NCBI GenBank assembly: GCA_021846275.1
Contig: JAJZBZ010000005.1
Span: 62,001 to 126,000 of the forward strand
Direction: 5' to 3'
DNA from: Acidobacteriota bacterium
GTDB taxonomy: Bacteria; Acidobacteriota; Terriglobia; Terriglobales; Acidobacteriaceae
Length of the DNA: 64,000 nt
Shown piece by piece: positions 1 through 64,000 of the stretch. Positions within the stretch are counted from its first letter, which is position 1. Every line of letters begins with the position of its first letter. The translations under genes and the position numbers were made by a program. The notes beneath the pieces are model-generated. The model worked only from the letters and a program-made list of their open reading frames with translations, ran no database searches and was not told the origin of the DNA.

Positions 1-1
1 A

Positions 2-715
2 GCGGCAAAGAAGGCGAAGGTTGCAGCGAAGCCGACGACGCCCGCGGAGACGACTCCGCACTGGCTGATTCACGCCGAACTGGAGACACCGCTGAACTCG
101 CGCACGGCGAAGGCGGGCGATCCGATTCAGGCGCGGGTTGTCGCGCCAGTCTATGACGCGAAGCATGCGTTGACGATTCCGCAGGGAGCGACGCTGGTGG
201 GGCGCGTGACGAAGACCAAGGCAGCGCGCTCATTTGGACGCAATGGGAATCTGCGCTTCAGCTTTCAGCAGTTGAAGTTGCCGGCAAAGCCCGCGCAAAA
301 CGTTCAAGGCTCGGTGACGGGCGCGATGGCCTCCGGCGGGAAGACGATGTCGATGGACGCCGAGGGGAATGTTTCACAGAAGAACAACGGCGGCGTGCTG
401 GCTCCGATTGCACTGGGAATTCTGGCCGGTCGCGCGCTGGACACGGATGGAAACATGACGGCGCAGACGGGCGTGGCGTCGAATGGATTTGGAGCGGCGG
501 GGCGCGTCGCCGGGATCATGGCGGGATCGCGTGCGCTGGCGGCGGGGATTGGGTTTTACGCCGTGGGCCTGAACATCAGCTCAACGTGGCTGCGACACGG
601 CCACGAGGTGGATTTTCCGCAGGGCACGCGGATTGACATTGACACGGCACCGCTGAACGAGCCGATTCTGAAGCCGCAGACGGCGACGGCAGCCACGGCG
701 GCAGCCGCTCACTGA
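2..715 (+). CDS. Secreted-type hypothetical protein with C-terminal glycine-rich segment (5' partial)
   Basis: The reading frame is open from base 2, so the start lies left of the window; the internal TTG at 170 is unlikely to be the real start. The visible part reads as a beta-rich domain (LIHAELETPLNSRTAKAGD, then IPQGATLVGRVTK), a glycine/alanine-rich hydrophobic stretch at about 420-570, and a closing segment around a FPQGTRIDIDT motif. The same order (IPxG motif, glycine zipper, final barrel-like motif) occurs in the secreted protein at 39703-40710, so the two look like distant paralogues. The function is unknown, and an envelope or secretion-related role is only inferred. The stop overlaps the convergent glycosyltransferase by 7 bases. 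Confidence 0.75.
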   Translation, partial: AAKKAKVAAKPTTPAETTPHWLIHAELETPLNSRTAKAGDPIQARVVAPVYDAKHALTIPQGATLVGRVTKTKAARSFGRNGNLRFSFQQLKLPAKPAQNVQGSVTGAMASGGKTMSMDAEGNVSQKNNGGVLAPIALGILAGRALDTDGNMTAQTGVASNGFGAAGRVAGIMAGSRALAAGIGFYAVGLNISSTWLRHGHEVDFPQGTRIDIDTAPLNEPILKPQTATAATAAAAH

Positions 716-1947
716 GTTCCAAGTGTGGCGCGCACGGCGGCGGTGACGCGCCGCTGATAGGCGGACCAGGACAACCGTTCTGCGCCTTCGAGCGCGGCGT
801 CGCTCATAGCTTTGAGGCGCTCGCGATCGCGATGCAGGACGAGCAATTTCTCGGCGATGGCCTGTGGTGCGCGGATGGGCACAAGGAAGCTGTCCGTGCC
901 GTCGCGGAGGATGTCTTCGCCGCCAGAGTTGGGCGTGGTGATGAGGGGCAGCCCTTGCGAGAGCGCTTCACCAAGTACCAGCGCCAGCCCCTCGAAAAGC
1001 GAGGGAAAGACAAAGACATCGTGCGCGCGCATCCGGGCCAGAACCTCGTCATGAGCGAGCGAAGGGAGCCAGCGATGACGGGCGCAGGCGGCGTTGAGCG
1101 AGGCGCAGGCGTCGGTGGGTTTGCGTCCGATGAGGGTGAGCGTCGCAGCGCTGCCGAGCGATTCGACGGCTTCGAGCAGGTCGGCGACGCCTTTGCGCTG
1201 CGAGAGTCCGCCGACAAAAAGCACGCGCAGCGGCAGCGAGCCGTCTGTCAACGGTCGCGGCGCGGCAATCTTCGAGGGCACTCCGAAGGGCGCGACGATG
1301 ATCTGTCCGGTGGAGCCGGGAAATTGATCCAACGTGCGGCGGACGAAGCTGCTGGGAACGAGGACGGTGTCGGCGAGCGAGAGTTCCTCGTCCTTGCGCG
1401 CGCATTTTTCGGCGCTGTCGGTGAGGGCTTTCAGAGTGTCGGCCCATTCCGGTCGGCGAGCGGCCTCTTCAGAGGCGATGGCGCGGCTGGCGCGCCAGTA
1501 GCCGATGGGCAGGTCGTAGATGCGGCGGAGGCCTCGCTCACGCGCCGCTCGAAACTGCTCCAGCGCGCCGTCCTCATAGGCGTAAACAGCGCGCAGGGCG
1601 GGGAAATCGGCGAGATGACGGGCAACGTGCCGGTCGAGATCGCGATAAACGGCGTCGGTGGAAAAGGCGCGGCGTTCGCCGGTGGTGAGGTGTTTTTTTC
1701 CGGCGCGCAGGAGGAGATTGCGCACCAGTTCGCGCGCGGGGCGGGTGTGAATTTTTTGATCGGGAAGCTGGACGCGGGCGCGACGCTCAAGCGTCCTGCG
1801 CAGGCTGGCGGGAACAAGCCGCGACCAGGGTGAATCAGGGTTCCAGTGGATGCAGGTGAAGCAGGCTGCGAGCAACTGCTCCTGGTCCAGCGCGGCGGCC
1901 ACGGCGGCCATGTTGGCGTTGCCGGTGGGATGGCTGAGCAGGACCAC
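709..1947 (-). CDS. Glycosyltransferase family 4 (GT-B fold)
   Basis: 412 residues from a GTG start. The N-terminal half begins VLLSHPTGNAN, a hydrophobic strand followed by a small loop typical of GT-B enzymes. The C-terminal Rossmann half carries LRVLFVGGLSQRKG and FPSLFEGLALVLGEALSQG, where the E-x7-E (EGLALVLGE) nucleotide-sugar binding motif is visible. It should transfer a sugar from a nucleotide donor in the cytoplasm; acceptor and linkage cannot be read from sequence. The GTG start is 3 bases past the guaA stop, so it is probably co-transcribed with guaA; an in-frame ATG 36 bases further in is a less likely start. Confidence 0.85.
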   Translation of the reverse strand: MVLLSHPTGNANMAAVAAALDQEQLLAACFTCIHWNPDSPWSRLVPASLRRTLERRARVQLPDQKIHTRPARELVRNLLLRAGKKHLTTGERRAFSTDAVYRDLDRHVARHLADFPALRAVYAYEDGALEQFRAARERGLRRIYDLPIGYWRASRAIASEEAARRPEWADTLKALTDSAEKCARKDEELSLADTVLVPSSFVRRTLDQFPGSTGQIIVAPFGVPSKIAAPRPLTDGSLPLRVLFVGGLSQRKGVADLLEAVESLGSAATLTLIGRKPTDACASLNAACARHRWLPSLAHDEVLARMRAHDVFVFPSLFEGLALVLGEALSQGLPLITTPNSGGEDILRDGTDSFLVPIRAPQAIAEKLLVLHRDRERLKAMSDAALEGAERLSWSAYQRRVTAAVRATLGTQ

Positions 1948-1950
1948 CGG

Positions 1951-3501
1951 CTACTCCCACTCGATGGTGCCGGGCGGCTTGGAGGTGATGTCGTAGACGA
2001 CGCGGTTGATGCCGCGGACCTCGTTGACGATGCGATTCGAGATGCGTTTGAGCAGGTCGTGCGGGAGCGGCGTCCAGTCGGCGGTCATGCCGTCCTCAGA
2101 GTGGACGGCGCGGATGGCGCAGGTGTAAGCGTAGGTGCGCTGGTCGCCCATGACGCCGACGCTGCGGACGGGCAGCAGCACGGCGAAGCTCTGCCAGATT
2201 TGCGAATACAGCCCGGCGGCCTTGATCTCGCTGACGACAATCTCGTCGGCATTCTGGAGGATGGCGACGCGATCCGGGGTGACTTCGCCGACGATGCGCA
2301 CGGCGAGTCCGGGGCCGGGAAATGGCTGGCGACCGAGAATCTCCTCGGGCATGCCGAGGTCGCGTCCGATGCGGCGGACTTCGTCCTTGAAGAGATCGCG
2401 GAGCGGCTCAATGAGCTTCATCTTCATCTGCTCGGGCAGTCCGCCGACGTTGTGGTGGCTCTTGATCGTCTGCGACGGCCCGCGCACGCTGGAGGACTCG
2501 ATGACATCGGGATAAAGCGTGCCCTGGACGAGCCACTCGATGGCACCGACCTGGGCGGCGATGCGCTCGGCCTCGGCGTCAAAGACCGCGATGAATTCGC
2601 GTCCGATGATCTTGCGCTTGGTCTCAGGATCGGTGACCGCGGCAAGCTCGCTCAGGAAGCGATCCGAAGCGTCGACGGGAACGAGGTTGAGGCCGAGTTT
2701 TTCGCGGAGATTCGCAGTGACCTGGGCGAATTCGTTTTTGCGCAGAACGCCGTTGTTGACGAAGACGCAGGTGAGCTGGTTGCCAATGGCGCGGTGGACG
2801 AGGACGGCGGCGACGGAAGAATCGACGCCGCCGGAGAGCGCGCAAAGCACATGGCCGGAGCCGACTTTTTCGCGGATGGAGGCGACGGTGGATTCGATGA
2901 ACTTTGCGGCGGTCCAGTCGGCGGTGGCGGCGCAGGCGCCGAAGACGAAGTTGCGCAGAAGCTGAGCGCCGAGCGGGGTGTGATGGACCTCCGGATGAAA
3001 CTGCACGGCCCAGATGCGGCGAGCGTCGTCGGCGATCCCGGCCAGCGCATTGGAAGTCTGCGCGATGAGGCGGAAGCCGTCGGGCAACTGCTGGGCTTCG
3101 TCGCCGTGACTCATCCAGGCTTCGATCTTCGACGGCAGTCCGGCAAAGAGCACCGAATCGGAATCGAGGATCGAGACCTCGGCGTGGCCGTATTCGCGGC
3201 GCGCGGCCGAGGCGACGCGACCGCCGAGATGGTGGACGATGAATTGCAGGCCATAGCAGATGCCGAGCACGGGCAGTCCCATGGCGAGGATGGCGGCGTC
3301 GGTCGGCGGCGCGTCGGCGTCATAGACCGAACTGGGACCGCCGGAAAGAATGAGGCCAATCGGCTGGTGCGAGCGAATCTCGTCGAGCGAAGCCGTGCAG
3401 GGCAGGACGACGGAAAAAACGCTGAACTCGCGGATGCGGCGCGCAATAAGCTGCGTATACTGAGACCCGAAGTCGAGGATGACAATGGTTTGTGCTGGCA
3501 C
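1951..3501 (-). CDS. guaA: GMP synthase (glutamine-hydrolysing)
   Basis: Converts XMP to GMP using ATP and glutamine. The N-terminal class I amidotransferase domain shows [19 protein letters not shown], the catalytic Cys in GICYGLQF, and FHPEVHHT. The PP-loop ATP pyrophosphatase motif is [12 protein letters not shown]. The C-terminal dimerisation domain ends [11 protein letters not shown], the usual GuaA terminus. The frame stays open far upstream, but homology begins at the GTG at 3501 ([12 protein letters not shown]), giving 516 residues, the normal family length. The downstream glycosyltransferase follows after 3 bases. Confidence 0.97.
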
Positions 3502-3617
3502 GTATTCAGTGTGGCACGAGGGATGGGGCCGAATGCAAGCGATCACGGGTGATTGAAGGCGGGCGTTCCGGGATGGGTGGGAAATTGACGGGGATCGACG
3601 GGGAATGGAGGATTCGC

Positions 3618-4847
3618 GTGGAGAATGGTCGGAACAGAGGTTACGGGAGCGGCGGTTGCGGGAGCGGCGCTGCGGCGCGGGCCGCAGCAGGTTGGTTGTT
3701 TGCGGGGCGGTTGCTGGCAGGATGCCTGCTGGCGGGGTGGTCAGCCGTTGCGCTGGCGGCTGCGCCGACGGTTGGGCCGGCTGCGAAGCCGCAGACAGCC
3801 ACCGTGGCCGAGCGCGTGGAAACCGGCGTGCTGGGCGGAGCCTCGTATCGGATCGATATGCCGACGCACTGGAACGGCACGCTGATTGTGTATTACCACG
3901 GTTACTCGGAGACGCCGGTGGTCTTTGAAAAAGGCGAGGACAACACGGTGGGCAGCGGGTTTGCCGGGCGCGGATTTGCAGTGGTGCAATCCGGCTACTC
4001 GGTGGCGGGATTTGCGGTTGAGCAGGCGATGAGCGAGACGGAGACGCTGCGACGCTACTTCGTGGCGCACTATGGGCAGCCGCGCGAGACATATGTGACG
4101 GGCCACTCAATGGGCGGCGAACTGACCATGGCCACGATTGAAAGCTATCCAGGCCGCTACAACGGGGCGCTGGCGCTGTGTGGGCTGCTGGAGCCGACGA
4201 CCTGGGCCATTGAGCACGGCGGAGCGATGCTGGCGGCCTTCGACTACTATTATCCGGGTCTGATTCCAGGGCCGGAGCATGTGGCGGCGAGTGTGGACCT
4301 CAGTTCCACGCTGGCGAAAAAAGTTCAGACGCATCTGCATGACAATCCGACCGGGTACGCGGAGATGAAGGCGCTTGGCCACTTCAAAACGGATGAGGAT
4401 ATGGCGGGGGTGCTGGTGTTTTTTGCCTTTATAGAGCGGGATTTCGAGCAGAAGCTGGGCGCGCCGTTGCTGAACAACGCGAACCTGATTTACTTTGGCG
4501 GGCCGGATGACAATGCGCTGAACGCGGGCGTTCGTCGCTATACGGCCTCGAATGCGGCGCTGGGTTATCTGAAGACGTGGTACACGCCGACGGGCGTTCT
4601 GGACCGACCCATGCTGGCCGTGCATACGACCTATGATCCGGTCATTCCGCCGGATACTGTGAGCCTGTACGCAGACCAGGTGCAGCGGATGGGAAGCAGC
4701 CGGTTTTTTGTGCAGCAGTTTGTGGAGGCCGACGGGCACTGCAACATCAGCCCGGAGCAGACGCTGACGGCGATGGACGAACTGCTGGACTGGGTGCATG
4801 ACGGACATCGGCCGACGGCAGGACTGGTGCCGGAGCAGGCGCACTGA
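3618..4847 (+). CDS. Exported alpha/beta hydrolase
   Basis: 409 residues from the GTG at 3618, chosen because GGAGG (3607-3611) lies 6 bases upstream; the ATG at 3573 is an in-frame alternative. The N-terminus has a hydrophobic stretch ending [10 protein letters not shown], consistent with a signal peptide. The nucleophile elbow is GHSMGGE, preceded by an oxyanion-type YYHGYSE. A late Asp ([11 protein letters not shown]) and His (DGHCN) complete a plausible catalytic triad. The substrate is unknown; esterase or peptidase-like activity is possible. It is divergent from guaA, with about 115 bases between the starts. Confidence 0.8.
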
Positions 4848-4960
4848 GCGTTGTGTGTCTTCGAGCAACCACGCGTCTGCTGCCTGCAATGGGGATGGGC
4901 CGAGGCAAGCTGCTGGCAATGGTTGCGGGCGGCGTCTCTGAGGTGCGTTCGGGAAAGCCG

Positions 4961-5572
4961 TCAGTTCGCCGGCTTCGCGGCGGCGAGAATCCGCTCGGCG
5001 TGGTCGGGAAATTTGCGAATCAGCCAGCGCAGAAGCTCCACCTGATCGGCTCCCGTGGCGCGGCGCACCTGAATCAGAAGTTTTTCGCGGGACGGACGAT
5101 CCAGCGTCAGGTTTTTCGCGCCTTCGTTGCAGACTGAGCAGAGGGCGCGAAGATTCGACGGGTCATCGCCTCCGCCCATCGATTTGTCGACGATGTGGCC
5201 GATGTGAAGACGCGTCTTTCTGGCTGGATCGAACGGATGCGGTTCGCCGGCGACAGCGCCGCACATCTGGCAGGTGAAGCCGTTGCGGTCGAGCACGAAC
5301 GCGCGCGTCTCTTTCGAGATGCCACGCTCGAAGGCTGGCTGCGGTTTGGCGTTGAGCAGCAGGTACTGTCCCGGCTTCAGGTCGCTGCGATCATTGTGCG
5401 TGAGAATTGAGTAGCCCTCTTCGATGCGTAGCTCGCGCACGCGACGCGCCCATTCGCTGGCATCGCCGGAGGCTTCACGCAATTCTTTCGATTCGAGCAC
5501 TCTTCCGATGTTTTCAAGGAAGAACGCTCGCAGTTTTGCGCGTGAGCCGTGGGATCGTTTTGCCATCGGCAT
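4961..5572 (-). CDS. HNH endonuclease, probable type II restriction enzyme
   Basis: 203 residues. Residues about 10-75 look like a small winged-helix-type DNA-binding domain of the kind fused to HNH restriction enzymes. The HNH/zinc module follows: C101-x2-C104, H123-x2-H126 (LHIGHIVDKSMGGG), N140 and C145-x2-C148. The gene lies 5 bases downstream of a C5-cytosine methylase in the same direction, the classic arrangement for a restriction-modification pair. It should cleave DNA in the cytoplasm at the site protected by that methylase; the recognition sequence cannot be deduced. A housekeeping HNH nuclease is less likely given the partner. Confidence 0.85.
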   Translation of the reverse strand: MPMAKRSHGSRAKLRAFFLENIGRVLESKELREASGDASEWARRVRELRIEEGYSILTHNDRSDLKPGQYLLLNAKPQPAFERGISKETRAFVLDRNGFTCQMCGAVAGEPHPFDPARKTRLHIGHIVDKSMGGGDDPSNLRALCSVCNEGAKNLTLDRPSREKLLIQVRRATGADQVELLRWLIRKFPDHAERILAAAKPAN

Positions 5573-5577
5573 CGATT

Positions 5578-6648
5578 CTATCCCGCTGCGACGGTGAAGA
5601 TGCGCGGCGTGAGCAAGGCCGCTTTCAGGTTTTCGGCGACGGCGTGAGCAAATGGAGGTGGAAACGCATTGCCAACCTGCCGATACGTCTGCGTTTTGGT
5701 TCCGGCAAACTGCCAGTCATCGGGGAAACCCTGAATGCGCGCGACCATGCGGACCGTGAGGCGCGGCATTCCGAGAAAATCCTTCGGCGGCGGCTCGTTG
5801 GCGATGCCGCGACCGTCCACGCCGAGCGTTGCCCAGGCCGCGCGCGCGCGAGTCGGGCCGAGGTCGGGGCCGCCGTGCTTGTGAGAGCCGCCGACGACGG
5901 TGGGCGCAATTTCATCGGCGTGCCTGGCCCACGCTTCGGCACCGCGCCATCCCGCGCTGGACATCAGGTCATGAAGCGTTTCGCCGACGGTCTTCGGCTG
6001 AATCGCAGAAGGTTGCGGCCAGGAAAAATGCTCTTTCATGTCTCTGCGAAGCGCGACGAAAACCACTCTGGGGCGAAGCTGCGGGACGGAAAAATCGGAG
6101 GCGTTCATCAGCTTCCATCCCGGCTCATAGCCGAGGCGAATCAACTCTTTTCGGACGAATCCCCGGTATTCCTGAAAGACGGCATCGAGAAATCCACGCA
6201 CGTTTTCGATCATGATGGCGCGCGGACGAATTTGATCGACGAGGCGAATGAGCGCGGGGAAAAGATTGCGCTCGTCCTGCTTGCCAAGCTGCTTTCCGGC
6301 GACGGAAAACGGCGGACAGGGCAATCCGCCGGAGAGCAGATCGACGCCCTGAAAGGCCGATCCGTCGAAGGTGTTCAGGTCGGTCTCGATCACGTTCCAT
6401 GTGGGACGGTTGAGGCGAAGCGTGGCGCAGGCGTGGCGGTCGATCTCGACCAGTCCGGCGTGCTCGAAGCCAGCGCGTTCGAGTCCGATGGCCTGGCCAC
6501 CGGCACCGGCGCAAAGCTCCAGAGTGGTGAGGCCGCTGCTGCCTGTCGAAACCGGATGCCTCCAGGGAGCGGCTGTTTTCCACGGATTTTCCGGCCCGGT
6601 GGTTAATTCGGGAAAGAGAAGCGCGGTCTTTTTTCGAGGCAGTCGCAT
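5578..6648 (-). CDS. DNA (cytosine-5) methyltransferase
   Basis: 356 residues. SAM-binding motif I is LELCAGAGGQAIGLE (about 43-57). The catalytic motif IV is GGLPCPPFSVAG with Cys111. ENVRGF (motif VI) and QLRPRVVFVALRR (motif VIII) follow. The variable target-recognition region includes GGSHKHGGPDLGPTRARAAW, before RIQGFPDDW and YRQVGNAFPPPFAHAV (motifs IX-X). All catalytic motifs are intact and ordered. It should methylate C5 of cytosine and protect the host from the downstream HNH nuclease. About 120 bases separate it from the carboxylesterase. Confidence 0.95.
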   Translation of the reverse strand: MRLPRKKTALLFPELTTGPENPWKTAAPWRHPVSTGSSGLTTLELCAGAGGQAIGLERAGFEHAGLVEIDRHACATLRLNRPTWNVIETDLNTFDGSAFQGVDLLSGGLPCPPFSVAGKQLGKQDERNLFPALIRLVDQIRPRAIMIENVRGFLDAVFQEYRGFVRKELIRLGYEPGWKLMNASDFSVPQLRPRVVFVALRRDMKEHFSWPQPSAIQPKTVGETLHDLMSSAGWRGAEAWARHADEIAPTVVGGSHKHGGPDLGPTRARAAWATLGVDGRGIANEPPPKDFLGMPRLTVRMVARIQGFPDDWQFAGTKTQTYRQVGNAFPPPFAHAVAENLKAALLTPRIFTVAAG

Positions 6649-6769
6649 GGGTCAGGGCAATCGCGGACATCGGGAAGAAGTCAGCGCCATTATCTCACGC
6701 ATTCCGCACGCCGAACGACGAAACAGCGCTGCCCGCGCGGCTGAAGCCCGCACACTCAGACGACGTATC

Positions 6770-8353
<1,584 letters not shown>

Positions 8354-8548
8354 TTGTCTCCCCTCGGCTAACACCATACACGAGCCGGGAAACGAGCGCG
8401 CGGGAAAGAGATTGTGCGCGTGTTGAAAGGCTAAGATGAAACACGGATGCGAGGCGAAGATTTGCAGCGAGGTTGCAGCGCGACGGGCTGGCGAGCGGCG
8501 GCGCGGGCCGAGCCGGTTGCGGGGCCAATTTCGGAGCCAGTTCCAGAT

Positions 8549-9466
8549 ATGGTCGCGAGGCTGATTCCGGAGCGAATTCCGGAGCGAATTCTGGACGCGC
8601 ACATCCACTTCTTCGATCCGAGGCGTCCGGGTGGGATTCCCTGGCCGACGCCGGCGGATGGAGTGCTCTATCAGCCTGCGCTGCCGGAGCGCTATTCCGC
8701 TCTGGTCGAGCCGCTGGGCGTGGGCGCGGCGATTGCCGTGGAGGCCAGTCCGCTGCGCGCCGATAATGACTGGCTGCTCAATGTGGCGGCGAGCGACGGG
8801 CGGATCGTTGGGGTGGTGGGGAATCTGGATCCGGCGGCGGAGGATTTTGCGCGCGAACTGGGCCGGCTTTGTGAACTGGCCCGGGTTCTGGAACAGGGTC
8901 GGCTGCGCGGGCGGCGATTGCTGGTGGGGCTACGCAGCGGCAATCTGTGGGGGCGCGATCTGGCGCGGGATGTGGCGGATGGCCGCACGCTGGACCATCT
9001 GCGGCTGGTGGCGGAAGCGGGATTGACGCTGGATGTGGCGAATCCGGATTTTGCGCTGGTTGGGGCTGTTCTGCGCATCGCCGAGCGTGTGCCGGAGCTG
9101 CGGATCGTGGTCGATCATCTGCCGACGATGCGCGTGGTCGAGGCGGAGCGGCAGCGCTGGTGCGCGCTGCTGGCGGAGATGGGGCGGAGCGGAAACATCT
9201 TTGCGAAGATTTCGGAGATTCCGCAGCGGGTGGGCGGGCGGATTCCGCGCGAGGCCGGGTTTTATCAGCCGAAGCTGGAGGCGATTCGCGCCAGCCTGGG
9301 GGAGGATCGGCTGATCTTTGGCAGCGACTGGCCGAACAGCGACAGGTGGCTGAATTTTGACGAGACGCTGGCGCTGGTGCGGGAGTGCGTGGCGGGGTGG
9401 AGCGAGTCGGCATTGCGGAAGTTTTACCGGGACAATGCGCGGCGGGTGTATGGGCTGGATGGATAG
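8549..9466 (+). CDS. Amidohydrolase-2 family protein (TIM-barrel lactonase type)
   Basis: 305 residues from the ATG at 8549; the frame extends to 8447 but the extra N-terminus is low-complexity. Metal-ligand motif LDAHIHFFDP opens the barrel, VVDHLPT carries the conserved His, and FGSDWPNSD carries the catalytic Asp near the C-terminus. This pattern matches the L-fuconolactonase / pyrone-dicarboxylate lactonase branch. The DNA just after the start contains short direct repeats (encoding RIPERIPERIL). It is probably a cytoplasmic sugar-acid lactonase, substrate unproven. Confidence 0.85.
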   Translation: MVARLIPERIPERILDAHIHFFDPRRPGGIPWPTPADGVLYQPALPERYSALVEPLGVGAAIAVEASPLRADNDWLLNVAASDGRIVGVVGNLDPAAEDFARELGRLCELARVLEQGRLRGRRLLVGLRSGNLWGRDLARDVADGRTLDHLRLVAEAGLTLDVANPDFALVGAVLRIAERVPELRIVVDHLPTMRVVEAERQRWCALLAEMGRSGNIFAKISEIPQRVGGRIPREAGFYQPKLEAIRASLGEDRLIFGSDWPNSDRWLNFDETLALVRECVAGWSESALRKFYRDNARRVYGLDG

Positions 9467-9600
9467 GGGGACGCGGGTGGCGCGCGGGGCTGGAGTCTGG
9501 TAGACTGGAGGTTCTGAGCGTTTGCAGAAGAAACAACGCAAAAATTCCGCCTGAGAACCTGGGTTTGAGAAGCTGACCGGGAACCTGGCTTGTGAGGGTG

Positions 9601-9617
9601 TGGACGGATAAGGTCCA
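9601..9617 (+). promoter_or_regulatory. Small hairpin in the rplS leader
   Basis: TGGAC (9601-9605) pairs with GTCCA (9613-9617) about 45 bases before the rplS start. The 194-base leader also holds two direct copies of GAACCTGG followed by TT. L19 leaders regulate in some phyla, so a regulatory role is possible but unproven here. Confidence 0.25.
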
Positions 9618-9660
9618 TGCCAGAGCGGCGAGCGCAGGCAGGCGAACGAGGAAAGAAATC

Positions 9661-10020
9661 ATGTCGATTCATCCGGTGATGCAGCGGTTGGCGGAGAAGC
9701 TGAAGCGTACGGACCTGCCTGAGTTCAAGGCGGGCGATCAGGTGCGCGTGCAGGTGAAGATCAAGGAAGGCGAGAAGGAGCGTTTGCAGGCCTTCGAGGG
9801 ACTGGTGATTGCGGTTAACCACGGGCCGCAGGGCAGCTTCACCGTGCGGAAGATGAGCTTTGGACAGGGCGTGGAGAGGATTTTCCCGTTCAACTCCAAG
9901 GTCGTCGACAAGGTGGAAAAGATCCGCAGCTACCGTGTGCGCCGCGCGAAGCTGTTCTACATGCGCGGACTGCGCGGCAAGGCGGCGCGGATGCGCGAAG
10001 TGGCCCGCGAGCAGGCGTAA
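9661..10020 (+). CDS. rplS: 50S ribosomal protein L19
   Basis: 119 residues, the usual family length. It starts [20 protein letters not shown] and carries the family core [30 protein letters not shown] and VERIFPFNS, ending with a basic tail. L19 sits at the 30S-50S interface. The ATG at 9661 has GAGGAAAG at good spacing; the longer frame from 9592 is not homologous. The usual upstream partners (rpsP, rimM, trmD) are absent; an amidohydrolase precedes it. A strong terminator-like hairpin follows and rnhB comes next. Confidence 0.97.
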
Positions 10021-10041
10021 GAACGCGCGGACAGAAAATGG

Positions 10042-10084
10042 GAAAAGCCCCGGCGGCGAATGACGAAAGCAGCCGGGGCTTTTC
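10042..10084. terminator. Intrinsic terminator after rplS
   Basis: A perfect 13-base inverted repeat (10042-10054 with 10072-10084, core AAAAGCCCCGGC / GCCGGGGCTTTT) and a 17-base loop. The 3' arm ends in four T before C on the + strand and the mirror arm is A-rich. It lies 22 bases past the rplS stop and inside the longest frame of rnhB, arguing for a downstream rnhB start. Confidence 0.75.
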
Positions 10085-10115
10085 TGCGTTCGAGCGGATG
10101 AGGATGAGCGTGGGG

Positions 10116-10751
10116 ATGAAGCAGAGCGCTTGCGGATGGGAGATGGAACTGGCGGCGTGGGCTGGCGGTGCGGTGCGCGTGGCCGGGGTGGATGAGGTGG
10201 GCCGCGGGCCGCTGTTTGGGCCGGTGGTTGCGGCGGCGGTGGTGTTGCCGACGGAGTGCGCTGGCGACGCGGCGCGGCTGGCGGGGCTGAATGATTCCAA
10301 GCTGCTGAAAGAGGCGGAGCGCGAGCGTCTGGCCGGAGAGATTCGAGAGTTGGCTGTCGCCTGGGCCGTGGCGCGCGTGGACGTGGCGACGATCGATCGC
10401 GTGAATATACGCGAGGCGACGCGGATGGCGATGCGGATGGCAATCGGCGAAGTCGCGGCGGATTTCGCGCTGGTGGATGGGAATTGCGCGGTGGATTTGT
10501 CCGGCCTGAGCTGCGGGCAGCGGACGGTGGTCAAGGGCGACCGGCTTTCGATGTCGATTGCGGCGGCGAGCGTGGTGGCGAAGGTGGATCGCGACGGGCT
10601 GATGCGGCGGATGGACGCGGAGTTTCCCGGCTATGGCCTGGCGCGTCACAAGGGCTACGGGACGGCCGAGCATCTGGCGGCGCTGCGGCGGCTGGGCGCG
10701 ACGGATGAGCACAGGCGGAGTTTTCGTCCGGTGCGCGAAGCGCTGGGGTGA
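10116..10751 (+). CDS. rnhB: Ribonuclease HII
   Basis: Removes RNA from RNA-DNA hybrids and misincorporated ribonucleotides. The active-site motif VAGVDEVGRGPLFGP gives the first Asp-Glu pair, followed by LVDGN and KGDRLSMSIAAASVVAKV with later acidic residues. The start is uncertain: the frame runs from 10038 but would cross the rplS terminator, so one of the ATGs at 10098, 10104 or 10116 is more likely. With 10116 the protein has 211 residues, normal for the family. The rplS-rnhB neighbourhood is common in bacteria. Confidence 0.93.
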   Translation: MKQSACGWEMELAAWAGGAVRVAGVDEVGRGPLFGPVVAAAVVLPTECAGDAARLAGLNDSKLLKEAERERLAGEIRELAVAWAVARVDVATIDRVNIREATRMAMRMAIGEVAADFALVDGNCAVDLSGLSCGQRTVVKGDRLSMSIAAASVVAKVDRDGLMRRMDAEFPGYGLARHKGYGTAEHLAALRRLGATDEHRRSFRPVREALG

Positions 10752-10865
10752 TTGCGGCGGGATGGCGCCTGATTGCGGCGGGATTCGGTGAGGCGCGTGC
10801 GGTTATGCTGAAGAGAGATTGAAACTGGACGACGAAGCAGCGGAAAGAACGGAGCGCGCGCGGAC

Positions 10866-11795
10866 TTGAAGCCGGAGATGAGAGTTCGACTGGCCGGCCT
10901 GGAGCTGGCGAACCCGGTGATTGCGGCCAGCGGGACGTTTGGCTACGGGATCGAGTTTGAGGAGATCGTTGCCCTGGAAAAAATCGGCGCGCTGGTGACG
11001 AAGGGAATTTCGCGCGAGCCGATGGCGGGCAATCCCGCGCCGAGGATGATTCCGACGGCGGCGGGGATGCTGAATGCGATTGGGTTGCAGAATTTGGGTG
11101 TTCAGGCGTTTCTTGAAACCAAACTTCCCGCGCTGCGCCGGTATCCGAAGTGTCAGGTCATTGTGAACGTCTTTGGCTTTCAGGTGGCCGATTACCTTGC
11201 CGTGGTCGAGCGGCTGAACGACGCCGAGGGGATTGCGGCGTATGAGCTGAATGTGAGCTGCCCGAATGTGCATGAGGGCGGGATGACGTTTGGCTCGGAC
11301 GCCTCGGCGCTGGAGCATCTGGTGGCCCGTGTGAAGGCGGTGGCGCGGCGTCCGGTGATGGTGAAGCTAAGCCCGAATGTGACCTCGATTGCGCATTTGG
11401 CGAGCGTGGCCGAGCGAGCGGGTGCGGATGCGCTGTCGCTGGTGAATACGTTTGTGGCGATGGCGATTGATGTTGAGACGCGGGAGCCGAGGCTGGCGAA
11501 TGGGACGGGCGGATTGTCGGGGCCTGGAATCAAGCCGATTGCGCTGCGGATGGTGTGGGAGGCGTCGCAGGCGGTGAAGATTCCGATTGTGGGGATCGGC
11601 GGGATTACGACGGACGAGGACGCGGTGGAGTTCCTGCTGGCGGGGGCTACGGCGGTGCAGGTGGGGACGGCGAGCTATGCGGACCCGCGCGCGGTGGAAC
11701 GGCTGGCGGAGCAACTGGAGCGGTGGTGTCGCGGACATCATGTGGACAGGGTGAGCAGCCTGACGGGCGGGCTGAAATGGCCCGGACGCCGGTGA
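10866..11795 (+). CDS. pyrD: Dihydroorotate dehydrogenase, class 1B catalytic type
   Basis: 309 residues. It oxidises dihydroorotate to orotate with FMN. Visible motifs are NPVIAASGTFGYG, TKGISREP, NAIGLQN, the catalytic Cys loop ELNVSCPNVHEGG, VKLSPN, GGLSGPGIKP and the FMN-phosphate site IVGIGGITT. The GTFGYG and GGLSGPGIKP patterns fit class 1B. That class normally works with the PyrK electron-transfer subunit, which is not in this window. The start is TTG at 10866 (GGAG about 11 bases upstream); the ATG at 10878 is possible. It is monocistronic as far as visible. Confidence 0.93.
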   Translation: MKPEMRVRLAGLELANPVIAASGTFGYGIEFEEIVALEKIGALVTKGISREPMAGNPAPRMIPTAAGMLNAIGLQNLGVQAFLETKLPALRRYPKCQVIVNVFGFQVADYLAVVERLNDAEGIAAYELNVSCPNVHEGGMTFGSDASALEHLVARVKAVARRPVMVKLSPNVTSIAHLASVAERAGADALSLVNTFVAMAIDVETREPRLANGTGGLSGPGIKPIALRMVWEASQAVKIPIVGIGGITTDEDAVEFLLAGATAVQVGTASYADPRAVERLAEQLERWCRGHHVDRVSSLTGGLKWPGRR

Positions 11796-11840
11796 GTGGC
11801 GCAGACCCAGACTGCTGACCTGTGAAAACTGACGGCTGTT

Positions 11841-12302
11841 TTATCTGGAACGCAGCGAGCGGATCGACTCCGGAAGCCGCGCTTCGAGGGTGCGCGCGCG
11901 GTCACGCGCCACGTCGCCGAGATAGGTGGGCGCGGGCGTGGTGGTCATGACGAGCAGGAAGGCGATGAGCGAGAAGACCAGCCCTGCCACTGCTGCCGAG
12001 ACCAGCATCTGGTACATGGAAACGACTTCCAGATGGAGGATGTTGAAGGCGACGTGCTCGAGAATCTTGACGCGCTGAAGCACGGCGAGCGCGAAGAGGA
12101 ACGAGAGCATGGAAAGCGCGGTGAGGACGGCGAGCGAGGCGTCGAGGGTGCGATGGAAGCGCTGGCGGGTGTGGCACTGCGGACATTCGGCCAGGTGCTG
12201 CTCGTAGTCGCGGCGCATCTCCGGGGAGATGGCGGAGATGTCGTAGCGCCAGCTACGGAGAATCGAGCCAATCACTCTGTCGGTGCAGCCAGTTCCTGCC
12301 AT
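11841..12302 (-). CDS. Small membrane protein with zinc-finger-like N-terminus
   Basis: About 153 residues. The cytoplasmic N-terminus has an HLAECPQC motif (H-x3-C-x2-C), as in anti-sigma-factor zinc-finger domains. Two hydrophobic segments follow (about residues 55-75 and 95-115), then a short basic tail. There is no adjacent sigma factor, so an anti-sigma role is only suggested by the motif. The ATG at 12302 is used; a TTG two codons upstream has AAGGCGAG at better spacing and could be the true start. Confidence 0.7.
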   Translation of the reverse strand: MAGTGCTDRVIGSILRSWRYDISAISPEMRRDYEQHLAECPQCHTRQRFHRTLDASLAVLTALSMLSFLFALAVLQRVKILEHVAFNILHLEVVSMYQMLVSAAVAGLVFSLIAFLLVMTTTPAPTYLGDVARDRARTLEARLPESIRSLRSR

Positions 12303-12506
12303 ATTCAATTAGACTCGCCTTCCCTCGGAATCGGTTCGGAAAGATCAACCGGGTTGCCAAACGTTTCCGACCGGGGTGTGAAGCGCAGATGCGTCAACTG
12401 AGGCGGCTTGCAGGTTGACGAGCAGCAAGCGATCCGCAGCCGACGCGCGGGAGCGGTTTGAAAATTGACGCGCCGGAGAAAAGTTCCGGGTAACAGACGC
12501 CCAACA

Positions 12507-13727
12507 CTATGGTAACCGATTTTTGATCGGGGTGCCGGGGGATTGTGAGCGCAGGTGGTCGAGCAGTGCCGTGAGGTCGTGCGGGAGGTCGGCTGCGAGG
12601 TGGATGGGCTGGCCGGTGAAGGGATGGTCGAAGGCGAGTTCGGCGGCGTGGAGGAAGTGGCGATCGAGCGGAATCGTCTCGCGGGGGGCGCGAACATTGC
12701 CGGTGCGCGCGTGGGCGTGGAGCGAGCCGGATGCGCCGTAGAGGGTGTCGCCGACGACGGGATGGCGCTGGGCGGCCATGTGGACGCGGATCTGGTGGGT
12801 GCGTCCGGTTTCGATGCGCAGGCGGAGGAGCGTGAAGCGCCCGAAGCGCGAATCCATGCGCTCGCTCACACGATAGTGAGTGACGGCTGAGCGCGCGCCT
12901 TCGCCGGACTGCGTGGTCATGCGGGTGCGGCGGACGGAGTCGCGGCGGATGGGCAGGTCGATGGTTGCGGCGTCGTCCTGAACCTCGCCCTCGACGAGTG
13001 CGATGTAGGTCTTGGTCATCTGGCGCGCGGCGAAGCGCTCGACGAGCGCGGCGTGGGCCTCGTCGGTCTTCGCAATCACGAGCAGGCCGCTGGTCTCCTT
13101 GTCGAGGCGGTGAACGATGCCGGGGCGAAGCGGGCCGCCCAGCGTGGACAACTGCGGGAAGCGATGGAGCAGCGCGTTGACGAGGGTGCTGGCGGCTTCC
13201 TCACCCGCTGCGGCACCGGCGTGGACCATCAGCCCTGCGGGCTTGACGAGGACGGCCAGCCACGCATCCTCATGCAGGACGGTGAGCGAAATTGGCTCCG
13301 GGCGCGGCTCGATGGACGGTCGCGCGGGCTGAGCGGGAAGCTGAATTTGCTCGCCGCCGCGAAGACGCAGCGAGGGTCGCGCGGGCTGGCTGTTGACGGT
13401 GATGCGGCTGGCGGCGAGCAGATCCTGGATGCGCGCGCGGCTTATGGCCTGGCTGGAGAGCGCAAGCGCCAGATACGCGTCCAGACGAGAGTTGGCGGCT
13501 TCGGCGGGGACTTCGATCCGCAGCGTGGCGCAGGCTTGGTCGATGGTGGCTGTTTGCGCCATGGCCGCCTGCATCTTCGCCGCGTGGGCTTGCGATGGCG
13601 CGGCTTCGGGTGCCAGGACGAGATCATCGACGAGATCGTCGTCCAGATCGGCGGGGCTTGCGGTGTCGAGACTCGCCGCACGCGAGGGACTGTCGGCACG
13701 GCGTTTCGGGCGGTTTTCGTCAGCCAT
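12507..13727 (-). CDS. RluD-family pseudouridine synthase
   Basis: 406 residues. After a roughly 60-residue acidic low-complexity N-terminus comes an S4-like RNA-binding domain (LRIEVPAEAANSRLDAYLA through LRLRGGEQIQLP), then the catalytic domain with GIVHRLDKETSGLLV, where the Asp is the catalytic residue. ETGRTHQIRVHMA, GDTLYGA and HFLHAAEL complete the family signature. It should isomerise uridines in large-subunit rRNA. The ATG overlaps the stop of the upstream Lgt-like gene by 8 bases, so the two are co-transcribed. Confidence 0.92.
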   Translation of the reverse strand: MADENRPKRRADSPSRAASLDTASPADLDDDLVDDLVLAPEAAPSQAHAAKMQAAMAQTATIDQACATLRIEVPAEAANSRLDAYLALALSSQAISRARIQDLLAASRITVNSQPARPSLRLRGGEQIQLPAQPARPSIEPRPEPISLTVLHEDAWLAVLVKPAGLMVHAGAAAGEEAASTLVNALLHRFPQLSTLGGPLRPGIVHRLDKETSGLLVIAKTDEAHAALVERFAARQMTKTYIALVEGEVQDDAATIDLPIRRDSVRRTRMTTQSGEGARSAVTHYRVSERMDSRFGRFTLLRLRIETGRTHQIRVHMAAQRHPVVGDTLYGASGSLHAHARTGNVRAPRETIPLDRHFLHAAELAFDHPFTGQPIHLAADLPHDLTALLDHLRSQSPGTPIKNRLP

Positions 13728-14589
13728 GGCGCGGACCTCCGAGGGAATTTTTCCACTGCCAGAGGCCGAGCGCGACGAGCAGCAGGGCGGCGATCTGGGG
13801 CGCGTCGATCACGGCGCCGAAGCGGCCGAGGCGCAGGACGCCGCGACCCTGCCAGTCGCGCAGGCATTCGGTGAAAAACAGTCCCAGCCCGAGCAGCAGC
13901 AGGGCCGAGGCTGAGGACAGGCCGCGCTGGCCGCGCCGCAGCGCGAGGAAGCTGATCGTGGCGGCAAAGGCCGCGGCCAGCGCGGCGTAAAGCTGGACGG
14001 GAACAAGCGGAATGCCGAGCGGCGTGCCGCTCCAGCGCGCGGCGAGCGGGCTGGTGTAGGTGACCGATCCGAAGAGCGCGGTGGTTGCGGGGATGCCGAA
14101 GTCGCTGCCGGCGAGCAGGCAGCCGATCTGCTCGAAGGCGAGGCCGAGCGCGATGGGCGGCAGGAGCGCGACGAGCAAAGGCGAATCCCCGAGTGGGAGC
14201 AGGCGCAGCCCGGCCCAGCGTGCGTAGGCGAGGATGGCGGCGAGGCCGACGACGGTGCCGACGCCGGAGAGCAGCGGATGGTGAATGAGCGCGAGCGCAA
14301 GCAGCCAGCGGGGATGGGCGCGGAGGTTGCCGAGGTTGATGGCGATGAGCAGCGCGCGCGAGGCGGCCATGGCGGCAAACAGACCCAGAACGAGCGCGTT
14401 CCAGCCGTGGCGAGGGTCAAGATGGGCCGGGCCGTTCGCAGGGCCATTCACTGCTTCCGGCTCGCCCGTCGCGCCCGCTGCGACGGCCGTGAAGTGGACG
14501 AGCACGAGCGCGGCCAGCACGCCGAGCGCGGCCAGCACGCCGTAACTGGGAATGAGCAGGGAGCCGAAGTGAAAAAGTACCGGGTGCAT
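13720..14589 (-). CDS. Prolipoprotein diacylglyceryl transferase-like membrane protein, degenerate
   Basis: 289 residues and about seven hydrophobic segments. The N-terminus MHPVLFHFGSLLIPSYGVLA and the C-terminal LGLFFTECLRDWQGRGV match the Lgt fold. In functional Lgt the RLGNFINGE-type motif and the HPSQLYE motif are nearly invariant; here they read EQIGCLLAGSDFG and LVPVQLYAA, and the HGG histidine is missing. It is best called an Lgt-like protein of unknown activity rather than lgt. Lgt-family proteins with a GCxxAG signature are known in other contexts. It overlaps the pseudouridine synthase gene. Confidence 0.7.
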   Translation of the reverse strand: MHPVLFHFGSLLIPSYGVLAALGVLAALVLVHFTAVAAGATGEPEAVNGPANGPAHLDPRHGWNALVLGLFAAMAASRALLIAINLGNLRAHPRWLLALALIHHPLLSGVGTVVGLAAILAYARWAGLRLLPLGDSPLLVALLPPIALGLAFEQIGCLLAGSDFGIPATTALFGSVTYTSPLAARWSGTPLGIPLVPVQLYAALAAAFAATISFLALRRGQRGLSSASALLLLGLGLFFTECLRDWQGRGVLRLGRFGAVIDAPQIAALLLVALGLWQWKNSLGGPRHG

Positions 14590-14699
14590 GCGGCCCCAAC
14601 CTGTGAAGTGAATGCCGGAAGTAAACGGCCTGAACGGAACGCTGGGAGGAAACGTCCGAAGCGACCGCCGCCGAGGCGAAGAGAAAACCGACCCGCTGG

Positions 14700-14868
14700 G
14701 CCGTAGGTCAATGTGCTGGTGAACCCGTCCTAAGACGGCGGGACTCCCCGCGGTTCATTAGGCATCCCGGACTGGCGGGCACGGCACACAGAACCGATTG
14801 TTCGAGTCGAGTCCCTGTTCGTTGAATGTTGGTTCAACCAGCAGGAATTTTCCTACCTGCTTTGCAGG
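14700..14868 (+). ncRNA. Candidate structured non-coding RNA
   Basis: The only distinct content of the 425-base gap 14590-15014; nothing else was recognised in it. TGAACC (14720-14725) pairs with GGTTCA (14752-14757), enclosing exactly two hairpins with no unpaired base: CGTC-CTAA-GACG (14726-14737) and GCGGG-ACTC-CCCGC (14738-14751). The outer stem continues GTGCTGG with TTAGGCAT, GGTC with GACT, and GCCGT (14700-14704) with ACGGC (14781-14785). Several of these outer pairs are G-U if read on the + strand and would be C-A mismatches on the other, favouring + strand transcription. Two more hairpins follow (14821-14838, 14856-14868). The rod-like fold loosely recalls 6S RNA, but the identity is unproven. 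Confidence 0.4.
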
Positions 14869-15014
14869 CCGGTCTCTAGGTGGATGCTAGGGCATCGGGC
14901 GGCGATTGGCAAGCGCGGATAAAAGAGCCTCGCCGTCAGCGGGATCGAATGGTAGCATCGGTGCCAGAGCGGGAGGCGCACGGATGGCCGCCGCGAGACA
15001 GAGGGAGAATCGGC

Positions 15015-15245
15015 TTGATTGGAACGATCTATCGCTGCGAGATTTGCCGCACGGAAAGCGCGACTCCGGTGCGGTGGTTTGTGATCCAGTGCTCCGATGT
15101 GCGGCTGCAGGTGTGGAAGTGGACGAGCGCGGAAGCCGACCGGGCAGGCGCGCTGCACTTCTGCGGCGAAGCCCACGCACAGGTCTACATCAGCCGCTGG
15201 TTTGAATCCTTCTGTGGCGCTCCCAAGCTCAAAAATCCACATTAA
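15015..15245 (+). CDS. Small Cys/His-rich hypothetical protein
   Basis: 76 residues from the TTG at 15015, chosen because GAGGGAGAA lies about 5 bases upstream; an ATG at 14949 gives a longer form whose extra part looks unrelated. The core has YRCEICRTES and HFCGEAHAQVYISRWFESFC, so a paired Cys-x2-Cys and His/Cys cluster could bind zinc. It contains no membrane segment. The stop is followed within 2 bases by the first unit of the dispersed repeat family. The function is unknown. Confidence 0.55.
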   Translation: MIGTIYRCEICRTESATPVRWFVIQCSDVRLQVWKWTSAEADRAGALHFCGEAHAQVYISRWFESFCGAPKLKNPH

Positions 15246-15246
15246 C

Positions 15247-15563
15247 CACTGCCTGGGGCAGCCGCCATTGCATGGAGCAGCCGCGCGCGTTGCGCGCCAC
15301 GGACCTTTGTGGCGCTCCCATTGGTCGCGGGTGGGTGTGGTTGAGGCCGAAATACACAGCAGATTCCCTGCGGGAATGAGCATTGCATGCAGCGGTCGCG
15401 CATTCGCGCACTTGCCGCTCCCGTTGGTTGCGGGTGGGTGTAGTTGAGGCCGAAATAAACAGCAGATTCCCTGCGGGGAATGACAACAAAAAGGGCATTG
15501 GATGCAGCAGCCGCGCGCGTTGCGCGCCACGGACCTTTGTGGCGCTCCCGTTGGTCGCGGGCT
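15247..15563 (+). repeat. Tandem dispersed-repeat locus A (three copies, about 115-base period)
   Basis: Fills most of the 533-base gap 15246-15778; 15564-15778 holds only the presumed promoter region of the next gene. After a short head (CACTGCCTGGGGCAGCCG) come three units starting at 15266, 15380 and 15495. Each has module alpha (hairpin GCGCGC-GTT-GCGCGC plus GCCAC...GTGGC, then TTGGTCGCGGG) and, in units 1 and 2, module beta (CAGATTCCCTGCGGGAATGA). Unit 2 carries a different hairpin sequence with pairing kept; unit 3 lacks beta. The locus starts 2 bases after the small gene's stop. Confidence 0.9.
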
Positions 15564-15778
15564 GGCAGATGCAGAGGGCGCCGGATGCAGTTCGAGCAAA
15601 CAGCAGGAATCGAACCACCGGAGAATCGCAGTCGGGAAAAATTTCCGAAACAACCGCACCCGCGCCAGCGTATACTCGGCGGGAATCACTTTCTTCAACG
15701 GAAAAATGAGCAAGCAAATCGGGGGATGCTGGCGCGTAAAGCCCGCGAACTGGTCTGCAATCGAGAGGAGAGCTGGGG

Positions 15779-18700
15779 ATGAATCGTTTTGCGAGGAAGA
15801 TCATGCGCGTGGCGATGGCCGCGCTGGTTGTTGCGGGATCGGTCTCTGGCGCGGCACGGATGGCGCGTGCGGCGGAGAGCGGAACCCAGAGCGCGCCGCT
15901 GCTGCTGCGGAATCCTTCGGTGAACAAATCGTCGATCGCGTTTCTTTATGCCGACGATGTGTGGACGGTGTCTCGCGCGGGCGGCGAGGCGACGCGGCTG
16001 ACGGCAACGGGCGCGGTGGAGGCTGGTCCGTTTTATTCGCCGGACGGCGAGCGGATTGCCTTTACGGAGCATCGCGCCGGAGGCAACGATGTGTACATTG
16101 TGGCGGCGACGGGCGGGATTCCGCATCGCATTACGTGGCATCCGGATGGGAGCACGGTGGTGGGCTGGACGCCGGATGGGACGCGCGTGCTGATTGCGAC
16201 GGGGATGAGCAGCCCGCGCCACTTCGAGCGGTTCTACACGGTGAAGGCCGACGGCAGCGGAATGCCGGAGATGCTGCCGTTGTGGCAGGGATTCGAGGGG
16301 TCGTATTCGCCGGATGGCGCGTCGATTGCGTATGAGCCGGTGACGCGGTGGGAGGATGCGTGGAAGACCTACTACGGCGGGCAGAATGATCCGATCTGGG
16401 TGGTGAATCTGAAGACGCTGGCGCTGGAAAAAATTCCCTCGGAGAATACAACGGACACGCACCCGGTGTGGGCCGGTCACTCGATTTATTTTCTGTCGAA
16501 TCGCGTGGCCGACGGCGCGGATTTGACGGGTTCGGCGAGCGTCTCTTCGCCGGACGCGCATCGCGGGCCGCGCGGGCCGGTGAGCCTGTATCGCTATGAC
16601 ACCGGGACGAAGCAGGTCTCGCTGGTGGAGCCGAATCACGGGCTGGACCTGAAGACTATGCAGATTGGCGCTGGAGCGCTGGTTTACGAGCAGTTCGGCT
16701 CGATTCACCTGATGGACCTGAGCGACCCCGACCACCCGACCGGCGACCACGCTGTGCCGATTCGCATCGATGGCGACCTCGACAAACTGGAGCCGCATCC
16801 GGCCACCGTTGCGGCGCGCGAGATTGACAGTTACGGAATCTCGCCGACGGGCAAGCGAGCGGTCTTCAGCGCGCATGGCGAAATCTTTACCGTACCGGCG
16901 GAAAAAGGCGATACGCGCAACCTGACGGAGACGCCGGGCGTGGAGGAGCGCAGTCCGGCGTGGTCGCCGGATGGAAGCGAGGTGGCGTATTTTTCTGACG
17001 CGACGGGCGAGTATGCGCTATATCTGAAGGCGCAGAATGGACTGGGCGAGGCGACGAAGATTGATCTCGGCCCTGATCCGAGTTTTTTCTACTCGCCGAA
17101 GTGGTCGCCGGATGGCAAACACATTCTGTATCGCGACAAGCATGAGCGGCTGTGGTATGTGGATGTTCCGGTGAAGGGCGCGGATGGGAAGTGGTCGGCG
17201 GCGGGCGCGCCGGTGCTGGTGGACCAGAGCCATCGCGACAGTTTTGGCGGGAACTCGACGAGTCCGGAGTGGTCGCCGGATTCGGAGTGGATCGTGTATA
17301 CGCGCGAGGCCGGGAATGATCTGGAGGCGGTGTTTCTATACTCGCTGGCGCAGAAGAAATTCTTTCAGGTGACGGACGCGATGAGCGATGCGGCCAGTCC
17401 GGTCTTTGATCCTTCGGGCAAGGAACTCTACTTCCTGGCCTCGACCGACGACGGGCCGAGCCGCGCGGGGATTGATCTTTCCTCGCTGGATCGCGCGCAG
17501 CAGTATGGCGTCTACACGATGGTGCTGGCGAAGGACGGCGCTTCGCCGGTGCCGCCGGAGAGCGACGACGAAAAACCGAAGGACGCGGCGAAACCGGACG
17601 CGGGCAAGCCGGACGCGGGCAAATCCGACGCGAGCAAGACGGACGCGGGAACGAAGTCCGATGCGAAGTCTGATGCCAAGTCCGCGGCGAAGACGCCGGT
17701 GGTCAAGGTCGATCTGGACGGAATCGAGAATCGGATTCTCGCGCTGCCCATTCGCCCGCGCAACTGGAGCCGGATTTACGCGCCGAAGCAAGGCGTTCTG
17801 CTGCTGACGGCCGATACGGAGGTTGGCCGCTCGTCGGATGAGTCCGACGGCGCGCTGCTGGGCCTGTGGCGCTTCACGACGAAGGAGCGGAAGACCGAGC
17901 AGGTGAGCGGTCCGCTGGGCGAGGTGGCGGTGAGCGCCGATGGGAGCCATGTGCTGATCGGCGGTCGCGGCCACTGGTCGATTGCGAAGACCGACGAGCT
18001 GAAGCCGGGAACTGGAATGCCGGGCAAGCCGCTCAACATGGGCCAGATGCGCATGACGATGGATCCGCGCGCGGAGTGGCGACAGATGTATGCCGAGACT
18101 TGGCGCATTGAGCGCGATTTCCTCTACGATCCGAATACGCACGGGCTGTCGATCTCGAAGGCAGAGGCGATGTATCGGCCGTATCTGGCGGGCCTGGCCA
18201 GCCGCAGCGAGTTCACCTATCTCTGCACGGAGATGCTGGGCCAGATCAACATTGGACACATGTTCATTCGCGGCCCGCGCGCGCCGGACGCGACGCCGAA
18301 GACGGGCCTGCTGGGAGCGGATTATGCCGAGGCGAACGGTCGCTACCAGTTCCACCACATTCTGGGTGGCGAAAACTGGACGCCGGGTCTGGCCTCGCCG
18401 CTGACCGTGCCGGGAGTTGAGGTGAGCGAAGGCGATTATCTGCTCGCGGTCAACGGCGTCGAGCTTCACGCGGGCGACAACCTCTATCGCGCGTTCGCCG
18501 GAACGGCGGGGCAGCAGACGGTTATCCGCGTGGGCGCAAAGGCGGATGGCTCCGACGCGCGCGAGGTGACCGTGGTGCCGGTGGCGAGCGAAAGCGGGTT
18601 GCGCGAGCTGGACTGGATTCAGTCGAACCTGCGCAAGACGGACGCGCTTTCGGGCGGCAAGGTGGCTTACGTCTACATGCCGGACACGGGCGGCGCGGGA

Positions 18701-19279
18701 TATACGAACTTCAACCGCTACTTCTACTCGCAGTTGAACAAGCAGGCTCTGGTGCTGGACGAGCGCAACAACAATGGTGGTTTGATCGCCGACTACATTG
18801 TGGACACGCTGAGGCGGACGCCGCTTTCGATGGCGATTGAGCGCGACGGCAGGCCGGAACATGACCCCGTCGGAGCAATCTTCGGGCCCAAAGCCATGAT
18901 CATCAACCAGAACTCCGGCTCGGGCGGCGACGCGATGCCGTGGTACTTCCGCAAGGCCGGTCTGGGCAAGCTGATCGGCACGCGCACATGGGGCGGACTG
19001 GTGGGCATCGGCGGCTATCCGCGCCTGATGGACGGCGGGACGGTGACGGCGCCGCGCTATGCGATCTATGGACTGGACGGCCACTGGGAGGTGGAAAACC
19101 GCGGCATCGCGCCGGATATCGACGTGGACATCACGCCGAAGGACTTCGCAGCCGGACGCGATCCGCAACTGGAGACCGCGGTCAAGACCGTGCTCGACGA
19201 ACTGAAAGCGCATCCGCTGCCGGAGCACCCGCAGCCGCCGTATCCGAACTATCACCAGCACGACGCCCTCGGCCACTGA
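15779..19279 (+). CDS. Tricorn protease homologue (S41 peptidase), exported
   Basis: 1166 residues, the tricorn family length. A signal peptide (MNRFARKIMRVAMAALVVAG) precedes two beta-propeller blocks with repeated FYSPDGERIAF / WSPDGSEVAYFS-type blades (about 40-590 and 650-740). A PDZ domain (about 860-950) and C-terminal S41 protease domain follow, with INQNSGSGGDAMPW (about 1043-1054) carrying the nucleophile Ser, and GQINIGHMFIRG. It should degrade oligopeptides or polypeptides in the periplasm. Residues 593-637 are a Lys/Asp/Ala low-complexity insert (DAGKPDAGKSDASK type). AGGAG sits 8 bases before the ATG. Repeats flank both sides. Confidence 0.92.
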   Translation: MNRFARKIMRVAMAALVVAGSVSGAARMARAAESGTQSAPLLLRNPSVNKSSIAFLYADDVWTVSRAGGEATRLTATGAVEAGPFYSPDGERIAFTEHRAGGNDVYIVAATGGIPHRITWHPDGSTVVGWTPDGTRVLIATGMSSPRHFERFYTVKADGSGMPEMLPLWQGFEGSYSPDGASIAYEPVTRWEDAWKTYYGGQNDPIWVVNLKTLALEKIPSENTTDTHPVWAGHSIYFLSNRVADGADLTGSASVSSPDAHRGPRGPVSLYRYDTGTKQVSLVEPNHGLDLKTMQIGAGALVYEQFGSIHLMDLSDPDHPTGDHAVPIRIDGDLDKLEPHPATVAAREIDSYGISPTGKRAVFSAHGEIFTVPAEKGDTRNLTETPGVEERSPAWSPDGSEVAYFSDATGEYALYLKAQNGLGEATKIDLGPDPSFFYSPKWSPDGKHILYRDKHERLWYVDVPVKGADGKWSAAGAPVLVDQSHRDSFGGNSTSPEWSPDSEWIVYTREAGNDLEAVFLYSLAQKKFFQVTDAMSDAASPVFDPSGKELYFLASTDDGPSRAGIDLSSLDRAQQYGVYTMVLAKDGASPVPPESDDEKPKDAAKPDAGKPDAGKSDASKTDAGTKSDAKSDAKSAAKTPVVKVDLDGIENRILALPIRPRNWSRIYAPKQGVLLLTADTEVGRSSDESDGALLGLWRFTTKERKTEQVSGPLGEVAVSADGSHVLIGGRGHWSIAKTDELKPGTGMPGKPLNMGQMRMTMDPRAEWRQMYAETWRIERDFLYDPNTHGLSISKAEAMYRPYLAGLASRSEFTYLCTEMLGQINIGHMFIRGPRAPDATPKTGLLGADYAEANGRYQFHHILGGENWTPGLASPLTVPGVEVSEGDYLLAVNGVELHAGDNLYRAFAGTAGQQTVIRVGAKADGSDAREVTVVPVASESGLRELDWIQSNLRKTDALSGGKVAYVYMPDTGGAGYTNFNRYFYSQLNKQALVLDERNNNGGLIADYIVDTLRRTPLSMAIERDGRPEHDPVGAIFGPKAMIINQNSGSGGDAMPWYFRKAGLGKLIGTRTWGGLVGIGGYPRLMDGGTVTAPRYAIYGLDGHWEVENRGIAPDIDVDITPKDFAAGRDPQLETAVKTVLDELKAHPLPEHPQPPYPNYHQHDALGH

Positions 19280-19280
19280 A

Positions 19281-19560
19281 GCATTGCATGGCATTGCATG
19301 CGGCAGTCGCGCGCTTTGCGCGCCACGGACTTTTGTGGCGCTCCCGATGGTCGCGGGCGGGATTTGGCTGAGGCTGAGGGAAAAGCAACAGCAGATTCCC
19401 TGTGGGAATGACAACAAGAAAAGCAAAGACAACGATTGCGCTGGCATTGGTTTTCCCGCCCAAGCGGAGCCTGGATGGGGCACCCGCAATGGCAAGGGCC
19501 TTACTGACAACTGACGGCTGAGCAGCAGATTCCCTGGGGGAATGACAACAGGAAAAGCAA
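19281..19560 (+). repeat. Composite dispersed-repeat locus D
   Basis: Occupies most of the 464-base gap 19280-19743. It begins 1 base after the protease stop with a duplicated GCATTGCATG head, then alpha (GCGCGC-TTT-GCGCGC hairpin and GCCAC...GTGGC), beta (19389-19426, CAGATTCCCTGTGGGAATGA), gamma (about 19449-19494, CCCAAGCGGAGCCTGG) and a second beta (19523-19560). 19561-19743 shows nothing else recognisable before the ABC exporter. Confidence 0.88.
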
Positions 19561-19743
19561 CTGCGATGGGGTGGGCCTGAGAATGGGCGAGGTTGGGGAG
19601 CCGATACAATCGAAAATGAAGCAATGGGTGGGTGGGGCGCATCGATAAGCGCAAGGAAGCGCAAGGAAGCGCGCATGGAAGCGGGGTGCGCGCTCGGACG
19701 AGTGGTTTTTGCGCGGGCGGACGGAAAGACGGAGCGGGCACGG

Positions 19744-21720
19744 ATGGCGGACGAGCAGGGAACGGCGCGCGCGGAGGACAGGCCGAAGCCGCGCGTGAAG
19801 GCGGACGACGAGATTACGGGCAAGGCGTATGACACGCGGCTGATGCTGCGGCTGGGGCGGTATCTGCGTCCGTATCGGACGCAGGCGACGATCTCGGTGG
19901 TGGCGGTGATGCTGCGCGCGGCGACGGATGCGGCGGGGCCGTATCTGGTGAAGGTGGCGCTGGACCGGTATCTGACGCGCGACTCGCATGTGGGCACGGG
20001 CTGGCTGGCGGAGCGGCTGAGCACGGATGCGCGGGTGGGCGTGGGCGAGCTGGCGCTGCTCTATCTGGCGGTGCTGCTGGTGGCGTATGTCTTCGAGTTC
20101 ACGCAGACGTATTTGATGCAGTGGACGGGGCAGAAGGTGATGTTTGATCTGCGCCGCGAGATTTTTCGCCACTTGCAGCGGATGCACGTTGGCTTCTTTG
20201 ACACGAACGCCGTGGGGCGGCTGGTGACGCGGCTGACTTCGGATGTGGACGCGATCAACGATATGTTCACGTCGGGCGTGCTGGCGATGATTGACGATGT
20301 GTTCGCGCTGACGATCATGGTGGTGGCAATGGTGGCGATGAACTGGCGGCTGGCGCTGCTGACGTTTGCCGTGCTGCCGTTGATTGGGGTGGCGACGAAT
20401 CTGTTTCGCATTTCGGTGAGGGCGAGCTATCGGCGGGTGAGGACGGCGATTGCGCGGATCAACTCGTTTACGCAGGAGCATGTGAGCGGGATGAGCGTGG
20501 TGCAGTTGTTCAATCGCGAGGAGCGGGCGTATCGCGACTTCGAGGCGGTGAACCGGCAGCACATGGTTGCGTTCAAGGACACGATCTTCGCATATGCGCT
20601 GTACTATCCGGCGGTGGAGATTCTCTCTTCGATTGCGATTGCGATGATTGTGTGGCGCGGCGGAGTGGGGGTGATTGGCGGGACGATCACGATCGGCATT
20701 ATCAGCGCATTCATACAGTATGCGCAGCGGTTCTTTCGACCGATTCAGGATTTGAGCGACAAGTTCAATATCCTGCAGGCGGCGATGACGGCGTGTGAGC
20801 GGATTTTCAAGCTGCTGGATACGCCGACGGAGATTGTGTCGCCGGAGAAGCCGAGGATGGGCGACGGATCGAACCGGATCGAGTTTTGCGATGTGTGGTT
20901 CACGTATCAGGAGCTGACCGGCGAGGAGCGCGAGTGGGTGAAGCGGGCAAGCACGGCGGAACTGGCCGGGCGCGGCGATATTGAGTGGATTCTGAAGGGT
21001 GTTTCGTTTGTGGTGGAGCCGGGCGAGACGGTGGCGATTGTGGGGCATACGGGCGCGGGAAAGACGACGCTGACGAGCCTGATGATGCGCTTCTATGACG
21101 TGACGCGCGGAGCGATTCGGATCGATGGCGTGGATGTGCGCGAGCACGATCTGGAGGATCTGCGCGGACACTTCGCGGTGGTGTTGCAGGATCCGTATCT
21201 TTTCAGCGGAACGATTGCGGAGAACATTCGGCTGGGCGCGGAGGAGATCGACGACGAGCGGATGCGGCAGGCGGCTGAGGACGTGAATGTGCTGGATTTT
21301 ATCGAGAGCCTTCCGAAGAAGTTTGACGAGCCGGTGATCGAGCGCGGGAACTCGCTTTCAACGGGACAGAAACAGCTTGTGAATTTTGCGCGCGCACTGG
21401 CGTTTGATCCGAGGATACTGATTCTGGATGAGGCCACGTCGAGCGTGGATACGGAGACGGAGCTGCGGATTCGCGCGGCGCTGGAGAAGATGATCGCTGG
21501 GCGGACATCGGTGCTGATTGCGCATCGGCTTTCGACGGTGCAGCGCGCGGACACGATCCTGGTGATGCACAAGGGACAGTTGCGCGAAGAGGGAAGCCAT
21601 CAAGAACTGCTGGCCGGGCGCGGGATTTACTGGAAGCTGTATCAGTTGCAGTACCGGGATCAGGAGCAGGGCGTGGTGGGCGCGAGTCTTGAAGCGAATG
21701 CGGCCGCTCTTGCGCCCTGA
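19744..21720 (+). CDS. ABC exporter, fused permease and ATPase
   Basis: 658 residues from the ATG at 19744; the frame is open from 19624 but the added part is repeat-flanked low complexity. The N-terminal half has six hydrophobic segments of an exporter transmembrane domain. The nucleotide-binding half carries Walker A VGHTGAGKTTL, the Q-loop, signature LSTGQKQLVNFARAL and Walker B LILDEATSSVD. A roughly 25-residue acidic insert near EELTGEEREWVKR precedes the ATPase domain. lpxB follows after 58 bases, so a lipid exporter role is plausible but not shown; the substrate is unknown. Confidence 0.92.
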   Translation: MADEQGTARAEDRPKPRVKADDEITGKAYDTRLMLRLGRYLRPYRTQATISVVAVMLRAATDAAGPYLVKVALDRYLTRDSHVGTGWLAERLSTDARVGVGELALLYLAVLLVAYVFEFTQTYLMQWTGQKVMFDLRREIFRHLQRMHVGFFDTNAVGRLVTRLTSDVDAINDMFTSGVLAMIDDVFALTIMVVAMVAMNWRLALLTFAVLPLIGVATNLFRISVRASYRRVRTAIARINSFTQEHVSGMSVVQLFNREERAYRDFEAVNRQHMVAFKDTIFAYALYYPAVEILSSIAIAMIVWRGGVGVIGGTITIGIISAFIQYAQRFFRPIQDLSDKFNILQAAMTACERIFKLLDTPTEIVSPEKPRMGDGSNRIEFCDVWFTYQELTGEEREWVKRASTAELAGRGDIEWILKGVSFVVEPGETVAIVGHTGAGKTTLTSLMMRFYDVTRGAIRIDGVDVREHDLEDLRGHFAVVLQDPYLFSGTIAENIRLGAEEIDDERMRQAAEDVNVLDFIESLPKKFDEPVIERGNSLSTGQKQLVNFARALAFDPRILILDEATSSVDTETELRIRAALEKMIAGRTSVLIAHRLSTVQRADTILVMHKGQLREEGSHQELLAGRGIYWKLYQLQYRDQEQGVVGASLEANAAALAP

Positions 21721-21778
21721 GCGCGGAACAGTGCGTGACCCGACGAACAGAGAGCAACGAATGGACGACAGGAGGCAC

Positions 21779-23044
21779 ATGAGCGAGCCGCTGATTTTTC
21801 TCTCTGCCGGCGAGGCGAGCGGCGAGCGGTATGGCGCGCTGCTGATCGAGGAGATGAAGCGGACGGAGCCGGGGGCGCAGTTTTTCGGCCTCTGTGGCGA
21901 GCGGATGGCGGCGCTTGGCTGCGAGGCCGTGGCGCGCAGCGAGGACGTGGCGGTGATGGGAATCACGGAGGTGATTGCGCACATGCCGCGGATTTATGCC
22001 GCCTTTCGTCGGCTGAAGCGCGCGATACGGGAGCGGCGACCGCAGGTGGCCGTACTGATTGATTTTCCGGATGTGAATCTGCGGCTGGCAGAGGCGCTGA
22101 GCCGGCAGGGTGTGCCGGTGATTTATTTTGTGAGTCCGCAGTTGTGGGCGTGGAAGAAGCGGCGGATTGAGCGCGTGCGCCGATTCGTCAGTCGGATGCT
22201 GGTGATCTTTCCGTTTGAGGAGCAGTTCTATGACGAGCGCGGCGTGGAGGCGGAGTTTGTGGGTCATCCGCTGGCCGAGTTGCCGTTGCCGGAGGTGAGC
22301 CGCGCGGAGTTTGCCTCGCGCTGGGGACTGGACGCCGGGAAGCGCTGGATTGGGCTGCTGCCGGGCAGCCGCGCGCGGGAGATTGGGCTGAACTTGCCGG
22401 AGATGTTGAGCGCGGCGCGGCTGCTGGACGATGGGCGGACGGAGTTTGTGTTGCCGCTGGCGGCTACGCTGCGCGAGGCGGACAGGCGCGGGACGCGGGC
22501 GATGGTGGATGAGGCGGGGATGGCCGCGACAGTGAGGGTTGTGGACGATGCGCGTGGCGCGCTGCATCACGCGCGGGCAAGCATGGTGGCGAGCGGAACG
22601 GCGACGGTCGAGGCGGCGCTGATGGGCAATCCATTTGTGGTGGTTTACCGGGTTTCGCGGCTGACGTATGCGATTGCGCAGCGAGTGGTGACGGTGCCGC
22701 ACGTGGCGATGGTCAATCTGGTGGCGGAGCGGCGCGTGGTGCCGGAACTGATTCAGGATGCGTTTACGGCGGAGGCTGTGGTTGCGGCGTTGCGTCCGCT
22801 GCTGGCTGACGGAGTTGAGCGCGAGCGGATGATCGAGGAGCTCGGCGCGGTCAGAGCGCGGCTGCGCGGGGACGGAAACGCGATTGCGCGCCTCGCCTCG
22901 CATGCCATCGCATGCAGCCGACACACAACGGATGCCGCTCCAGGCGGCGGCTCCGGCGCTTCCATTGAGTCTGCGCGTACCTCGGCTGTGTGCGATGAAA
23001 CCAACCGCGGCAAGGCCGCAGCGGATGGCGGAAAATGGGTTTGA
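21779..23044 (+). CDS. lpxB: Lipid-A-disaccharide synthase
   Basis: 421 residues from the ATG at 21779, preceded by AGGAGG. It joins UDP-diacylglucosamine and lipid X during lipid A synthesis at the inner membrane. Motifs are FLSAGEASGERYGA, FGLCGERM, VMGITEV, LIDFPDVNLRLA, YFVSPQLWAWKKRR, FEEQFY, FVGHPLAE, GLLPGSRAREI and VASGTATVEAAL. The last 45 residues after LASHAIACS have no family counterpart and are low-complexity, as if the 3' end has been extended by foreign DNA. The next gene starts 10 bases past the stop. Confidence 0.95.
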   Translation: MSEPLIFLSAGEASGERYGALLIEEMKRTEPGAQFFGLCGERMAALGCEAVARSEDVAVMGITEVIAHMPRIYAAFRRLKRAIRERRPQVAVLIDFPDVNLRLAEALSRQGVPVIYFVSPQLWAWKKRRIERVRRFVSRMLVIFPFEEQFYDERGVEAEFVGHPLAELPLPEVSRAEFASRWGLDAGKRWIGLLPGSRAREIGLNLPEMLSAARLLDDGRTEFVLPLAATLREADRRGTRAMVDEAGMAATVRVVDDARGALHHARASMVASGTATVEAALMGNPFVVVYRVSRLTYAIAQRVVTVPHVAMVNLVAERRVVPELIQDAFTAEAVVAALRPLLADGVERERMIEELGAVRARLRGDGNAIARLASHAIACSRHTTDAAPGGGSGASIESARTSAVCDETNRGKAAADGGKWV

Positions 23045-23054
23045 GGATGCTGGC

Positions 23055-25085
23055 ATGAGCAGGTGCGTGTTCCGACGAGTGGGTGACGCCATTGCTTGCG
23101 GTGCGACTCCTGGCTGCGTCGCGTTCCGCCGCGTCCCGCTGTTGTTCCTCCTGTTCGCCATCTGCGTGGTGGCGATGGCGCAGGGCAGTCGCGGCGTGAA
23201 GGTCGCGGGCTACAGCATTGATCTCGCGATTGATCCCGCAGCGCAGACGATGACGGCGAAGACTGTGGTGACGTTCACGGCTCCGGAGGGTGCGGATGCG
23301 GTGACTTTCGGGCTGCATCCGGCGCTGAAGATTGCCAGCATCACGGACGATGCGGGGACGGTGTTGACGGGTGAGCGAGCGGCGGGCGGCGATGTGCGGG
23401 TTGTTCCGGCGACGGCGCCGGAGGACAAGCCGCTGCACTGGACCTTTGAGTACTCGGGAAAGCTGAGCGGAGCCGAAGACGGCCCGGTGGAGGGATTGAA
23501 GCTGGCCGCGATCGGAAAGCCGATCTCGTATCTGCTGTATCCGGCGCGATGGTTTCCGATGGTCGGGTATCTGACGGATCGGTTCACGATGGAGCTGCGG
23601 GTGAGCGTGCCGGTGGGCGAGCGGGTTGTCGCCAGCGGCCTGACGGGCGAGAAGGACGTGACGCTGGCCGATGGCAGCAGGGGACGCGAGTTCGATTTCG
23701 AGTGGAAGCGACCGGGATTTCCCGGCACGGTGGTGGCCGGTGAGTTTGCGCCGGCGGCGACGGCGAACGTGATGGCGAATGTGAAGGCGTTTGTGACGGA
23801 GACGCACAAGACGCAGGCCGCGGGCGCGGCGGAGATGGCAGCGCGCGAGCTGGATTTTTTCAGCGGAACATTTGGCGAGCCGGAGTCGAGCCGTGTGAAC
23901 ATTGTCGAGCTGCCGAATGACACACTGCCGGCTTATTGGGCGCCGGAGATGGTGCTGCTGATGGGCGCGCATCTGACGGACCCGGCCGGCGTGAGGCTGA
24001 TGGCGAATACGCTGGCGCACCAGTGGTGGGGCGCCGAGCTGAGTCCGGCAACGCTGAATGACGCGTGGATCACGAATGGGATGGCGCGGTATGCGGAGCT
24101 GATGTATGTGGAGGACGAAAGCGGACGGACGGCGCTGGCGCGCGCGGTCACGGATATTGCGGCGGGCGCGGTGGCCTATGACACGACGCCGCTGTCTTCG
24201 GCGGGCCGACTGGGCGCGTTTTCGCCGCAGTTTCAGGCGATGACGCTGGAAAAGGGAGCGATGGTCTTTCACATGCTGCGCGGCGAGGTGGGCGATGCGA
24301 CGTTCAAGTCGATTCTGCGCGGGGCGCTGAGCGAGTACACGGACAAGGGGATCACGACGGCGGAGTTTGAGAAGGTGGCCGAGCAGGTGAGCCAGCAGAA
24401 TCTGACGCCGTTCTTCTCGCAGTGGATTGACGGGACGGGCGAGCCGAAGTTCACCGACAAGTATGCGGTGTATCGGCTGGGCAACGGCAAGGGATTTCGC
24501 ACGATCGGGCAGATTGATCAGGATCTTGACCTCTTCAACATGCCGGTCGATCTGGAGATTGAGACCGATGGCAAGACCGTGAACCAGAAGATTGACGTGG
24601 TGGGCACGGAGACGCAGTACGTGGTGGATACGTTTGGCCGCCCGCGTCACATCACGATTGATCCTGAGAACCTGGTGCTCAAGAACACGCCAGAGGTGCA
24701 GGTGCGCGCGGCGATTCTGCGCGGGCAACAACTGGCGGCGCAGGGCGACCTGAACGGCGCGCTGGGTGAGTATCAGAAGGCGCTTGGATTCAATCCGCAA
24801 AGCTCGCTGGTGAACTATCGGGTTGGCGCGACGCTGTTCACGGAGAAGAATTATCAGGCCAGTGCCGATGCGTTTCGCGCGGCGCTGAGCGGGGATGATG
24901 ATCCGGCGTGGACCGAGGTCTGGAGCCATATTCAACTGGGCAAAATCTTCGACGTGACCGGGCAGCGCGAGCGCGCCGTGAACGAGTATCGGCAGGCGAT
25001 CCAGACCAACGACAACACTCAGGGCGCGCTGAACGAGGCGCGGCTCTATCTGCGCACGCCGTACAAGCGGCCAGAGGGCGAGTGA
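23055..25085 (+). CDS. M1-aminopeptidase-like exported protein with lost active site and TPR tail
   Basis: 676 residues with an N-terminal hydrophobic signal (LLFLLFAICVVAMAQ). The fold follows M1 metallopeptidases, with an N-terminal beta domain and a helical domain containing LAHQWWG. The zinc motif HExxH reads N318-T-L-A-H322, and the downstream Glu expected at 341 in WLNEGF is Asn (WITNGM). Both a zinc His and the catalytic Glu are gone, so peptidase activity is unlikely. Residues about 545-660 form TPR-like repeats (GALGEYQKALGFNPQ, FRAAL). A scaffold or binding role is inferred. It overlaps the next gene by 4 bases. Confidence 0.88.
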   Translation: MSRCVFRRVGDAIACGATPGCVAFRRVPLLFLLFAICVVAMAQGSRGVKVAGYSIDLAIDPAAQTMTAKTVVTFTAPEGADAVTFGLHPALKIASITDDAGTVLTGERAAGGDVRVVPATAPEDKPLHWTFEYSGKLSGAEDGPVEGLKLAAIGKPISYLLYPARWFPMVGYLTDRFTMELRVSVPVGERVVASGLTGEKDVTLADGSRGREFDFEWKRPGFPGTVVAGEFAPAATANVMANVKAFVTETHKTQAAGAAEMAARELDFFSGTFGEPESSRVNIVELPNDTLPAYWAPEMVLLMGAHLTDPAGVRLMANTLAHQWWGAELSPATLNDAWITNGMARYAELMYVEDESGRTALARAVTDIAAGAVAYDTTPLSSAGRLGAFSPQFQAMTLEKGAMVFHMLRGEVGDATFKSILRGALSEYTDKGITTAEFEKVAEQVSQQNLTPFFSQWIDGTGEPKFTDKYAVYRLGNGKGFRTIGQIDQDLDLFNMPVDLEIETDGKTVNQKIDVVGTETQYVVDTFGRPRHITIDPENLVLKNTPEVQVRAAILRGQQLAAQGDLNGALGEYQKALGFNPQSSLVNYRVGATLFTEKNYQASADAFRAALSGDDDPAWTEVWSHIQLGKIFDVTGQRERAVNEYRQAIQTNDNTQGALNEARLYLRTPYKRPEGE

Positions 25086-25960
25086 GGGCTGGCGAGGCAA
25101 GCGCGCTGGCGCGGATTGCGCCCGTCGACTTTGCGCGCACGTTCTCGCTGCAACGGCTGGGGCCGCATGATCCTTCGGCCCATCTCTCGAAGATCGAATT
25201 TCGCAAGGCGTTCTTCTTTCGCGGCCGGGCCTCGACACTGCGCTTTGAGCGCGAGTCGGATGGGGCTGGCGCAAGGGCGTTGCGTGTGACGGCGCTGGGC
25301 GAGGCAGCCGAGGAGATGCTGGCCGAGACGCTGGTCTGTCTCGCGCAGGAGGATGACAATGATCGCTTCCCCACGGCGGATGCAGGGATTGCGCGTCTTC
25401 ACCGGAGCCTGCCGGGACTGCGTCTGCTGCGCGTGCCGTGGCTTTGGGATATTGCCTGCTCGATTGTGTTGCAACAGCGGATTCGCACGGTGGATGCGAT
25501 GCGCGCGTGGAACAGGATGGTGGCGCAGGCTGGTGCGGACGCGCCGCTGGGGCTGCGCGCGTTTCCGGATGCCGCCGCTGTCGAAGCAATCGCAGGTTTC
25601 GCGCTGCGTGGGATGGAGATTGACGCACAGCGCGCCGATACGCTCCGGCGACTGGCGCGCGAATGGCGGTTTCTGCCGCTGCGCGCGGAGATGAGCTTCG
25701 CACAGATGCGCGAGCGGCTGATGCGCATTCCGGGCATCGGGCCGTGGACGGTGGAGTCGATTCTGGGCTACGGCGCGGGAGATTGCGACGCGGCGATTCC
25801 GGGTGACCTGCATCTGCCACATCTGGTCTGCTATGCGCTGGCGGGCGAGACGCGCGGCAGCGACGAGCGGATGATGGAGCTGCTGGAGCCGTTTCGCGGA
25901 CACCGATTTCGTGTGATCCGGTTGCTTTATGCGAGCCGACTGGTCGTGCCTCGACGCTAA
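25082..25960 (+). CDS. DNA-3-methyladenine glycosylase II family (HhH-GPD)
   Basis: 292 residues from a GTG overlapping the previous stop (GTGA). It excises alkylated bases from DNA. The helix-hairpin-helix is MRIPGIGPWTVESILGYG, and the catalytic-type Asp lies about 20 residues later (IPGDLHLPHLV). The N-terminal domain (residues 1-90) resembles the AlkA sugar-clamp-like fold only loosely. The translational coupling with the M1-like gene suggests one operon with the ABC exporter and lpxB. Dispersed repeats begin 1 base after the stop. Confidence 0.85.
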   Translation: MRAGEASALARIAPVDFARTFSLQRLGPHDPSAHLSKIEFRKAFFFRGRASTLRFERESDGAGARALRVTALGEAAEEMLAETLVCLAQEDDNDRFPTADAGIARLHRSLPGLRLLRVPWLWDIACSIVLQQRIRTVDAMRAWNRMVAQAGADAPLGLRAFPDAAAVEAIAGFALRGMEIDAQRADTLRRLAREWRFLPLRAEMSFAQMRERLMRIPGIGPWTVESILGYGAGDCDAAIPGDLHLPHLVCYALAGETRGSDERMMELLEPFRGHRFRVIRLLYASRLVVPRR

Positions 25961-25961
25961 A

Positions 25962-26289
25962 GCATTGCATGCGGCAGGCATTGCATGCGGCAGCCGCGCG
26001 CGTCGCGCGCCACGACCGTTCGTGGCCGCTTCCGTTGGTCGCGAGTGGGCAATGGTGGAGGACGATAGGCTCGGTTCTCTGTTTTGCCCGCCCAGGCGGA
26101 AGCCCGGATGGGGCACCCGAATCGGCTGAGGACGGCGGGAAAAGCAAAGGCAGAAGCAGATTCCCTGCGGGAATGACAACAAAAAGGCGAAGGCAAGGGC
26201 AACAGCAATGACGGCGCTGGCACCTGCGTTTCCCATCCAGGTGGAAGCTCAGATGGGATATCCGAGTTGGCTGAGGACGGCGGATGGGG
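25962..26289 (+). repeat. Composite dispersed-repeat locus E
   Basis: Fills the 334-base gap 25961-26294. It begins 1 base after the glycosylase stop with a duplicated GCATTGCATGCGGCA head, then alpha with an extended hairpin (GCCACGA-CCGT-TCGTGGC), gamma (26080-26138, ending GGCTGAGGACGGCGG), beta (26155-26186) and a second, diverged gamma (26227-26289). Paired arms change together in the alpha hairpin compared with the other loci. Confidence 0.88.
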
Positions 26290-26294
26290 GGTGT

Positions 26295-28889
26295 TCAGCG
26301 GAGCTGGGGTTGGCTGATGGCTGGGGTGGTGGAGGTGAGTTGCGTGGTGGCGGCGGCGAGGTTGGGTGCGTTGACGCTGAGGGTGATGGGGCCGGAGTGA
26401 GGGGTGGTGCGGAGGATGACGAGCGCGCGGCCCTGGTAGAGTTTGCGGTCGGTGCCCTGATAGGGGGCTGAGTCCTGCTGGTCGGCGTTGGCGACGGCGG
26501 CGATGGTGGCCGGGCCGCTGACGGTGAAGTGGGCGAGTTGCGCGGCGTCGAGGACTGGACGGCCGGCTGCGTCAACGGCCTGGACCTGAACGAAGGCGAG
26601 GTCTTCGCCGTTGGCCGAGAGCGTGGCGCGGTCCGGGATGAGGCGCAGGCGCGTGGCCGGGCCGGTGGTGGTGAGCGTCTGGCGGGCGACGACGCGGCCC
26701 TGGCGCAGGGCTACGGATTCGAGCGTGCCGGGCTGGTAGGGGACCGAGAAGATGGCCTGGAACTGCTGGGCTGCTCCCGTGGGTTTTTCGCCAAGGAGCT
26801 TGCCGTTGAGGTAGAGGCGGACGGAGTCGGCGCGGGAATCGACTTCGACGTCGAGCGGCCGGCCTTCGTGGCCGGGCCAGGTCCAGCTTGGGACGGCGGG
26901 GTAAGTGGCCCAGCCGACGGCGACGATGGATTCGCCCGGCGGCGCGGGCTGGCGTATGGCGGTGTAAAGGCGGTCGCCGCCGTTCCAGACGATGTCGCGG
27001 TAGAACGAGATGGGTTTGCGGTTGCCGATGAGGTCGAGGTCGCCGCAGGCGGCGGCGTGCCAGGGGAAGCCGTGATTGAAGACGGCGGCAAGGGCTTTCT
27101 GTTCGGGGGTGGCGTTTTTGGACATCATGGCGTTCATGTCCTTGCCGGTGGCCATGGCGGAGAAGAGCTGATCGACGAAGGCGGTGCCGGTGAGCAGGTT
27201 CATCATGCCGGTGATCTGGCGGGCCTGGTCGGGTGTGGCGTAGGACCAGGCACCGATGCCGGATTCGCCGAGGTAGTCCATGGCGGTCCAGGTGAGGTCG
27301 CCGAGGATGTAAGGGTGGTCGTGGCTGATCTGCCAGAGCGGGAAGGCTTTGGCGGGGTAGGACTCGGTGGTGAGCATGAGGCGCGAGGGGATGGCCCGGT
27401 GGTCGCTCTGGTAGGTGGGCAGGATGTTGTAGTTGTAGCCGGTGATGTCGAGCTGCGAGAAGACGGCGGCGGCGTTGGGCAGGGTTGTTGTGCCGGGGAA
27501 GGCGAGCGTGAGCGGGCGCGTGGAGTCCAGCGCGTGGACGGCGGCGATGAGCCGGCGGGCGAGCGGCGCGCCTTTGGGGGTTTCCAGTTCCGGAATTTCG
27601 TTGCCGATGCCCCAGATGACGATGGAGGGGTGGTTGCGGTCGCGGCGGACCATGGAGGCGATGTCGCGCTGCCAGTTCTGGTCGAAATCGGAGGCGTAGT
27701 CGAATCTGACTTTGTGGGCCTGCCAGACGTCGAACGGCTCGTCGAGAACGAGCAGGCCGAGGCGGTCGCAGGCGTCGAGAAAGGCTGGGGATGGCGGGTT
27801 GTGGGCGGTGCGGACGGCGTTCATGCCGGCGGCCTTGAGGAGCTGGACGCGGCGGACTTCGGCGCGGTCAAAGGCGGCGGCCCCGAGCGGGCCGTTGTCG
27901 TGGTGGACGCTGCCACCGTGGAGCTTGATGGGCTGGCCGTTGAGCAGGAGTCCGTTTTCCGCCGACCAGGCGAGGGAACGGATGCCGAAGGGGGTTTCGA
28001 TGCGGTCCAGCGGCTGGTGGGTGCTGCTGACGAGCGTGGAGACGGCGCGGTAGAGCGTGGGCGAAGCGGGCGACCAGAGCGCGGGGTGGGCGACGGGGAT
28101 GGTCTGGCTCGCGGTGGTGCTTTGATTGGGCGCGAGGTCGAGTGGGGTGTGGGCTGTGGCGACGGGTTTTCCGCTGCGGTCGAGGAGGGTGGTCGAGAGC
28201 GTGAGGTGAGTGGTGGTGGTGGAGCGGTTGACGATCTGCGTCTGGAGGACGACCTGAGCCTGAGCGGGCGTGACCTGCGGCGTGGAGACGAAGACTCCCC
28301 AGTGGGCGATGTGAGTGGGCGCGGCGACGACGAAGCGGACGTGGCGGTAGATGCCGGAGCCGGAGTACCAGCGGCTGTTGGGCTGGTCGGAGTTGTCGAC
28401 GCGGACGGCGAGCAGGTTGGCGGCGCCGTAGTGGATCTGTGAGGTGAGGTCGAAGCGGAAGCTGGTGTAGCCGTAGGCGTGGAAGCCGAGGCGATGGCCG
28501 TTGAGGTAGACGGTGGCGTGGTGGTAGACGCCGTCGAACTCGACGCTGACCTGACGGCCTTGCCATGAGGCGGGCGCGTGGAAGGTTTTGCGATACCAGC
28601 CGATGCCGCCAGGATAGAAGCCTTCGCCGCCGCCGCCGGGGTTTTTCGGATCGGGCGCGCTGGCGATGCTCCAGTCGTGCGGGAGGTTGACGACGGACCA
28701 GGCGGCGTCATCGAAGGCGGGGGATTCGGCACCGGCGGGATCGCCGAGAGTGAATCGCCAGTTGAGGTCCGCGGCGAGCGTCTTGCGCGGGGAACTGGCC
28801 TGCGCGGCGAGGCGTGGCGCGGGAACGAGCGCGAGAATGGCGAGCAGGGCGGACAGGCGGATGGATAAGCGGGCGGTGCGGGAGTTCAT
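26295..28889 (-). CDS. Exported glycoside hydrolase family 2 (beta-galactosidase type)
   Basis: 864 residues. A signal peptide ends near APRLAAQA. The sugar-binding jelly roll (residues about 35-200, with NLPHDWSI, GIGWYRKTF, YLNGHRLG and SGSGIYRHV) is followed by the immunoglobulin-like and TIM-barrel domains. The acid/base Glu is E431 in WGIGNEIPE, and the nucleophile is E509 in LTTESYP, with correct 78-residue spacing. The substrate may be a beta-galactoside or related glycoside in the periplasm. The start overlaps the upstream tetR stop by 4 bases (ATGA), so the regulator and enzyme share a transcript. Confidence 0.93.
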   Translation of the reverse strand: MNSRTARLSIRLSALLAILALVPAPRLAAQASSPRKTLAADLNWRFTLGDPAGAESPAFDDAAWSVVNLPHDWSIASAPDPKNPGGGGEGFYPGGIGWYRKTFHAPASWQGRQVSVEFDGVYHHATVYLNGHRLGFHAYGYTSFRFDLTSQIHYGAANLLAVRVDNSDQPNSRWYSGSGIYRHVRFVVAAPTHIAHWGVFVSTPQVTPAQAQVVLQTQIVNRSTTTTHLTLSTTLLDRSGKPVATAHTPLDLAPNQSTTASQTIPVAHPALWSPASPTLYRAVSTLVSSTHQPLDRIETPFGIRSLAWSAENGLLLNGQPIKLHGGSVHHDNGPLGAAAFDRAEVRRVQLLKAAGMNAVRTAHNPPSPAFLDACDRLGLLVLDEPFDVWQAHKVRFDYASDFDQNWQRDIASMVRRDRNHPSIVIWGIGNEIPELETPKGAPLARRLIAAVHALDSTRPLTLAFPGTTTLPNAAAVFSQLDITGYNYNILPTYQSDHRAIPSRLMLTTESYPAKAFPLWQISHDHPYILGDLTWTAMDYLGESGIGAWSYATPDQARQITGMMNLLTGTAFVDQLFSAMATGKDMNAMMSKNATPEQKALAAVFNHGFPWHAAACGDLDLIGNRKPISFYRDIVWNGGDRLYTAIRQPAPPGESIVAVGWATYPAVPSWTWPGHEGRPLDVEVDSRADSVRLYLNGKLLGEKPTGAAQQFQAIFSVPYQPGTLESVALRQGRVVARQTLTTTGPATRLRLIPDRATLSANGEDLAFVQVQAVDAAGRPVLDAAQLAHFTVSGPATIAAVANADQQDSAPYQGTDRKLYQGRALVILRTTPHSGPITLSVNAPNLAAATTQLTSTTPAISQPQLR

Positions 28890-29722
28890 CGGGTTTCTCC
28901 GGTGGTTCGGGATTGGGCGCGAGATTGGGCGCGGGATTGCGAGCGGGGTTTGCGAGGTTGGTTTGCGGGGCGCGTGGCGGAGGGTTGCTGCTTCGCGCGA
29001 ACTGCTTTTTTCGGGAGGGATGACGGCGGCTTTATGCTTTTCGCGGGCTGGCTGCGGAAGCGGCGCGCGGCGCGCGGCGAGGCCAGGCCGAGCAGGAGGA
29101 TGCGCAGGGCTTCGCGAAAGAGCCGGTCGACGGGCTGGGCGAACTCCTGCTCGACTTTGCTGCCGAGCGAGGCGAGTCGGCGCTCGAGGCCGACGACGGC
29201 GTTGAGCACGGCGTGGAGAGTGAGCGATGGTTGCAGGTCGCCGCGGAGGGAGCCGTCGGCGATGCCTTGGCGGATGAGCCGGGCGAGGAAATGGAAGCTG
29301 CGCAGGCCGCTGCGCGCTTCGATGGCGAGGAGTTTTTCGACGGGCCAGTCGCGGGCGTAGAGCGCGTCGAACTGGGCCATGAAGCGGGCGTTTGCGGGGT
29401 TGCGGGCGAGGTCTTCGGCGAGGAAATTGAAGAGCGCAGCGATGCGGTCGAGCGAGTCGCGAGCCTGGTCCATGCGCTGCTGAGCCAGGGGGTGGTCGTG
29501 GGCGAAGAGTTCGCTGACGAGGGCGGCGACGATCTCGTCCTTGTTGGGAAAGTATTGGTAGAGCGTGGAGGGTTGAAGGCCGCTGGCGGCGGTGATCTCG
29601 GCCATGGTGACGCGGTCGATGCCGCTCGCGTCAAAGAGCGCGCGTGCGGCGTCGAGGATGCGGCGGCGCTGGCGCTGACGGTGAGCGCGATAGGGGGCGG
29701 GAGTGGGTTTCGACTTTGGCAT
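28886..29722 (-). CDS. TetR-family transcriptional regulator
   Basis: 278 residues, long for TetR. The helix-turn-helix is RILDAARALFDASGIDRVTM followed by ITAASGLQPSTLYQYFPNKDEI (about residues 20-62). The C-terminal ligand domain is about 75-200. A basic, repetitive tail (SQSRAQSRAQSR) is encoded by a short tandem DNA repeat and is unlike the family. It is coupled to the GH2 gene, so it probably controls its own operon. A weak dyad AAATC-N13-GATTT at 29780-29802, in an AT-rich upstream stretch, could be the operator, with low certainty. Confidence 0.88.
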   Translation of the reverse strand: MPKSKPTPAPYRAHRQRQRRRILDAARALFDASGIDRVTMAEITAASGLQPSTLYQYFPNKDEIVAALVSELFAHDHPLAQQRMDQARDSLDRIAALFNFLAEDLARNPANARFMAQFDALYARDWPVEKLLAIEARSGLRSFHFLARLIRQGIADGSLRGDLQPSLTLHAVLNAVVGLERRLASLGSKVEQEFAQPVDRLFREALRILLLGLASPRAARRFRSQPAKSIKPPSSLPKKAVRAKQQPSATRPANQPRKPRSQSRAQSRAQSRTTGETR

Positions 29723-29908
29723 TCGGCGGCGTTCGATGGAGAGCCGAAGGATAACAGAGAAAAACAGTCGATGTCTACAAAATCGAATGGATATTTTGAT
29801 TTAGAAAATGAGAGAGCGCGTGGAAGATTGTGAGTCGGCGTGGACGGGATGAGCGCGCCGAGGCGATAAGCTGGAAGGAGCGGACGGGGAACGCGATGAG
29901 GAGGTGGA

Positions 29909-31174
29909 ATGCCGGCTCTGGTGATTGCGTTTATTGGGGCGCTGGTCTTTGGCGCGCACTTGTTTGTGGCGTTGTTCGCGCGGACGCGCGTGCCGGACGT
30001 GTTGCTGCTGATCGTGATTGGGCTGCTGCTGGGTCCGGTGACGCATCTGGTGAGGCCGGAGCAGTTTGGCAGCGTGGGGCCGGTGTTTACGACGGTGACG
30101 CTGGTCTTCCTGCTGTTTGAGAGCGGGACGGAGCTGCAACTGGGGACGATCCGGCAGGTGCTGCACGGGTCGTTTCTGCTGTCGGTGCTGAACTTTGTGG
30201 CGACGACGGTGGTGGTGGCACTGGCGGCGTGGCGCGTGGCGCATGTGAGCGTGGGGACGGCGGTGCTGATGGGCGCGATCCTGGGCGGCACGTCGCCGGC
30301 GGTGGTGATTCCGATTGCGGCACAGTTGAAGATGGGGAAGCATTCGGCGGCGGTGCTGTTTCTGGAGTCGGCGATCAGCGATGTGGTGTCGATCGTGCTG
30401 GCGCTGGCGCTGCTGGATGGGCTGCATGCCGGGAATGTGGAACCGGGAAAGATTCTGGGCGCGCTGGTGGGATCGTTTCTGCTGGCCGGGCTGATTGGCG
30501 CGGCGGGAGCGGTGTTCTGGTCGAATCTGCTGAGCCGCGTGAGGACGCTGCAGAATGGGATGTTTACGACGGCGGCGTTTCTGTTTTTGATCTTCGGGTT
30601 GGCGGAGATGCTGGGCTATAGCGGTGCGATTGCGGCGCTGGTGTTTGGGATCGGGCTGGGGAATGTGGCCTGGCATGGGGCGCTGATGTCGAAGCGGTTT
30701 CCGACGCTGGAGCCGGTGGGCCTTAACAGCCGCGAGAAGGGATTTTTCGCCGAGATTGTGTTTCTGCTGAAGACGTTTTTCTTTGTGTATATCGGGCTGT
30801 CAATCCGGTTTCGTGATCTGTCTTCGATGCTGTTCGGGCTGGGCGTGACGGCGATGCTGTTTGTGGTGCGCGTGCCGGTGGTGAGGCTGGGCGTGACGCG
30901 GACGACGACGCGGATGGACGGGAGCCGTATGGCGGCGATGGCTCCGAAGGGATTGGCGGCGGCTGTGCTGGCTTCGCTGCCGTTGCAGCAGAAGCTGGCG
31001 CATGGGGACTTCATCCAGAACACGACGTATGCCGTGGTGCTGTTCAGCATTGTGCTGACGTCGGTGCTGATTTTTTTGCAGGATCGGACGTTTGTGGGCG
31101 GGCTGTATCGGTGGGTGTTTCGCGGGTTTGCGGCGGAGGACGCGGAGGACAATGAAGAGGCCGCGCAGACCTGA
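29909..31174 (+). CDS. Cation/proton antiporter (CPA family)
   Basis: 421 residues with about 12 hydrophobic segments. The core shows LLLIVIGLLLGPV, ESGTELQLGTIR, GAILGGTSPAVVIPIAA (the GTSPA-type ion loop), LFLESAISDVVSIVLAL with the conserved acidic residue, FFFVYIGLSI and MAAMAPKGLAAAVLAS. It exchanges Na+ or K+ for H+ at the inner membrane, ion unproven. AGGAGG sits 6 bases before the ATG. The C-terminus is acidic (AEDAEDNEEA). It is convergent with gdhA across one terminator. Confidence 0.9.
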   Translation: MPALVIAFIGALVFGAHLFVALFARTRVPDVLLLIVIGLLLGPVTHLVRPEQFGSVGPVFTTVTLVFLLFESGTELQLGTIRQVLHGSFLLSVLNFVATTVVVALAAWRVAHVSVGTAVLMGAILGGTSPAVVIPIAAQLKMGKHSAAVLFLESAISDVVSIVLALALLDGLHAGNVEPGKILGALVGSFLLAGLIGAAGAVFWSNLLSRVRTLQNGMFTTAAFLFLIFGLAEMLGYSGAIAALVFGIGLGNVAWHGALMSKRFPTLEPVGLNSREKGFFAEIVFLLKTFFFVYIGLSIRFRDLSSMLFGLGVTAMLFVVRVPVVRLGVTRTTTRMDGSRMAAMAPKGLAAAVLASLPLQQKLAHGDFIQNTTYAVVLFSIVLTSVLIFLQDRTFVGGLYRWVFRGFAAEDAEDNEEAAQT

Positions 31175-31202
31175 GGCGATCATGCGGCGAGCGTGCGGCG
31201 CG

Positions 31203-31238
31203 AAAAAGCTCCGGCGAGCGGGTGAGCTGCCGGAGCTT
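31203..31238 (-). terminator. Intrinsic terminator of glutamate dehydrogenase gene
   Basis: AAGCTCCGGC (31206-31215) pairs perfectly with GCCGGAGCTT (31229-31238), 13-base loop. Read on the minus strand the stem ends in five consecutive T (complement of A at 31203-31207). It lies 27 bases past the gdhA stop and about 30 bases past the antiporter stop, so it may serve both. Confidence 0.75.
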
Positions 31239-31265
31239 CGGGTTGCGTGAGGCGGCGTGGCTGGG

Positions 31266-32534
<1,269 letters not shown>

Positions 32535-32987
32535 GTGAGCGATTCTCCAGTGTCAGCGCCGGGCGGGGAGGGTGGCTCGCGGCCCGCGCACGTCAGCCGC
32601 TGTGCTCAGTCTATCGGCGGAAAAAAGAGGCGCACGATAGAGGTGACAGTGCGGACGGTGGGTCCGGTTCGGAAAACGACCCGCGCCCGCTGTGCGAAAG
32701 GGTCTTTCGCCGGGCGGTCTGGCTGGGAACCGGGTGCTCCAGACCAAACGAATTGAGTCTAGGCCGGGGGTGGAACGGTCGTCAACTGCGCGGGAGCGAA
32801 GATGCGCTGAAGGAGGAAAATCGCAGAAGGAGAAACGGTGAAATGGCATTAGGACAAAATAAAGTTATGCAAAATAGAGGAAAGAAAGAAAAAACACAGG
32901 AGGATTAGTACAAAAGTAATGAGAAACGCAGGATCGCAGCCGAAACAGTAGCGCGGCTGTAATGAGACCGCTGGTAGACTTGAGGGT
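32535..32987. other. Long divergent intergenic region with an AT-rich leader and three mini reading frames
   Basis: 453 bases between divergent gdhA and the epimerase gene. The left 280 bases are GC-rich with nothing recognised. From about 32840 the composition drops to strongly AT-rich. On the + strand there are three short frames: 32843-32908 (21 codons, Lys-rich, AAGGAG 11 bases upstream), 32919-32951 (10 codons) and 32962-32991 (9 codons plus stop), whose TGA overlaps the epimerase ATG as ATGA. Leader peptides are possible but unsupported by homology. Confidence 0.35.
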
Positions 32988-33962
32988 ATGACGAGACAAA
33001 AGCGGGTACTGGTGGCTGGTGCGGGCGGTTTTATTGGCTCTCACCTGGCGCGGCGACTGGCGGCGGAGGGCAACTGGGTGCGCGGCGCGGACCTGAAGAT
33101 GCCGGAGTTTTCCGCGACGGCCTGTCAGGATTTTGTGGTGGGCGATCTGCGTGACCAGACGGTGGCCGCGCGCGTGGTGGAGGGCGTCGACGAGGTGTAT
33201 CAACTGGCGGCGGATATGGGCGGCGCGGGATACATCTTTACGGGCGAGCATGATGCGGCGGTATTGCATAACTCGGCGACGATCAATCTGAATATTCTGG
33301 AAGCGGGTCGGCTGGCGGGAGTGAAGAAGTTTTTCTACTCGTCGTCGGCGTGCATGTATCCGGAACGGAACCAACTGGACCCGAACAATCCGATCTGCAG
33401 CGAGGATTCGGCGTATCCGGCGGCACCGGACAGCGAGTATGGGTGGGAGAAGCTGTTCAGCGAGCGGCTGTATTTTGCGTACATGCGGAACTACGGGATC
33501 GAGGTGCATGTGGCGCGGTTCCACAACATCTTTGGCCCGGAGGGAACGTGGCGCGGGGGACGCGAGAAGGCTCCGGCGGCGATCTGTCGCAAGGTGGCCG
33601 AGGCTGTGGATGGCGGCGAGATGGAGATATGGGGCGACGGCGAACAGACGCGGACGTTTCTCTACGTGGACGAGTGCGTGGAGGGCGTGAGGCGGCTGAT
33701 GGAGTCGGATTTCGCCGGGCCGGTGAATATCGGATCGGAAGAGATGGTGACGATCAATCAACTGGCGTCGATGGCGATGGAGATTGCCGGAAAGAAGCTC
33801 GCGAAGAAGCATATTCCGGGGCCGCAGGGCGTGCGCGGACGGACGTCGGATAATCGGCTGATCCAGGAGAAGCTGGGCTGGCAGCCGACGCAGCCGCTGA
33901 AGACGGGGATGGAAAAGACGTATGCGTGGATTGCCGGGCAGGTGGCGAAGGCGGCGAAGTAA
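32988..33962 (+). CDS. GDP-mannose 3,5-epimerase homologue (extended SDR)
   Basis: 324 residues. Family motifs: VLVAGAGGFIGSHLARRL (NAD-binding), YSSSACMYPE with catalytic Cys122, SEYGWEKLF with Tyr151/Lys155, RFHNIFGPEGTWRGGREKAP with Lys194, WGDGEQTRTFLYVDECVEGV and GPQGVRGRTSDNRLI. This block is close to plant GDP-mannose 3,5-epimerase, which makes GDP-L-galactose, and distinct from GalE. It is cytoplasmic and probably feeds polysaccharide or lipopolysaccharide synthesis. The stop is followed by a terminator; the leader is AT-rich. Confidence 0.88.
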   Translation: MTRQKRVLVAGAGGFIGSHLARRLAAEGNWVRGADLKMPEFSATACQDFVVGDLRDQTVAARVVEGVDEVYQLAADMGGAGYIFTGEHDAAVLHNSATINLNILEAGRLAGVKKFFYSSSACMYPERNQLDPNNPICSEDSAYPAAPDSEYGWEKLFSERLYFAYMRNYGIEVHVARFHNIFGPEGTWRGGREKAPAAICRKVAEAVDGGEMEIWGDGEQTRTFLYVDECVEGVRRLMESDFAGPVNIGSEEMVTINQLASMAMEIAGKKLAKKHIPGPQGVRGRTSDNRLIQEKLGWQPTQPLKTGMEKTYAWIAGQVAKAAK

Positions 33963-34002
33963 AAGCGGCGCTGGCGGGAACAAGAGCAAGCGGCAAATAC
34001 AG

Positions 34003-34036
34003 AACCCCTGCGGCTGAGCGCGCAGGGGTTTTTCTT
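34003..34036 (+). terminator. Intrinsic terminator after the epimerase gene
   Basis: AACCCCTGCG (34003-34012) pairs with CGCAGGGGTT (34021-34030), 8-base loop, followed by TTTCTTT. It lies 40 bases past the stop. Confidence 0.8.
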
Positions 34037-34104
34037 TGTATGAAGCAGAAATGCAAATGTGCAATGGACGGCTGACGAGCAGCAGCGTTTAGACTGGGCA
34101 AGAG

Positions 34105-35655
34105 ATGAAGCGGGCTGAGAGCAAGGTGGCAGGGCGGAAAGAGTTTCTGGCGCTGGCGCGGGAGCATACGCTGGTGCCGGTGGTTCGGCGATTGACGGCG
34201 GACCTGGAGACGCCGGTTTCGGCGTTTCTGCGGCTGGCGTGGGATGAGCCGGAGTGTTTTCTGCTGGAGTCGGTGGAGAACGGGCAGCAGGTAGGGCGGT
34301 ACACGTTTATCGGGATCGATCCGTACAAGCGGATTGTGGCGCGCGGGCGCGAGATTGCCGTGACCGAGGGCGGGCGGACGGTCACGATGGAGGGCGATGT
34401 TTTCCGCGTGCTGCGCGAGGCGCTGAGCGGGCACAGGGCGGCGCGTGTTGCGGACCTGCCGCCGTTTACGGCCGGGGCGGTGGGTTTTTTCAGCTACGAC
34501 GCGGTGAGGCTGGTGGAGAATCTGCCGGAGCGGGCCGACGATGAGCTGAAGATTCCGGATGCGTGTCTGCTGTTTTTTGATCAGGTGATGGCGTTTGACC
34601 ATGTGAGGCGGGAGATTCTGCTGGTGGTGACGGCGGATGTGACGCTGGAGACGCCGGCGAAGGCGTGGGAGCGGGCGGTGAAGCGGCTGGAGCGGCTGGA
34701 GCGGCGGCTGGCGCGTCCGCTGCCGAAGCTGCCGCGCGCGACGAAGGCTGGCGGGAAGCTAAAGATACGGCATCGGACGCGGAAGCAGGCGTATCTGGAA
34801 GGCGTGGAGCGGATTCGCGAGTATGTTCGCGCGGGAGATGTGTTTCAGACGGTGTATTCGCAGCGGCTGGACGTGGACCTGGATGTGGATGCGTTTGCGG
34901 TGTATCGCGCGCTGCGGATGGTGAATCCGTCGCCGTATCTCTACTATCTGCGGCTGCGGCCGGAGGGTGAGCCGAAGAAGACGGCGAAGAAAAAGTCTGC
35001 GAAGAAGAGCCTGACTGCGGCCGGCCCGATTGAGATTGCCGGCTCGTCGCCGGAGATGCTGGTGCGGGTGCAGGATGGGCGTGTGGAGTACAAGCCGATT
35101 GCCGGGACGCGGCGGCGCAGCGGCGACCCGGCGGAGGATGCGGCGCTGGAAGCGGAGATGATGGCCGACGAGAAGGAACGCAGCGAGCATGTGATGCTGG
35201 TGGATCTGGGGCGGAATGATGTGGGTCGCGTGAGCGAGTTTGGCAGCGTGACGGTGGACAGGCTGATGTATGTGGAGCGGTATAGCCATGTGATGCACAT
35301 GGTGAGCGCGCTGAGCGGTCGGCTGCGCGAAGGGCTGACGGCTGTGGATGCGCTGCGGGCGTGTTTTCCGGCAGGAACGCTGTCGGGCGCTCCGAAGGTG
35401 AGGGCGATGGAAGTGATCGAGGAGCTGGAGCCGGCGCGGCGCGGGGTGTATGGCGGTGCGGTGCTGTATGCGGATTTCAGCGGGAATCTGGAAAGCTGCA
35501 TCGCGATCCGTACGATGGTGGCGCGGGATGGGGTGGCGCATATCCAGGCTGGCGCGGGGATTGTGGCGGATTCTGTGCCGGAGGCTGAGTATGAGGAGTG
35601 CCTGAACAAGGCGCAGGCGGTGGTGCGGGCTGTGGAGCGTGCGCGCGAGGGGTGA
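34105..35655 (+). CDS. trpE: Anthranilate synthase component I
   Basis: 516 residues. Makes anthranilate from chorismate with ammonia supplied by TrpG. The N-terminal domain includes the Trp-binding LLES region (FLLESVENGQQVGRYTFIG). The chorismate-binding domain has PSPYLYYL, IAGSSPEMLV, PIAGTRRRSGDPAED, VDLGRNDVGRVS, HMVSALSGRL, FPAGTLSGAPKVRAMEVI, VYGGAVLYADFSGN and QAGAGIVADSVPE. A Lys-rich insert (KKTAKKKSAKKS, about residues 292-303) interrupts the barrel and is unusual. trpG lies 2 kb away on the other strand, so the pair is split. Confidence 0.95.
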   Translation: MKRAESKVAGRKEFLALAREHTLVPVVRRLTADLETPVSAFLRLAWDEPECFLLESVENGQQVGRYTFIGIDPYKRIVARGREIAVTEGGRTVTMEGDVFRVLREALSGHRAARVADLPPFTAGAVGFFSYDAVRLVENLPERADDELKIPDACLLFFDQVMAFDHVRREILLVVTADVTLETPAKAWERAVKRLERLERRLARPLPKLPRATKAGGKLKIRHRTRKQAYLEGVERIREYVRAGDVFQTVYSQRLDVDLDVDAFAVYRALRMVNPSPYLYYLRLRPEGEPKKTAKKKSAKKSLTAAGPIEIAGSSPEMLVRVQDGRVEYKPIAGTRRRSGDPAEDAALEAEMMADEKERSEHVMLVDLGRNDVGRVSEFGSVTVDRLMYVERYSHVMHMVSALSGRLREGLTAVDALRACFPAGTLSGAPKVRAMEVIEELEPARRGVYGGAVLYADFSGNLESCIAIRTMVARDGVAHIQAGAGIVADSVPEAEYEECLNKAQAVVRAVERAREG

Positions 35656-35746
35656 GGATGAGGTTGCGGGGTGGTTAGTGGTGGCGCTGGCTGCTCCGTT
35701 TTGAAACACCCTTATCCGACTGACTCATTTTGAAACGACGGCTGGA

Positions 35747-35821
35747 ACAAAGAGTGGCTGGGACTCTTGTGGAAAACCTGTGTGCGAGAGAAGCTGTCGG
35801 TAGTCGGCAATAGGAGCCGAC
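35747..35821 (+). promoter_or_regulatory. Two hairpins in the leader of the Asn/Gly/Ser-rich gene
   Basis: ACAAAGAGT (35747-35755) pairs, with one bulged base, with ACTCTTGT (35763-35770); GTCGGC (35803-35808) pairs with GCCGAC (35816-35821). Both lie in the untranslated region before the gene at 35885. No riboswitch consensus was recognised. Confidence 0.3.
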
Positions 35822-35884
35822 GAGCAGGATCGGGCATGTGTGGGAGGAAGACTCCGCGCGGCAACGGGAGCGAGGAGGTGGACA

Positions 35885-36502
35885 ATGTCCATCACATTGA
35901 CGACGAACACGGGCGCAGTAACGACGAATACGGGAACGACTGCGAGTAGGACGATCTGGAGCAGCCTGGAGGCGAGCACGAGCCAGTTGGCGCAGACGAC
36001 GAATGCGCTGGTGAGTGGGCAGGCTGGCGGCAGTACGTCGCTGAACGGCAGCCTGACGCCGGTGATTGCCAGCGCGCAGGCGACGCTGGACAGCATTGTG
36101 TCGAATCCGGCGCTGAACCTGAGCCGGGTGCTGACGTCGCCGAGCTTTGCGGCGCTGGTGAGCGCGCTGGAAGGCAACGCGGGCACCAGCAACGGGCTGG
36201 GCAGCAATGGGTTGGGCGGCAATGGGTTGAGCGAGGGCGTCTCGGCGCTGAACGGAAGTTCGAATGGCACGGGGAACACTTCGTCATCTGTTTTGTCTAT
36301 CGGCAATGCTGCGGGAAACTCCAGTGGCGCGGCGGCGGAAAATGCGGCGGCGACGGGGAATGAGGGATTTTTCTCGAAGCTGCTGAGCGAGCTGGAGAGC
36401 GTGCTGCAGACGCCGACGGGCGGGAACGCGGCGGATGGGCTGCTGAGCGGGGCGGGACTGAATACTGCGAGTCAGACGGGGACGCAACTGGCTGTGGCGT
36501 GA
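35885..36502 (+). CDS. Low-complexity Ser/Thr/Asn/Gly-rich protein
   Basis: 205 residues from the ATG at 35885, with AGGAGGTGG 5 bases upstream. The sequence is dominated by Ser, Thr, Asn, Gly and Ala, with short repeats LGSNGLGGNGLSEG and TNTGAVTTNTGTT, and one amphipathic helix FFSKLLSELESVL near the C-terminus. There is no signal peptide or membrane segment. The composition suggests an exported or surface-associated protein, but the route is unknown. No family was recognised. Two hairpins precede it. Confidence 0.65.
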   Translation: MSITLTTNTGAVTTNTGTTASRTIWSSLEASTSQLAQTTNALVSGQAGGSTSLNGSLTPVIASAQATLDSIVSNPALNLSRVLTSPSFAALVSALEGNAGTSNGLGSNGLGGNGLSEGVSALNGSSNGTGNTSSSVLSIGNAAGNSSGAAAENAAATGNEGFFSKLLSELESVLQTPTGGNAADGLLSGAGLNTASQTGTQLAVA

Positions 36503-36598
36503 AGCTGAGCCGGATCCAAGGGAAGATGTCTGGCGGCATGCCGGGCTGCGCTTGTGGGGCGATGGCGGCGTAGGGTTGAGCCGAACGCGTGAGCCGAT

Positions 36599-37597
36599 TC
36601 AGGCTCCGCGAAATAGTCGATGGAAAAAGTGGCCGATGCGGTGGAAGACGCCAGGTTTTTTGGGCGGAGTCGGCGGCTGCGCGGCCTGGGTTTGCGCGGC
36701 TGCCGCAGTTGCTGGCGACGTGGGTGAGGCTGCTGCGCTGGCTTCGGATTCTGCTGCGGGGTTGGCGGCTGTGCTTGCTGCCGCGCCTCCTGCTGCTCCG
36801 TTGTAGCTGAGGGCGGCGGTGGCCTGGGCGTGGACGATGCCGGGCTGGGTGGCGTTGGGTGGTGGGGTGGGCAGGGGTTCGAGTCCGGCGGACTGGGCGA
36901 CGGGGAAGGCGTTGTTGCCGAGGGTGCGCGTCGGGTCAGGCGGGCAGCCGCAGGATTCGGATTCGTTGTCGACGACCTCGCTGACGGAGCCGTGCTGGAA
37001 GAGGACGCGCTGGTTGGGCTGGACGCGGTAGGCCTGGCCGGTGAAGAGGCTGGTGACGGTGACGTAGGGCGGGTGTTTGCCGTGGTTGTCGACGCAGGTG
37101 TCGCCGTGGTCGGCGAGGCGGACCTGTACGGCGGAGTCGCCGGGACCGCTGATGAGGATGCGGAAGTCGGGGGTGAGGATGACGTCGGAGAGCTGGCCGG
37201 TGTGGAAGTCGGTTTCGACGGCACCGTGGTCGAGCGAGATCATGAGGCCGGAGTGGTCGGCGGCAGGGTGAGCGGGATCGAGGGTGAAGGTGGCGCGTGT
37301 GGTCGAGCAGAGGCTGAGATGGCCGCGACCGGGGAGGGTGAGCCGGGCGGTGCGCGAGCCGGCGGTGACCGAGCCGCTGGAGCCGATGGCGGCGCGGGAG
37401 CCGGTGACGGTGAGCGATCCGGTGAGCGTGAGGGTGGGGTCGAGGCGGACGAGCGCGATGGGCGGGGTGGCTGTTGCGGGCGCAGTTGTGGTTGGCGCGG
37501 ATGCGGGTGCCGGGGTTTGCGCAGGAAGGGATTGCAGTGCGGCGCAGAGTGCGAGCGCAGGAATGAGCGCGAGGATGGTCAGTGGGCGCTTCGGCAT
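36599..37597 (-). CDS. Secreted FecR-like domain protein
   Basis: 332 residues. Signal peptide (ILALIPALALCAALQSLPAQ), Pro/Ala/Thr-rich linker, then a beta-rich domain (about 55-215) with HLSLCSTTRATF, LDHGAVETDF and RVLFQHGSVSEV of the FecR/iron-regulated-sensor-like type. An Ala/Pro linker (about 250-310) ends in the cationic amphipathic helix VFHRIGHFFHRLFRGA. The start is 9 bases beyond the trpG stop, so the two are probably co-transcribed. The function is unknown. Confidence 0.75.
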   Translation of the reverse strand: MPKRPLTILALIPALALCAALQSLPAQTPAPASAPTTTAPATATPPIALVRLDPTLTLTGSLTVTGSRAAIGSSGSVTAGSRTARLTLPGRGHLSLCSTTRATFTLDPAHPAADHSGLMISLDHGAVETDFHTGQLSDVILTPDFRILISGPGDSAVQVRLADHGDTCVDNHGKHPPYVTVTSLFTGQAYRVQPNQRVLFQHGSVSEVVDNESESCGCPPDPTRTLGNNAFPVAQSAGLEPLPTPPPNATQPGIVHAQATAALSYNGAAGGAAASTAANPAAESEASAAASPTSPATAAAAQTQAAQPPTPPKKPGVFHRIGHFFHRLFRGA

Positions 37598-37606
37598 TGC
37601 GGCGGG

Positions 37607-38182
37607 TTACATGGCGAGGAAGTTGCGGATCATCTGGCGGCCACCCTCGGTGAGGACGCTTTCGGGGTGGAACTGGACGCCTTCGATGGGGAGGGTGCGA
37701 TGGCGCAGGCCCATGAGGACGGGCGAGCCGGTGGAGTCGGGCGTGTGCGCGGTGGGGATGAGCGTGTCGGGCAGGGTGGATTCGTCGACGATGAGGGAGT
37801 GGTAGCGGGTGCAGGTGAGCGGCGTGGGCAGGCCGACGAAGATGCCCTGGCCGTCGTGGTCGATGGGGCTGGTTTTGCCGTGCTTCAGCTCGGCGGCGCG
37901 GATGACGTTGGCTCCGAAGGCGGCACCGATGGCCTGGTGGCCGAGGCAGACGCCGAGGATGGGCGCGCGACCGGCCATGCGCTGGATGAGCGGGATGAGG
38001 ATGCCGGCTTCCTGCGGCGTGCAGGGGCCGGGCGAGAGCAGGATGCGGTCGGGCGCGAGGGCTTCGACTTCGTCGACGGAAAGCTCGTCGTTGCGGCGGA
38101 TGAGCATCTCGGCACCGAGTTCGCCGAGGTACTGGACGAGGTTGTAGGTGAAGGAATCATAGTTGTCGAGGACGAAGACCAT
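37607..38182 (-). CDS. trpG: Glutamine amidotransferase, anthranilate or aminodeoxychorismate synthase component II
   Basis: 191 residues. Class I amidotransferase: FVLDNYDSFTYNLVQYL, ILLSPGPCTPQEAG, catalytic Cys in GVCLGHQAIG, and IEGVQFHPESVLTEGG with His/Glu. It supplies ammonia to TrpE or PabB; sequence cannot separate the two roles, and the same protein often serves both. The nearest component I is trpE at 34105-35655 on the opposite strand. The ATG at 38182 lacks a strong Shine-Dalgarno sequence. Confidence 0.93.
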   Translation of the reverse strand: MVFVLDNYDSFTYNLVQYLGELGAEMLIRRNDELSVDEVEALAPDRILLSPGPCTPQEAGILIPLIQRMAGRAPILGVCLGHQAIGAAFGANVIRAAELKHGKTSPIDHDGQGIFVGLPTPLTCTRYHSLIVDESTLPDTLIPTAHTPDSTGSPVLMGLRHRTLPIEGVQFHPESVLTEGGRQMIRNFLAM

Positions 38183-38353
38183 GGCTGAGATGAGTGTAAC
38201 GTAAGGGCATTGCGCGGGAGTGGCCAGGGGGCAGTCGTCAGGGTGCATTGGGTGCGTCGCTGCTTGCGGTCTGTGGGAGCAACGCGCTTGACTTGACGGG
38301 TGGGATGCGGGAGAGTGGTTGCAGTTGCGAATCGCGTTGGCGTGGAGGATGGG

Positions 38354-38755
38354 ATGGATATTTTTCCGGAGATTCGGCGGGAGAATGAGGCGAGTTGGGT
38401 GCAGGCCCTGATGGGGTGGTCGTGGATGACTCAGCACTCGGTCCTGTTGATTGTCGCGAATTTCGTCTGTGTGGTTGGATTTATCGATCTGGGCATGTTT
38501 GCGCTGCGGCATGGAATCAATCTGGCGCTGGTAGTTGGGACGCTGGGGATGCTCCTGTCGATTCCTGCGCTGGCAGGATACTATTTTGCGCGGCTGGTGC
38601 AGCGGACGCGCGCGCTGCTGGCGCAGGATGTGCTGGTGGCGCAAGCCGAGTCCGAGGTGCTGCGGATCAGCTATCTGGGCTACCGGCTGTATTTTTGCGC
38701 GCTGATGGGTATGGGAGTGGTGGCGATGGTGGTGCCGGGGTTCTTCAAGTTCTAA
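38354..38755 (+). CDS. Small membrane protein
   Basis: 133 residues from the ATG at 38354, GGAGG 5 bases upstream. Three hydrophobic segments (about residues 25-50, 55-80 and 105-130), with a charged loop of about 20 residues (VQRTRALLAQDVLVAQAESE) between the second and third. No family was recognised. It overlaps the convergent ABC ATPase gene by 4 bases. Confidence 0.65.
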   Translation: MDIFPEIRRENEASWVQALMGWSWMTQHSVLLIVANFVCVVGFIDLGMFALRHGINLALVVGTLGMLLSIPALAGYYFARLVQRTRALLAQDVLVAQAESEVLRISYLGYRLYFCALMGMGVVAMVVPGFFKF

Positions 38756-39570
38756 AGGGTGGCCAGCGGTTGGGTGCGGTCGGTGGTCATGGTGGGTGCG
38801 GCGCGGAGTAGCTGTTGGGTGTAGGGGTGTTCGGGGTGGGCGAAGACCTCTGCGACCGGGCCGGTTTCGAGGATGTGGCCGTGGCGCATGACGGCGACGC
38901 GGGTGGCGACCTGGCGGATGACGGCGAGGTCGTGGCTGGTGAAGAGCATGGCGAGGCCGCGCGTGCTCTGGAGTTGAGCGAGCAGTGAGAGTATCTGCGC
39001 CTGGACGGTGACGTCGAGGGCGGTGGTTGGCTCGTCGGCGATGAGCAGGGCGGGGTTGTGGACGAGCGCCATGGCGATGAGGACGCGCTGGCGCTGGCCG
39101 CCGGAGAATTGGTGGGGAAAATCGTCGAGGCGCGAGGCGGGGATGGCGACGGATTCGAGTGCGGCGACAACTCGGTCGCGAAGACTGGTACGGGTGAGGC
39201 GCGGCTGGCTGGGGTGGGCGCGGATGGCTTCGGCGAGCTGCGCGCCGATGGTCATGACGGGGTTGAGGGCGGTCATCGGCTCCTGAAAGATCATGGCAAT
39301 CTGGCGGCCGCGCAGGGTGCGGAGTGAGCGGTGCGTGAGGCCGAGAAGTTCGCGGCCAGCAAACTGGATGGAGCCGGTGACCTGGACTGCAGGTGGGTGC
39401 AGGCCCAGGATGGCAAGCGCGGTGGCGCTTTTGCCGGAGCCGGATTCGCCGACCAGGCCGAGGACTTCACCGGGAGCAAGCGTGAGCGAGACGCCGCGGA
39501 CGGCATCGAGCGCGCCGAAGCGGACGCGCAGGTCGCGGATGGAGAGCAGCGGGATGGTTTCGGCGGACAT
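38752..39570 (-). CDS. Oligopeptide/dipeptide ABC transporter ATPase (DppD/OppD type), orphan
   Basis: 272 residues. Walker A GLVGESGSGKSATA, Q-loop MIFQEPMTALNP, signature FSGGQRQRVLIAMAL, Walker B LLIADEPTTALDV and the H-loop TSHDLAV are intact. The FQEPMTALNPVMTIG block is typical of peptide importers. No permease, binding protein or second ATPase lies next to it, so partners must be elsewhere. It is cytoplasmic, membrane-associated, and powers uptake. Confidence 0.9.
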   Translation of the reverse strand: MSAETIPLLSIRDLRVRFGALDAVRGVSLTLAPGEVLGLVGESGSGKSATALAILGLHPPAVQVTGSIQFAGRELLGLTHRSLRTLRGRQIAMIFQEPMTALNPVMTIGAQLAEAIRAHPSQPRLTRTSLRDRVVAALESVAIPASRLDDFPHQFSGGQRQRVLIAMALVHNPALLIADEPTTALDVTVQAQILSLLAQLQSTRGLAMLFTSHDLAVIRQVATRVAVMRHGHILETGPVAEVFAHPEHPYTQQLLRAAPTMTTDRTQPLATL

Positions 39571-39702
39571 GGGGCGGATGGGTGGGCACTGGAATTGACA
39601 GTGCTGGACGGAACATTGCTCGAAGCGACGATGCCGACGATGGACGCTGCGCGGGCCGAAGGATCGCGCAGCGCGCAGGTGAGCCGGGTTACGGGTGCCG
39701 GG

Positions 39703-40710
39703 TTAGGGGTGCATGACGAGGGTGCGCTGCAACTGGAAGCTGAGCACGGTTTCGGCGGGGACTTTGACGGTTTTGCCGTGGGTGAAGATCTGCGCGCCGA
39801 TGCCGCCGATCCCGCCGGCGAGCGCGCCGATGGCCGCGCCTTTGCCGCCGCCGAAGGCTGCGCCGAGCAGCGAGCCGAGAGCGAGACCGCCGCCGCCGAA
39901 GAGCGCGGTGCGCTTGTTGAGGCCGACGCCCTCCTGTCCGCCGACGGAGCTTGAGTCGACGCGATAGGTCATGCCGTTGACGTTGATTGAGTAGAGGTCG
40001 AGCGCGTAGGCCTGGCCGTGGATGCCACCCTGAGAGGCGTCAACGACCTGAAGTTTGGCGCGGGTTCCGGCGGGGATGGTGACGGCACCCATGCTGTCGC
40101 GGACGTTGTTCTGGATGGTGGCGTTGTACTGGATTCCGGCGGTGTCTTTGGTCGTGTCAATGGGGACATCGGTGCGGACATCGATTTGCGTGCCGGAGGG
40201 GATGATGATGGAGTTGCGCGTGGTGGCCGCGCCGGGTGCGCCGTTGGCCATGGGCGAGGCGTCCATCATGGAAGCGCTACCGGGCGCACTGACCATTCCA
40301 CCTCCGGCCATGGCTGAGCCGGGCTGGCCCATGGAGGCGGTGGTCATGGGAGCGGACGGCGAAGCCTGCTCAGAAAAGATGATCGTGGTGACGTCAGCGA
40401 GCGGGAAGACATAGGAGATGCCGTTCTGTCCGTTGAAGGGCAGGGTGGTGACGCCGACGAGCTGGCCCTTGTAGGCGTGGCCGCCGCGCAGGGTGATGTG
40501 GTCGGCGAGATTGGAGAAGACGATGGACTGGACCTGGGCGAGCGGGAAGGTGTACTGAATGCCCTGCATGTCCTTGAAGACGAGTTTGCCGCCGGGGGCG
40601 CCGGTGAAGGTGCCGGAGTAGCTGCGACCGTCATGGAGGACGACGATGTCGGCGAAGGATGCGGTGGTGAAAGTGAAAAGCAGAGCGAGGAGTACGGCGA
40701 GTTTTTTCAT
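39703..40710 (-). CDS. Exported protein with glycine-zipper segment
   Basis: 335 residues from the ATG at 40710. Signal peptide MKKLAVLLALLFTFTTASFA. Two related beta domains follow (IVVLHDGRSYSGTFTGAPGG and ITLRGGHAYKGQLVGV, each followed by YTFPLAQV / YVFPLADV), a Met/Ala/Gly/Ser linker, a third beta domain (IPAGTRAKLQVVDASQGG), and a glycine-zipper LGSLLGAAFGGGKGAAIGAL near 290-310. It resembles outer-membrane-associated glycine-zipper proteins and the partial gene at the window's left edge. The function is unknown. Confidence 0.75.
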   Translation of the reverse strand: MKKLAVLLALLFTFTTASFADIVVLHDGRSYSGTFTGAPGGKLVFKDMQGIQYTFPLAQVQSIVFSNLADHITLRGGHAYKGQLVGVTTLPFNGQNGISYVFPLADVTTIIFSEQASPSAPMTTASMGQPGSAMAGGGMVSAPGSASMMDASPMANGAPGAATTRNSIIIPSGTQIDVRTDVPIDTTKDTAGIQYNATIQNNVRDSMGAVTIPAGTRAKLQVVDASQGGIHGQAYALDLYSINVNGMTYRVDSSSVGGQEGVGLNKRTALFGGGGLALGSLLGAAFGGGKGAAIGALAGGIGGIGAQIFTHGKTVKVPAETVLSFQLQRTLVMHP

Positions 40711-40868
40711 GGTTGCTGACAACTCCTTCCAGAGTGCGGCCCAGTTCGGGCCAATCTGATTATCGCGCAAAAGCGCCAGGACAAAAGCACAGGGAATCGA
40801 CGAGGAGTGAGACGCGGAGAATTCGCCGGGGGTTGCGTGGTGCGGGGATGGATTTTTCATGCGGTTTT

Positions 40869-41534
40869 TCAGCGCAGGGTGAGGGCGAAGAGCGCGTCGA
40901 GGACGCTGGAGGGTTCAGGGCGGACGCGGAAGTCGGCGTGGGCCTGAGCGAAGCGGATGATTCCGCTGGTATCGAGCAGGAAGGTGGCGGGAATGGGTAG
41001 GGTCCAGGAGGGTTCGCCGTTGAGGAACGGGAGATTGACGAGGATGGAGCGGAGATAGCGCTGGTGGTAGTCGGGAACGGTGTAGACGAGGCCGAACTGG
41101 GCGGCGAGCGCGGAGGCTTCGTCGTGGAGCAGCGGGAAGGGCAGATGGTGCTGCTGGAGGGTGAAGTCGGACTGGTGCCGGGTTTGCGGGCTGATGGCGA
41201 CAAAGAGCGCGCCGGCGGCGCGGAGCTGAGTGTGGAGATCGCGCCAGGCTTCGAGTTCGGTCATGCAGTAGGGGCACCAGCGGCCACGGAAGAAGCTGAC
41301 GACGAGCGGGCCCAGCGCGAGCAGGTCGCGGCTGCGCTGGAGTCGTCCGGTGGAGTCGGGCAGGGTGAATTCGGGAGCCTGAGCGCCGACGGGCAGGATG
41401 CCGTCTTCGATGCCGGTCGAGAAGAGTTCGGCGATGGCGCGCTCGCCGATTTCAAGCCGCTCGGCGGGCACGAGGGTGCGGGTGTTGGCGGTGATGGAGT
41501 CGAGCTGGTCCTGAAGGCTGAGCGCGGTTTCCAT
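40869..41534 (-). CDS. AhpC/TSA peroxiredoxin-like protein
   Basis: 221 residues from the ATG at 41534. Thioredoxin fold with active site FFRGRWCPYCMTELEAW; the Cys-x2-Cys pair is that of the Prx-like-2 group. PEFTLPDSTGRL precedes it and LLHDEASALAAQFGL follows. It should reduce peroxides or act as a thiol oxidoreductase in the cytoplasm. The start is 17 bases past the Gfo/Idh/MocA stop, last of a three-gene operon. Confidence 0.85.
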   Translation of the reverse strand: METALSLQDQLDSITANTRTLVPAERLEIGERAIAELFSTGIEDGILPVGAQAPEFTLPDSTGRLQRSRDLLALGPLVVSFFRGRWCPYCMTELEAWRDLHTQLRAAGALFVAISPQTRHQSDFTLQQHHLPFPLLHDEASALAAQFGLVYTVPDYHQRYLRSILVNLPFLNGEPSWTLPIPATFLLDTSGIIRFAQAHADFRVRPEPSSVLDALFALTLR

Positions 41535-41551
41535 GATCTTTAGACGAGCGA

Positions 41552-42712
41552 TCAGTTGGTTGGCAGCGGGGTGATGGGGACGGTGCGTCCGGTGTGGGCG
41601 GATTCGACGGCGGCGGTGAGGATCTGCATGACGACCAGGTTGGTGGAGAGCGAAGAAAGATCGTCGTGAGGGTTGAGCTGGCCGTGAAGGACGGCGGCGA
41701 GGTAGTCGAGCGAGTTCTGCTGGTTGGCGACGAGGCGCGGAGCTTCGTGTTCTTCGTCGGCGAGCTGGCCCTTGTAGCGGGTGCGGATGCGGTTTTCGGC
41801 TTCGGTGACGAGGTAGCCGCTGGTGCCGTAGACCTCCATATCCTTGCGCGCGAAGCTCCAGGACCAGGAGGGTTCGAGGACGGCCTGCGTGCCCTTGTAG
41901 CGGAGGATGATGGTGGCGTCGTCCTCGACGTTGGGGTAGGTTTGCGGTTTGTCGTGCATGGCGACGGCGGTGACGCTGATCGGCGGCTGACCGTGCATGA
42001 GGAGGGTCATGAGATCGGCACCGTAGCAGCCGAAGTCGAAGATGGCTCCCGCGCCAGCCTGATGGGGGTCGGTGAGCCAACTGAGGAAGGTGTGGCTGAC
42101 GCCGATCTCTTTGGGGCCTTCGTGGCCGTCGTGGACGACGACGCGGCGAATGGTCCCGAGCATGCCGCTGTTGGCTTCGCGGAGGGCTTCGGCGTTGCTG
42201 GCGTACCAGGTGGTTTCGTAGTTGACGAGGACGCGGATGTGTGTGGCGCGGGCGACGCGGCGGATGGCGAGCGCGTCGTCGAGGGTGGTGGAGAGCGGTT
42301 TTTCGACCATGGCGGCGGGGACGTGATGATGGGCGGCGATTTCGATTGCTTTGCGGTGGTCGAGGATGCTGGTGTAGACGAGGACGGCGTCGGGGTGTGT
42401 GGCCTCGATCATGCGGGCTTCGTCGGAGTAAAAGAGCGAGCTGGCGAGGTGGAATCGCTGGGAGTAAAGCGCGACGAGGTTTTTGTCCGGCTCGGCGATG
42501 CCGACGAGCGTGGCGTTCTGATTGCGGGCGAGCGCGCCGAAGATGCCGAGCGCGTGATCGTGAACGAGGCCGACGACGGCGACGCGAATGGGACGGTCGG
42601 TGGAGACGGCGGGGGTTGCAGCGGATGGCTGCGTGGGCGCGGTGGATTGCGCTGGCGCGACAAGTGTTGCGGTGAGGAACAGGGCGGAAAGGATTGCAGG
42701 ACGAAGATTCAT
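41552..42712 (-). CDS. Exported Gfo/Idh/MocA-family oxidoreductase
   Basis: 386 residues from the ATG at 42712, overlapping the upstream stop (ATGA) with GGGAG 8 bases before. The N-terminus has a signal-like hydrophobic stretch. The Rossmann domain starts IRVAVVGLVHDHALG, with EKPLSTTLDDA as the conserved catalytic-Lys motif, and FDFGCYGADLMTLL in the C-terminal domain. It should oxidise or reduce a sugar or cyclitol using NAD(P). Export of this family is typical of some Acidobacteriota and Bacteroidota. The substrate is unknown. Confidence 0.85.
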   Translation of the reverse strand: MNLRPAILSALFLTATLVAPAQSTAPTQPSAATPAVSTDRPIRVAVVGLVHDHALGIFGALARNQNATLVGIAEPDKNLVALYSQRFHLASSLFYSDEARMIEATHPDAVLVYTSILDHRKAIEIAAHHHVPAAMVEKPLSTTLDDALAIRRVARATHIRVLVNYETTWYASNAEALREANSGMLGTIRRVVVHDGHEGPKEIGVSHTFLSWLTDPHQAGAGAIFDFGCYGADLMTLLMHGQPPISVTAVAMHDKPQTYPNVEDDATIILRYKGTQAVLEPSWSWSFARKDMEVYGTSGYLVTEAENRIRTRYKGQLADEEHEAPRLVANQQNSLDYLAAVLHGQLNPHDDLSSLSTNLVVMQILTAAVESAHTGRTVPITPLPTN

Positions 42713-43305
42713 GAGCGCCACTCCCGGAGGATCTGGATTGCGTGCCGAACGTCACTGGCGACGAGGATGCGCGCGCGGTTTTCGGATTTCAGGAATCCCT
42801 CAAGGACGGCGCGGTTGAGGAAAGCCAGCAACCCATCATAGTAACCGAGAAGGTTGACGAGGATGCAAGGCTTGGCGTGGATGCCGAGCTGGAGCCAGGT
42901 GAGCGCTTCCATGAGTTCGTCGAGGGTGCCGTAGCCGCCGGGCAGGGCGAGGACGGCGTCGGAGAGATCGAGCATTTTGGCTTTGCGCTCGTGCATGGTG
43001 TCGGTGTAGTAGAGGCTTTTGAGACGCATGAGCGTGGCGTGGGCGATCTCACGGTCGGCAAGTACGGCGGGCAGGACGCCGAGGACTTCGCCACCCTCGG
43101 CCAGAGCGCCGTCGGCGACCGCGCCCATGAGTCCGACGCTGGCTCCGCCGTAGACGAGGCCGATGCCTTCGACGGCGAGCGATGCGCCGAGTTCGCGCGC
43201 CGAGTGCATGTATTCGGGACGGTTGCCGGGCGCGGAGGCGCAGTAGACGACGACGCGGTAAGGCTGCGCTGCGGGTTCGGCGGGGATGGGAACGGCTTCG
43301 GACAT
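42709..43305 (-). CDS. LOG-family nucleotide phosphoribohydrolase
   Basis: 198 residues. Motifs VYCASAPGNRPEY, GLVYGGASVGLMGAVADGAL and LPGGYGTLDELMEALTW, the diagnostic PGGxGTxxE. These enzymes release the base from nucleoside 5'-monophosphates (cytokinin riboside or, in bacteria, AMP/CMP-like substrates). It is the first gene of an operon with the oxidoreductase and peroxiredoxin-like genes. Confidence 0.92.
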   Translation of the reverse strand: MSEAVPIPAEPAAQPYRVVVYCASAPGNRPEYMHSARELGASLAVEGIGLVYGGASVGLMGAVADGALAEGGEVLGVLPAVLADREIAHATLMRLKSLYYTDTMHERKAKMLDLSDAVLALPGGYGTLDELMEALTWLQLGIHAKPCILVNLLGYYDGLLAFLNRAVLEGFLKSENRARILVASDVRHAIQILREWRS

Positions 43306-43407
43306 GGATGGGATCAGATTACAGGAGCGGCGAACCGCGGCTGAAACCGGACGTTTGGGCGCGGCGTTCGGGTTCGGATGGTTGGGCGCGGACGGCTGGT
43401 TGCGGGG

Positions 43408-43821
43408 TTAGTCTGCGGTGAGGAATGCGGCGGGGCTGAGGATGGCGATGCCGCGAAAGGGATGGAGGGCGAGCAGGTCTTCGTCGCCGGTGAGCAGGAG
43501 GTCGGCGCGACCGTCGAGGGCGAGCGCGAGGAATTTGTCGTCGCGCGGGTCGCGGCAGAGGCGGATGGGGGTGGTGATGCGAATCCTCACGACGTTTCTG
43601 CTGTACTCCGAGAAGATGCTCTCACGCACGGAAAGGTCGATGGCGCGATGAAATTTTGGCCGCATGAGAACGTTGTGCAACTCGTCGAGCGTCTCCGTGG
43701 AGGCAAGCAGAAATGCCTCGCGCTGAGCTTTCCGGATGGCTCGTGTGGGCGTTGGACTGTTGAAGATGAGCCAACTGATGAGGACGCTGGTGTCGAGGAC
43801 GATGCGATACGGCGCAGTCAT
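43408..43821 (-). CDS. PIN-domain toxin of a toxin-antitoxin pair
   Basis: 137 residues. Acidic PIN residues: IVLDTSVLISW (Asp), TLDELHNVL (Glu), CRDPRDDKFLALAL (Asp-Asp) and LLTGDEDLL (Asp). This is the putative toxin PIN family with predicted RNA cleavage. It overlaps the antitoxin by 4 bases (ATGA), antitoxin first. The target RNA is unknown. Confidence 0.9.
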   Translation of the reverse strand: MTAPYRIVLDTSVLISWLIFNSPTPTRAIRKAQREAFLLASTETLDELHNVLMRPKFHRAIDLSVRESIFSEYSRNVVRIRITTPIRLCRDPRDDKFLALALDGRADLLLTGDEDLLALHPFRGIAILSPAAFLTAD

Positions 43822-44066
43822 CGGTCGGCGAAGATTTCCTGAAGCGCCTCTTCGGAGAGACCGTTTGCCTTGGCCTGAGCAGAGGCAATTTCGCTGAGAC
43901 GATTCAGTTCGGTCCAGCGAGCAGAATTGAGGCGTTCAAAATCCTGAACCGAGAGCAGGATGGCGGCACTGCGCTGATTGCGGCGGATGAGCACCGGCTC
44001 GCGCTGGGCCTGGTCGAGGACGGCGGCGAAACGCTGTTTGGCTTCGGTGGCGGAAACGGTGGCCAT
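43818..44066 (-). CDS. Phd/YefM-type antitoxin
   Basis: 82 residues. MATVSATEAKQRFAAVLDQA is the Phd/YefM DNA-binding N-terminus, and RNQRSAAILLSVQDFERL completes the domain; the C-terminal acidic/Ala part should bind the PIN toxin. TATACT on the minus strand (44073-44078) lies 6 bases before the ATG, so the mRNA is probably leaderless; the upstream CTCCTCTC is not a Shine-Dalgarno sequence. A large palindrome lies beyond it. Confidence 0.88.
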   Translation of the reverse strand: MATVSATEAKQRFAAVLDQAQREPVLIRRNQRSAAILLSVQDFERLNSARWTELNRLSEIASAQAKANGLSEEALQEIFADR

Positions 44067-44086
44067 GAGAGGAGTATAACGCTGAT

Positions 44087-44143
44087 TTTGTCTAAAATGG
44101 ACAAATTGGACAAAATAGACAAATTGTCTATTTTGTCCAATTT
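44087..44143. promoter_or_regulatory. Probable operator of the toxin-antitoxin operon, 41-base palindrome
   Basis: A perfect 20-base inverted repeat with a 1-base centre: arms 44103-44122 and 44124-44143 (AAATTGGACAAAATAGACAA and its complement). The left side also reads as three 9-base direct repeats TGGACAAAT / TGGACAAAA / TAGACAAAT (44098-44124), and an extra half-site TTGTCTAAAATGGACA lies before it. It is strongly AT-rich among GC-rich genes, 20-80 bases from the antitoxin start. Autoregulation by Phd-type antitoxins at such sites is known; specificity here is inferred. Confidence 0.75.
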
Positions 44144-44304
44144 CCAGATTTTCCATGCGTTCGGTGCGGTGGGTAGCGGCGGAACGTGGCCAGCGCAGCG
44201 GAAGCCGCACGGGCGGGTTCTTTGCACAGGGCGAATTTGGGCGGACGGTACACTGAGGATGGGGCGCGCACGGGTGCCGACGCGCAAAGGACGGGTGAGC
44301 GGAG

Positions 44305-47232
44305 ATGCAGGACAGGCTGGGCAAGCTGAATGCCGAGCAGCGGGCGGCGGTGGAGACGACGGAGGGTCCGCTGCTGATTCTGGCCGGGGCCGGGTCGGGC
44401 AAGACGCGGGTGATTACGCACCGGATTGCGTGGCTGATTGAGGAAAAAGGCGTGGTGCCGGATGCGATTCTGGCGGTGACGTTTACCAACAAGGCGGCGC
44501 GCGAGATGGAAGAGCGCGTGGAGCGGCTGCTGGAGCGCGGGTCGCTGACGAAGCCGACGATTGCGACGTTTCATTCGCTGTGTGTGCGGATGCTGCGGCG
44601 GGATATTGAGTCGCTGCGTGTGGGCGCGGGGCCGGATGCGGGACTGACGCGGAGCTTTGCGATTTACGACGAGAACGACCAGCAGGCGATTGTGAAGGCG
44701 ACGATGAAGCGGCTGGGGCTGGACACGAAGCAGTTGACGCCGCGGACGGTGCTGGGGAAGATTTCCTGGGCGAAGAGCCACATGATCGATCCGGAGGAGT
44801 ATTACCTGGGATCGTCGGATCCGGGTTCGGAGCGGATTGCGCATATTTATGCGAGCTACAGGGCGGAGCTGCGGAAGAATAACGCGCTGGATTTTGACGA
44901 TCTGCTGCTGGAGACGGTGCGGATGTTGCGGGCTTCGAGCGAGGTTCGCGAGCGGTATCAGCGGCGGTATCGCTATCTGCTGGTGGATGAGTATCAGGAC
45001 ACGAACCGGCCGCAGTATGAGCTGATGAAGCTGTTGGCGGGCGAGCGGCAGAATGTGTGTGCGGTGGGCGACGAGGATCAGTCGATCTATAGCTGGCGCG
45101 GGGCCGATATTCGCAACATTCTGGAGTTTGAGCGGGATTTTGCGGATGCGAAGATCGTGAGGTTGGAGCAGAACTATCGCTCGACGCAGGTGATTCTGGA
45201 GGCGGCTGGCGCGGTGGTGGCCAACAATGCCCAGCGCAAGGGCAAGACGTTGTGGACGGAGCGCGAGGGCGGCTCGCTGATCGGGTACTACGAAGCTCCG
45301 GATGGGGAGAACGAGGCGCTGTTTGTGGCGGACCGCGTGAATCGGTATCTGCGCGAGACGGAACGGGAGGACGATGGTCGCGCGGGTCGCTGCGCGGTGC
45401 TCTATCGGACGAACTCGCAGTCGCGGCTGGTGGAAGAGGCGCTGCGGCGGTACGGGATTCAGTACACGATGGTGGGCGGGTTCAGCTTCTATGAGCGCGC
45501 GGAGATTCGCGATCTGCTGAGCTACCTGAAACTGGTGCAGAATCCGCAGGATTCGATTGCGCTGCAGCGGGTGGTGAATACGCCGACGCGGGGGATTGGC
45601 AAGACGACGATGGAGACGCTGGAACGGCTGGCGCTGGAGACGGGTGTCTCGACGTGGACAGCGATGCGGCAGGCGATTCGGGAGAAGCTGATTCCGGCGC
45701 GCGCAGCGGTTGCGCTGGAGGGATTTCGGCGGCTGATTGAGGACGCGCAGGCGATTCTGGAGCCGGAGTTTGCGGCGAAGCTGGAGGGGGATCTGGCGGT
45801 TCGTGGCGACGAAACTGGCCTCGGTGACGCGAGCGCGGATGCGGACGCGGAGTTTGCTGCGAGCGATGCCGGATTTGCCTTTGGTGGGAATGCGGATGAG
45901 TCTGCGAGCGGCGAGGACGCGGCGGCCTTTGATTTTGGCGCGCATGCAGCGAGCGACGAGGGTTCCGGGCAGGATTCACTGCCGGGGCAGGCTTCGCTGT
46001 TGTTTGACGCGGCGGCGCTGTCGCCGTTTGCGCGGAGCAGCGCGCGCGGCGCGGGACAGAAGCAGGCGGCAAGACTGACAGCAAAAGGCGAGCTGGACGC
46101 ACCGGAAAGCGAAGCGCGCGAGCGGGTGGCGGATGAGGGATTTCGCAAGCCGGGCGAGCGGGGAACGCTGCCGGAGCTGATTCGGTTTCTGATTGATCGC
46201 AGCGGGTATATCAAGGCGCTGGAAGCGGAAGGAACGCCGGAGGCGGTGAGCCGGATTGAGAACCTGAAGGAGCTGGCGAATGCGGCGCGGGATGCTGAGG
46301 AACGCGGCGAGACGCTGGGCGATTTTCTGGATCATGCGGCGCTGGTTTCCGATACGGATCAGTTCAAGGCGGACGCGCGGGTGACGCTGATGAGCCTGCA
46401 TGCGGCGAAGGGTCTGGAGTTTCCGCTGGTGTTTCTGGCGGGGATGGAAGAGGGATTGTTTCCGCATTCGCGGTCGCTGAATGATCCCGACGCGCTGGAA
46501 GAGGAGCGCAGGCTGTGCTACGTGGGCATGACGCGGGCGATGGATACGCTGGTTCTGACGCGGGCGCAGTATCGACGGCGATATGGGAACGATATGCCGG
46601 AGGCGAGCATTCCGTCGCGGTTTCTGGAGGAGATTCCGGCGCGGCTGATGGAGGATCTCGGCTCGCCGTGGCGGACGGCTGCGGGAGTGGGCACCGATGG
46701 CACGGCGCGAGGCCGGAGTGGCTATTCGCGTGGGGACGAGGATGGCGCGAGCCACTACAGCTATGAGGATGAGGACCAGAGTGCGGGCACGCAGTTGATG
46801 GCGGGTCGCCCGCCGATGGGTCGGCGGGGCCAGTCGGGACTGCGGGCGACGCCGTATCCGCAGGCCGGGCGAGGACAGGGAATGAACAGCCGATGGACGG
46901 GAACGGTGGTGACGCCGCCGAAAGCGGGTGCCACACAACAGGTTGGACGGGACGCAGAGTCGCCGACGGATTCGCTGGACAATATTGCGAAGTTTTTTGG
47001 CGGTCGGACGATGATGCCGACGGCGAAGCTGCCGCGACCGAAGATGGAAGTGGCCGAGACGCGCGGCGCGGCGGGATTGCAGAAGGGCAATCGCGTGCGG
47101 CACGGGAAGTATGGCGAGGGGACGGTGCTGATGCGCGAGGGCGATGGCGAGGACGCGAAGCTGACAGTGCATTTTCCGCGCGCGGGGGTGAAGAAGCTGG
47201 TGGAGCGGTTTGCGCAACTGGAGCGGCTGTGA
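44305..47232 (+). CDS. pcrA: ATP-dependent DNA helicase UvrD/PcrA
   Basis: 975 residues, long for the family. SF1A motifs: LAGAGSGKTRVITHRIAWL (Walker A), FTNKAAREMEERV, FHSLCVRMLRRD, LVDEYQDTNRPQYEL (DExx), VGDEDQSIYSWRGADI, LEQNYRST, LMSLHAAKGLEFPLVFLAGMEEGLFPH and YVGMTRAMDTLVL. It unwinds DNA in repair and replication restart. Residues about 493-600 form an acidic, Gly/Ala/Ser-rich insert in the 2B region. A C-terminal linker and tudor-like module (GNRVRHGKYGEGTV) close it, the RNA-polymerase-binding part in PcrA. Confidence 0.95.
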   Translation: MQDRLGKLNAEQRAAVETTEGPLLILAGAGSGKTRVITHRIAWLIEEKGVVPDAILAVTFTNKAAREMEERVERLLERGSLTKPTIATFHSLCVRMLRRDIESLRVGAGPDAGLTRSFAIYDENDQQAIVKATMKRLGLDTKQLTPRTVLGKISWAKSHMIDPEEYYLGSSDPGSERIAHIYASYRAELRKNNALDFDDLLLETVRMLRASSEVRERYQRRYRYLLVDEYQDTNRPQYELMKLLAGERQNVCAVGDEDQSIYSWRGADIRNILEFERDFADAKIVRLEQNYRSTQVILEAAGAVVANNAQRKGKTLWTEREGGSLIGYYEAPDGENEALFVADRVNRYLRETEREDDGRAGRCAVLYRTNSQSRLVEEALRRYGIQYTMVGGFSFYERAEIRDLLSYLKLVQNPQDSIALQRVVNTPTRGIGKTTMETLERLALETGVSTWTAMRQAIREKLIPARAAVALEGFRRLIEDAQAILEPEFAAKLEGDLAVRGDETGLGDASADADAEFAASDAGFAFGGNADESASGEDAAAFDFGAHAASDEGSGQDSLPGQASLLFDAAALSPFARSSARGAGQKQAARLTAKGELDAPESEARERVADEGFRKPGERGTLPELIRFLIDRSGYIKALEAEGTPEAVSRIENLKELANAARDAEERGETLGDFLDHAALVSDTDQFKADARVTLMSLHAAKGLEFPLVFLAGMEEGLFPHSRSLNDPDALEEERRLCYVGMTRAMDTLVLTRAQYRRRYGNDMPEASIPSRFLEEIPARLMEDLGSPWRTAAGVGTDGTARGRSGYSRGDEDGASHYSYEDEDQSAGTQLMAGRPPMGRRGQSGLRATPYPQAGRGQGMNSRWTGTVVTPPKAGATQQVGRDAESPTDSLDNIAKFFGGRTMMPTAKLPRPKMEVAETRGAAGLQKGNRVRHGKYGEGTVLMREGDGEDAKLTVHFPRAGVKKLVERFAQLERL

Positions 47233-47347
47233 GGCGTTTCAGGCAGTGCGGGCAGAGCGGCGAAAATTGAGCCTGTTATTCTGAATGCTGCATTACAAGC
47301 GAAACCCGGCGGCGGAAGCGCACGGGAAAGAATGGAAAGAGAGAAGC

Positions 47348-47503
47348 ATGGCGAATACGAAGAAGGTGGAAGACAAGCAGGAACGCAAGGAACTGAAGCG
47401 CGCGGCGCGCAAGAAGGCTGCGCCGAAGGGACCGCGGACGGGTGCGCGCGGCGCGAACAAGGCGCAGGTGAAGAAAGCATCACGCGGACAGTCAAAGCGG
47501 TAA
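47348..47503 (+). CDS. Small lysine-rich basic protein
   Basis: 51 residues from the ATG at 47348, AAAGAGAG upstream; the frame extends to 47285 but the MANTKK start is favoured. Composed largely of Lys, Arg and Ala (KELKRAARKKAAPKG, SRGQSKR), like a histone-H1-like tail or an RNA-associated peptide. No family was recognised. It follows pcrA after 115 bases. Confidence 0.55.
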   Translation: MANTKKVEDKQERKELKRAARKKAAPKGPRTGARGANKAQVKKASRGQSKR

Positions 47504-47683
47504 AAGCCGCAACAAAAAGGTGGGGCGGCGCGATGGGTGCCGCTCCACGAACATCCCCCGCCTGAGTTATATTCGGACAGACAGTCTTCGAGTGAGAGCG
47601 CGTGAGCCGGGTTTTTTAGGCGGTCGCTGGCGCATGAGGTCTGATCCGTACCGGTCTGTATCGGAAGCGAAGGAGCAAAACCC

Positions 47684-49252
47684 CTGGGCAGCCAGTTGCT
47701 TGCGCGCAAGTCGATCGACAAGCTGATTCTGGATTCGGAGAATCCGGAGCATCGGCTGCAGAAGACGCTGGGGCCGTGGTCGCTGACGGCTCTGGGCATT
47801 GGCGCGGTGATCGGTTCGGGGATTTTCACGGTGATCGGGACGGCGATCTCCGGCAGCAAGGCGACGATGGCGAATCCGCTGGAGACGCCGCTTATCAACT
47901 ATCTGATGCATGCCAGCGGCCTGGGCGGGCGACCGGGCGCGGGACCGGCGATTGCGCTTTCGCTGGTGCTGGTGGCGATTGTCTGCGGGCTGACGGGGCT
48001 TTGTTACGCGGAGCTGGCGTCGATGATTCCGATTGCCGGGTCGGCGTACACGTATACGTATGCGACGCTGGGCGAACTGGTGGCGTGGATCATTGGCTGG
48101 GATCTGATTCTGGAATATGCCGGATCGAATATGACGGTAAGCGTGGGTTTTGCTGCGCATGTCGTCGATTTTCTGGACTGGTTCGGGCTGCATCCTTCAG
48201 CGCGGTGGATTTCGCCGGCGTATCTTTCGGACGGGCTGACGGACCTGCAGGGGCGCACGATTTACAACCCCGGCTGGCACTTTGGATTCAACATTCCGGC
48301 GTTTCTGGTGGTGCTGCTGCTGACGGTTCTGCTGGTGCGCGGGATTCGCGAGTCGGCGAAGGCGAACAACGCGATGGTCGCGGTGAAGATTGTGGCGATT
48401 CTGGTGTTTGTTTCGGCGGCGCTGGGGTATCTGCATCCGGGCTACTGGCACCCGTATATGCCGAATGGATGGTCGGGCGTGCTGGCCGGCGGATCGATCA
48501 TTTTTTTCACATATATCGGCTTTGATTCGGTTTCGACGGCGGCCGAGGAGTGCAGGAATCCGCAGCGCGATCTGCCGATCGGGATCATTGCGACGCTGAT
48601 TGTTTGCACGGTGCTGTATCTGGGCGTGGCCATCTGCCTGACGGGGCTGGTGCCGTGGCAGTCGATGGTGGATGACGCGGCGCCGGTGGTGAATGCGCTG
48701 AAGAAGCTGTCGGGAATGCCGGGTGCGCATCCGCTGCACTGGGTGAGGCTGGCAGTCCTGATCGGCGCGATCATGGGCATGATTTCGTCACTGCTGGTGT
48801 ACCAACTGGGGCAGTCGCGGGTGTGGTATTCGATGTCGCGGGACGGGCTGCTGCCGCGGGTTTTCAGCAAGGTGCATCCGGTCTTTCGCACGCCGGCGTT
48901 TTCGACGTGGGTGGCCGGATTTCTGGTGGCGATTCCGTCGGGGTTGTTCGATATTGAACTGCTGGCGAATCTGTCGAATATCGGGACGCTGTTTGCGTTC
49001 ATGCTGGTGTCGATCGGGGTGATCGTGCTGCGCTATCGCGATCCGGGCCGGAAGCGCGGATTTCGCGTGCCGGGCGGGCCGGTGATTCCGGCGCTGAGCG
49101 CGATTTTCTGCCTGCTGCTGATGGCCGGGCTGCCGGTTTCAACGTGGTATCGATTCTTTATCTGGCTGGCGGTGGGACTGGTGATCTATTTCTTTTACGG
49201 TCGGCATCGTTCGGAGTTTGCGCGCAGGCCGCGCGCGACGGGCGGGCGGTAG
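47684..49252 (+). CDS. APC-family amino acid permease
   Basis: 522 residues from a CTG at 47684 (523 codons including stop), 518 if TTG 47696 is used. GAAGGAG (47669-47675) lies 8 bases before CTG but 20 bases before TTG, so CTG is favoured. About 12 membrane segments; TM1 motif ALGIGAVIGSGIFTVIGTA with unwound Gly, then EEAARNP-like AAEECRNPQRDLP. LGPWSLTALG and YTYTYATLGELVAWIIGWDL match the cationic amino acid transporter branch. Located in the inner membrane; substrate unproven. A near-perfect hairpin GTGGGGCGGC / GCCGCTCCAC (47520-47548) lies upstream. Confidence 0.9.
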   Translation: MGSQLLARKSIDKLILDSENPEHRLQKTLGPWSLTALGIGAVIGSGIFTVIGTAISGSKATMANPLETPLINYLMHASGLGGRPGAGPAIALSLVLVAIVCGLTGLCYAELASMIPIAGSAYTYTYATLGELVAWIIGWDLILEYAGSNMTVSVGFAAHVVDFLDWFGLHPSARWISPAYLSDGLTDLQGRTIYNPGWHFGFNIPAFLVVLLLTVLLVRGIRESAKANNAMVAVKIVAILVFVSAALGYLHPGYWHPYMPNGWSGVLAGGSIIFFTYIGFDSVSTAAEECRNPQRDLPIGIIATLIVCTVLYLGVAICLTGLVPWQSMVDDAAPVVNALKKLSGMPGAHPLHWVRLAVLIGAIMGMISSLLVYQLGQSRVWYSMSRDGLLPRVFSKVHPVFRTPAFSTWVAGFLVAIPSGLFDIELLANLSNIGTLFAFMLVSIGVIVLRYRDPGRKRGFRVPGGPVIPALSAIFCLLLMAGLPVSTWYRFFIWLAVGLVIYFFYGRHRSEFARRPRATGGR

Positions 49253-49356
49253 CGACCGCGCGCCGACGATGCAGCAACGATAGGGCTGAGTGAACCGGGT
49301 TGCGCCAACAACGCCACGCCAACAACGCTGCGATGCGGCATGGAGATTTCCCCCGT

Positions 49357-50388
49357 ATGGAAACGATGGAAGAATGGATTCGCCGCCTGCCGAAGGCGGA
49401 GCTGCATCTGCATCTGGAAGGGACGATTACGCCGCGGACGCTGGTGGAGCTGAGCGCGCTTAAAGGCGAGCAAGCGAGCGCGATGACGCTGGCCGAGGCT
49501 GAGGCGCTGTATGCGTATGAGGATTTCACGGGATTTTTGCAGGCATTCAAGGCGGTGGTGACAGAGTTGCGCGGACCGGCGGAGTATGAGCTGGCGGCGT
49601 GGCGGATGCTGGAGGCGCTGGCCGAGCAGGGCGTGCGGCATGCCGAGGTGTATATCTCGGTGGGCGTGATTTTTCGACTGCGACCGGAAGAGGACAGACG
49701 TGATCCGGAGTTGTTTGCGCGGATTTTTGCGGCGCTGGAGCGTGCGCGCGTGCGCGGCGAGCGCGAGCTGGGCGTGACGCTCTATTGGATTTTTGACGCG
49801 GTGCGGCACTTCACATTGGACGAGGCGGCGCGGGTCTTTCGGCTGGCGGCTGCGATGCGGCGCGAGCATCCGTCGATTGTCGGCATCGGGCTGGGCGGCG
49901 ACGAGCGGCAGGCCGGGTCAGAGCCGTTTCGCGCGCTCTATGCCGAGGCTGCGGCGGCGGGACTGCGGCTGACGAACCATGCGGGCGAGACGACGGGTCC
50001 GGAGGCGATTCGCGAGGCGCTTGGGATTGGCTCGGAGCGGCTGGGGCATGCGCTCTCCGCCGAGCGGGACGCGGCGCTGATGGAGGAGCTGCGTCGGCGG
50101 CAGGTGCCGCTCGAACTGAATCCGGGGTCGAATGTGAGGACGGGAGTTTGCCCGTCGCGCGAAGAGCATCCGCTGCGGCGCTACTTCGACGCGGGGCTGA
50201 TGGTGACGGTGAACTCGGATGATCCGGCGTTCTTTGGCGCGACGGTGGCCGATGAGTATTGGCTGGCGCATGCGGTGCATGGGTTTACGCGCGAGGAGCT
50301 GCGGCGGCTGGCGGAGAATTCGTTCCGGGCCAGCTTCCTGCCGGAAGTGGAAAAGCAGCGATGGCTTGACCAGATTGGTTCCTGCTGA
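49357..50388 (+). CDS. Adenosine deaminase-family hydrolase
   Basis: 343 residues from the ATG at 49357 (ATG 49333 possible). Metal-dependent deaminase barrel: LPKAELHLHLEGTI (zinc ligands), LTNHAGETTGP (catalytic Glu), LGHALSAERD (His) and VTVNSDDPAFFG (Asp). The substrate may be adenosine, adenine or aminodeoxyfutalosine; the motifs do not decide. GGAG is 11 bases upstream. Confidence 0.88.
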   Translation: METMEEWIRRLPKAELHLHLEGTITPRTLVELSALKGEQASAMTLAEAEALYAYEDFTGFLQAFKAVVTELRGPAEYELAAWRMLEALAEQGVRHAEVYISVGVIFRLRPEEDRRDPELFARIFAALERARVRGERELGVTLYWIFDAVRHFTLDEAARVFRLAAAMRREHPSIVGIGLGGDERQAGSEPFRALYAEAAAAGLRLTNHAGETTGPEAIREALGIGSERLGHALSAERDAALMEELRRRQVPLELNPGSNVRTGVCPSREEHPLRRYFDAGLMVTVNSDDPAFFGATVADEYWLAHAVHGFTREELRRLAENSFRASFLPEVEKQRWLDQIGSC

Positions 50389-50467
50389 GTGGGCGCGCGG
50401 GGCGCGGCGGCTGGACAGGGCGGGCGAAAGCTGGGGTATGATCGTAGGTAACGAAGGAGAGGTTTCC

Positions 50468-50683
50468 ATGGCGGACAATGAGATGCAGGAGAATGCGGCA
50501 CCGGCAAGCTGGCACGCGATGCGCGCGCTGGGGTGGGTTTCTGTCGGGCTGGGCATTGCGGCCGTGGGACTGCTGGTGGGATCGGAGCTGCGCAAGCGGT
50601 ATCAGTTCAACCACCGAACGCCGTATGACTTTTACTCGAACAACGACGCGACGGGAGCGGGTGAGTTTGGGGTTGGGGTCTGA
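50468..50683 (+). CDS. Small single-membrane-pass protein
   Basis: 71 residues from the ATG at 50468, AAGGAGAGG upstream. A cytoplasmic N-terminus (MADNEMQENAAPASW) precedes one hydrophobic segment VSVGLGIAAVGLLVGSELR and a short polar tail. No family was recognised. Confidence 0.6.
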   Translation: MADNEMQENAAPASWHAMRALGWVSVGLGIAAVGLLVGSELRKRYQFNHRTPYDFYSNNDATGAGEFGVGV

Positions 50684-50726
50684 GGTTTGGAGACATATTG
50701 TTGGGTGACGTTCTGAGCAATTTTTA

Positions 50727-50755
50727 TTGACTTAACGTACCTTTGGGCTTAGCCT
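50727..50755 (+). promoter_or_regulatory. Sigma-70-like promoter of the low-G+C gene
   Basis: TTGACT (50727-50732), 17-base spacer, TAGCCT (50750-50755), 20 bases before the GTG. It matches the -35 well and the -10 moderately. Confidence 0.45.
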
Positions 50756-50774
50756 CTGCACGGAGGTAGAGCAA

Positions 50775-51164
50775 GTGTGCAAAAAATCAATTTCCAATAA
50801 TTCACAAAGTGTTAAGGTGTCCGCATCTCGGCAGGCAAATGTTTGTGATGTCCCAGACAATAAAGGGTTGAGAGTTAGCGTCAGGAACCTTAAAACCCAC
50901 GAGTTATACGAAGTAAGTGCAAAAAGCATTTATCCAACATCGGTCATTTTTCTCCTGGAGCCGCTGGGAAAATTTGGCCACCCATTGACGATTGAACGAA
51001 ACCTGATCGGCGAAGATTTGAATCGCGCTCTGCGCCTGCAGCAACTGGGTTCCGCAGGCGTAGATATCGATTTGATCTTGCCCCAGGAGGGTTGGATAAC
51101 CAAAGCCGACGCGATTATTGATCGGGCGCTAAAGAAATTCGCGACGGTTCCTGAAGCTCTTTAA
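50775..51164 (+). CDS. Hypothetical protein, low G+C, probably acquired
   Basis: 129 residues from a GTG with GGAGG 9 bases upstream. Base composition and codons (AAA, AAT, TTA, CAA) clearly differ from neighbours. There is no signal peptide or membrane segment; the middle reads GLRVSVRNLKTHELYEV, a beta-rich start, and the C-terminus is helical. No family was recognised. It is convergent with thrS, on whose other side lies the equally low-G+C ApeA-like gene. Confidence 0.6.
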   Translation: MCKKSISNNSQSVKVSASRQANVCDVPDNKGLRVSVRNLKTHELYEVSAKSIYPTSVIFLLEPLGKFGHPLTIERNLIGEDLNRALRLQQLGSAGVDIDLILPQEGWITKADAIIDRALKKFATVPEAL

Positions 51165-51206
51165 TTGTAGTTCGTCAGGGCATCCTCGTGTTTACAGTGC
51201 TGTCGC

Positions 51207-53264
51207 TTATAGCTCAACGGAGCGGGTTTGGGTGAGCGTGGTGGCGCGGGTGAGGAAGTCGGTGAGCGGGATCGATCCCTGGTCGCCTTTGCCGCGTGTG
51301 CGGACGCTGACGGATTGGGATTCGGCTTCCTTGTCGCCCATGACGAGGACGTAGGGCGTTTTCTGGTTGGCGAAGTCGCGGATCTTGGCGTTCATCTTTT
51401 CGTTGCGGGCGTCGAGTTCGACGCGGAGGCCGGCGGATTCGAGCGCGGTCTGGATCTGGCGGGCGTAATCGTGGTGGCGTTCGGCGATGGGCACCAGACC
51501 GACCTGAACGGGCGCGAGCCAGAGCGGGAAGGCTCCGGCGTAGTGCTCGATGAGGACGCCGAAGAATCGCTCGACGGAGCCGAAGAGCGCGCGGTGGACC
51601 ATGACGGGCTGGTGGCGCGCGCCGTCTTCGCCGATGTATTCCAGCTCGAAGCGGGCGGGAAGGTTGAAGTCGAACTGGACGGTGGAAAGCTGCCAGAGGC
51701 GGCCGAGGACATCGACGAGCTTGACATCGATTTTGGGACCGTAAAAGGCAGCCTCGCCGGGGATGGTTTTGTAGACGATGCCTTTGCGGTCGAGCGCGCG
51801 GCGCAGGCCGCTGACGGCGAGCGTCCAGTTCTCGTCCGAGCCGGCGTAGTGGGCGCGATCGTTCTCGTCCCAGGTGGAAAGCTCGACCTGAAACTCGGCG
51901 AAGCCGAAGGTGGTGAGGACGGACTCGGCGAACTCGATGCAGGCGACGACCTCGTCCTCGATCTGAGCGGGGGTGCAGAAGATGTGGGCGTCGTCCTGGG
52001 TGAAGCCGCGCACGCGCAGCAGGCCGTGCATGGTGCCGGAGCGCTCGTAGCGGTAGACGTTGCCGAGTTCGGCGAGACGCACGGGCAGGTCGCGGTAGCT
52101 TTTGGGCGAGTTTTTGTAGATGAGGATGTGGCCGGGGCAGTTCATCGGCTTCAGGCGATACTCGGCGTCGTCGAGTTCCATCGGGGTGTACATGTTGCCG
52201 GCGTAGAAGCCTTCGTGGCCGGAGATTTTCCATAGCTCGCGGCGCATGACGTGGGGCGTGTAGACGAGCGAGTAGCCGCGACGCAGACACTCCTCGCGCA
52301 TCCAGTCTTCCATGACTTTGCGGATGACGCCGCCTTTGGGATGCCAGAAGATGAGGCCCGATCCGGCGACTTCCTGAATGCTGAAGAGATCAAGCTGTTT
52401 GCCGAGGACGCGATGGTCGCGTTTGGCGGCTTCTTCCAGGCGCGCGAAGTGGGCGTCGAGGTCTTTCTGGGAGAAGAATGCTGTGCCGTAGATGCGCTGG
52501 AGCTGGGGATTTTTTTCGTCGCCGAGCCAGTAGGCACCGGCGAGCGTGGTGACCTTAACGGCCTTCACGCGGGCTGTGGAAGGAACGTGCGGGCCACGGC
52601 AGAAATCGACGAAATGGCCGTTGCGATAGAAGCTGACCTCGTCGCCGGGCTGTGTGAAGCGGGTGACGAAGTGGGTCTTCATGAACTCGCCTTCGCGGTC
52701 GAATTCGGCCAGCGCCTCGGCGCGCGGGCGCGTCTCGCGGACGAAGGGTTCGTTGCGCGCGATGACCTCGGCCATCTTCTGCTCGATGGCGGCGAGGTCG
52801 TCGGGCGTGAAGGGCTTTTCGCGGTAGAAATCGTAGAAGAAACCGGAGTCGGTGGCGGGGCCGTGGCCGAGTTTGGTTTCAGGAAAAAGCTCGAGCACGG
52901 CGGTGGCCATCACATGCGCGGCGGAGTGGCGGACGACGGCGAGCGCTTCGGGGTCTCGTTCGGTGACGAGCGTGAGGCGCATGTCCTCGGTGAGCGGCGT
53001 GGCGAGATCGACGAGGCGAGGCGCGGTGGCGCTCGATGCCGCGTACATGGCGGCGTCAGAGGATGCGGCTGCGGCTGCGGCGTTTGTTGTGGCGGCGGAT
53101 TCGGTGGCGGATTCCGTGGTCTGGACTGGCTCGATGCGCGCGACGACGCAGACGGCGGCCAGGCGCGGCGAGATGGACTCGGCAATCTGGAGTGGAGTGG
53201 TTCCGGCGGCTACGTGGCGCACCGCGCCGTCCGGCAGGTGGACCGCAATCTGATGTTCGCTCAT
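51207..53264 (-). CDS. thrS: Threonine-tRNA ligase
   Basis: 685 residues. Charges tRNA-Thr. A TGS domain (residues 1-45, HLPDGAVRHVAAGTTPLQIA) is separated by an Ala/Ser/Thr-rich insert (about 48-84) from the editing domain (VVRHSAAHVMATAVLELF with the HxxxH motif, FCRGPHVPST). The class II core has GLIFWHPKGGVIRKVMEDWM, zinc Cys in KPMNCPGHILIYK, YRYERSGTMHGLLRVRGFTQDDAHIFC and VMVHRALFGSVERF. The anticodon domain follows (LVPIAERHHDYA, LVMGDKEAE). No T-box was seen upstream. Confidence 0.96.
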   Translation of the reverse strand: MSEHQIAVHLPDGAVRHVAAGTTPLQIAESISPRLAAVCVVARIEPVQTTESATESAATTNAAAAAASSDAAMYAASSATAPRLVDLATPLTEDMRLTLVTERDPEALAVVRHSAAHVMATAVLELFPETKLGHGPATDSGFFYDFYREKPFTPDDLAAIEQKMAEVIARNEPFVRETRPRAEALAEFDREGEFMKTHFVTRFTQPGDEVSFYRNGHFVDFCRGPHVPSTARVKAVKVTTLAGAYWLGDEKNPQLQRIYGTAFFSQKDLDAHFARLEEAAKRDHRVLGKQLDLFSIQEVAGSGLIFWHPKGGVIRKVMEDWMREECLRRGYSLVYTPHVMRRELWKISGHEGFYAGNMYTPMELDDAEYRLKPMNCPGHILIYKNSPKSYRDLPVRLAELGNVYRYERSGTMHGLLRVRGFTQDDAHIFCTPAQIEDEVVACIEFAESVLTTFGFAEFQVELSTWDENDRAHYAGSDENWTLAVSGLRRALDRKGIVYKTIPGEAAFYGPKIDVKLVDVLGRLWQLSTVQFDFNLPARFELEYIGEDGARHQPVMVHRALFGSVERFFGVLIEHYAGAFPLWLAPVQVGLVPIAERHHDYARQIQTALESAGLRVELDARNEKMNAKIRDFANQKTPYVLVMGDKEAESQSVSVRTRGKGDQGSIPLTDFLTRATTLTQTRSVEL

Positions 53265-53417
53265 TGGCTTCCCGTTCTTCCCGTGCGGAGGGTCTGGTCC
53301 GCGAATTTTTCTCTGGATTTTTTTACTTTGGAGCAGCAGTATTCTTCAGGATAGCTGCTGGCGCGGCGGGCGTCGAGCGGAGTGGGCGCGGCAAGATTCA
53401 TTTGCAGCTATGCAAAG

Positions 53418-54695
53418 TCACAAAGGCTGATACATTTTTGACTGATAAAGGATTGGCTCGCGCAGAATGGATTCATCGATCCCGAGTTGAAGCAACATGA
53501 CGCACCGAATGAGCGCTTGCATCTGCTGATTGAGAAAGAACAACTCGCTCCAGTCCTTTACGACGTGATCGCTTTGGTTGAGTCCAAGATGTGTGTAAAA
53601 GTCCCGGGTATCCACAACTTTCTTGGCGAAATCCTCTTTGCTGCCAACCAGATTGACTGCGAAGTTCGGAGTCAACATATCGTAAATTTCTTTAAGTCGC
53701 TGCGCGAACTTTTTGCTCGACCCGCCTTGGATCCGGTTGAACCCCTCCAGCGCCTGGGCGAGGCTTAGAAACTCGGTTTCAGCGTGAACCGAAGTTTTTC
53801 TCAGCATTCCGAGAAGTGTTTTTTCGACAGGGCGTTTCTCTTTCGGAACAGCGAGCCACTTGTCCAGCGCACTGCTAAGCTTGTCACTACCGCATTTTAT
53901 ACATTTCGAGATATCGAATTTCTGATCGCGTTGCAGTGTCTTGTAAACAACCCATCCGACCTTGTCATCTTTGAAGAGTTGAAAACGTTTCAAGCTAATT
54001 GAGGTTCCGAGGATCAATGCAAAAAAGTTTTCAATACGCGACGCGATGTCGATGTACCACTCGAGCGACTGCGCAGAAGCTGGAAGTACTCGCACTCTTG
54101 GTATGGACTTGACCGTGGCCTTCTTCTTAAATACTGCTCCTCCGCCGCTGAACACTTCGCAAATAATTTCTGCGTCTAGCGGCTCACTTCTGAAGCTGAA
54201 TACATTCGAGGCTTTGGAGGGTGAACTATAAGTTGTCCCTTCACTTTTCCAATCGAAGCTCCACGGAGTTGGCAGCATTCGATGGATTTTTGTAAAGAAA
54301 AATCCTGCACCATCGACTTGTTTTGCTTCGAGCGAATCAATCTGCATTCCAAATACTGCGGCATTCACGCGGTAGTTCTGATTTGTAATTTTCCTATTCG
54401 TCGTGTAATCGGTCAGGCCCCCTTCGTTCAGCATGATGGCTTCGAAGAGCGAGCAGTCACCTTCCTGCGTGAACCCCACGAAGCAATTGACTCTTGGACG
54501 CGTCCCTGGTCCCATAGTAGCGAGATACTTGCTCATATCTCCCGGAAGAGTCGGACCGTAGTCTGGAGCTGTCGATAGCGTGACCTTGCCCTTTTTCACG
54601 ACAACCGTTCCAGTGAATTTGTCGTCCGGCGCTGTCGGCTGCCAAAACGCGCCTATTTTTTCAAAGGTGTCCATTAGCTTGATTTTTTTCGCCAT
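53418..54695 (-). CDS. ApeA-like HEPN-domain anti-phage candidate
   Basis: 425 residues. N-terminal beta-rich region (FWQPTAPDDKFTGTVVVKKG, about 15-230) resembles the ApeA N-terminal domain; the C-terminal helical region carries the HEPN RNase motif R364-DFYT-H369. This is the organisation of ApeA, a single-gene abortive-type defence protein thought to cleave RNA. The assignment rests on motif and architecture by eye, not on a search. Base composition is low-G+C and the Lys/Asn/Phe content differs from flanking thrS and pyrG, suggesting transfer. GGAGAG precedes the ATG; an extended -10 (TGATATAAT) lies at 54723-54731. Confidence 0.72.
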   Translation of the reverse strand: MAKKIKLMDTFEKIGAFWQPTAPDDKFTGTVVVKKGKVTLSTAPDYGPTLPGDMSKYLATMGPGTRPRVNCFVGFTQEGDCSLFEAIMLNEGGLTDYTTNRKITNQNYRVNAAVFGMQIDSLEAKQVDGAGFFFTKIHRMLPTPWSFDWKSEGTTYSSPSKASNVFSFRSEPLDAEIICEVFSGGGAVFKKKATVKSIPRVRVLPASAQSLEWYIDIASRIENFFALILGTSISLKRFQLFKDDKVGWVVYKTLQRDQKFDISKCIKCGSDKLSSALDKWLAVPKEKRPVEKTLLGMLRKTSVHAETEFLSLAQALEGFNRIQGGSSKKFAQRLKEIYDMLTPNFAVNLVGSKEDFAKKVVDTRDFYTHLGLNQSDHVVKDWSELFFLNQQMQALIRCVMLLQLGIDESILREPILYQSKMYQPL

Positions 54696-54722
54696 ATTCG
54701 CTCTCCAGGCAGTTGCGGCTGA

Positions 54723-54731
54723 ATTATATCA
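54723..54731 (-). promoter_or_regulatory. Extended -10 promoter of the ApeA-like gene
   Basis: On the minus strand TGATATAAT, a consensus TATAAT with the TGn extension, 27 bases before the ATG. No good -35 at 17 bases, as expected for extended -10 promoters. Confidence 0.6.
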
Positions 54732-54787
54732 GTGGTTTTAATTCGGATCGGAAAGGTGGTCGTGCGTCGAGCGGCAGGTTGCTGTGA

Positions 54788-56584
<1,797 letters not shown>

Positions 56585-56644
56585 AGCGTGTGCGCGAGCG
56601 ACAGGCTGCGAGCGGTGGGCTGCGTGAGGCTGGCGGGGCGATCG

Positions 56645-57223
56645 TCAGCGCGGCTGGCGGGATTTCCAGACGAGGTAGAGTCCCCAGGCGGCATGGGTGC
56701 AGCAGTCGCGGATGGTGCCGTCGAGGAGCATGGACTCGAAGTCGGCGATGGAACAGGAGCGCACGACGAGATCGTGCTCTTCCGGGTCGGGGTCTTTTTC
56801 GGTTTCGCTGAGGCCGGTGGCGAGAAAGATGAACTGGCGCTGGCGGGTGAAGCCGTAGGCGACCCAGTGCATGCCGAGGCAGGTCATGCTGGCTGCGGCG
56901 AGTCCGGTTTCTTCTTTCAGTTCGCCGCGAGCGAGTTCTTCGGGATCGACGCCGGCGGTCTCCCAGCCGCCCTGCGGCAGCTCCAGCGCGCGCTGGCCTA
57001 TGGTGTAGCGGTATTGTTCGACGAGCCAGATGCGGTCGCCATCAATGGGCAGGATGAGCGCGCAGTCTTCTTTTTCGACGACGCCGTAGATGCCTTGTTT
57101 GCCGTTGGAGCGCAGGATCGAGTCCTCGCGCAGGCGCATCCAGGGGTTCTGGTAGATTTCGCGCGTGGAGAGCGTCTGGATGCTGGGCGCGGGCTGTGGC
57201 TTGGGTGTGAAGGCATCGGGCAT
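56645..57223 (-). CDS. Nudix hydrolase, ADP-ribose pyrophosphatase type
   Basis: 192 residues. Nudix box GWETAGVDPEELARGELKEE: the usual REUxEE Arg is Gly (GELKEE), but all metal-binding Glu are present. WLVEQYRYTIGQRALELPQGG is typical of ADP-ribose/NDP-sugar pyrophosphatases. Cytoplasmic; hydrolyses a nucleoside diphosphate linked to another moiety. Confidence 0.88.
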   Translation of the reverse strand: MPDAFTPKPQPAPSIQTLSTREIYQNPWMRLREDSILRSNGKQGIYGVVEKEDCALILPIDGDRIWLVEQYRYTIGQRALELPQGGWETAGVDPEELARGELKEETGLAAASMTCLGMHWVAYGFTRQRQFIFLATGLSETEKDPDPEEHDLVVRSCSIADFESMLLDGTIRDCCTHAAWGLYLVWKSRQPR

Positions 57224-57291
57224 GTGTGGCTCCGTGGATGGCAGGGAACTGGCAGCGGATTCTGTGCTGCGCGAATTCAGAGCGCGTGGCT

Positions 57292-58197
57292 TCAGTGCTG
57301 GCTGCGGGCGTGCAGCGTGGCGGCTACGCTGGCGAAGGCATCCTGCCAGTGAGGCAGGCGCAGGTCGAGTGTGGAGGCGAGCAGCGAGCCGTCGAGGCGG
57401 CTGTTGAGCGGGCGGCGCGCGGGCGTGGGATAGTCGGCGGTCGCGATGGGCGTGAGCACGGGCGGTGGTTGCGCGGTGGCGAAGGCGGCAAAGATCGCTG
57501 ACGCGAAGCCGTGCCAGGTGGTTTCTCCGGCGCAGGCCATGTGGTAGACGCCGGACGGTGGCGCGAAGCCTTCACCGAGTCGCGCGGCGAGATCGACTGT
57601 GGCTGCGGCGAGGGCTTCGGCGGTGGTGGGCGCACCGTGCTGGTCGCTCACGATGGAGAGCGCTCGGCGTTCGCGACCGAGACGCAGCATGGTGTGAAGG
57701 AAGTTGCGGCCCTCGGCGGCGTAGACCCAGCTTGTGCGGAAGATGAGATGCTGCGCGCCGGTGGAGGCGATGGCCTGTTCGCCGGCGAGCTTGGACGCGC
57801 CGTAGACGTTGAGCGGGCCGGTGGGATCGGTCTCGCGCCAGGGCAGAGTGCCGGAGCCGTCGAAGACGTAGTCGGTAGAGTAGTGAAGGAGCCAGCCGTC
57901 GAGACGGGCCATCTCTTCGGCGAGGATTTGCGGAGCGGTCGCGTTGACGGCGAAGGCCCGATCACGCTCGCTTTCGGCGCGGTCCACGGCGGTGTAGGCG
58001 GCGGCGTTGATGAGGATTTGCGGCTGGTGGTGGCGGACGGCCTGGCGCAGTGCGTCGACGTCGGCGAAGTCAAGCTGAGCGCGGCTGAGCGCTGTGACCG
58101 AGTAGGCTGCGAACTGTGGCGCGGCGGCGAAGCGGCGTGTGAGTTCCGCGCCGAGCTGGCCGCCGGAGCCGAGCACGAGCAGGCGCGGGGCGCTCAT
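57292..58197 (-). CDS. rfbD: dTDP-4-dehydrorhamnose reductase
   Basis: 301 residues from the ATG at 58197, overlapping rfbC by 4 bases. Last step of dTDP-L-rhamnose synthesis. Motifs LLVLGSGGQLGAELTRRF (NADP), INAAAYTAVDRAES, YSTDYVFDGSGTLPWRETD, YGASKLAGE (Tyr/Lys) and RTSWVYAAEGRNFLHTM. Third gene of rfbA-rfbC-rfbD; rfbB is not in the window. Confidence 0.94.
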   Translation of the reverse strand: MSAPRLLVLGSGGQLGAELTRRFAAAPQFAAYSVTALSRAQLDFADVDALRQAVRHHQPQILINAAAYTAVDRAESERDRAFAVNATAPQILAEEMARLDGWLLHYSTDYVFDGSGTLPWRETDPTGPLNVYGASKLAGEQAIASTGAQHLIFRTSWVYAAEGRNFLHTMLRLGRERRALSIVSDQHGAPTTAEALAAATVDLAARLGEGFAPPSGVYHMACAGETTWHGFASAIFAAFATAQPPPVLTPIATADYPTPARRPLNSRLDGSLLASTLDLRLPHWQDAFASVAATLHARSQH

Positions 58198-58751
58198 GCG
58201 GGGAGTTCCTCGAAGACATCGGCCTCGGCGAAGCGCGCGCCGGCGGCGTCTTTGGCGGAGACGATGGCCGCGTCGGGCGCGATGCCCCAGTCGATGGCGA
58301 GCGCGGGATCGTTCCAGAGGATGGTGCGCTCGCCGGCGGCGCAGTAGATGTCGGTGACCTTGTAGACGAAGGTCGCCGGGCCTTCGAGGACGGCGAAACC
58401 GTGAGCGAAGCCGACGGGAATCCAGAGCATGCGCGCGGAGTCGGCGTCGAGATCGACGGCGACGTGATGGCCGAAGGCGGGGCTGTGACGGCGAAGATCG
58501 ACGGCGACATCGCGGACGCGGCCAGAGGCGACGCGGACGAGCTTGCCCTGCGGATGAATGGACTGGTAATGAAGGCCGCGCACGACGTTGGATCTCGAGA
58601 CGGAGAGATTGTCCTGGACCCAGTGAGTGGGCAGGTTGAGCGCGGCGAAGCGGTCGAGATTCCAGGTTTCGAGGAAGCATCCGCGCTCGTCGGCGAAGAT
58701 GCGCGGTTCGAGGATGAGCACGCCGGGCAGGGCGGTTTCGATGACCTTCAC
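58194..58751 (-). CDS. rfbC: dTDP-4-dehydrorhamnose 3,5-epimerase
   Basis: 185 residues. Cupin: [19 protein letters not shown]-like [20 protein letters not shown] with catalytic His, [20 protein letters not shown], and [13 protein letters not shown]. It overlaps rfbA and rfbD by 4 bases each. Confidence 0.95.
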
Positions 58752-59647
58752 AGCGCGCCTCCCATGCCGGAGTGAAGCAGCGGATCGCGCAGGACGGAGC
58801 GCAGGTATTCGCCGTAACCGCTCTTGGCCGAGCGCGCGGCGAGCTGTTCCAGTTGAGCGGCGTCGATCCAGTTTTTGCGGAAGGCGATCTCTTCGGGACA
58901 GGCGACTTTAAGGCCCTGACGCTGCTCGATGGTGCGGATGAAGAGGCTGGCTTCAAAGAGCGAATCGTGGGTGCCGGTGTCGAGCCAGGCCATGCCGCGA
59001 CCGAGGACTTCGACGTGGAGCGTGTTTTGCGCGAGGTAATGGCGGTTGACATCGGTGATCTCAAGTTCGCCGCGCGGGGATGGTTTGAGCGCGGCGGCGA
59101 TTTCGACGACGGAGGAATCGTAGAAGTAGACGCCGGTGACGGCGTAGTTGGATTTGGGCTGAGCGGGTTTTTCCTCGATGCTGCGGGCGCGTCCGTCGGG
59201 GCCGAAGTCGACGACGCCGTAGCGCTCGGGATCGTGGACGGGATAGGCGAAGACGGTGGCTCCGGTCGTGCGCGCGGCGGCGTTCATGAGGCTGTGGCTG
59301 AGGGAGTGGCCGTAGAAAATGTTATCGCCGAGGACGAGCGCGCAGCCGTCGTTGGCGATGAATTCGCGACCGATGAGGAATGCCTGAGCGAGGCCGTCGG
59401 GGCTGGGCTGGACGGCGTACTGGAGGCGCATGCCCCACTCGCTGCCGTCGCCGAGCAGAGCCTGAAAGCTGGGCGTGTCGCGCGGGGTGGAGATGACGAG
59501 CACTTCGCGGATGCCGGCAAGCATGAGCGTGGTGAGCGGGTAGTAGATCATGGGCTTGTCGTAGACCGGCAGAAGCTGCTTGGAGACGACGTGGGTGACG
59601 GGGTAAAGCCGAGTGGCCGAGCCGCCGGCCAGAATGATGCCCTTCAT
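58748..59647 (-). CDS. rfbA: Glucose-1-phosphate thymidylyltransferase
   Basis: 299 residues from the ATG at 59647 (GAGGA 7 bases upstream). First step of dTDP-rhamnose synthesis. [17 protein letters not shown] (nucleotide loop), [52 protein letters not shown] and [16 protein letters not shown] are diagnostic. First gene of the rhamnose operon. Confidence 0.96.
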
Positions 59648-59753
59648 TGCGATTCCTCGTGAGTGCAATCCCGGCGCGCGGTTCAGCACGCGGCGCGGAG
59701 ATTGGAATTCAGACGCTCCACTTCGATAGTAAGCGAACGGGTTTGGAGGTAAA

Positions 59754-59778
59754 GGAGAATCCTGCGGGGGAATGCTCA
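59754..59778 (+). repeat. Degenerate beta module at the 3' end of mogA
   Basis: GGAGAATCCTGCGGGGGAATG resembles the beta core CAGATTCCCTGCGGGAATGA and overlaps the mogA stop codon. Short and diverged, so tentative. Confidence 0.4.
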
Positions 59779-60267
59779 GTCAGCGGCGGGGTGAGTGGTG
59801 CCGCCGCCGATGATTTCGAGCGCGTGCGGGAGCAGCGGCAGGATGGCGGTGAGGCACTCGGTGGCACCGCGCTGGCTGCCGGGCAGGTTGACGATGAGCG
59901 TGGTGCCGCGCAGGCCGACGATGGCGCGGCTGAGCCAGGCGAAGGGATAGCCGGGAGCCGTGAGCGCGCGCATGGCCTCGGCCAGGCCGGGAACCTCGCG
60001 GTCGATGAGCTGGCGCGTGGCCTCGGGCGTGAGATCGCGCGGGCCGAGGCCGGTGCCGCCGACGGTGAGGATGAGCCGGTACTGCTGGTGGCACAGCTCG
60101 TGGAGCAGCGTGGTGATGGCCTCGATGCTGTCCGGCACGAGGCCGCGACCGACGGTTTCGCCGGGCCAGTGCTGTTCGACGAGACGCGTGACCGCCTCGC
60201 CGGCAGTGTCAGCCTGCGCGCCTGCGAAGCAGCGGTCGGAGACGGTGACGACGGCGAATCCGGGCAT
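59776..60267 (-). CDS. mogA: Molybdopterin adenylyltransferase (MogA/MoaB family)
   Basis: 163 residues. [40 protein letters not shown] and [14 protein letters not shown], the MoCF-type motifs. It activates molybdopterin for metal insertion. The stop lies in a degenerate repeat; the start is 18 bases from repeat locus F. Confidence 0.92.
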
Positions 60268-60284
60268 GGAAAAAGTCTACCGTA

Positions 60285-60537
60285 CCACTGCGTGGGGCAG
60301 CCGCGCGCTTCGCCGTGGCCGCGCCCGTTGGTTGCGGGTTGGGATTGGTGGAGAACGACGCTGTATCCCACCAAGCGGAGCTTGGATGCGGCACCCGAAT
60401 TGGCTGAGGACGACGGAACAGGCAACAGCAGATTCCCTGCGGGAATGACAACAAGAAAAGCAAAAGCAAGAACAAAAGCAAAAGCAAGAACAAGAGCAAC
60501 AGAAAAGGCAACGGCAGATTCCCTGCGGGGATGTCAG
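60285..60537 (+). repeat. Composite dispersed-repeat locus F
   Basis: Most of the 323-base gap 60268-60590. Head CCACTGCGTGGGGCAGCCG, shortened alpha (to about 60345), gamma (60361-60417, perfect hairpin CCAAGC-GGA-GCTTGG), beta (60425-60460), two exact 18-base tandem copies AAAAGCAAAAGCAAGAAC (60456-60491), and a second beta (60511-60537). Confidence 0.88.
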
Positions 60538-60590
60538 CAGCAACGGCAGGAGCAAATGCAAAGGAACTGCGGTTGGGAGAGAATGGTGGG

Positions 60591-61259
60591 ATGGGCTATG
60601 CGGTGAAGGAGATTTTCTACACGTTGCAGGGCGAAGGCGCGCAGTCGGGGCGGGCTGCGGTGTTTTGCCGGTTTGCCGGATGCAATCTCTGGTCGGGGCG
60701 TGAGGAGGATCGCGCGAGCGCGGTGTGCCGGTTCTGCGATACGGATTTTGTGGGAGTGGGTGAGGATGGCGGCCGGTTTGCCGATGCCGAGGCGCTGGCG
60801 GAGCGGATTTGGGAGACGTGGGTCGGTGGGGTGGGTGCTGGCTTGATCGGTGGGTCGATGGCCGAACCGATGGCCGAGCCGATGGTCGTGATGACGGGCG
60901 GTGAGCCGCTGTTGCAGGTGGATGCGGCGCTGATCGGGGCGGTGCATGGGCGGGGATTTCGGATCGCCGTGGAGACGAACGGTACGATCACCGCGCCGGA
61001 GGGATTGGATTGGGTTTGCGTGAGTCCGAAGGCTGGAGCGGCGCTGCGGCAGACGCGGGGCGACGAGATGAAGCTGGTCTATCCGCAGAAAGGTGCCGAG
61101 CCGGAACGGTTTGCCGGGATGGAGTTTCGGCACTGGTTTTTACAGCCCATGGATGGGCCGATGCGCGAGGCGAATACGGCGGCGGCGCTGGGGTATTGCC
61201 TGCGGCATCCGCAGTGGCGTCTGAGCTTGCAGATGCACAAGCTGGTGGGGATTCGCTAA
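60591..61259 (+). CDS. queE: 7-carboxy-7-deazaguanine synthase
   Basis: 222 residues from the ATG at 60591. Radical SAM enzyme of queuosine synthesis: FYTLQGEGAQSGRAAVFCRF, cluster Cys in CX14CX2C form (GCNLWSG through AVCRFCDTDF), MTGGEPLLQ, VETNGT, VCVSPKAG and a final QMHKLVGIR. It converts 6-carboxytetrahydropterin to carboxydeazaguanine. The frame runs to 60531, through the repeat. A terminator follows. Confidence 0.94.
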   Translation: MGYAVKEIFYTLQGEGAQSGRAAVFCRFAGCNLWSGREEDRASAVCRFCDTDFVGVGEDGGRFADAEALAERIWETWVGGVGAGLIGGSMAEPMAEPMVVMTGGEPLLQVDAALIGAVHGRGFRIAVETNGTITAPEGLDWVCVSPKAGAALRQTRGDEMKLVYPQKGAEPERFAGMEFRHWFLQPMDGPMREANTAAALGYCLRHPQWRLSLQMHKLVGIR

Positions 61260-61270
61260 GAGGCGAGGCG

Positions 61271-61308
61271 GAACGAGGCGGGTTGGAACGAGGCGAGTTG
61301 GAACGAGA
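61271..61308 (+). repeat. 15-base tandem repeat after queE
   Basis: GAACGAGGCGGGTTG (61271-61285), GAACGAGGCGAGTTG (61286-61300) and the start of a third copy, immediately before the terminator. Confidence 0.8.
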
Positions 61309-61310
61309 TA

Positions 61311-61347
61311 GGAGCGAGCTGCGATGCAGATCGCTCCGTTTTTTTTT
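61311..61347 (+). terminator. Intrinsic terminator of queE
   Basis: GGAGCGA (61311-61317) pairs with TCGCTCC (61331-61337), 13-base loop, followed by G and nine T. Confidence 0.85.
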
Positions 61348-61389
61348 GCGTGGAAATTGGAGTGGATTTTGCGCGGAACTTCTGCGGCC

Positions 61390-64000
61390 TCAGCGCGGCA
61401 GGGGTTCGGTGCCGGTGAGGGTGAAAGTGGTGGTGGATTTGGCGGTGGTGGCCTCCGGTTGCGCGCCGCCGAGGGTGAGCGTGTAGGTGCCGGGCAGGAT
61501 GAGACGCTGGCCGGAATCTTCGACGCTGGAGAGTGAGCGCGGGTCGAAGTGGAGCGTTACGGCGCGGCTCTCTCCGGCGTGGAGATGGACGCGCTCAAAG
61601 CCGACGAGCGAGTGGATGGGGCCATCGGGCTGCGGGGTTTTGAGGTAGGCTTCGACGACCTCGTCGCCGGCGAGGGCGCTCGCGTTGGTGACGGTGACGG
61701 TGGCGGTGAGCGGGTCACCGGCGGCGAGTTTGTCCGCTGAGAGCGTGATGGGGCCGTAGGTGAAATGGCTGTAGCTGAGGCCGTAACCGAAGGTCCACTC
61801 GGGCTGCCCGGTGTAGTAGCGGTAGGTGCGGCGTTTGAAGGAGTAGTCGGTGAAGTCGGGCAGGTCGGAGACGCTCTGGTAGAAGGTGACGGGGAGTCGA
61901 CCGGCGGGATTGTTCAGCCCGGCGAGGGTGCGTGCGATGGCCTCACCGCCGGCGACGCCGGGATACCAGGCTTCGAGGACGGCGGCGGGCTGGAAGGTGA
62001 GTCCTTCGAGAGAGACGGCGCTGCCGCTCATGAGGACGACGACGATGGGCTTGCCGGTTTGGGCGACGGTGTTGAGCAACTGAAGCTGCGCCGCGGGCAG
62101 GGCGATTTTGGTGCGGTCGCCACCGGAGAAGCCGTCGATGTGGATGGGCATCTCTTCGCCTTCCAGTTGCGGCGAGAGACCGACGAAGGCGAGGACGACA
62201 TCGGAGGCTTTGGCTGCGGCGGTGGCTTCGTCGAGCTGCGCCTGAGCGGGCGCGGCCCACTTGAGGAAGACGCCGCCGCCGGCCTGGTCGCCGGAGTGGG
62301 TGTAGTCAAGCTGGAAGCTGTGGGGATGGGTGTCGGTGAAGTCGAGTGCGAAGCGGAGCGGCTTGGCAACGGACATGATGGGCGGCGCGGTGGGCGAAGC
62401 TCCGGGAGCGAAGTGGAATTTGCCGGAGGTGGCTGCGCCGTGGCCGCCGACGAGGCTGCCGGAGGCGACGGATTTGCCGTCGAGGAGGACAGTGGTGGTA
62501 TTTTTCGGCGAGTAGGGGAAGCTGTCGACGGCCTCGACGGTGAACTCGTAGTGGCCGGGCGCGGGCGGGGTGAAGGTGCCGGTGTAGCGTACGGAGTAAT
62601 CGTGGGTGAGCAGGGCGGGAACGGGCGGGGAATCGCCCCAGTCGTCCTGAATGTCGGGTTCGGTGAGAGTGGCGACGGGGCGTCCGGTGAAGTCGGTGGT
62701 GGGGAAGTAATCGACGCGAAGGCCGGCGGGACCGAAGGCGGTGCGGGCGACGGGCGACTGGAAGCCGGTGGCGAGCGTGGCACCCTGAGCGTAGTGAATG
62801 ACGGAGCCGGGGAATTGGGCGAGGATGCCGTCGATGGGTTCGGTGGGATGGAGCGGGATGCCGTTGTAGTTGCCGGTGAGGGCGTAGAACTGGTCGGCGT
62901 TGGGGCCGAGGACGGCGATGCTGGCCGGGGCGTGGGCGAGCGGAAGGATACCGTTATTGCGGAGCAGGACGATGGACTCCTCGGCGGCACGTTCGGCGCT
63001 GGCGCGATGAGCGGCGGAGGCGTCTTCGCGGAAGGGAATGCGGTCGTAGGCGCTGGCGCCGGGCGGATCAAAAAAGCCGAGGGCGAAGCGCGCCGTATAA
63101 AGGCGTTCGGCGGCGCGGGTGACGAGGTCTTCGCTGACGAGGCCCTGGCGGACGGCGCTGGCGAGGGTGTTGAAACCGGGAGACCAGATGCTGCAGGAGA
63201 GATCGGTGCCGGACTGGAGGGCAAGCGCGGCGGCGTGGGGGATGTCGGGCGCGTTGTGGTGGCCGCTGGTCACGTCGACGATGGCTCCGCAGTCGCTGAC
63301 GACGAAGCCGGTGAATCCCCAGGCTTTGCGGAGGTGATCCTGGAGGAGGTTGGTGTTGGCGCAGGCGGCGTTTCCGTCGATGGCGTTGTAGGCGCACATG
63401 ACGGACTGGACGTGGCCGTCGATGACGGTGGCGCGGAAGGCGGGCAGGTAGGTTTCTTCGAGGTCGCGTGGGGAGGGATGAACGTCGAAGACGTGGCGCA
63501 GGGATTCGGGGCCGCTGTGGACGGCGAAGTGCTTGCTGGTGGCGATGGCTTTGGGGTGGTCAGGGTCGTCGCCCTGGACGCCGGTGACGAAGGCGACGCC
63601 CATCCGGGCGGTGAGGAATGGGTCTTCGCCGTAGGTTTCCTGGCCGCGTCCCCAGCGTGGGTCGCGGAAGATGTTGATGTTGGGCGACCAGAAGGTGAGG
63701 CCGTAGAAGATGCGGTGATTGCCCTCGCGCTGGGCATGGTTGTATTTGGCGCGGCCCTCGGTGGCGATGACGTCGCCCATCTGGTGGACGGCGACCGTGT
63801 CCCAGGTGGCGGCCATGCCGATGGCCTGGGGAAAGACGGTGGCGTAACCGGCGCGGGCGACGCCGTGGAGCGCTTCGTTCCAGGTCTGGTAATCGGGCAC
63901 GCCGAGGCGCGGGATGGCCGGCGCCCAGTCTTCGAGCTGCGAGGCTTTTTCGTCGAGAGTCATGCGGGAGACGAGATCGTGAGCGCGGGCAGCGGGCGAG
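61390..64000 (-). CDS. Glycoside hydrolase family 3 with PA14 domain (5' partial)
   Basis: At least 870 residues; the frame runs past the window edge (ARAHDLVSRMTLDEKASQLE is in frame, so the ATG at 63963 is internal). Beta-glucosidase/xylosidase type: YQTWNEALHGVARAG, GRGQETYGEDPFL, KHFAVHSGPES, and VVSDCGAIVDV with the nucleophile Asp. A PA14 domain (VDYFPTTDFTGRPVATL, YTGTFTPPAPGHYEFTVEA) is inserted before the C-terminal alpha/beta domain; a fibronectin-III-like domain closes it. It probably acts on plant-type beta-glycosides; signal peptide not visible. Confidence 0.92.
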   Translation of the reverse strand, partial: SPAARAHDLVSRMTLDEKASQLEDWAPAIPRLGVPDYQTWNEALHGVARAGYATVFPQAIGMAATWDTVAVHQMGDVIATEGRAKYNHAQREGNHRIFYGLTFWSPNINIFRDPRWGRGQETYGEDPFLTARMGVAFVTGVQGDDPDHPKAIATSKHFAVHSGPESLRHVFDVHPSPRDLEETYLPAFRATVIDGHVQSVMCAYNAIDGNAACANTNLLQDHLRKAWGFTGFVVSDCGAIVDVTSGHHNAPDIPHAAALALQSGTDLSCSIWSPGFNTLASAVRQGLVSEDLVTRAAERLYTARFALGFFDPPGASAYDRIPFREDASAAHRASAERAAEESIVLLRNNGILPLAHAPASIAVLGPNADQFYALTGNYNGIPLHPTEPIDGILAQFPGSVIHYAQGATLATGFQSPVARTAFGPAGLRVDYFPTTDFTGRPVATLTEPDIQDDWGDSPPVPALLTHDYSVRYTGTFTPPAPGHYEFTVEAVDSFPYSPKNTTTVLLDGKSVASGSLVGGHGAATSGKFHFAPGASPTAPPIMSVAKPLRFALDFTDTHPHSFQLDYTHSGDQAGGGVFLKWAAPAQAQLDEATAAAKASDVVLAFVGLSPQLEGEEMPIHIDGFSGGDRTKIALPAAQLQLLNTVAQTGKPIVVVLMSGSAVSLEGLTFQPAAVLEAWYPGVAGGEAIARTLAGLNNPAGRLPVTFYQSVSDLPDFTDYSFKRRTYRYYTGQPEWTFGYGLSYSHFTYGPITLSADKLAAGDPLTATVTVTNASALAGDEVVEAYLKTPQPDGPIHSLVGFERVHLHAGESRAVTLHFDPRSLSSVEDSGQRLILPGTYTLTLGGAQPEATTAKSTTTFTLTGTEPLPR

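Follow-up and report, generated by a model that had tools for sequence, protein, structure and literature searches.

A divergent ApeA family member with a shortened HEPN domain in the thrS–pyrG gap of an Acidobacteriota genome

In the 64-kb stretch of DNA that we analyzed (hereafter, the window), a gene of low G+C content lies between thrS and pyrG. This raises the question of what the gene encodes and how it came to stand in such a context. The first-pass annotation had read it as an ApeA-like HEPN defence gene, acquired horizontally and inserted among housekeeping genes.

An ApeA-like gene between thrS and pyrG

The ORF (53418–54695, minus strand) starts with ATG and encodes 425 amino acids, and Pfam backs the names of both flanking genes. 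These are thrS on the left (51207–53264, minus strand; domains tRNA-synt_2b, tRNA_SAD, and HGTP_anticodon) and pyrG on the right (54911–56584, plus strand, with the ATG at 54911; domains CTP_synth_N and GATase), with no companion gene between them. The G+C content of the ORF, 0.483, is the lowest among the 42 ORFs of at least 150 amino acids in the mechanical ORF list (the other 41 range from 0.594 to 0.71), and its GC3, 0.555, is likewise the lowest, so that the earlier remark on low G+C holds for both measures. Short plus-strand ORFs from the same list overlap the gene.

The AT-rich extended −10 element noted in the first pass is a perfect TGnTATAAT. This element, TGATATAAT (54723–54731, minus strand), lies 27 bp upstream of the gene and is the single exact occurrence in the window, with 0.05 expected; five of 100 shuffled sequences held one. 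A sigma-70 scan, which needs a −35 hexamer, does not list TGATATAAT and gives it no −35 partner; the one site reported by the scan in this region lies elsewhere and is no better than chance. A Shine-Dalgarno-like GGAGAG (54701–54706, minus strand) is found 5 nt ahead of the ATG. The gene may have its own promoter.

The search with ApeA N-terminal and HEPN profiles that had been proposed as a check exceeded both curated Pfam cut-offs, and the ApeA-like architecture was borne out. The predicted sensor half, ApeA_NTD1 (PF18862), occupies residues 12–255 (53931–54662, minus strand) and scored 68.9 bits (E 6.6e-19) vs the cut-off of 25.5. The HEPN domain spans residues ∼303–408 (53472–53789, minus strand); the HEPN_Apea profile (PF18739) matched residues 321–408 with 56.6 bits vs the cut-off of 24.4, its positions 48–134 of 136 being aligned. 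A third Pfam match, z-alpha, fell under its own cut-off, and the NCBIfam search with the window protein yielded no match. Two PADLOC families, PDC-S58 (E 1.1e-20) and Cas13-ApeA (E 1.2e-15), matched as well, their best stretches spanning only the HEPN part; PDC-S58 is the label of a candidate system.

The HEPN domain contains a putative RNase motif of the R-x4-H type, R364-DFYT-H369 (53589–53606, minus strand), whose residues the first-pass annotation had numbered exactly. R-x4-H is present in all 29 aligned members, two of which are unbroken pieces of broken genes; this alignment omits L075, L064, L073, and short pieces, as well as L079 and L080, which are identical to L057 and L058. In a separate 17-row alignment, with ten rows removed as duplicates or as shorter than 300 amino acids, both arginines (R321, which closes the first HEPN helix, and R364) and the histidine are found in 15 rows. 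At the R321 position, L101 has S and L103 has T. Of the 27 rows extending to W18 in the N-terminal half, 26 have W there and L102 has S. Among clade relatives, 40 positions show a single residue in every sequence that covers them (six or more of eight); the window protein holds 37 of these, at a mean pairwise identity of 0.33. We also considered a CxxC (residues 265–268) as a zinc site and rejected it, since C265 occurs in no relative and C268 in only two of 16 rows. Judged by its sequence, the window gene is a new, divergent member of the ApeA family.

The shortened HEPN domain

One feature of the gene was unexpected and is absent from the first-pass annotation, namely, the compact HEPN domain. 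The distance from R321 to R364 is 42 residues in the window protein, compared with 72–86 in 25 of the 29 aligned members. The junction at residues 322–331 (53703–53732, minus strand) lacks ∼40 residues that in relatives are predicted to form a helical hairpin. The L058 model folds the additional residues into two helices, 329–346 and 350–364 (block pLDDT only 54–61), neither of which is present in the window model. Compact spacing was also observed in L076 (43 residues), L074 (46), and L008 (35, or 31 in the 17-row alignment, the only one where its R321 equivalent is aligned). All four compact members are from Acidobacteriota; L008 is distant, compact in both alignments, and has an open frame. 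The hairpin is common in the family, and still we do not take it as defining for ApeA. The part of the open-licence literature covered here does not mention a compact HEPN domain, which is weak evidence of absence, as the main ApeA papers are outside this scope.

The AlphaFold2 model of the window protein, built from three alignment rows, has a mean pLDDT of 50.9, with the N-terminal half mostly below 50; the HEPN part is more confident, with block pLDDT 65–86 across residues 331–410. With the full model as query, Foldseek returned nothing that reached E 0.001. In a second structural look at the Foldseek list, 11 of the 12 top rows were HEPN-type, with Z-scores of 5.0–6.2, a range that helical bundles reach by chance. 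HepT-type toxins, AF_0298, a HEPN domain protein, and AbiV were recognized by title, and YutE, Csm6, and the toxin–antitoxin structure 7bxo are presumably HEPN-type too; the remaining row was an adenylyltransferase. HEPN folds aligned across the junction site. A sequence search for a relative of solved structure found no match with the single window protein and two chance-level matches only with an 8-row profile. The models support a HEPN fold of the window protein, short of proving it.

In the tree, the window gene belongs to a nine-row clade (99/98) that includes L074 and L076, and, within it, to a four-row group (100/99) formed with L074, L058, and L075. L074, from genome G896, is 44% identical to the window protein over residues 68–423 and is also compact, although its N-terminal half is broken. 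L057 (an Acidobacteriaceae MAG) and L058 (an uncultured Terriglobus MAG), both of the same clade and each 31% identical to the window protein, have kept the hairpin. A single origin of the hairpin loss is not supported, as the four compact rows need four changes on the tree (3–4 in the bootstrap), with the window gene and L074 in an open fork and the inner order unsettled.

Both domains are complete in one frame in 18 of the 26 Acidobacteriota loci. The broken or partial ones are L006, L007, L064, L068, L072, L074, L075, and L076; four were flagged by a script rule, which passed L064, L074, L075, and L076 although a stop or frame change divides their domains. In L074, both a stop and a change of frame fall in the N-terminal half; L076 has a stop, and L075 retains the hairpin DNA with a frame change there. 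Draft-assembly errors may account for some of the breaks, and L006 and L007 may not be broken copies but distant or partial relatives.

The same data bear on a different reading, a decaying ApeA whose RNase was inactivated when the hairpin was lost in frame, either in this gene or in an ancestor, and which is turning into a pseudogene. We consider such decay unlikely, although the share of incomplete loci (eight of 26) is in its favor, and these eight include both compact relatives of the clade, L074 and L076. In addition, invariant positions of the clade are retained by broken relatives (31/34 in L074, 27/30 in L075, and 32/38 in L076) almost as well as by the window copy and by intact relatives (37/37 to 37/44); hence, this count reflects selection until recently rather than now, and is no guide to whether a gene works or was broken a short time ago. 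Against decay, the frame is open and is preceded by promoter-like and Shine-Dalgarno-like signals, R-x4-H and most of the clade-invariant positions are kept, compact spacing recurs in three divergent members (42, 43, and 46 residues) as well as in L008 with its own open frame, HEPN folds align across the junction, and some breaks in relatives may be assembly errors.

A working compact ApeA is plausible as far as sequences tell, even with both compact clade relatives being broken genes. A more specific proposal, which we offer tentatively as a possibility, is that these proteins constitute a compact Acidobacteriota subtype of ApeA that lost the hairpin from its HEPN domain and is still functional; the hairpin would then be a regulatory or dimer-control element that has been replaced or dispensed with.

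A variable gap and a patchy family

We then compared the locus with its counterparts. Genes thrS and pyrG are divergent and adjacent on one contig in five of the 15 genomes of the genus, where the gap between them has different contents. It is 1646 bp long and holds the apeA-like gene in the window genome; in G003, it is 310 bp, with only short ORFs (<100 amino acids); and in G005, G013, and G014 (1395, 2038, and 2289 bp, respectively) it holds an unrelated acyltransferase-3 gene. The right edge of the variable gap is a pyrG-proximal block (54821–54910, plus strand) common to the sister genomes, with blastn identity of 89.7–100% over 73–90 bp in four sister gaps. As these 73–90 bp are all that aligns between the genomes, neither clean insertion ends nor a target-site repeat could be defined; the gene came into a variable gap by gain or by replacement, with ends that cannot be placed exactly. 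Hence, the earlier term "inserted" stands by the gene content of the sister gaps, but not by clean ends or a target-site repeat.

The acyltransferase-3 gene is itself variable. In G005 (L042), it is one open frame of 378 amino acids, and in G013 (L045) and G014 (L044), where the protein is 56–63% identical to that of G005, the coding sequence breaks into two frames, in both genomes at one shared position close to a T-run. The gap of G014 also contains, beside this gene, repeated units with CATTCCCGCAGGGAATCTGCTTTTG that by eye are possibly REP-like. On the other side, past the 3′ end of thrS, we observed a low-G+C ORF of 129 amino acids (50775–51161, plus strand) without a Pfam match; a tblastn search (E 1e-3) of the 29 other thrS loci, most of which cover that side, did not detect it.

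A match to pyrG was found in 14 of the 15 genus genomes, while the apeA-like gene is present in one of these 15, several of which are incomplete. By protein search, 1 of 61 relatives has the gene, as do 11 of the 398 genomes searched for the family and 5 of the 396 searched for the phylum; in the profile search, PF18862 was found in 9 of 349 class genomes and PF18739 in 11 of 396 phylum genomes. Such a patchy distribution and the low G+C content fit the acquisition claimed by the first-pass annotation, that is, horizontal gain in a housekeeping context, at the variable thrS–pyrG gap. A viral origin was rejected in view of the searches against 50,697 phage records (no match at E 1e-5), PHROGs (no match at E 1), and viral contigs (70 pattern matches, none confirmed).

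The window as a whole also gave PADLOC matches; among the 25 of 57 families listed were a UvrD/GajB-type helicase, an RT-associated helicase, an adenosine-deaminase-type protein, and mad3, all of which we read as housekeeping paralogues. Defence genes were placed in the neighborhoods of at least three of seven relatives (75 of 88 neighbor ORFs covered, 25 of 55 families listed). These are type I and type IV restriction genes and PDC-S34 near L090; a CBASS-type phospholipase effector and a PDC-S37-like protein near L091; and AIPR/AbiU, together with a phage-integrase-like gene, near L057. In the same scan, L058, L088, L089, and L092 had no assigned defence gene, and L058 is adjoined by Fic and IS200-like transposase genes. 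Ten of 15 plasmid records were used (L011 and nine others). In the records of these nine plasmid relatives, the product is called a HEPN domain-containing protein and nothing more; several of the genes lie near integrases, IS elements, or toxin–antitoxin genes, and L102 near a restriction endonuclease gene. On a Bacillus subtilis plasmid, the ApeA-like gene (L100:2971–4389) is directly upstream of aimR/aimP, annotated as lysis–lysogeny pheromone genes, near the integrase gene yopP in a phage-like region.

The position of the gene on the thrS strand, 153 bp upstream of thrS and with no terminator-like site listed on the minus strand, could also suggest that the HEPN RNase is ApeA-like but serves housekeeping or the stress response, for instance, tied to thrS by read-through. 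This seems very improbable, given that thrS has a match in 61 of 61 genomes of relatives vs one of 61 for the apeA-like gene, that relatives of the latter occur in other contexts, and that the Rfam search for an RNA leader or T-box before thrS produced no match.

Predicted mechanism and related systems

ApeA was reportedly described as an anti-phage system by Gao et al. in 2020. We consider it quite probable that the window gene is a horizontally gained, single-gene anti-phage ApeA that combines a sensor half with a HEPN RNase. Its product is most likely an infection-activated HEPN RNase, as predicted from the domains, the conserved motif, and some fold support. In this scheme, the N-terminal ApeA_NTD1 half would detect some sign of infection, upon which the HEPN domain, probably dimeric, would cut cellular RNA by means of R364 and H369 and so halt the infected cell before phage release. 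The best candidate trigger at present is deoxydinucleotides, perhaps freed by DNA degradation during infection, as suggested only by the title of an ApeA preprint of 2026 in the reference list of PMC13405049. The trigger, RNase activity, dimerization, protection, and activity of the compact HEPN domain are all parts that we infer.

ApeA is named as a defence system in passages of PMC7699616 and PMC10952713. The 2013 HEPN survey (PMC3710099) lists the ApeA/BMEI1217 family with a "Yes" in a column that we take to mean a conserved motif, and describes ApeA-NTD1 as ∼300 amino acids of mainly beta strands, with several conserved aromatic residues and otherwise poorly conserved. PMC11514479 lists a locus of PDC-S58 in one strain of Streptococcus thermophilus.

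Of the known systems, the window gene resembles ApeA in having the two domains over both cut-offs, the R-x4-H motif, and no companion gene beside it, while differing from it by the ∼40 missing HEPN residues; the likeness is judged by the Pfam profiles of the two domains. By description, it can also be likened to Tha from a Staphylococcus aureus prophage, an abortive anti-phage effector of the same HEPN R-x4-H RNase type, which, according to PMC11087260, demonstrates that such a protein can act as an infection-triggered RNase. Unlike the window protein, Tha is 301 amino acids long with no discernible N-terminal domain, is activated by tail proteins, is paired with an inhibitor whose gene overlaps in antisense, and is prophage-encoded, whereas the window gene lies between thrS and pyrG and matches neither phage records nor PHROGs. 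The least probable reading, a toxin of a HEPN-MNT-style toxin–antitoxin pair, has in its favor the HepT-type toxins among the best second-look structural matches and can be practically dismissed, as the neighbors are thrS and pyrG, with no partner gene or adjacent MNT antitoxin gene, and the large ApeA_NTD1 half matched over its cut-off.

With an anti-phage ApeA as the preferred reading, the thrS–pyrG gap, whose content is of three kinds across five genomes of the genus, provides a small case of a defence gene that arrived alone, outside a visible defence island. Established as a defence gene, ApeA has been only thinly described, and a divergent acidobacterial branch with a shortened HEPN domain offers a comparison for identifying the parts that restrain the ApeA RNase before infection. 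If the compact subtype is real, it would be a natural deletion experiment on ApeA gating, and its members would perhaps have an altered trigger or RNA target.
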